A stretch of DNA of 28,471 bases from the IMG/VR virus record IMGVR_UViG_3300032288_003994, positions 1 through 28,471 of that record; one strand, written 5' to 3'. Below the pieces are notes generated by a model that was not told the DNA's origin, made no database searches, and saw nothing but the letters and a program-made list of their open reading frames with translations. The translations under genes were made by a program, and so were the position numbers. Within the stretch, counting starts at the first letter, position 1. Each line of letters opens with the position of its first letter. The DNA comes from a virus. Shown here one piece after another: positions 1 to 28,471 of the stretch.

Positions 1-878
1 GATGCGTATAAATTAAAATCTTGATTTATTGTATTAAATGTTCCTGCCGGTGATTCTGTCCAAGGAATATTCATGTTCCAAACTTTTACATCTGACTGTG
101 AAATATCACAATTTGACTCAAAATTAAAAGCGTCTGTATCCCAATAAGGTTCAGGAGTAAATGTGTCATATAATGCTGTCATACCAGATGGGTAAAAAAT
201 AACTGAACTATTACCACTATATCCTATTGTTGAAAAATCAGGTAATTGTCTATCAAGTTCAATTGTTACCGTACTACCTGTTGACGTGTCTCCAGTAATA
301 CCAACAACAACATATGTAAAAACAGGTGAGTTACCACTTAATGGTGTTAATGAGTTTTGAGTAAACAAATTTAAAAACATACCTGGTGTTACAGTTCCAG
401 AAACAGATGGGTTAACTGTTGTTGAAGATATTGTTATAATATTACCTGACATTATTGTCGTATTATCAACAATAAAGTTAGGATTTACTGTATATGCAGA
501 TGTGGTTAAAAGAGTAAAACCGCTAACACTATCACCACTAAAAAATCCTCTTGGTGCTGCAGTATTATAGACATTATCTATATATGAAGCATCAAAAGGA
601 ATACCATAAGTGGCTCCTGACGTTGAATCTAAAAATAGCGGGTATTTAATATTCATTCTATTTCTTTCAGGTACAGGTGCTGGGTTTTGTGAATTATCTT
701 GTGGCATTAAAACATTAAGATCACTTAAATTTAAACCATTTACACAATTATAACAAACCTCACTATCACCCACTTGAAAATACGCAATGTCAAATTTACC
801 TTGTGACATTTTTTTTCTTGCAGAATCTGTAATTTTAGTGTTAATTAAAGCTGCGGTATTTTTAATAATGTATGACAT
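1..878 (-). CDS. Putative virion structural protein, partial (C-terminus outside window)
   Basis: An open frame of 292 codons starts with ATG at 876-878 and runs off the left edge without a stop. The product begins MSYIIKNTAALINTKITDSA and continues with a segment containing YFQVGDSEVCYNC. It is then rich in Thr, Ser, Gly and Asn, with beta-type sequence such as the VVVGITGDTSTGSTVTIELD stretch near residues 205-225. This looks like a phage structural or tail-associated protein, but I cannot name a family. It is the last gene seen of the minus-strand structural run. Its leader carries the coding-strand motif TATTTATA only five bases before the ATG. The gene is real on grounds of length, composition and position; the function is inferred from context only. 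Confidence 0.75.
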   Translation of the reverse strand, partial: MSYIIKNTAALINTKITDSARKKMSQGKFDIAYFQVGDSEVCYNCVNGLNLSDLNVLMPQDNSQNPAPVPERNRMNIKYPLFLDSTSGATYGIPFDASYIDNVYNTAAPRGFFSGDSVSGFTLLTTSAYTVNPNFIVDNTTIMSGNIITISSTTVNPSVSGTVTPGMFLNLFTQNSLTPLSGNSPVFTYVVVGITGDTSTGSTVTIELDRQLPDFSTIGYSGNSSVIFYPSGMTALYDTFTPEPYWDTDAFNFESNCDISQSDVKVWNMNIPWTESPAGTFNTINQDFNLYA

Positions 879-882
879 ATTT

Positions 883-890
883 TATAAATA
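883..890 (-). promoter_or_regulatory. TATTTATA motif upstream of the gene starting at 878
   Basis: The coding (minus) strand reads GTATATTTATAAAAT directly before the ATG. The plus strand is an exact TATAAATA. The same 8-mer recurs in four other intergenic gaps here. It could be a phage late promoter element or part of an AT-rich translation leader. Neither role is proven. Confidence 0.3.
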
Positions 891-904
891 TACTTTTTTA
901 TATT

Positions 905-1555
905 TTATGAAAAACTAGTTACTCCTGTTCTAGTAGATTCAACAATTAGTGGTTGTACTAAATTATTTAAATAAGAACATGTTGTTGGGTTTAATTGTTG
1001 GTTTATAACTGTGACAATATCTTTTAAAGATGCTTGTAATCCGCAACCATTTTGTTCTAAACTAACTGATGGTGTCGTTAATGATTGTGAAATTGTTCCT
1101 ACTATAAATCCTGATCCTGTTATTGATGCCTGATATGTTTGGGTGTATGCACTTGTGTTAACATTTACCCTATTACATGGTATATTTCTAGGATTAGTTG
1201 TTGTGGTTATTGGGCTAGTAGATGGCCCCGTTATTGTTGATGTGCCAGAAGTTAAAAAAGTTATTGTATTAATTTGAGTTGTTGATATAGTAGGTAAATT
1301 TGTTGTAGTATTTCCTGTAACTAAAACATTTATTGGTATATCAAATGTCACCGTTTTTGTTGGTGGTAATGTAGGTATTATTTCTATTTTAAAGTTAGTA
1401 TTTTTTGTTTGTGATCCTAAACTATTTGAGGTTGTTTGACTTGTTTGTGTTAAATTAATAGTATAATTTTGAAAAGTATTTTGTGGCGTTAGTGTTACTG
1501 ATTGTGATGTTGTTAAAAATGGTGTACTTGAATCTTTAACATAAACCGTGTATGT
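905..1555 (-). CDS. C-terminal continuation of the interrupted SprB-type adhesin gene
   Basis: This is the stretch after the in-frame TGA at 1556-1558. It stays in exactly the same frame as the ORF ending there and runs about 216 codons to TAA. The first residues after the TGA, TYTVYVKDSSTPF, complete the SprB-like repeat that the stop cuts in two. The rest is Thr/Ser/Asn-rich beta-type sequence ending in VESTRTGVTSFS. There is no ATG anywhere in this segment; the only alternative start is a GTG at 1349-1351 with no ribosome-binding signal. An independent gene is therefore unlikely. It is either a dead remnant, a read-through extension, or the product of a sequence error. Confidence 0.6.
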   Translation of the reverse strand, partial: TYTVYVKDSSTPFLTTSQSVTLTPQNTFQNYTINLTQTSQTTSNSLGSQTKNTNFKIEIIPTLPPTKTVTFDIPINVLVTGNTTTNLPTISTTQINTITFLTSGTSTITGPSTSPITTTTNPRNIPCNRVNVNTSAYTQTYQASITGSGFIVGTISQSLTTPSVSLEQNGCGLQASLKDIVTVINQQLNPTTCSYLNNLVQPLIVESTRTGVTSFS

Positions 1556-1558
1556 TCA
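1556..1558 (-). other. In-frame TGA interrupting a 540-codon reading frame
   Basis: The coding strand reads GCA GCA TGA ACA TAC, translated Ala-Ala-stop-Thr-Tyr. Sister repeats in this window read LxAGTYx or LTAGNYT at the same place (for example SAGTYYATF and TAGTYSVLV), so glycine is expected and a single GGA-to-TGA change would explain the stop. This is the only TGA ending an open frame among the real genes; the other 20 stops are all TAA. Confidence 0.7.
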
Positions 1559-2524
1559 TGCTGCTAAATTTGTTAGAATATTTGTAGTATAAAAATTAAT
1601 ATTATCTAACGAATAATAATAAGGCGATATTCCTCCTGAAACATTCACAAATATTGTACCATCACTTGATGTTGTACAACTTGGGTTGGTTCTGTCTAAT
1701 ATTAAGTTTAATGGTGGTGATGTACAAACACCTGAAGTTACAGTTAATGTATATCCATTTATACCATTTAATGTCCAAACACCTGTAGGTGGTGGTGTAG
1801 GGTTATTAAATGTAGGTAAACCATAATAAGGTACCCCATATGTTGTCCATCCAGATATTTCCCATCTTGTGTTACCGGTACTGTAGTAAATTAAAAAAGG
1901 GGGTGTTGAACTTGACCATGATGGGTAGTTATTAATGGTATTTGCAGAATAAAAAGTTGTTTGATATATTGTTGATCCCTTTCTATAAGTTAAACATAAA
2001 TTTTCAGGGTATGTTGGTGTTGGTTCGGGTGGTGGTAAACAGTCTTGGCAATTATCGTATGGACCACTATTAATAACCGCAAATTGATTAAAGTATGTTT
2101 GACCCGTATAAAGGGTTGTTCCACTACTTAACCAACAACCTGTTTGAGTTGTTAATTCATATGTTTTACCTGAAGTAAAAATAGAAGGTAAGTCTGCTAA
2201 ATAATAAATCTTAGTACTATCCTTACAGTTTTCAAATTCTTCAATATAAAAACTATCAAACTCAACAGTACATGTTGTTGTTGCACTAAAATCACCATAA
2301 TAATCAACAACGGTTGCGGTATATTCACCAGGACCTAAATTAGTAAGTAAAGTTCCTTTTGATCCATTATCCCAACTAACATTATATGGTGGTGTTCCTC
2401 CCGTTATATATAAAGTAACAAGTCCATTTGTATCATCTGGCGTTGACGCATTTATACTATCACAATCTAAACCTAAAGGAAAGATTGTTATTATATTACA
2501 ACTATTTCCACTTAAAAGACCCAT
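1556..2524 (-). CDS. SprB-repeat adhesin-like tail protein, N-terminal part (stops at in-frame TGA)
   Basis: The product is 322 residues up to the TGA. A first SprB-like module spans about residues 15-88, with TGGTPPYNVSWDNG, LGPGEYTATVVD and a closing Cys. A Cys-rich segment follows at about 95-165 and ends in YDNCQDCLPPPEPTPTYP. A module at about 175-265 contains FLIYYSTGNTRWEISGW and resembles one in the Thr-Pro-rich protein at 5213-7018. A second SprB-like module starts near 278 (NPSCTTSSDGT, VSGGISPYYYS) and is cut by the stop. The ATG at 2524 overlaps the TAA of the upstream gene (TAATG), which supports this start and translational coupling. Likely a virion surface or receptor-binding protein. 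The SprB resemblance is from visible motifs; the role is inferred. Confidence 0.75.
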   Translation of the reverse strand: MGLLSGNSCNIITIFPLGLDCDSINASTPDDTNGLVTLYITGGTPPYNVSWDNGSKGTLLTNLGPGEYTATVVDYYGDFSATTTCTVEFDSFYIEEFENCKDSTKIYYLADLPSIFTSGKTYELTTQTGCWLSSGTTLYTGQTYFNQFAVINSGPYDNCQDCLPPPEPTPTYPENLCLTYRKGSTIYQTTFYSANTINNYPSWSSSTPPFLIYYSTGNTRWEISGWTTYGVPYYGLPTFNNPTPPPTGVWTLNGINGYTLTVTSGVCTSPPLNLILDRTNPSCTTSSDGTIFVNVSGGISPYYYSLDNINFYTTNILTNLAA

Positions 2525-2745
2525 TATATTTCTTTTTTATTAATTATTGTTCTTGTACCACCACTAAATAATAGTATTTCATTTCTGTTTAAAGGAAATC
2601 TATATGTAAACATTAGTTCATCTATTTTTTTAAAACATTCCTCTTGATAGTCGTTTTCAAAAATTTTATGAGGTGTGACTGTAGTTCCATTTGTTTCAAA
2701 CAAATGAATAATTCTTGTATCATTATATATTAATCTCCAAATCAT
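2524..2745 (-). CDS. Small unknown protein, 73 aa
   Basis: The ATG at 2743-2745 overlaps the TAA of the LRR-like gene (TAATG), and its own TAA overlaps the next ATG at 2524 in the same way. A TTG 21 bases upstream is a possible but less likely start. The product begins MIWRLIYNDTRIIHLFE, ends in IINKKEI, and is mixed charged and hydrophobic, unlike the Thr/Asn-rich adhesins around it. No signal peptide, membrane segment or known motif is visible. Its wedging between two adhesin genes with overlaps on both sides suggests co-translation, perhaps as an assembly helper or small structural subunit. I do not recognise the family. Confidence 0.75.
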   Translation of the reverse strand: MIWRLIYNDTRIIHLFETNGTTVTPHKIFENDYQEECFKKIDELMFTYRFPLNRNEILLFSGGTRTIINKKEI

Positions 2746-4013
2746 TATGTGTGTGTTATTGTCCAATTATACGGCGAGTTAGTTAAAAAAGTAATAGCAG
2801 TTAAACCATCATAACCACCAGAGCTTGAATCGGGGGCAGCATTTGTCCCACTAATATCTAATGTTATATTTGACCACCCTGTAGGGTTATATGTTGCATT
2901 TCCACTAAAATCAACAAGTATATGATTTACATCAGATGTTATCATATTGTTATTATTAAAAAGTATTATTGAATTATAAACACTAGCACCACTTAATGGT
3001 TTCATATCAACATAGTTTAAGTCACATCCTTCAAAACCAAGACCAGAATTAGTAAAATCACCAACACTAACCGGAAAAATTACATTAGTTAGTAAGGGGT
3101 TAATTCCACAACCAAATCCGTTTGGTGCTGTAAAATTTGTTATGGGGGTTAAATCTAAAGTTCCTGTTAAATTATTGCTATCTACAAGAAAAAAAACAAA
3201 ATTATTTGTTGTGTTTGGAAATGTAATTGAAGTTAAATTTGAATTTAAACTAACAAAAAATTCCCCTCCTAAACCTGATAGTGGTGTTAAATCTAAATTC
3301 CCGGTTAAATTACAAGAATTTACAAAATAATTATTAAAATTGTTAGTAGATGGTCCATGAGTTATTCCTGTTAAATTTGAATTATATGAAACATCAAAAT
3401 ATCCACCTAATTGATATTTTATGGGTGTTAGATCTAAATTTCCGGTTAAATTACAATAATTTGCAGCATAAGAATCTATGGTTTGTGTGGACGAAAATAA
3501 AACACTTGGCGAATAAGTGATTCCGGTTAAATTTGGATTATATGAAACATCAAAATTTCCAATCACATCATCTGCAGGAATAGATAAGTTACCTGTCAAA
3601 TTACAATTACTTGCATTATATGTATCAACACCAATATTAAGATATGGGTGTGTTATGCCTGTTAAATTAATATTATTATTAATTAAAAAAGTTTGGCTGA
3701 TACTGTTTGAGGAAAAATTAATATTTCCATATATATTATTGTTTTGAAAAAAAACACTATTATATGTTTCGTTAATTTTTTTTGCTTGTATTTTTATATC
3801 CCTAATGTTTGTATCGGCAGAAAACCCCGAATAAGAAAGATTATTACCAGCAATTAATACCGTCTCTAACCCATTATTTATTTTCCATGATACTCTACTA
3901 GTAAAACAACAACCATAACCAAATCCTGGTGTAAAATTGTTAGTTGATCCACTTTTTTGAAAAGTAAAAACGTCAGGTGGTAATCCATTTGATATAGAAA
4001 AGTGTTGTCTCAT
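2745..4013 (-). CDS. LRR-like repeat protein, putative tail adhesin
   Basis: The product is 422 residues starting MRQHFSISNGLPPDVF. At least four tandem units of about 47 residues are visible, starting near residues 134, 184, 232 and 278. Each carries a [CN]NLTGxLxLTPI-type strand followed by FDVSYNSNLTGITxxP, a leucine-rich-repeat-like pattern in which NxNLTGI alternates with CNLTG. Single divergent units lie on either side (NNNINLTGITHP; CDLNYVDMKPLSG). This predicts an elongated solenoid, suitable for binding a ligand. It lies between a fibre-like protein and an interrupted SprB-type protein, so a receptor-binding role on the tail is reasonable. No catalytic motif is seen. The repeat call is direct; the LRR class and the function are inferred. 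Confidence 0.8.
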   Translation of the reverse strand: MRQHFSISNGLPPDVFTFQKSGSTNNFTPGFGYGCCFTSRVSWKINNGLETVLIAGNNLSYSGFSADTNIRDIKIQAKKINETYNSVFFQNNNIYGNINFSSNSISQTFLINNNINLTGITHPYLNIGVDTYNASNCNLTGNLSIPADDVIGNFDVSYNPNLTGITYSPSVLFSSTQTIDSYAANYCNLTGNLDLTPIKYQLGGYFDVSYNSNLTGITHGPSTNNFNNYFVNSCNLTGNLDLTPLSGLGGEFFVSLNSNLTSITFPNTTNNFVFFLVDSNNLTGTLDLTPITNFTAPNGFGCGINPLLTNVIFPVSVGDFTNSGLGFEGCDLNYVDMKPLSGASVYNSIILFNNNNMITSDVNHILVDFSGNATYNPTGWSNITLDISGTNAAPDSSSGGYDGLTAITFLTNSPYNWTITHT

Positions 4014-4025
4014 TAATTAAAATTT

Positions 4026-4901
4026 TTAAACATAATCATTTCCAACAGTCCAAAACATTTTAGTTCCGTTATATGTAAATGATATAATATCAATGGCATT
4101 TGATGTTGATGTTAATAGAATACCTCCGGCACCATTTACGACTCTGTGGTTTGCTGCGGCACCATTTACCGTACCTAAAATAATATTATAATAACCAACA
4201 GATGGTTGATTTATAATTAATGTTCCGTATTCACCATTTCTTACGTTAGTTAAATTTAATGTTGTCGATGCGGTCAATGTAATTTCATAATTTGTACTAA
4301 CACCTGAAACATCCCAATTAATTGTTGATCCGCTACCCGCACCATAGAATGGATTTATTGATGTTATACCTGTCACAGTAAATCCACCACCTGTGTTATA
4401 ATTAAAATTAATATCCCCATTTGTATAAGTCCCTCCAGTAACGAATGTATCTCCAGTTATAGAAACCCCATTTATTGTTATTGATGTTGCACTTATCGTA
4501 TTAGCGCTTAATCCATTTGTAAATGTCGTTGACCCTGTTACTGTCCCACCTGTAAATTCATTACCAGTAATTCCTGTTACAGAAATAGTAAAGTTTCCAT
4601 TATTTCCTGTTATACTAATATTACTACCTTCTGTTAAACCACTTACGGGTAGATTATAATAAGTGGTGGCAGATATTGTATCAGCACTTAATCCGTTTGT
4701 AAATATTGTTGGTCCTGTTACAGTGCCACCAGTAAAAGATGAAGAACCTCCACTAAAAATTGATGATAGTTGTTGTAACTCAGCTTTATATGATGATCCA
4801 TAAATACTCTGTGAGGTATCGGCTGTTGTTACAATATGTATCAACGTTGTTGGTGTTATTGCTGTTGATTGTGCTAAATCTCTACTAGTTAAAGTTGCCA
4901 T
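4026..4901 (-). CDS. Tail-fibre-like structural protein with internal duplication
   Basis: The product is 291 residues starting MATLTSRDLAQSTAITPTTL. An N-terminal region of about 50 residues comes before a duplicated unit: FTGGTVTGPTIFTNGLSADT at about 56-75 and FTGGTVTGSTTFTNGLSANT at about 115-134, each followed by ISAT. The repeats look like a beta-structured fibre shaft. The C-terminal 110 residues (ITLTASTTLNLTNVRNGEYG, then IINQPSVGYYNIILG) look like a compact beta-sandwich tip. The gene has its own 12-base gap to the LRR-like gene and a short leader with AAAAAGAAATG. It is most likely a small tail or head fibre. The exact family is not identified. Confidence 0.75.
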   Translation of the reverse strand: MATLTSRDLAQSTAITPTTLIHIVTTADTSQSIYGSSYKAELQQLSSIFSGGSSSFTGGTVTGPTIFTNGLSADTISATTYYNLPVSGLTEGSNISITGNNGNFTISVTGITGNEFTGGTVTGSTTFTNGLSANTISATSITINGVSITGDTFVTGGTYTNGDINFNYNTGGGFTVTGITSINPFYGAGSGSTINWDVSGVSTNYEITLTASTTLNLTNVRNGEYGTLIINQPSVGYYNIILGTVNGAAANHRVVNGAGGILLTSTSNAIDIISFTYNGTKMFWTVGNDYV

Positions 4902-4926
4902 TTCTTTTTAAAATATATATCTTAGT

Positions 4927-5208
4927 TTATTCAAATTCATATGGAATATTATCCATAAATTCAAAAAGTATTTCGTCTTCAAATTGTTTATAGTGTGAAA
5001 AAGTATCACAATAAATACACCCATTATTGTCAATTATTTTAACAACATATGTTGGGTACGTTTCATATACCGATGGTAATGTAAAACTATATGGTAAAGT
5101 TGTAAATGTATCTATATATTGACATGTACCAAAACAAGTATCACAAACCCATACGTTGTATGGTGATGTTCCTGATGTTATTGAATTTATTGTTACTGTT
5201 GTTGCCAT
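4927..5208 (-). CDS. Small single-module SprB-like protein (paralog C)
   Basis: The product is 93 residues starting MATTVTINSITSGTSPYNVW. One module is visible: SGTSPYNVWVCDTC, then CQYID, a variable loop, and YVVKIIDNNGCIYC. The same arrangement (xSPYxVFxC... CxYI... LxxxDxNGC) is found in the proteins at 8272-8715 and 8734-9024, so the three look like paralogs. The closing xxVxDxNGC is the hallmark of SprB-type repeats in Bacteroidota adhesins. The tail is acidic and aromatic (FEDEILFEFMDNIPYEFE). The ATG lies four bases after the TAA of the upstream Thr-Pro-rich gene. Perhaps a small decorating subunit of the tail adhesins; that is inference. Confidence 0.75.
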   Translation of the reverse strand: MATTVTINSITSGTSPYNVWVCDTCFGTCQYIDTFTTLPYSFTLPSVYETYPTYVVKIIDNNGCIYCDTFSHYKQFEDEILFEFMDNIPYEFE

Positions 5209-5212
5209 AATT

Positions 5213-7018
5213 TTAACAATTTCCGTTTGGTGTACATCTAAATGTTAATTTCCCATTATTATCCACTTCAAATATACTTACAATTCCACTAGCATTTATT
5301 GGTACTTTAATATAGGTATAATTAACAGGTATGGTTAAATTACTGTCTTCATAAATATAAACACCTGTCTGAATTGTAGTCACATTATAGTTAGTATAGA
5401 AAGTAACTGGACCACCAAAATCAGTTAATTCACAAACAGGACAAGATAATGAGTATTCTGCCGATGCTCTCCAAGATGTGGATATAGGAGGCGGTGTTGG
5501 TTCAGGTTTTAAACAATCTAAACATGTACTATAAGTTGTAGCGGTTGTTGCGGTAAATTCATTAACGTTACTTGTAATAAATCCTGGTTGTGGTAAATAA
5601 TTCACGTAGTTTCCTATATAAGTATAACATTGTCCTGAAATTGTTTTTAAAATATCATTTGCAACTATATTAGTTGGTGGGTATGTTGATTGTATTATCA
5701 TAGAATTAGTTGTACAAGATGTGAAAACAAAACTTGTTCCTGATGGGTAAGTTATTGGTGTTGGTAAAACACATTCAGTATCTCCTGTACATGTTGATCC
5801 TGAAACAACGGTCGTTGTTCCTGTAACACAACTAAACGAAATGCTATTTTCTTGTGCACAAATACCAAAACTAGTATCACCTGTTACTGTTAATGTTTCT
5901 GAATTTCCTGAACATCCTGTCCATGTTATTGTACACCCACTATTTGCAGTTATTGTGTAACAATAACAATCAGGTGGTGGTGTAGGTGTAGGTGTTGGGG
6001 TAGGTAAAACACATTCTGTACAACCGCTCGTATATACGTCCAAAATATCAACAATACTTCTATTAGGTGACGAGGTAGTGTTTTGTGTGTATGTTACACA
6101 TTTTATTTGGTTTGATGTACTGTCATGAAAAATCACTAAGAAGGTAGTTCCCGTAGTAACACCACTACCACTATATGTTATAGGTCCATCAACATAGTAT
6201 AACGTACCGTCTTGACAATCAACAAGCTCTTTAACACTTGAACATATAAAGTTTCCACTATCAATAACAAAAGTTACGGTATCTGCTGAAGGTATTACTG
6301 TTACAACAGGTGTAGGGGTTGGTGTAGGTGTTGGGGTTGGAGTTGGTGTAACCACACTAACAACACTAATATCCGCAGTAAAACCAGAACATATATCTGG
6401 AGTAGGTGTAGGTGTAGGTGTTGGGGTTGGAGTTGGAGTTGGGGTTGGTGTTGGAGTTGGTGTTGGTATTAAACATTCTAATAAAACATCAAAGTCTAAC
6501 ATACTACATGGGTCAGGTGTTGGTGTGGGAGTTGGTAGACATGTGCCTTCATAGTAAAAAGTTGAACTAAAGTCTGGACAAACACTATCTGTTGGAAAAG
6601 ACCCAAAAAAGAAAACAGTACCACCTAATCCATCACCTATACACCATCTATTTGTCTCGTAAAAAATATAACCGACATCAGTACCTCCTGTCCAATATGG
6701 TTCTCCATTATAACTACCTATTAATGTGTAAGTACCGTTATAACCGCTAAATGAATCTATTGGTATATCGACACAAACATCTTCACTACAACAATACCCA
6801 CTACATGGTGGATCTAAACAATCGGTAATGGTCACTGCATTTCCATCAAAACTAAAGGGACCAGATGCGGTCACACCTGTAACAATAGTGTAACAACCAT
6901 CAATAATATTAGTATCGCCTGTTATTTCATAGGAACTTAAATAGGCGGTACTATATGACCAACCAGTTGCACTATAAACAATTTGATTGTAACAACAACT
7001 ACTTAATATTATATCCAT
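5213..7018 (-). CDS. Cys-rich, Thr-Pro-linker modular adhesin-like protein
   Basis: The product is 601 residues starting MDIILSSCCYNQIVYSATGW. About 35 cysteines are spread over its length (CCSEDVC, CTEC, CYCYT, CLDCL), near 6 percent. Four Thr-Pro tracts split it into globular modules, at about residues 162-168, 185-207, 224-237 and 339-349. The first module contains YNGTYTLIGSYNGEPYW and RWCIGDGLGG at about 93-133. Later modules end in a CxxC pair before the linker (SGCTECV, STCLDCL). It ends at FRCTPNGNC. No signal peptide is evident. It is the gene directly after the glycosyltransferase, and its Thr-Pro tracts are candidate O-glycosylation sites. A beads-on-a-string virion surface protein is the best guess; the modules are not named with certainty. 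Confidence 0.8.
   Translation of the reverse strand: MDIILSSCCYNQIVYSATGWSYSTAYLSSYEITGDTNIIDGCYTIVTGVTASGPFSFDGNAVTITDCLDPPCSGYCCSEDVCVDIPIDSFSGYNGTYTLIGSYNGEPYWTGGTDVGYIFYETNRWCIGDGLGGTVFFFGSFPTDSVCPDFSSTFYYEGTCLPTPTPTPDPCSMLDFDVLLECLIPTPTPTPTPTPTPTPTPTPTPTPDICSGFTADISVVSVVTPTPTPTPTPTPTPVVTVIPSADTVTFVIDSGNFICSSVKELVDCQDGTLYYVDGPITYSGSGVTTGTTFLVIFHDSTSNQIKCVTYTQNTTSSPNRSIVDILDVYTSGCTECVLPTPTPTPTPPPDCYCYTITANSGCTITWTGCSGNSETLTVTGDTSFGICAQENSISFSCVTGTTTVVSGSTCTGDTECVLPTPITYPSGTSFVFTSCTTNSMIIQSTYPPTNIVANDILKTISGQCYTYIGNYVNYLPQPGFITSNVNEFTATTATTYSTCLDCLKPEPTPPPISTSWRASAEYSLSCPVCELTDFGGPVTFYTNYNVTTIQTGVYIYEDSNLTIPVNYTYIKVPINASGIVSIFEVDNNGKLTFRCTPNGNC
6308..6349 (-). repeat. Thr-Pro tract, 7 dipeptides
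   Basis: Forty-two bases encode seven Thr-Pro units between a Val-Val-containing spacer and the next globular module of the Cys-rich adhesin. Codons vary (ACA, ACT, ACC; CCA, CCT, CCC), so the protein sequence is kept better than the DNA. Confidence 0.85.
6398..6466 (-). repeat. Thr-Pro tract, 11.5 dipeptides
   Basis: Twenty-three codons encode alternating Pro and Thr with mixed synonymous codons. This is the longest linker of the Cys-rich adhesin. Related shorter tracts lie at 6515-6535 and 5972-6004. Confidence 0.85.
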
Positions 7019-7038
7019 TATTTAAAAATAAACTTTTT

Positions 7039-8235
7039 TTATAAATATATGTCTTTTCGATTTATCCATTGGTTATTTAAGTCATATATCCAATAAACCC
7101 ACTTATGAGGTTCCTCAGTTGTTTTTAAATTTACTTTTAATTTGCTTTGATATTCTAAAAGGTCTTTTCTATATAGTAGGTCTCCGTTTTTGCTTTCAAT
7201 ACCAACATATATAAATTTAAAATTTTCAGCCGGTGGTATGTCCAAATTAAAAGTGTATTCTTTTTCTTCTATTAAAAACCATTCGGATAAATCATTGATT
7301 GGTGGTTCAATACCTTTTAATGTGTTTGGGTGTAGTCTTTTAAATTTAAAGTTAATTCCGGCATAATTTTCATAATCTTTATGTGTTCTAACAGTACCTA
7401 AACCATATACTCCAAGATCAATATTATTATCTTCTTCTTGTAACATTTGTCTTAGTCTTTTTTTACCTTCAAAATCTATTTCCCACCATTGTTTATCGAC
7501 AATACCTTTATTTTTATTTTCTTCATTAAAGTCTGTCCAATGTTTTGTTTTACCCTCTCTTATGTATTCATGCCAAATTAAAGTTTTATGTGGGTGATAC
7601 AAATCATAACCTAACGTATATGATCTTATTGCTAAACTAATCTCATCACCTGCAAAATATATATTTGGATCATATTTGTATTCTTCACAGTGTTTACCTA
7701 ATGTAAAAAAGTAACCACCAGCAACAAATCTAGCTCTTATTGGTTTTTTTAAGTTTTGCCAATTTTCAATTTCATTAGGTACAAAATTAATAGTGCCGTA
7801 TTTTGTAAAATTAGTTGCAACTATTTTATATGGTTCAACATTTAATAATTTATTTTCTACTGGGTCATACATACCAGGGTATGAAGAAATAATTGGTTTA
7901 TCTGAGTCAACCATATTAATGATTTCTATTAGTTCTTTGTCCCAATTTTGTTCAAACCTCATATGTGAATCTATTTGTAAGGTATAATCTTCGCCATTAT
8001 AAAGTCTTTGTATTTCACTTCTTGCCCAACATAACCCTTTACTTTTTGACCAATGAATATCTATTATCCTAAATCTTTTATCATAAAAAAATTCTTCTAA
8101 AGTTTCAGTTTCATCTCTTTGCCAACAAATACCAAAAGTTAAATTTTCAGGGTTTTTTGCTTTACCAATACAATCTCTGATTGTAGGTAATAATTCGGGA
8201 TCTCTATAAGACGCAATTTGAACAAATATTTTCAT
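7039..8235 (-). CDS. Glycosyltransferase, GlcNAc-transferase-like (PF11397 / GT60 type)
   Basis: The product is 398 residues. The N-terminus MKIFVQIASYRDPELLPTI, with AKNPENLTFGICWQ at about 26-39, matches the start of the Skp1-type GlcNAc-transferase family (PF11397, CAZy GT60), which transfers GlcNAc to hydroxyproline or threonine of proteins. The metal- and sugar-binding DxH-type motif is LQIDSHMRF (Asp89, His91). Further conserved-looking segments are RFVAGGYFF (169-177), FAGDEISLAIRSYTLGYD (194-211) and the HPHKTLIWHEY stretch (214-224). The last 90 residues are probably a separate small beta-domain. No signal peptide or membrane segment is seen, so it should act in the host cytoplasm. 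It is flanked by adhesin-like genes, two of which carry Thr-Pro tracts, so virion proteins are the likely acceptors. Sugar and acceptor are not shown by the sequence. Confidence 0.85.
   Translation of the reverse strand: MKIFVQIASYRDPELLPTIRDCIGKAKNPENLTFGICWQRDETETLEEFFYDKRFRIIDIHWSKSKGLCWARSEIQRLYNGEDYTLQIDSHMRFEQNWDKELIEIINMVDSDKPIISSYPGMYDPVENKLLNVEPYKIVATNFTKYGTINFVPNEIENWQNLKKPIRARFVAGGYFFTLGKHCEEYKYDPNIYFAGDEISLAIRSYTLGYDLYHPHKTLIWHEYIREGKTKHWTDFNEENKNKGIVDKQWWEIDFEGKKRLRQMLQEEDNNIDLGVYGLGTVRTHKDYENYAGINFKFKRLHPNTLKGIEPPINDLSEWFLIEEKEYTFNLDIPPAENFKFIYVGIESKNGDLLYRKDLLEYQSKLKVNLKTTEEPHKWVYWIYDLNNQWINRKDIYL
7040..7047 (-). promoter_or_regulatory. TATTTATA motif upstream of the gene starting at 7018
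   Basis: The coding strand reads CATATATTTATAAAAAAAG. It overlaps the last codons and stop of the glycosyltransferase gene and sits 21-29 bases before the next ATG. It is an exact copy of the recurrent 8-mer, and a possible late promoter or leader element. Confidence 0.3.
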
Positions 8236-8271
8236 ATAAAAATAATAATATAAAATATAAAATATTAAATA

Positions 8272-8715
8272 TTAACTACAAGGACATATATCACCAACTA
8301 AAGAAATCACACCACCAAATCCTGATATGACGTTTGGTGGTGTTGACGATGAAAAAGTAAATAAAGTAGGAAAAGGTATTGTTTGTGTTACTGTTGTTCC
8401 GCTTGGGCAGCATGGGTCATAACTAAAACTAATAATCCCCGGATGTCCCCATATAATTCTATATTCATTACAAACACAAGTACCTGTAGACCCAGATGAA
8501 CAATCCTGTATTTCATCAAATACACATCCGTTGGAATCTATTAGCCTTAATAATAGTGTTTCATCTCCAGGAAAATAATTTTCAGAATCAATTAAAATAG
8601 ATGGTGGTATTGTTGTGTTTCCTGAAATAAAAAAACATGAGGTCCCTCCTGTATTACATAAAAATACGTCATATGGTGACTGACCTCCCGTTGTTCCTGT
8701 TATTTCTATAACCAT
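8272..8715 (-). CDS. Small SprB-like protein (paralog B) with Cys-rich C-terminal extension
   Basis: The product is 147 residues starting MVIEITGTTGGQSPYDVFLC. The first 75 residues form the single module shared with the proteins at 8734-9024 and 4927-5208: GGQSPYDVFLCN, CFFIS, then LLLRLIDSNGCVF. A Cys-rich extension follows (CSSGSTGTCVCNEY, then DPCCPSGTTVTQT) and the chain ends at DICPCS. No signal peptide is visible. It lies between paralog A and the glycosyltransferase gene, separated from the latter by a 36-base AT-only gap. Probably a minor virion surface component. The module similarity is direct; the role is inferred. Confidence 0.75.
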   Translation of the reverse strand: MVIEITGTTGGQSPYDVFLCNTGGTSCFFISGNTTIPPSILIDSENYFPGDETLLLRLIDSNGCVFDEIQDCSSGSTGTCVCNEYRIIWGHPGIISFSYDPCCPSGTTVTQTIPFPTLFTFSSSTPPNVISGFGGVISLVGDICPCS

Positions 8716-8718
8716 ATT

Positions 8719-8726
8719 TATAAATA
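8719..8726 (-). promoter_or_regulatory. TATTTATA motif upstream of the gene starting at 8715
   Basis: The coding strand reads ATCTATTTATAAAT immediately before the ATG, in an 18-base intergenic gap. ATTTATAAAT is also palindromic. It is an exact copy of the recurrent intergenic 8-mer. Confidence 0.3.
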
Positions 8727-8733
8727 GATAAGT

Positions 8734-9024
8734 TTATAAAAAGACTAATGTAAATCCGTCTTCAGTTTGTAAATCAAATCCGTCTTCAGTAAGTATTATA
8801 AATGTTTCAAAAGGACAATCAATTGTTTTAAAAGCCAAGCACCCATTTGAATCGACAACTTTTATTAAAAAACTTGTTGCTGTTGTATAGAATGTTGATG
8901 CGGTATATGTTCCTCCACTATTGCCTAAATATGAACAATTATTACCGTTCTCATCACAAATAAAGAATGTAAGTGGAGGTACTCCACCAGTAATACCCGA
9001 TATTGTAATTATATTATTTGTCAT
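8734..9024 (-). CDS. Small single-module SprB-like protein (paralog A)
   Basis: The ATG at 9022-9024 is preferred over a TTG one codon upstream, giving 96 residues. The module reads SGITGGVPPLTFFICDENG, then CSYLG, a Thr-rich loop, and FLIKVVDSNGCLAFKTIDC, the same layout as the two other small proteins in this island. The tail FIILTEDGFDLQTEDGFTLV contains an eight-residue tandem duplication, encoded by 15-base direct repeats 24 bases apart (8752-8766 and 8776-8790). It directly follows the large SprB-repeat gene, with a 23-base gap. The protein may cap or extend the larger adhesin; that is inference. Confidence 0.75.
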   Translation of the reverse strand: MTNNIITISGITGGVPPLTFFICDENGNNCSYLGNSGGTYTASTFYTTATSFLIKVVDSNGCLAFKTIDCPFETFIILTEDGFDLQTEDGFTLVFL

Positions 9025-9047
9025 CAAATATATTAATCATTATTTAA

Positions 9048-12000
9048 TTATGGACATGTTAATATATTAGTAATTAACCCAAGATTACTTATCTGTACCA
9101 CGTATTTTGTAGGTAATGAAGGTTCTAAAAAATTATTAAAGTCTGAACCATAAACTAAAGCAATCCAATTATTACCACCATTTACTATATTAGATCCGGT
9201 AATACCTGTATAAACACCTGACCCTATATTTAAACCGTTTGAAAGTCTGTATTCTTGCTCTAATGAAAAATTATTACAAGCATCCCCACTTGTTGTTGCA
9301 CTTATAACAGATCCACCAATATATGCTCTTGATGTTACAGTACTACCATTAACATTAGCACCAAAAACTCCTTTATATGCAAAAAAATCAAGAACGATAG
9401 AACCTAAACTACCACTAATCCCTTTTATTGTTATTTTTTTAACACCAAACGTATTTGAAAGTGTGCTTACTGAAGTGGCGCTCGTTTCGTATGGTAAAAC
9501 CCCAAATCCACTACCATCAGTTTGTGCGGTAAATGTTGTTGTTGGTATGGTTTCATCATAAAATACTCCGTTAATCGTTGTGCTTCCTGATAAATTTTTA
9601 ACAAAAGGAAAATTTAACTCAAAAGTTATAATTTCATTAGGTTTTGCCGTAAAATAAATATTTCCAGTTCTAACTGTTGGTGTGCTCCATAAATTTTGTG
9701 AAAATGCGGTTCCTCCGGTTACTTTTAAATATGTTATTGGTGTTGGCGTAGGTGTTGGTGTAGGTGTTGGCGTAGGTGTTGGCGTAGGTGTTGGCGTAGG
9801 TGTTGGTGTAGGTGTTGGTGTAGGTGTTGGTGTAGGTGTTGGTGTTGGCGTAACTTCACACTCAATATCGTAAATAATTTCTAAACCTAAACTAAAGGAA
9901 GCATCGGATAAAGGATCGTAATCTCCACTACAGTTTGAACTTATCTGTAAAGTATTATTTAAAATGTCTATACTATAACTTCCAACTTCAGTTATTCCAG
10001 ATAAAATACTTTCTATTGTTGATTGCCATAACGTGTCTTGTGGTACGTCATTTAATGTTGTTGCGGTATAAAAACTTTGTGTAAATGCACTGCCATTTAT
10101 ATTTACTTCACAAATAAATTCAGCACTATTAAAAGTACAATTTGTATACCCTGAAGTTAAATCAAAAAAACCTTCATTTAACATTTCTAAAAAACCTCTT
10201 TTATTTCCTGTTGTTGTTATAAATTCATTTTTACATAAAGAAATAATTTCGTAATTTGAAATTAAAACTCCTGTACACACAATATTAAAATCTTGGGTAT
10301 TTGTACAACCGTTATTATCAGTAACTAAAACACTATAAGTACCCGCAGTTAAACCTGTTACTGTAGATCCTGTTTGACCACTTGATACATTATTTGACCA
10401 TTGATACGTAAATGGTGGTTCCCCGTTATAAATTATTAATTGTGCTTGACCATTACTACCGTCTGTACAATTTACTGTATTTATTAAACTAACTAAACTA
10501 CCGGCAGTAGAAATTATAACATCTTCAGAAACACTACACCCTTCACCATCAACAACACTTATAGTGTAGTTTCCGGCAGTTAAATTATAAAAAGTTTGAG
10601 AACTTAAAGATGTGTTTAATATTGGTGATGTATTTGTTAAAATGTAATCTAATGTTCCTGTGTAACCGCTACTCACGTCAACAGTTAATACACCATTTGG
10701 TTGTCCGCAAGTGGATCCTGATGTGGTTGCACTTATTGTGAATTTTTGATTAGAGTTTACTGTTAATGTATTAGTATAGTAACATTCTGTACCACTTCCA
10801 GAAATAATTAATAAATAATTATCGTTTGGTAAATTATTAAAAGTATACGATTGATTTAAACTAGTGTTAGCCTGTACTGTTCCTGTTGTTTCACCTGATA
10901 ATGCAAATGTATAAAACCCACCTAAACCAAGAATTTCAGCATATATACTACCATTATTTTGATTACAATTAGAATTAGTTATTATAGTATCAACAACATT
11001 AAACCCATTAGGTTGTGATAAAAATCCAGTTAAGTTTAATTCGCAAAAATTAGCATCTCTTACATTTATAAAATACGATCCGCTACTTAAACCAGATATT
11101 AGTATTGTATCATTAAATGTATAACCAACTTGTGATGTAGATGCAGAAAAATATAAAGGTCTAGTACCACCAGTTATTGTATAAGTTAATGTTCCATCAG
11201 AAGAAAAACATGATGGGTTTACTGCGGTAACTAAACCAACGCCTAAAGGATCTGCCGAATTTATTGTTTCAGACTTAGTTGTTGTACAACCTAAACTATC
11301 AGTAACGGTACATGAATACGTTCCTTGAGTCAATCCTGTTATTAGCTGTGTGGTTTCCCCATTACTCCATAAATAAGTGAATGGTCCTGTTCCTGTTATT
11401 CCAGTAACTGCCAATTTACCTTGATTAATAACACATGTTGACGTATCTACTTTCCAAAAACCAAAATCAGGGGCGGTGCTAGGCACTATAATCGCGTTTC
11501 CAGTATTTGCAGAAACATTTCCATAGTCAATAAATGTTGCATAGTAAGTACCCGCAGATAAATTAGTAAACTGATATGGTTGTGTTGGTGTTGTTATTAA
11601 GTCGTAATAATTTCCGTCTTTAAATAGAACGATAGTGTAAGGACTGGCGGTTGTTGTAGCACTAACATATAGACTACCATTTTCTTGGTTACAGGTTGTG
11701 CCGGTCGCATCATAAATTATCGCCCTAAAACAATCACTTATTGTTACATTTATTAATAAATCTTCATTAATACCTCCTGAAGAGTCATTTAATCTAAACA
11801 CATATGTATCAGCACTTAAACCTGAAAAGGTAAAAGGCCCAACACCTGTTTGCGATGGTAAACCACCAGGTACTTCATTATTAATAGTATAAGGTGGTGT
11901 TCCTTGGTTAGGAAAAATTGTTGTGGTTCCTGATAATGAGTAACAAGTACCAGTAACCGTAAAACTATAATTTAAAGGACCTAAATTACATTCTTGTGTA

Positions 12001-12161
12001 CAGGTACTTAATGTGTCTAAAACTATATTTACAGCACTTGCACTATATGTAGCATCAACACAAACCTCAGTATAAAACCTTTGAGTCCCTGTTTGTAATA
12101 TGCCACAACAATCTACATATTCATAATAACCACCTAAAGTATATCCACTAATACACGCCAT
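9048..12161 (-). CDS. Large SprB-repeat adhesin with Thr-Pro stalk
   Basis: The ATG at 12159-12161 overlaps the TAA of the upstream gene (TAATG), giving 1037 residues; a TTG nine bases upstream is less likely. Seven SprB-like (PF13573-type) modules lie at about residues 66-143, 150-212, 236-300, 311-375, 391-462, 476-546 and 556-626. Typical motifs are GxPPFTYQWSN, GLTAGTYSVLVTDNNGC and NPSCFSSDGTL. A module at about 683-768 resembles the C-terminus of the upstream protein. Nineteen Thr-Pro dipeptides follow at 771-808, then a C-terminal beta-rich domain of about 230 residues ending in ILTCP. The layout is that of a repeat shaft, stiff mucin-like stalk and tip. SprB is the gliding-motility adhesin of flavobacteria, which supports a Bacteroidota host and a surface-binding role. 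Confidence 0.85.
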   Translation of the reverse strand: MACISGYTLGGYYEYVDCCGILQTGTQRFYTEVCVDATYSASAVNIVLDTLSTCTQECNLGPLNYSFTVTGTCYSLSGTTTIFPNQGTPPYTINNEVPGGLPSQTGVGPFTFSGLSADTYVFRLNDSSGGINEDLLINVTISDCFRAIIYDATGTTCNQENGSLYVSATTTASPYTIVLFKDGNYYDLITTPTQPYQFTNLSAGTYYATFIDYGNVSANTGNAIIVPSTAPDFGFWKVDTSTCVINQGKLAVTGITGTGPFTYLWSNGETTQLITGLTQGTYSCTVTDSLGCTTTKSETINSADPLGVGLVTAVNPSCFSSDGTLTYTITGGTRPLYFSASTSQVGYTFNDTILISGLSSGSYFINVRDANFCELNLTGFLSQPNGFNVVDTIITNSNCNQNNGSIYAEILGLGGFYTFALSGETTGTVQANTSLNQSYTFNNLPNDNYLLIISGSGTECYYTNTLTVNSNQKFTISATTSGSTCGQPNGVLTVDVSSGYTGTLDYILTNTSPILNTSLSSQTFYNLTAGNYTISVVDGEGCSVSEDVIISTAGSLVSLINTVNCTDGSNGQAQLIIYNGEPPFTYQWSNNVSSGQTGSTVTGLTAGTYSVLVTDNNGCTNTQDFNIVCTGVLISNYEIISLCKNEFITTTGNKRGFLEMLNEGFFDLTSGYTNCTFNSAEFICEVNINGSAFTQSFYTATTLNDVPQDTLWQSTIESILSGITEVGSYSIDILNNTLQISSNCSGDYDPLSDASFSLGLEIIYDIECEVTPTPTPTPTPTPTPTPTPTPTPTPTPTPTPTPTPTPTPITYLKVTGGTAFSQNLWSTPTVRTGNIYFTAKPNEIITFELNFPFVKNLSGSTTINGVFYDETIPTTTFTAQTDGSGFGVLPYETSATSVSTLSNTFGVKKITIKGISGSLGSIVLDFFAYKGVFGANVNGSTVTSRAYIGGSVISATTSGDACNNFSLEQEYRLSNGLNIGSGVYTGITGSNIVNGGNNWIALVYGSDFNNFLEPSLPTKYVVQISNLGLITNILTCP
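9738..9851 (-). repeat. Thr-Pro tract, 19 dipeptides, with 12-bp DNA periodicity
   Basis: Thirty-eight codons encode (Thr-Pro)19. Codons often alternate ACA CCT ACG/ACA CCA, so the plus strand shows a near-perfect 12-base period (GTAGGTGTTGGY). Gain or loss of a unit would keep the frame. Confidence 0.9.
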
Positions 12162-15109
12162 TATCCACAATTAATTTGTATATCTATACCTATATTTAGA
12201 TATAATGTTTTATTTGTAAAGTCATCGTAACACGTTGAGTTACTAACAACTAATGTATTTCCAGCAAAATAATAATTTAAACCATATTGATATAATGTAA
12301 CTAACTTATCATTAATCGCGGTTAAAACTTGACTATTTGTTGGGTAATCATTAAACCCATATCCTGTATAAAAACTTTCTTGTACTAATATTTGGTTATC
12401 TAAACGACAATCAACAAACCATGTTGTTACAATACTATTTAAATCACACTGTGATTGATTATAACCATTATCGGTTAAAAGATTTGTTAATATCTGACTT
12501 AAAAGGTTTGGTGGGTTTTGATTATCTAAAACACACTTTAAAGTTTGATCAATACAATCATAACCAAATAACTGTCCGTTATATTCACATGGTTTACATA
12601 AAACAGGTATAAACTGACAACCTCTTTGTCTTCTCCAAACAAATTTTTGTCTGTGAAATATTGAGTTTTCCATTTTTTGTCCTGTTAACCATAGAGTTGT
12701 TGCCGGAACAACTTGTTCGACTAACCTTTGCCAATAATCACCAATACCTAAAGTAAAATCAATCATTTTTTGATATGTAAACTTATTAGATGGTATACCT
12801 ACTGTTTGTTCAGACTGTAGATATTTCCAATATATTGATTGTAACGCTGGGTAACCACCTGTTTTACCATCGGTTATTGTTTGTCTATTTCTAACATTTA
12901 TTAAGTTATTAAAAAATGTTTGTGCAAATTCAAAGAAAGTTTTTTCTTTTGGTTTTGGGTTAACAAATGTCCAATCAATAGCACCAGGATATGGATACGG
13001 TGAAGTTAATCCTGTGTTAGGTATAGGGTAGTTATATTTAACTGACATATCCCAAACGTCATAAATTAAACCTTGTCCAACATTAATATTAAGTTCAATA
13101 TTTTTAGAGTTAATTACTAATTTATCATTTTCAACAGTATAATTAACACCATTAAAATTAGCGTTATCTTTTCTTACCCCTGTGGTTGTTGCCGCCCAAG
13201 ATTTTTGATTATCATAAACCTTTGTAATAGTATAACCTTGGTTCATAAAAGGAAATTTTCTAAATCTATCTAAATAGTCTTGACCAAAGGTGTATGGTTT
13301 TAATTTTGTTATTACTATTGGTTCGTTCTGATTAAGACTTGAATTTTCGGTATCTACTTCTTGTGGTGATCTATGTTTAGGTGATTTTTCAAACCAACCA
13401 GAACCTTTTTGAAAAAAGTAGTCTTCTGATGTTGCCGGTGACTTTGGGTAACCATCGTCAGATATCCCGTAGTCATTTTCAGTAAATAAGTTATTTTCAA
13501 CAACACCATCAGTTGTAAATCCTGTGTATGTAAACCCTAAAATAGAAAATGTGTTTTGCGGATCTAAAGCCGGTGTCTCAATATAAACAGTACCACCACT
13601 TATTGATGCTAAATTTTCTTTAAAATCCTCAACATTTAATTTAGTATCTGCCAAATATATTACTTCATTAAATTCAACTAAAGCATCAGGAGCACCAATC
13701 ATTCTCATTAAATATTCAATTGACTGTCTAGTTCCTTTTGTTTTAAACATATATGCAGAATTTAATATTAAATTTCTATAGTATTGGTAATTTAATTCTG
13801 CGGGCGTTGCGTCCTGTGATTGACCAGCATATATATTTTGATTTGATGTTTGAAAAACTGAACTTAATAAGTCTTCGTTATTTATTGGTGATATGTTTGT
13901 TTCAATACCTAATGTTTGTGATAAATTATATAATAATTGTGATGGTATATCATTTTTAGGTTTATAATTAACTGAATTCATAAATGCTAAAGCATCGATA
14001 AATTTTTTAACCTCATCAAAACTTCTACCATATAATTGTAGAATTTTTTCCATTTTTTGATCTGAGGTATCAAATTCTTTTAAAGATCCAGTAACTAAAA
14101 ATCTAGAAATTAAATTTGTTGAGAACTCATCAATATTTTCACTAATAAGATTTAAGTTATCTAAGTATGTATCGAACGCAGACGTTCTAATGTCTAAATT
14201 CCAAATACCGTCTAAAGTCCAAGTTAAATTTTTACTTTTTGTTACATAAACACCGCTATCATCATATTCAGGATATTTAAAATTAGCAGTATATTTTGGT
14301 GATGTTTCTGTATTTAAAATAAATCTTTCAACTTCATCAAAATTGTTTTTTAATATTTCTTGAGTTTTTAAATTATTTGGTTTTATAATTAATGTTTCAG
14401 TACTTGATGTTAAACCTGAAAAAGGATCACCATTAACAACTAAGTATATGTATCCTTCATTTAATTTTTCTGTTGGTTCAAAATCTAAAATATCGTATTC
14501 GGTATTTAAATCATTAATATATAAAGCATAATCTTCAAAATTATTTGTTAAATCTCTATATGGCGAAACTTTTATTGGTCTAACTTCTATATTTTTATCA
14601 GCAAATACGGTGTAATCAATATCAAATGGGTTTCTAGCAAAAGCCATGTTAACTTCCAAAGAAGTTATATCCTCAATTGGGTCATAAGCAATGTTAGTTG
14701 CAGTTATACCTGTAGTTAAAGATAAAGTTTTATTATATACCTCAAGTGCTGCTGGAAAATAGTTTATTATTTTTGTTACTGAATTAGATATTCTTTTTTG
14801 TAATGAACCATATAAACTAAAACTAGTAACTTGTGATATGTCAAAGTTAGGATAAACTTTAAAGTTTTCTTGTATGATTTTTTTTGTCTGAACAATATTT
14901 GTAATATCAAGATTTTCTAAATTATATTTTTTAGAAAATATACCTTGATCAAACTTTCTATTAACTTTTTCATAAATTGCTGGTGTAAATTCAAAATTTC
15001 CTTGCGTTAAACCACCACCCGTTGTTAATTGTAAACCTACGGTATTACCAAATGCTGTGTCTGAACCTACAGGAGGTGCCGGTGGAAATAAAAATTTTTT
15101 CTTAGCCAT
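12161..15109 (-). CDS. Large tail structural protein with KTKGT (tail-fibre/tail protein I-like) motif
   Basis: The product is 982 residues starting MAKKKFLFPPAPPVGSDTAF. The clearest landmark is YRNLILNSAYMFKTKGTRQS at about 441-460, followed by IEYLMRMIGAP. This pattern is known from tail-fibre-connecting and tail protein I-like phage proteins. The central part is charged and structured like a baseplate protein. The last 130 residues turn Cys-rich (CQFIPVLCKPCEYNGQLFGY). The C-terminal segment from about 897 (DCRLDNQ, ESFYTGYGFNDYP, NTLVVSNSTC) resembles residues 683-768 of the adhesin encoded next. Its start and stop both overlap neighbours as TAATG. It probably links the baseplate to the adhesins; that is inference from position and the shared module. 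Confidence 0.8.
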   Translation of the reverse strand: MAKKKFLFPPAPPVGSDTAFGNTVGLQLTTGGGLTQGNFEFTPAIYEKVNRKFDQGIFSKKYNLENLDITNIVQTKKIIQENFKVYPNFDISQVTSFSLYGSLQKRISNSVTKIINYFPAALEVYNKTLSLTTGITATNIAYDPIEDITSLEVNMAFARNPFDIDYTVFADKNIEVRPIKVSPYRDLTNNFEDYALYINDLNTEYDILDFEPTEKLNEGYIYLVVNGDPFSGLTSSTETLIIKPNNLKTQEILKNNFDEVERFILNTETSPKYTANFKYPEYDDSGVYVTKSKNLTWTLDGIWNLDIRTSAFDTYLDNLNLISENIDEFSTNLISRFLVTGSLKEFDTSDQKMEKILQLYGRSFDEVKKFIDALAFMNSVNYKPKNDIPSQLLYNLSQTLGIETNISPINNEDLLSSVFQTSNQNIYAGQSQDATPAELNYQYYRNLILNSAYMFKTKGTRQSIEYLMRMIGAPDALVEFNEVIYLADTKLNVEDFKENLASISGGTVYIETPALDPQNTFSILGFTYTGFTTDGVVENNLFTENDYGISDDGYPKSPATSEDYFFQKGSGWFEKSPKHRSPQEVDTENSSLNQNEPIVITKLKPYTFGQDYLDRFRKFPFMNQGYTITKVYDNQKSWAATTTGVRKDNANFNGVNYTVENDKLVINSKNIELNINVGQGLIYDVWDMSVKYNYPIPNTGLTSPYPYPGAIDWTFVNPKPKEKTFFEFAQTFFNNLINVRNRQTITDGKTGGYPALQSIYWKYLQSEQTVGIPSNKFTYQKMIDFTLGIGDYWQRLVEQVVPATTLWLTGQKMENSIFHRQKFVWRRQRGCQFIPVLCKPCEYNGQLFGYDCIDQTLKCVLDNQNPPNLLSQILTNLLTDNGYNQSQCDLNSIVTTWFVDCRLDNQILVQESFYTGYGFNDYPTNSQVLTAINDKLVTLYQYGLNYYFAGNTLVVSNSTCYDDFTNKTLYLNIGIDIQINCG

Positions 15110-16017
15110 TAAGTTATAATATTTGTAAAGTTTTTACTAAAATCAATGTTATTACCCCTATCTTGTCTAACCTCATATAATAATTCATTAAAGTTATCTC
15201 TAATTTCAAATAAGTTATATTGTTTATAAATGTTACCTGACGTATCATAAAGGGTATAAACACCATCTTCAATACTTTTTGTTTGATTACCGTAAAGAGC
15301 AATAGCCAAAGTATCTATATCGTGTTCAGCCATTTGAATATCGATAGTTATTGGGTTAAAGAATGTATTAGTAATTATTATATTTTGATTTGGTTGCCCA
15401 ATATAAGGTGTTGCTGATGGTTTATTTGATGGTGATGCTGATGGTGATAATGTTAAAAATAACAAATCCGTTGGGTTATCAACATACCTATATCTTATGG
15501 CTTTTTGTGATGTGTTACTTTGATCACTAATAACTGGTTCACAATAAAATGATGAGGTAACAATCCTATAAAAGTTAGGTGTTTTAGTTCCATCATCATT
15601 TAAGTACTCAATTCTAAAACCAACTAAACCTTGATTAACAAATTTATTTCTAAATTGTGATGGTACTTGATTTATATCAATAACCAAACCTTTTACATTA
15701 GGTAGAGCGGATAAAACACCGCAGTCTAATATTGTTGTTCTAATTTCTGCGGGTCTTATCATTAAAGTGTAAATACCGATTTTGTTAAACTCTGAAGACG
15801 GTAATCTTAGATTGTATAATCCACCTAATATTTCAACGTTAGCATTACCACCCGTATTATTGTTATGAAAATAAGGTGTTAGTATGTTTGCCGTATTTAA
15901 TTTTTTTAAAGTAAAATTATCCGTAGCGTCTCTTGATGTAGTGTAATGTAATATTATATCAACATCTTCAGGTGAAACGTCAGCCGGTCTTACTATTCCA
16001 TATGTTCCAAGTGCCAT
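15109..16017 (-). CDS. Putative baseplate/tail structural protein, 302 aa
   Basis: The product starts MALGTYGIVRPADVSPEDVD. It looks globular, with a Ser-Pro-rich linker LSPSASPSNKPSATP at about residues 193-207 that may divide two domains. The second part (IITNTFFNPITIDIQMAEHD, then YTLYDTSGNIYKQY) is beta-rich. No enzyme motif, signal peptide or membrane segment is visible. It has a 33-base leader with TATTTATA and ends in a TAATG overlap with the 982-residue protein. Its place between baseplate-like genes supports a structural role. I do not recognise the family. Confidence 0.75.
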   Translation of the reverse strand: MALGTYGIVRPADVSPEDVDIILHYTTSRDATDNFTLKKLNTANILTPYFHNNNTGGNANVEILGGLYNLRLPSSEFNKIGIYTLMIRPAEIRTTILDCGVLSALPNVKGLVIDINQVPSQFRNKFVNQGLVGFRIEYLNDDGTKTPNFYRIVTSSFYCEPVISDQSNTSQKAIRYRYVDNPTDLLFLTLSPSASPSNKPSATPYIGQPNQNIIITNTFFNPITIDIQMAEHDIDTLAIALYGNQTKSIEDGVYTLYDTSGNIYKQYNLFEIRDNFNELLYEVRQDRGNNIDFSKNFTNIIT

Positions 16018-16027
16018 TTTTTTATTT

Positions 16028-16035
16028 TATAAATA
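16028..16035 (-). promoter_or_regulatory. TATTTATA motif upstream of the gene starting at 16017
   Basis: The coding strand reads AAACTATTTATAAAATAAAAAAATG, with the motif 10-18 bases before the start. It is an exact copy of the recurrent 8-mer. A purine-rich AAAGAGGAGAT lies farther upstream, too far from the ATG for a normal ribosome-binding site. Confidence 0.35.
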
Positions 16036-16050
16036 GTTTATCTCCTCTTT

Positions 16051-17139
16051 TTAAACAGTATTAATTTTATAATAATTGTAACCATATCTTGTAAGATCAC
16101 CGATATTATCGACTTCACCTAATCTTTGTAATGGTTCAAAGGCTACGTATTTACCCCTTTCAATATAAACATTACTTTGTATTTCAGGATCAAATACAAA
16201 ATCTAATAATCTTTCGTTTTTAGTTATTGCAGATAAAGTGATATTATCCTGCGTAAATCCTGAACTATCAACTAAGTATAATGTAGTTCCGTTTATAAAA
16301 TCATAATACTTTATTCCATTAATTGTATATTCAGTATAATCTTGAGTTATATTATCAACTTGACCATATAGTTGGTTATTTTTAAAAAACTGATATCCGA
16401 TTGTGTAAGGTACTGGTCCATATCTTTTTAAATCGGTTAATTTAGAAGTTGTAAATCCTGAAACAGGAAATGGTATTTGTGTATATGTGCTTGATATTTG
16501 TGATTGATAATTATTTTGAGAGTCTCCTGTGAATATAAAATCATATGTTGTTGGTATTCCTGACCAGTTACCTGATTGTGGTGTGAATGTTACAGTACCT
16601 TCTAAGTTTGAAATTGTTACTCCTGTTAATGGTAGTACTATTTGTTTTTGAATTACTGTTGTTCCCCATGTGTTAACTCCTGAAAATGATATTGTATATG
16701 TATCAGGTGTGTTTATATAGTTGTGTAGAAGTGGTTGGTTTGAAATTTGTTGTAGTGGTGTTCCATCTCCCCAATCCACATAAAAATTAGTAAATGTTAA
16801 ATACGATATTGTTAAATCACCTGAAGTATTATAAACATATACATCGTATGGGTTAATAGTGTCTGCAGAATAAAGAAAATTAGTTATAACATCTTTTTGT
16901 AATAAATTACCATCAAACTCACTATACACACCAATATCATTTAGTGATTGAGTGAACATTATTGGTATTGTTAATCCTGTTAAAAATGACGTTCCGTTTG
17001 TGTTTCCACTTAAAATATACGACATACCTGAATATATACCAAAAGTATTTAAACCAGAATCACCACTAAAGGTTTCTGATATAATATCACTACTTAAAAC
17101 TTCAGGTGATACCCTTATGCTATATCTTATTTCATCCAT
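16051..17139 (-). CDS. Structural protein with PKD-like domain, 362 aa
   Basis: The product starts MDEIRYSIRVSPEVLSSDII. A PKD-type segment is visible at about residues 115-170: NFYVDWGDGTPLQQ, then LLHNYINTPDTYTISFSG and NTWGTT. The WGDGT...HxY...YTIS pattern is diagnostic of PKD-like Ig folds, common in Bacteroidota surface proteins. A second beta-rich region follows (LEGTVTFTPQSGNWSGIPTT), and the C-terminus is YxxYG-rich (LTRYGYNYYKINTV). The ATG at 17139 overlaps the upstream TAA (TAATG). Likely a tail or baseplate component that carries a protein- or sugar-binding Ig module. Confidence 0.75.
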   Translation of the reverse strand: MDEIRYSIRVSPEVLSSDIISETFSGDSGLNTFGIYSGMSYILSGNTNGTSFLTGLTIPIMFTQSLNDIGVYSEFDGNLLQKDVITNFLYSADTINPYDVYVYNTSGDLTISYLTFTNFYVDWGDGTPLQQISNQPLLHNYINTPDTYTISFSGVNTWGTTVIQKQIVLPLTGVTISNLEGTVTFTPQSGNWSGIPTTYDFIFTGDSQNNYQSQISSTYTQIPFPVSGFTTSKLTDLKRYGPVPYTIGYQFFKNNQLYGQVDNITQDYTEYTINGIKYYDFINGTTLYLVDSSGFTQDNITLSAITKNERLLDFVFDPEIQSNVYIERGKYVAFEPLQRLGEVDNIGDLTRYGYNYYKINTV

Positions 17140-17969
17140 TATGGGTTAACATATTCATACCATTTTATTGGGTTAGCAGTATCACCAACTCTTAATAATG
17201 TTGGTGGTAAATTAACTTGTGGTAACTCTTTGAATATTTCATACTCATAGTTACTATAGTTTAATACTAACTTATAATAAAAATACTGTGACTTATTAAA
17301 ATTAAATTTATCATTACCGTTAAAAATAGATTGTGGTTCATTCATAAATCTAATGAATTGACCTGTTTTTCCGTTAAAAAACTTTGCTGTCATGTAAAAT
17401 TCATTTATATTAATATAATCAGTTTCTTTTAACCAATAAATAAAAAATCCTTCTTTATCTGCACCAATATAGTCTAACCTAAAAGATGGTTTATTTATTT
17501 GTACTTGTGTAGGACCAATAAAACCATTAGTTTTTAATCCTTGTTGTGTTGGTAATATTACGGTAAAAAACGCTCTTTGGTTTTCTGTTGTTTTGGTGTC
17601 GTAAAAATCTAATTTAAAAAAACTTTTTTTAAAACTATTAGTAAAATAATATATTTCATTATCTAAAAATCCTTGATTTTCGTATGTGTCTGACCACGCC
17701 GATGATGTTGCATTAATTATATTATTTGATGTATTAAAAAAATTAAACTGATAATTTAAATCAGTATCATTAGGTGAATTTTGATATGAAGCATTTGCAA
17801 ATTTTGTTGTTTCAAAATCATCAATACCATTAATTAAATCTTTTAATACATCTTTTTCAAAATCTTTAATACCATCTTCTCTACCTGTATTATCAAAATT
17901 AATTTCAACAGGTATATTCAAATATCGATCATTTGATGTAATATTAAACCTAAAATAGTTATTATTCAC
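17139..17969 (-). CDS. Putative baseplate/tail protein, 276 aa, GTG start
   Basis: The start is taken as GTG at 17967-17969, which overlaps the end of the upstream gene by 8 bases. No ATG lies nearby, and the overlap mirrors the 8-base overlap at 19679-19686. The product starts with Met-Asn-Asn-Asn-Tyr-Phe and has acidic and Asn-rich stretches (NFDNTGREDGIKDFEKDVL) and beta-rich aromatic sequence (FRLDYIGADKEGFFIYWLKE). No motif of known function is seen. It is translated between two structural genes and is presumably structural. Function unknown. Confidence 0.7.
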   Translation of the reverse strand: MNNNYFRFNITSNDRYLNIPVEINFDNTGREDGIKDFEKDVLKDLINGIDDFETTKFANASYQNSPNDTDLNYQFNFFNTSNNIINATSSAWSDTYENQGFLDNEIYYFTNSFKKSFFKLDFYDTKTTENQRAFFTVILPTQQGLKTNGFIGPTQVQINKPSFRLDYIGADKEGFFIYWLKETDYININEFYMTAKFFNGKTGQFIRFMNEPQSIFNGNDKFNFNKSQYFYYKLVLNYSNYEYEIFKELPQVNLPPTLLRVGDTANPIKWYEYVNP

Positions 17970-19686
17970 AATTATCGTCAGTTAAATTGTTTATATCTAA
18001 TGATAAAATAAGATTTCTTTGTACTGGATATTGTAAAAATATTAAATTATTAAAAATATAATGTGATCCGTTTATAAACGGATAATCAACACCAATACCA
18101 TCATTATCTATATAACCATAACTATATAGATCTCTCCAAAACCAATTATTTTCATATTGACTATACCAAGCATACCCTGGTATATTATCAACATAATCTT
18201 TACTACCAAATTCAATATAATCACTAAATGTTCTTATCTGTATTGGGTTGTGAGGGTTATATAAGTAACCTGAAGGTAAATTAGATGTGGAGTTATTTAA
18301 AAAATACGTATCATTAAAAGAATATTTATGTGTCATTCTAGATAAAACATATTCTTTTTGTTCTATATAATTATACTCACAAAAATCACCCTTTAACACA
18401 TCACCAACATTTAAGTAGTCATTATAATAAAATGTTTGTCCATTAGTGACGTAAGAATTTACAGGTATATTATCTTTATTTACAACTGAGTTTTTACTCC
18501 ACCAGTTATCAATACTATTATTTAAAAAGTTAAACTCCCACCCAATTTCTAATCCCGTTAATTGTCCGTTTTGGTTAAGATATGGTTTATTAAACCAACC
18601 CATATAACCTCTCTCAATTAAAGTTAAAAATAGTTCAGTTATTGGTTTACCATTATTATCCATTAAACCTGCAATGGAAACGTCTGAGTCTATAGTATAA
18701 GAAAATGTCTGTGTACCGTCTTTTATTGAAACTCTTTGTGTTTGGTTTGGTGTTAATTGTGTATATTCCAGTTTCTTTTTGATAAAAAATGGGTTGTTTT
18801 CAAATCCCGCTTTTGATATATTACAAACTTCAGGTGTTTTTAATATCTTATGTAGTCTAACATAATAAATTGATTTTGTTTCCGCTGAGTTTGAAATGTT
18901 TGATATTCTTTTTAGTGTTCCATATGTTCCTGTTTGAACATCAACCGGATTAAATTTTAAATCATATATTGAAAATACGTTTTCTTCTGACCTATAAGTC
19001 CCGTCACCAAGAGAATAAACGGTAAATACTGTTTTTCCATTAATAGGAACTGATAATTCCACAGATTGACCGACCTGTAGATTATGTTTGGTTCCACAAT
19101 AAAAATAAACCAATCTTTTCCCATTAAAAACCCCTGACTCAATTACGTATGGTATTCCGTCTCCACATAAAAAACCATTATTAGTTACATTAAATTTTTC
19201 ACTAGTATAAGACATAGTTTGTGCGGTGGTGCTTGAAAAAACATATGTGATATAAAATGACCAATTATAAGTCGAAGCACTTTTATTAACAAATGGTATA
19301 TGTCCATTAATACCAATATTTCTACTTATAGCTAATTCACTATATTGTGGGTATCCTTCCCATGCAAATGATGGGTTATTAATTGATAGTATTGCATTTT
19401 GAATAGGGTTAGTATAGTATAAATAATTTTTAAATGGTGTATATGATGTTTTACCTGAAACCTCATTATTTACAACGTTTGTAATTTTACCGGACAATCT
19501 GAATATATCACTACTTTGTCTTTCATTATCAAATACAGTTTGTTGATCAACCAGTATAGACCTATCACCTTCTACATATTCTCTTGAATTAGAAAATAAT
19601 GGTGGTTGCACCCAAACATCTTTATTGTTATTTGATGCGTATCTTAATGACCCTAAAACTATTCTTATTTCGCTTGGATTAGACAT
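17962..19686 (-). CDS. Putative baseplate wedge-region structural protein, 574 aa
   Basis: The product starts MSNPSEIRIVLGSLRYASNN, from an ATG that overlaps the end of the 1655-residue gene by 8 bases. It is rich in Tyr, Asn and Trp. A beta-type segment at about residues 195-245 contains GTKHNLQVGQSVELSVPING and VYSLGDGTYRSEEN, resembling small beta-barrel modules in phage structural proteins. No enzyme motif or membrane segment is visible. By order after gp25-, gp6- and large-protein genes it sits where T4 has gene 8, but no sequence similarity to gp8 can be claimed by eye. Confidence 0.75.
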   Translation of the reverse strand: MSNPSEIRIVLGSLRYASNNNKDVWVQPPLFSNSREYVEGDRSILVDQQTVFDNERQSSDIFRLSGKITNVVNNEVSGKTSYTPFKNYLYYTNPIQNAILSINNPSFAWEGYPQYSELAISRNIGINGHIPFVNKSASTYNWSFYITYVFSSTTAQTMSYTSEKFNVTNNGFLCGDGIPYVIESGVFNGKRLVYFYCGTKHNLQVGQSVELSVPINGKTVFTVYSLGDGTYRSEENVFSIYDLKFNPVDVQTGTYGTLKRISNISNSAETKSIYYVRLHKILKTPEVCNISKAGFENNPFFIKKKLEYTQLTPNQTQRVSIKDGTQTFSYTIDSDVSIAGLMDNNGKPITELFLTLIERGYMGWFNKPYLNQNGQLTGLEIGWEFNFLNNSIDNWWSKNSVVNKDNIPVNSYVTNGQTFYYNDYLNVGDVLKGDFCEYNYIEQKEYVLSRMTHKYSFNDTYFLNNSTSNLPSGYLYNPHNPIQIRTFSDYIEFGSKDYVDNIPGYAWYSQYENNWFWRDLYSYGYIDNDGIGVDYPFINGSHYIFNNLIFLQYPVQRNLILSLDINNLTDDNCE

Positions 19687-22600
19687 CTTGATTTAGGAAA
19701 TATTTTGTTATGTATTTATTTATCGCACTTTTTCCTTTTCTTAAACCAAAATAGAAATGATATGGTGCGCCAACAATAAACGATGATGGTTGTGATGCCG
19801 GCCAAACACTTAGTGGGTCTCCGTTTGAATCTGAATTGTAAATATAACCTTTTTGTCCTGTTGATAGGTTATTAAAATATGGTGAAATTGCTGGTGGCGG
19901 TGGTGATGAAAAATTTAAGTCTTGGTACTTAGATGAGTAATATGGTGAAGATGTTTCCCAATCATTAAGTGAAGACCCAAATATGTTTGATGTTGAGTTT
20001 GCTAACCATTTATACATAGGTACTCTTTGTGAATTAGGATACCCATAATAGTCAAAGAGTGGTGGTGTAGATGAAAATGTGGTGATACCAGGTGTAACTA
20101 TTTTTCTATTTATAGTATCTGATGAAAAGAAAATACCCACTAAAGCCCCTGAAGATGTTTGAACAAATAAATCATTATCACCATAAGTGTCATCACTAAA
20201 AGGTTCAACACCATATTCAGAATTTATACTAAGTAATTGTGCGATATCACCATCTAACCTGAATTCACTTCTAGAAAATAATTGATTAATTGATGCGTCT
20301 CCTACCGCAACTAAATTAGATAGCCACGTATTATTCATTAGTCTTGAAATAAAAGCTAATTGTAAAATATCTGCAGTATCATTAAATGATGTTGATTTTA
20401 TTGTATCAACAATATACCCTTGAAACGATGGATCGTTACATATTTCTTTTAAAAATTGATCTCTTGGTCCTAAATCCATAATTGTTGTTGGGAAGAATAG
20501 ATTTCTATCATTCATACCTTTAAATTTAGGTGCAACTGGTTGTGGTGTTGGGTTTGTAAATGTTGCTTGTTCAGCAATTTGTCCGACAAAATTATTGCCG
20601 TCATATGGTGCCGACCTATAAAAAAATGAATTAGTTGTTGTATCGGTATAATAAATCGGGCCTTGTCCTTCTCTATATGGTGAATCTAATGTTCCACAAA
20701 ATTTAAACTTTTTTTGTCCTGATATATTTGCGGTCATCTGTTTTTTAAATGTAAACATATAAAGAGTACCATTAACCCAATTGTTTTGAAATACGTGAGA
20801 AATTAACCCTCTACAAGCACCAAACATAAATCTAAATCTAGCCTTCCATTCAAAAAGATATTTATAATCACCAGGTAAAGTTACAATAAAGGGTGGCGTA
20901 ACTAACTTATAACAACCACCAACAACTCTAGTTGGATCAATATTATCATTACATGGAGATAAAACCCCTATTGTTGGGTCTCCGTTACTATCGGTAGTAC
21001 TTTGGTAACAACTAAGAGGTACCATACCTTCACAGTTAAACGTACTTAGTACTGAATTCGTAAAACTTGGGGTGTCTCCTGAAGTATCAAGAGCATTATT
21101 TGTTACATCTGTAGCCTGAAAAGATGTATCAAAGTTTGGTATTGCACCTCCAGATTCCACTAAGTAGTATGTAAAATTATCGTTTTGATGTAATAAAAAT
21201 GAATTATCGTTTGATGATTGCGTTATATCTGATGTTGGTAACCTATCAGATCTAATAATCAATTTGGCATTATTTACAGTATTATTGTATGTTATTGTTC
21301 TTGATAGTGCTTGATCTGTAACAACATATGTTGGTGAATAAAGTCTAGCCTGTGTTGTTAATTGTACACTATTATAAACAATACATGCAATATTTGAAGC
21401 AACCCCCATTAAAGAACCTCCTTCAACATTTCCCTGAAAGTCTACGGTAGCTGCCGGTGGGTTTAGGGATCCTCTTCTCATTTGTTGGTTTGGGTCGTTT
21501 GTATCCTCTACCGCATTACCGTTAGTATAAAAACCTAAAGTATTAGCATTTACGTCTGGTTTCCATAAAGATTTACTTTTATCTAAAGAAGAATAGTATT
21601 TTATACTATTTGTTGTTACCGCGGTAAATTCAGAATTATTAACTTTAAAATCGAATGGTTTGTGATATAGTTTTGACGTATTATATGGTTCTGTATGTGC
21701 TTCAGGGGTTTTTGGGTTATAATACCAAGCACCTGATCCTGAATTTTGTTGTATTGGTACGTTCATATAAAATTCACCACTTACTGAAACATCATTACTA
21801 AATGATGAATATCCAAATAACCTTGATAAATCGTATTTTATTTGTTGTTTTTTTGTCCATACGTCGACACCTCTATTTAATATTATTACACTTAAATTTT
21901 GATAATTATTAATTAAAGTTAATGGGTTTATGTTAACATTTTGTAAATTTGATCCATCAGGTTTATAACATATGTTTTGTATTGATGAAGTTATATACCT
22001 TCTTAAAATTCCATTATACCCATTGTTAGGTGATGTAAGTTGTTGTGATAATAAATTTTGTATTGTCATTCCAGTAATCACTTGAAAATATTCAACCCCT
22101 GTTTTAAACTTATATTCGGCAGAATCAGTATCTCCTGTTAAGTAAACTATTGAGTTTGTAGGTAATCCATTACTATTAATATATGGTACGTTAACCGCAA
22201 ATTCACCAATATTAGTTTGACCTGTTATCGAATTACTACCAAATTGATTTTGAATTGTTGCTCCTGTTAAATTATTATCATTAATATTATTTGGGTCATA
22301 AAAACTAATAATACTACCACTACCTAACTGGTCTGAAACTCCAGTGTCGCATAATAAAATCATTACATTATCTGTAAATGGTGTTGAAGCAACCGAAGTA
22401 GGGTTTATTACTTTTGTTTGTATAATATTTGGAGAAACGGTATCAAAATATCTTGCCCTTAAATTCATTAAATTTAATGATTGTGACAATGTTATATTTT
22501 TTTGAAGAACTACACCATCAGTTGGTGAGTATTTAATCTGTAAAGGAAACCCAAAAAATACGGAGGCAGGGTCTTGATAACCCGCAATTCCATATCTTAC

Positions 22601-24646
22601 ACCAATTTGATCCGCAATCCATCTAGCATTCGCATCACTCCCACTATAATCATTAGAGTCAATACCGGGTGGTTGGTAACCCGCCCATGTTGACGTTGAG
22701 TTTACATCGGCTAAAAAACTACCGTTTCCTCTGTTAAATACGGTGTATGGACCGACATCAGTAGTAGACCCTCCTCCTCCACCTGCAAAAATATTACCAG
22801 TTATTTCATCAACGGTTAAATCTGATGATTCACAAGGACAGGCCTCACAATCAGGAAATGACATCATAGGTAAAGTGATTGCTTTAAATTTAAAATTTTT
22901 AATCGCTTCCCATTTTTTAACTATTAGTGCTGTATATAAACCACCAGCGGTTAAGAATACTGCCGCAGCTAAACCATTTAAGGCCATACTACCAAATGCC
23001 GGTGCCCCTGCAATTGCCTGTAACGCAAAATAAACGGCAAAATAATACAATAAACCACCAATAAAAAACACTAATAACCATTTTAATATTGGAAATAAAA
23101 ATGCAATTACGTGTAATACAGGAATAAAAGGTATCATTATAATTGTTAAAAACGTGACTAAAAGATTATTTAAAAAGAAAATAAAATCAAAATTTCTAAC
23201 ACCGTCATTAACAGGGAATCTATTATTGGTTGTTGTACACGCCCTGTCTGTTATTTCTTTAATACCTAAATGTCTACTTCTGTTATTACCCCATTTCCAT
23301 CTATCGATAAAATTGGCAATCGTATAAACTTTATTAAAATTAAATTCATAAAAATAATCTTCACAATCAATTGCTGCTTGTGGATTTGCATAATCATTCC
23401 AATCTAAACTAAAAGCGTAAGATTTTAATTGTTGTGATTGGTTAACTGATGAAAATAAACCATTACTATTCCACCCATATTCTCTAATATTAGGTACTAA
23501 GTAATCGGCCCTTAAAATATCATTGTTAATACCATCTTCATTTTGGTATTGAATCCTAAAACGGTATTTACCCTTTGTTGGTATCCCTATTGAGGGGTCG
23601 TTTGACAATATTTGATTTCCAAATTCGTCAGTTATAACATAATCTAAATTCATTGGTAACTCAACTAACCAAGCTCCGTTATCATCAATTACATTACCAC
23701 CTTCAGGTAAATTAAATTGTTCAAGTATTGGTTGACCATTAGAATCATAATCTATTGTTTGTCTTAATGCTAAAATTTTACCAGCACCTGTTGTAAGATC
23801 ACATAAATTACCTGTATTTTTTTTAGGTTTACAATTTGATTTTAAAAAGTCTTCTTCTGTTGTTGAAATTAAAGACCCCATAAAGATTGCCTGTGGTTTA
23901 ATTTCAATTCCTAAATCTCTAAGATCAAAATCAACTCTTGTAATACCAATATCACATAATTCATTTTCACCCCAAAATGAAGTAACATTAACTTCTTTTT
24001 TTTGATTTACTATTTGTGGTAATGAGTCTAAATCTGTGGAAGACTTAAATTTTTGTCCGTTAAATTGTCCAGGAGCACCAATACCCAATCTTATTAAATC
24101 GGAAGGTGATAATGAAAAACAACCTATGTTTGATAAATCTAAATCCATCATCACTGTTTGTTGTCCTAAAGGTACACCAATAATCATGAAGTCTCCACTT
24201 TCATTTGTCTTAACCGTGTATTTATAATATTTTTCATACACCTCTAAGACTTCACTCCTTTTTAAAACATCTTCTCTATCAGGAAACGTACCTGTCGGAG
24301 TGTGTCCCCCGTATTCGGCCTTATACGGTAAAAGATTATATCTATACCCATCTTCGTTTTTTTTATCTATCGTTTTGTAAGGATATAAGGTAGATATTAC
24401 TTGGTCGTTTTCATCTTCAGTAGTTAATGGAACAAATACCGAAACATTAACATTTGGTATTCCATATCCACCATTAGTAATGACTCTTCCTACAACAACG
24501 CCATAATCGGCACAAAATCTTGTATAAACATCATCCTGTCTTAATTTTAATGATAATATTTCTAAAAAATCAAAGTCTTGATTTATATTAATTCTTATGT
24601 TTTTATCATCACCAGGTGTTGTTCGTATTCTATATGTTTTGGTCAT
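19679..24646 (-). CDS. Very large structural protein (gp7-like position) with internal multi-helix hydrophobic segment
   Basis: The product is 1655 residues starting MTKTYRIRTTPGDDKNIRIN. A carboxypeptidase-regulatory-like beta-sandwich is suggested by VVGRVITNGGYGIPNVNVSV (about 51-70) and by GDFMIIGVPLGQQTVMMDLD near 150-170. At about 483-578 lies a strongly hydrophobic block with three to five possible membrane helices (NLLVTFLTIIMIPFIPVLHV; KWLLVFFIGGLLYYFAVYFA; AVFLTAGGLYTALIV), followed by a Cys cluster (FPDCEACPCESSD) and a Gly-rich linker. The remaining thousand residues are beta-rich. It follows the gp6-like gene, as gene 7 does in T4 (gp7 is about 1030 residues), so a baseplate role is likely. 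Membrane helices in a baseplate protein are unusual and could serve envelope penetration. Homology to gp7 is not shown. Confidence 0.75.
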   Translation of the reverse strand: MTKTYRIRTTPGDDKNIRININQDFDFLEILSLKLRQDDVYTRFCADYGVVVGRVITNGGYGIPNVNVSVFVPLTTEDENDQVISTLYPYKTIDKKNEDGYRYNLLPYKAEYGGHTPTGTFPDREDVLKRSEVLEVYEKYYKYTVKTNESGDFMIIGVPLGQQTVMMDLDLSNIGCFSLSPSDLIRLGIGAPGQFNGQKFKSSTDLDSLPQIVNQKKEVNVTSFWGENELCDIGITRVDFDLRDLGIEIKPQAIFMGSLISTTEEDFLKSNCKPKKNTGNLCDLTTGAGKILALRQTIDYDSNGQPILEQFNLPEGGNVIDDNGAWLVELPMNLDYVITDEFGNQILSNDPSIGIPTKGKYRFRIQYQNEDGINNDILRADYLVPNIREYGWNSNGLFSSVNQSQQLKSYAFSLDWNDYANPQAAIDCEDYFYEFNFNKVYTIANFIDRWKWGNNRSRHLGIKEITDRACTTTNNRFPVNDGVRNFDFIFFLNNLLVTFLTIIMIPFIPVLHVIAFLFPILKWLLVFFIGGLLYYFAVYFALQAIAGAPAFGSMALNGLAAAVFLTAGGLYTALIVKKWEAIKNFKFKAITLPMMSFPDCEACPCESSDLTVDEITGNIFAGGGGGSTTDVGPYTVFNRGNGSFLADVNSTSTWAGYQPPGIDSNDYSGSDANARWIADQIGVRYGIAGYQDPASVFFGFPLQIKYSPTDGVVLQKNITLSQSLNLMNLRARYFDTVSPNIIQTKVINPTSVASTPFTDNVMILLCDTGVSDQLGSGSIISFYDPNNINDNNLTGATIQNQFGSNSITGQTNIGEFAVNVPYINSNGLPTNSIVYLTGDTDSAEYKFKTGVEYFQVITGMTIQNLLSQQLTSPNNGYNGILRRYITSSIQNICYKPDGSNLQNVNINPLTLINNYQNLSVIILNRGVDVWTKKQQIKYDLSRLFGYSSFSNDVSVSGEFYMNVPIQQNSGSGAWYYNPKTPEAHTEPYNTSKLYHKPFDFKVNNSEFTAVTTNSIKYYSSLDKSKSLWKPDVNANTLGFYTNGNAVEDTNDPNQQMRRGSLNPPAATVDFQGNVEGGSLMGVASNIACIVYNSVQLTTQARLYSPTYVVTDQALSRTITYNNTVNNAKLIIRSDRLPTSDITQSSNDNSFLLHQNDNFTYYLVESGGAIPNFDTSFQATDVTNNALDTSGDTPSFTNSVLSTFNCEGMVPLSCYQSTTDSNGDPTIGVLSPCNDNIDPTRVVGGCYKLVTPPFIVTLPGDYKYLFEWKARFRFMFGACRGLISHVFQNNWVNGTLYMFTFKKQMTANISGQKKFKFCGTLDSPYREGQGPIYYTDTTTNSFFYRSAPYDGNNFVGQIAEQATFTNPTPQPVAPKFKGMNDRNLFFPTTIMDLGPRDQFLKEICNDPSFQGYIVDTIKSTSFNDTADILQLAFISRLMNNTWLSNLVAVGDASINQLFSRSEFRLDGDIAQLLSINSEYGVEPFSDDTYGDNDLFVQTSSGALVGIFFSSDTINRKIVTPGITTFSSTPPLFDYYGYPNSQRVPMYKWLANSTSNIFGSSLNDWETSSPYYSSKYQDLNFSSPPPPAISPYFNNLSTGQKGYIYNSDSNGDPLSVWPASQPSSFIVGAPYHFYFGLRKGKSAINKYITKYFLNQDV

Positions 24647-24655
24647 TATCTTTTT

Positions 24656-24669
24656 AAAAATAAATAGTT
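24656..24669 (-). promoter_or_regulatory. Variant TATTTAT motif upstream of the gene starting at 24646
   Basis: The coding strand reads AACTATTTATTTTT, then AAAAAGATAATG. It shares ACTATTTAT with the leader of the gene at 16017 and lies in a 74-base gap, the largest within the structural run. Confidence 0.25.
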
Positions 24670-24671
24670 AG

Positions 24672-24694
24672 TTTAGTCTTTTTACAAAACTAAA
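24672..24694 (-). terminator. Possible weak hairpin after the gp6-like gene
   Basis: The coding strand forms TTTAGTTTT / AAAAGACTAAA with about nine base pairs, including one G-T pair, and a five-base loop. It is AT-rich and lacks an immediate T-run, so it is at best a weak or partial terminator in the 24647-24720 gap. Confidence 0.3.
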
Positions 24695-24720
24695 TCTTAA
24701 TGTAAGTAAAATAAAGGGTA

Positions 24721-26559
24721 TTAAGAAAAGTCTACTGTTCTGAGTTGTTTTACTCTAACATTTATATCTTTTGAGTCGAATCTTATTTGATAAATTTGAT
24801 CTGGTTCGGCAAAGATAGTGTCGTCAATTAATTGTATTTCTTTTGTTTCTTTATCATTATATCTTTGTGATGTTTCAGAAGACGAATACAACCCACCAAC
24901 TTTATTATAAACTTTTAAATCTGATAGCGTAATAACTCCGGCAGTATTTTGTATTAATTTTCTTACATCAGAAACATTAACATTTTGACCTAAATCTCTA
25001 TTTGACGGTAACATGTAATTTGAAACAGCGTCGATTATTTCTGTTATTATTTGACTTTGTGAGGTATTATTTTCAATTACAACTGATATTTCAAATTCTA
25101 AATCTATGACTTTTGCAACATCAATAGAAATATAATCATTTATCATCCTGTATTTAGATAAATAAGTTGCTAAATTATCTTTAAGGGTATTAGGTACATC
25201 TTGTGTTAGATTACCGTCAGCATCATATGATATTATCTGAACTGTTATTTTATTATTGTTTTCTGTAATGGCCACTTTTGCAGGTGCCCCAAATTTACCA
25301 GGCATTGTATCAATTAAAGACTTATAATCATTAACCGTTACCGCTCTTTTTTGTGCTGCAAAATTAAAAGAAACCATATTTCTAACTTCTTCGGTTGTTG
25401 GTGGATTAGCTCCTCCGACTGCTGATGTAACATTATTAACTTTTAAAGACCTAGTAACGTTTGAATTTATTATATCTGAAGGACCGTTTACTGAAAAGTT
25501 AACAGTACCTACTTGATTTATTGATCCAACACCAACATTAGATGATGTACCTCCACCAACTCTATACTGCACAAATAATGTAGTGTTTGGTGTTACTGTT
25601 AACCCTAATCCGATATTATTTTGATAATTTTGTATATTTAATGGAACTCCTAAATTTGCAAAAGTTTGAAGTTGTTGGTTTGGTGTTGTTGTTCCTCCTC
25701 CAAATTGGATTTTCATATAACCTTCTGGCATATATTCAGTTATAAATCTATTATCTGTTTTAATGTACTTTCCAACTTTTACACCTGCCGAGTCGATTGG
25801 TTTTGTTGTGTCTTCTATAAAAACAGTATCTTCCGCTAAGGCATCTACTTCATACCATCTATTTTGTGAAGTTACAAATTCTGATGGTGGTGGTGTTGAT
25901 TGATATTGTGTACCATCTTTTTGAATAATCGCACTTACTGCTAATACATTTTTTTCAGGTAAAAAGAAATTAAAAAATGGTACAACATCGCTTGTGTTTA
26001 TTACTCTTTTAAAAACTCTTGTAACACCATTAACGACAACTTCTCTTTTTGTCATAATGTATCCAGTAATTTTGTTGTTAGCATCAAATATTGGTGTTTT
26101 AGTTCTATTAACAAAACCTTGACTATTATATTGAGTTGAAAAGTCTACGTCGTATAATGTTTCAAAGATATTACCGCCACCATTAAATTGTGCACCTGTT
26201 CTTAAAATACCTAAATATCTTGTGTCTTCACTATCACCAAATGCAGGAACCTCTATTGATATGTCAGCTAAAGCAACGGAAGGTCTAAAACCTGGTATTT
26301 TTAAACCATATGTTCTTGCAATATTATAGATAGAAGATCTTTGTTGTGCATATTGTAAAACAGTTTCTTGAATACTTCTATCAATATGGTAATGTAAGTT
26401 ATCTCCGATTGCCGCATTTAAATCCATTAAGACTGAAAAAATAGATGCGTCATTAAAATTTTGAACAACTTCAGGATAGTATTGTTGTGCATAATTTATT
26501 AAATCTTGTCTAAGACTTTCAAAATCTCTACTTGTGTAGTTAATTTTATTTGTTGCCAT
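24721..26559 (-). CDS. Baseplate wedge subunit, T4 gp6-like (baseplate J family)
   Basis: The product is 612 residues, close to T4 gp6 (660). It starts MATNKINYTSRDFESLRQDL; the INYTSRDFESLRxDL opening followed by QYYPE, FNDASIFSVLMDLNAAIGDN and LHYHIDRSIQETVLQYA is characteristic of gp6-type wedge proteins in T4-like phages. The C-terminal half has the expected segments (RAVTVNDYKSLIDTMPGKFG at about 409-428, then KITVQIISYDADGN). In T4, gp6 dimers form the inner ring of the baseplate around the hub. The ATG comes one base after the TAA of the gp25-like gene (TAATATG), so the two are co-translated. No defects are seen. Confidence 0.93.
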   Translation of the reverse strand: MATNKINYTSRDFESLRQDLINYAQQYYPEVVQNFNDASIFSVLMDLNAAIGDNLHYHIDRSIQETVLQYAQQRSSIYNIARTYGLKIPGFRPSVALADISIEVPAFGDSEDTRYLGILRTGAQFNGGGNIFETLYDVDFSTQYNSQGFVNRTKTPIFDANNKITGYIMTKREVVVNGVTRVFKRVINTSDVVPFFNFFLPEKNVLAVSAIIQKDGTQYQSTPPPSEFVTSQNRWYEVDALAEDTVFIEDTTKPIDSAGVKVGKYIKTDNRFITEYMPEGYMKIQFGGGTTTPNQQLQTFANLGVPLNIQNYQNNIGLGLTVTPNTTLFVQYRVGGGTSSNVGVGSINQVGTVNFSVNGPSDIINSNVTRSLKVNNVTSAVGGANPPTTEEVRNMVSFNFAAQKRAVTVNDYKSLIDTMPGKFGAPAKVAITENNNKITVQIISYDADGNLTQDVPNTLKDNLATYLSKYRMINDYISIDVAKVIDLEFEISVVIENNTSQSQIITEIIDAVSNYMLPSNRDLGQNVNVSDVRKLIQNTAGVITLSDLKVYNKVGGLYSSSETSQRYNDKETKEIQLIDDTIFAEPDQIYQIRFDSKDINVRVKQLRTVDFS

Positions 26560-26560
26560 A

Positions 26561-27025
26561 TTAGATATTAATTATTATAAATTCTCTAGAACCAAAAGCA
26601 CTATTATTATTAGTGTAATCTATTCTTAATTTAGCGGTGTATTCTTCTGTGTTTGCACCGGGTATTCTATATATATCACTTTGTCCTAATAATTCCTGAT
26701 TAATTTCTCCAGGGGCTTCATCAGATTGTAAATAAGGTGTTACTGATATATTATTTATTAACAAATTAGGTATATACTTATCAACTTGAGTTTGAATATC
26801 TGATTTTATTGCTTCAAAAGTTTCACCGTCAAATGGGTCAAATATAAATTCATATATTCTTGTACCAAAATCAGGTAAAAAATATCTAGTACCTTTTTTA
26901 GTTAATATTAAATGTAATAAATTAGACCTAATTTCTTGGTCTGTTGTTTCAGATAATGAAAAGTAATAACCTTTTGGGTTATCCCTAAATGGGAAATTTA
27001 CTCCATATGTTGATCCGTCTGCCAT
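26561..27025 (-). CDS. Baseplate wedge protein, gp25-like (GPW/gp25 family)
   Basis: The product is 154 residues, slightly longer than T4 gp25 (132). It starts MADGSTYGVNFPFRDNPKGY. The conserved core is LLHLILTKKGTRYFLPDFGT at about 36-55, followed by RIYEFIFDPFDGETFEAI and a regular C-terminal half with VDKYIPNLLINNISVTP. This matches the gp25/lysozyme-like baseplate family, which joins wedge to hub and helps trigger sheath contraction; the family has no real lysozyme activity. It is the first structural gene after the terminator at 27068-27089, so a promoter probably lies in the 27026-27067 gap. It sits directly before the gp6-like gene, a common pairing in T4-like phages. Confidence 0.92.
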   Translation of the reverse strand: MADGSTYGVNFPFRDNPKGYYFSLSETTDQEIRSNLLHLILTKKGTRYFLPDFGTRIYEFIFDPFDGETFEAIKSDIQTQVDKYIPNLLINNISVTPYLQSDEAPGEINQELLGQSDIYRIPGANTEEYTAKLRIDYTNNNSAFGSREFIIINI

Positions 27026-27027
27026 AT

Positions 27028-27042
27028 TAAATAAATATAGTC
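27028..27042 (-). promoter_or_regulatory. Variant TATTTAT motif just before the gp25-like gene
   Basis: The coding strand reads GACTATATTTATTTA a few bases before the ATG. It resembles the leaders at 883-890, 16028-16035 and 24656-24669. Role unproven. Confidence 0.25.
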
Positions 27043-27055
27043 TTACTAAATTTTA

Positions 27056-27063
27056 TATAAATA
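27056..27063 (-). promoter_or_regulatory. TATTTATA motif between terminator and structural run
   Basis: An exact copy of the recurrent 8-mer, placed right after the T-tail of the terminator and about 31 bases before the gp25-like ATG. A promoter is expected here because transcription from upstream should stop. This is the best site to test the motif as a late promoter. Confidence 0.4.
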
Positions 27064-27067
27064 AAAA

Positions 27068-27089
27068 AATCCTTACTTTCGTAAGGATT
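27068..27089 (-). terminator. Rho-independent terminator after the RNR / DUF5522-like unit
   Basis: On the minus strand a nine-base-pair stem, AATCCTTAC / GTAAGGATT, closes a GAAA tetraloop and is followed by a T-run (TTTTTTATTTAT). The stop codon of the upstream 75-residue gene lies inside the hairpin. It separates the nucleotide-metabolism unit from the structural run. Confidence 0.88.
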
Positions 27090-27300
27090 CTTTAAGGTTT
27101 TGATTTCCTCTTTCGTATTGAGGTTCATAAGGACAATGTAAACACCTACTTCCACAACACTTACCCCTTCTTATATGATAATCTTCAGTCATAACCATCC
27201 TACCTTGGTTATCATAATAGAATTCGTTTGGTTGTAGTTTAGGTCCGAATTCCCTAACATATAATTGTTGTACCCAATCTTTTGATGCGTTTACTGTCAT
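27073..27300 (-). CDS. Small Cys-rich DUF5522-like protein
   Basis: The product is 75 residues starting MTVNASKDWVQQLYVREFGP. The core is MVMTEDYHIRRGKCCGSRCL followed by HCPYEP, with Cys48, Cys49, Cys53 and Cys56. This YHxxRGxCCGSxCxHCPY pattern is typical of DUF5522-type proteins common in Bacteroidota; the cysteines may bind metal. The start lies three bases after the TAA of the ribonucleotide reductase gene, so the two are co-transcribed, and its end is folded into the terminator hairpin. The biochemical role is unknown. It may be a redox or metal partner of the reductase, but only the neighbourhood suggests this. Confidence 0.8.
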   Translation of the reverse strand: MTVNASKDWVQQLYVREFGPKLQPNEFYYDNQGRMVMTEDYHIRRGKCCGSRCLHCPYEPQYERGNQNLKESLRK

Positions 27301-27303
27301 AAC

Positions 27304-28471
27304 TTATACTATTTCACATGCACCACCAGCACAAGCGGCTTCACCTCTAAGGTCGGTATTATCTTGTAACTCAACAACTTTAGTTAAATCAACATCAGTT
27401 AATGTTTTAACTAATCTTTCAAAGTCTTCTTTTGTGCAATCTTCAAAAGGTGCCTGTGTATATGTTCCTCCATTGTATGGTAATACAGATAACCCATTAT
27501 AGAAATCTCTGTTATTCCACATCCAATCACCAACTAAATCCCACTCATCTTCTTTAATTGAAACAGTTGCAGATACGTTATGTGTGTTTTGACCGTTTCT
27601 ATGACCAGGTTTAATCCATTCTTGAGAAACTTTCTTAACTCTTTCTAACATCTGAAATACTGACTCGTGTCTAACAATAGATCCTTCTGGTGCTCTTTGT
27701 GGGATAGTGATTACTGCGGTGTCGTGAGGACGGAAAAATTCATCTTCAATTAACTCAGGATGATTAATCGCCAAGTAAGAATAGATTGATTCATTTTTAC
27801 CTACTCGGATTCTTCTTAAATAGAAGTCATTATGCCAAGCGTGAATTCCTGATGAGGTTCCTAATACTAATGATGAGGTTCCTGATGGTTTAACTGTTGT
27901 TGTTCTTGCAGATTTATTAATTTTAATAAGTTCAGCAACTCTTTCGTTTTCTTCTTTAACAGCTTTAGCCGCTTTTTTCATATCATACCCTAAAACAACT
28001 CCTGAACCAATACCTGTCATACCAACACCGATAAGTGCGTCTTTTTCAGTTGTTCTTTTCCAAATATCTCTTAAATAATGGAAGTCAGTGTATCCTGCTT
28101 GTAATGTTCCAATAAAGGCGGCCGCTCTAACTCTTTTTTCAAAATCCTCTTGTGATTCAATATCTGAAGCATTTACTTCACATAGGTTACAGAATTGAAA
28201 TGGTCTTAGTGCAATCTCACAACAAGGGTTTGTTCCCCAATCTTTATCGTTAGATAGATAAATTCCTGGTTCTCCTGCTCCTGATAATTCAATACGTTTC
28301 CAAAGATCCATAAAGAACTCTTTTGTAATTTTGTGACGAAGAAGTACCGCTGAGTTATTTGCTCTACCTCTTTGTGCATTTTGTTCCCACCAATTTCCTG
28401 ACTTACAAGAAATCATTTCTTCATCATCAGCCGAGAATAATGAAATAAGTGCCGCTCTTCTGATACCACCA
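27304..28471 (-). CDS. nrdJ: Adenosylcobalamin-dependent ribonucleotide reductase (class II, monomeric type), C-terminal half
   Basis: The frame is open to the right edge, so the start is outside; 388 codons are visible. It begins GGIRRAALISLFSADDEEM. The active-site stretch TNPCCEIALRPFQFCNLCEV has the NPCxE thiyl-radical cysteine, with a second cysteine 11 residues later, the same spacing as Cys408 and Cys419 of Lactobacillus leichmannii ribonucleoside-triphosphate reductase. The C-terminus CAGGACEIV has the CxxxxC pair matching Cys731/Cys736 that relays reducing power. The KPSGTSSLVLGTSSGIHAWH segment is also typical. The family is about 740 residues, so about half is missing here. It makes deoxyribonucleotides for phage replication and needs vitamin B12 from the host. 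Subclass is inferred from spacing. Confidence 0.92.
   Translation of the reverse strand, partial: GGIRRAALISLFSADDEEMISCKSGNWWEQNAQRGRANNSAVLLRHKITKEFFMDLWKRIELSGAGEPGIYLSNDKDWGTNPCCEIALRPFQFCNLCEVNASDIESQEDFEKRVRAAAFIGTLQAGYTDFHYLRDIWKRTTEKDALIGVGMTGIGSGVVLGYDMKKAAKAVKEENERVAELIKINKSARTTTVKPSGTSSLVLGTSSGIHAWHNDFYLRRIRVGKNESIYSYLAINHPELIEDEFFRPHDTAVITIPQRAPEGSIVRHESVFQMLERVKKVSQEWIKPGHRNGQNTHNVSATVSIKEDEWDLVGDWMWNNRDFYNGLSVLPYNGGTYTQAPFEDCTKEDFERLVKTLTDVDLTKVVELQDNTDLRGEAACAGGACEIV

What the first reader, a model, noticed from the sequence alone, without database searches (positions are those of the whole stretch)
1556..1558. Single in-frame TGA in a SprB-type adhesin gene, exactly where glycine is expected
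The frame continues 216 codons past TGA with no ATG, and the repeat motif (LxAGTYxVxVxD) resumes at once. A GGA-to-TGA change explains it. All 20 other stops are TAA. UGA read as Gly is known in Gracilibacteria and Absconditabacteria (code 25), but no other in-frame UGA occurs in about 9 kb of codons, so genome-wide recoding is unlikely. Remaining options: a recent nonsense mutation that truncates a receptor-binding protein, read-through producing two forms, or a base error.
Basis: partly seen in the sequence, partly recalled or inferred. Interest (0 to 1): 0.6.

Follow-up and report, generated by a model that had tools for sequence, protein, structure and literature searches.

The report
Lone stop codon in phage adhesin
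A single base change (GGA to TGA) interrupts one phage tail-adhesin gene that is intact in all 17 related loci examined, so this is an ordinary recent nonsense change or a base-calling error and not a new genetic code.

Summary
On the minus strand, the gene at 2524..905 has one in-frame TGA (1556-1558), followed by 216 sense codons and TAA. It is the only in-frame stop in 9,088 codons, and all 20 gene ends are TAA. Seventeen related loci from uncultured phages encode the full-length protein. Every one has glycine at this codon; the nearest relative (about 81% identical DNA) has GGA. The stop falls inside an SprB/Ig-like domain and would remove its last two strands plus a C-terminal beta domain. 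The part after the stop is still conserved (dN/dS 0.20, against 0.17 in an intact pair of similar divergence) and has not evolved faster on the window's branch. The stop is therefore recent, artefactual or functionally silent. Recoding is not supported: there are no other in-frame TGAs, TGA ends about a sixth of genes in the relatives, often in overlaps with the next gene, and no UGA-suppressor tRNA was found. Programmed read-through is unlikely because no relative keeps the stop. No second record of the same virus population was found, so a true nonsense variant cannot be separated from a consensus error. Ordinary finding, low interest.

The parts
905..2524 (-). SprB-domain tail adhesin gene, full-length frame (539 codons plus TAA) interrupted by one TGA
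   Evidence: translation; 17 related loci with an uninterrupted frame
1556..1558 (-). in-frame TGA where all 17 related loci have a Gly codon (GGA in the nearest relative)
1559..2524 (-). upstream part, 322 codons, the product if translation ends at TGA
   Evidence: SprB domain match PF13573 at residues 279-310
905..1555 (-). downstream part, 216 sense codons plus TAA, still under purifying selection
   Evidence: 75% identity to nearest relative; dN/dS 0.20 (0.13-0.29)
1490..1717 (-). Ig-like SprB domain (residues about 270-345) cut by the stop before its last two strands
   Evidence: AlphaFold2 model, mean pLDDT 83.5, strands 273-279, 289-296, 303-306, 316-320, 323-330, 338-345
908..1477 (-). 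C-terminal beta-strand-rich domain (residues about 350-539) lost if translation stops at TGA
   Evidence: AlphaFold2 model

Best explanation
A single G-to-T change turned a conserved glycine codon (GGA) into TGA in an otherwise intact structural gene of an uncultured T4-like tailed phage. In a host with the standard code the ribosome would stop there, giving a 322-residue product that lacks the last two strands of an Ig-like domain and the C-terminal domain. Shown: the codon, its glycine state in all relatives, and the lack of decay downstream. Inferred: that the change is a recent nonsense variant in the sampled population or an error in the consensus; these two are about equally likely on present evidence.
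For: All 17 related loci read Gly here and none has an interior stop. The nearest relative has GGA, one base from TGA. Downstream dN/dS is 0.20 (bootstrap 0.13-0.29), against 0.17 in the intact pair L004/L005 at similar distance. Amino-acid changes on the window's branch are not in excess downstream: 15 window-derived against 23 in the relative downstream, 7 against 16 upstream, Fisher p = 0.59. It is the only same-frame split gene among 538 genes with relatives (about 176,000 codons) in the window and seven related contigs. All other window genes that align to the nearest relative's contig lack internal stops.
Against: No reads are available, and no second record of the same population was found, so neither a real variant nor an error is shown directly.
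Confidence: 0.94

Rival explanations
1. Leaky or programmed UGA read-through makes two forms of the adhesin, a short one and an extended one carrying the C-terminal domain.
For: The downstream frame is intact and conserved. TGA is followed by A, as after 36 of 94 TGA stops in relatives, so the context is not unusual either way.
Against: None of 17 related loci has a stop at this place. The stop lies inside a domain, two strands before its end. The RNA after the stop has no unusual structure (z = -0.44).
Confidence: 0.03
2. The phage or its host reads UGA as glycine (code 25) or another residue.
For: The residue is Gly in every relative, and no gene in the window ends in TGA.
Against: One TGA against 679 ordinary Gly codons. 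If TGA were even 1% of Gly codons, seeing none among about 680 would have probability about 0.001. In relatives TGA ends about 136 of roughly 790 gene calls, and 77% of the TGA-ended genes of at least 100 aa overlap the next gene. No UGA-suppressor tRNA was found in seven related contigs. [quoted passage not shown]
Confidence: 0.015
3. The gene has been permanently split or truncated, with a functional short adhesin and a decaying or separately translated remainder.
For: A GTG at 1351 could start a 148-aa product.
Against: The remainder shows purifying selection and no further lesions. A simple mixture estimate puts neutrality at no more than about 0.24-0.36 of the branch. No relative has the split arrangement.
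Confidence: 0.015

Closest known systems
SprB-repeat proteins of uncultured tailed phages (e.g. BFVD A0A6J5LDA4)
   Same: SprB/Ig-like domain architecture; closest match in the viral structure library (E 2e-22); Pfam PF13573 above its cut-off
   Different: This copy has one in-frame TGA; the full-length relatives in IMG/VR do not
Genetic code 25 (UGA = Gly) phages of Gracilibacteria and Absconditabacteria (PMC10746230)
   Same: TGA stands where glycine is expected
   Different: Clearly code-25 phages have dense in-frame TGAs; here there is one in 9,088 codons, and TGA is a working stop in the relatives
Stop-recoded phages using translation tables 4 or 15 (PMC11210395)
   Same: Uncultured tailed phage with a stop codon inside a structural gene
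   Different: Coding density is already 0.95 under table 11, the residue is Gly and not Trp, and there is a single site

Membership tests
SprB-repeat protein (Pfam PF13573) | match above the curated cut-off | tested here: met
   41.9 bits against cut-off 28, two stretches; nearest relative 43.6 bits
T4-like contractile-tail phage structural cluster | gp25-type and baseplate-J/gp6-type genes nearby | tested here: met
   PF04965 at 26561-27025 and PF04865 at 24721-26559; PHROG baseplate wedge subunits
Receptor-binding protein or adhesin | binds the host surface | not testable with these tools
   inferred from domain type and neighbourhood only
Genetic code 25 phage | many in-frame TGAs at Gly positions | tested here: not met
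   one TGA in 9,088 codons
Genetic code 25 phage | TGA not used as a terminator | tested here: inconclusive
   0 of 20 window genes end in TGA, but relatives use TGA as a terminator, with overlaps
Suppressor-tRNA recoded phage | tRNA with UCA anticodon | tested here: inconclusive
   none in the window or in seven related contigs; the window is a 28 kb fragment
Programmed stop read-through | stop conserved among relatives | tested here: not met
   0 of 17 related loci have a stop here

The most novel reading that the evidence does not exclude
In this lineage alone, UGA in the adhesin is read through at a useful rate, so particles carry mixed short and long adhesins and can differ in binding.
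Probability: 0.03. Interest if true: 0.45.

Novelty: already known. Interest (0 to 1): 0.1.

Why it matters
It matters little by itself: single nonsense changes and consensus errors are ordinary in metagenome-assembled phage genomes. It is a useful negative example, since a lone in-frame stop at a glycine position should not be taken as recoding without relatives and codon counts.

Tried and rejected
Code 25 or other recoding: rejected from codon counts, terminator use in relatives and tRNA scans. Selenocysteine-type or structured read-through signal: no unusual fold after the stop. A start-stop junction: the ATGA at the stop opens only a 7-codon frame (ATG AAC ATA CAC GGT TTA TGT TAA, read), so it is not a gene start. 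Frameshift: not needed, because the same frame continues. Same-population records: none by exact flank search or by peptide patterns from the downstream part. A degenerate search for the motif with any base at the first codon position found three records, all GGA. Named phage records: no match to this gene. The structure of the truncated protein alone was too poor to use (mean pLDDT 35). Matches in solved structures were generic Ig-domain chains with low TM-scores.

Full report
What is there. The window is a 28,471-base virus record from an uncultured tailed phage. It carries gp25-type and gp6/baseplate-J-type baseplate genes, a run of large structural genes and part of a ribonucleotide reductase, all on the minus strand. 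The best named relatives of the baseplate gene, by weak protein similarity (25-28%), include Flavobacterium phages. The gene in question runs from ATG at 2524 down to TAA at 905 and has one in-frame TGA at 1556-1558. After it come 216 sense codons without Met. Shuffled versions of that stretch gave on average 16 stops per frame and never one or fewer in 2000 trials. The window has 20 gene ends, all TAA, and this is the only in-frame stop in 9,088 codons.

Relatives. A search of IMG/VR with the upstream part gave 16 loci, and a motif search added a further full-length one, L059. A few are duplicates or near-duplicates of each other (L007/L008/L010, L016/L017). Every one encodes the whole protein without interruption and has glycine at this codon. 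The nearest relative (L002, 89% identical upstream and 75% downstream in protein, about 81% in DNA) reads GGA.

What the stop does. A model of the full frame, made by reading the TGA as Gly and using the alignment of relatives, has mean pLDDT 83.5. It places the codon at the start of the fifth of six strands of an Ig-like domain, followed by a separate beta-rich C-terminal domain. Pfam calls this domain SprB (PF13573). A product ending at TGA would have an incomplete domain and would lack the C-terminal domain. This is not a natural domain boundary.

Age and state. Between the window and its nearest relative, dN/dS is 0.09 upstream and 0.20 downstream (bootstrap 0.13-0.29). The intact pair L004/L005, at a similar distance, gives 0.11 and 0.17. 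Changes assigned to the window's branch are not in excess downstream (15 against 23 in the relative; upstream 7 against 16; Fisher p = 0.59). A simple mixture estimate allows at most roughly a quarter to a third of the branch without constraint. The remainder shows no second lesion. So the stop is recent, or it is not in the real virus, or it is read through.

Base rate. In the window and seven related contigs, 538 genes with relatives (about 176,000 codons) were checked for split genes. The window's gene was the only same-frame split. One different-frame pair was also seen, in contig G006. Such lesions are rare in these assemblies, but one case in this much sequence needs no special mechanism.

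Recoding. Under table 11 the gene calls already cover 0.95 of the window. Glycine uses 679 ordinary codons against one TGA. In relatives TGA ends about 136 of roughly 790 gene calls. Of the TGA-ended genes of at least 100 aa that have a same-strand neighbour, 77% overlap the next gene, against 23% for TAA, as expected of real start-stop overlaps. No tRNA with a UCA anticodon was found in the window or in seven related contigs. [quoted passage not shown] The nearest relative's two long TGA-ended genes each have another stop within two codons, so on their own they do not prove that TGA terminates; the wider set does.

Read-through. Nothing positive supports it beyond the intact downstream frame, which a recent change explains as well. 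No relative keeps the stop, and the RNA after it folds no better than shuffles.

Verdict. An isolated GGA-to-TGA change in a phage SprB-type structural gene: a recent nonsense variant or a consensus error, which these data cannot separate.

Noticed in passing
window 2524-4013: Two genes (80 aa and a 422 aa repeat-rich, leucine-rich-like protein) lie where the nearest relative's contig G001 has no matching sequence; likely a lineage-specific insertion or loss in the tail cluster.
   Followed up: partly
window 9048-9865: The C-terminal part of the 1040-aa SprB-repeat gene (after about residue 775, around a long Thr-Pro repeat linker) does not align with the nearest relative, while the rest is 83% identical; looks like exchange of a tip module.
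   Followed up: partly
window 7039-8235: A GlcNAc-type glycosyltransferase (PF11397, E 1e-67) sits inside the tail-gene cluster and might modify tail proteins.
   Followed up: no
window 27073-27300: A small DUF5522 protein (PF17653) lies between the baseplate genes and ribonucleotide reductase.
   Followed up: no
L030 and L031 (contig G006): The related 109 kb contig carries a large tRNA cluster, including one ARAGORN call with an odd four-base anticodon (ttaa).
   Followed up: no
G006 50537-52832 (within L028): Two adjacent genes in different frames match one 815-aa gene of G009; a gene split or a frameshift.
   Followed up: no
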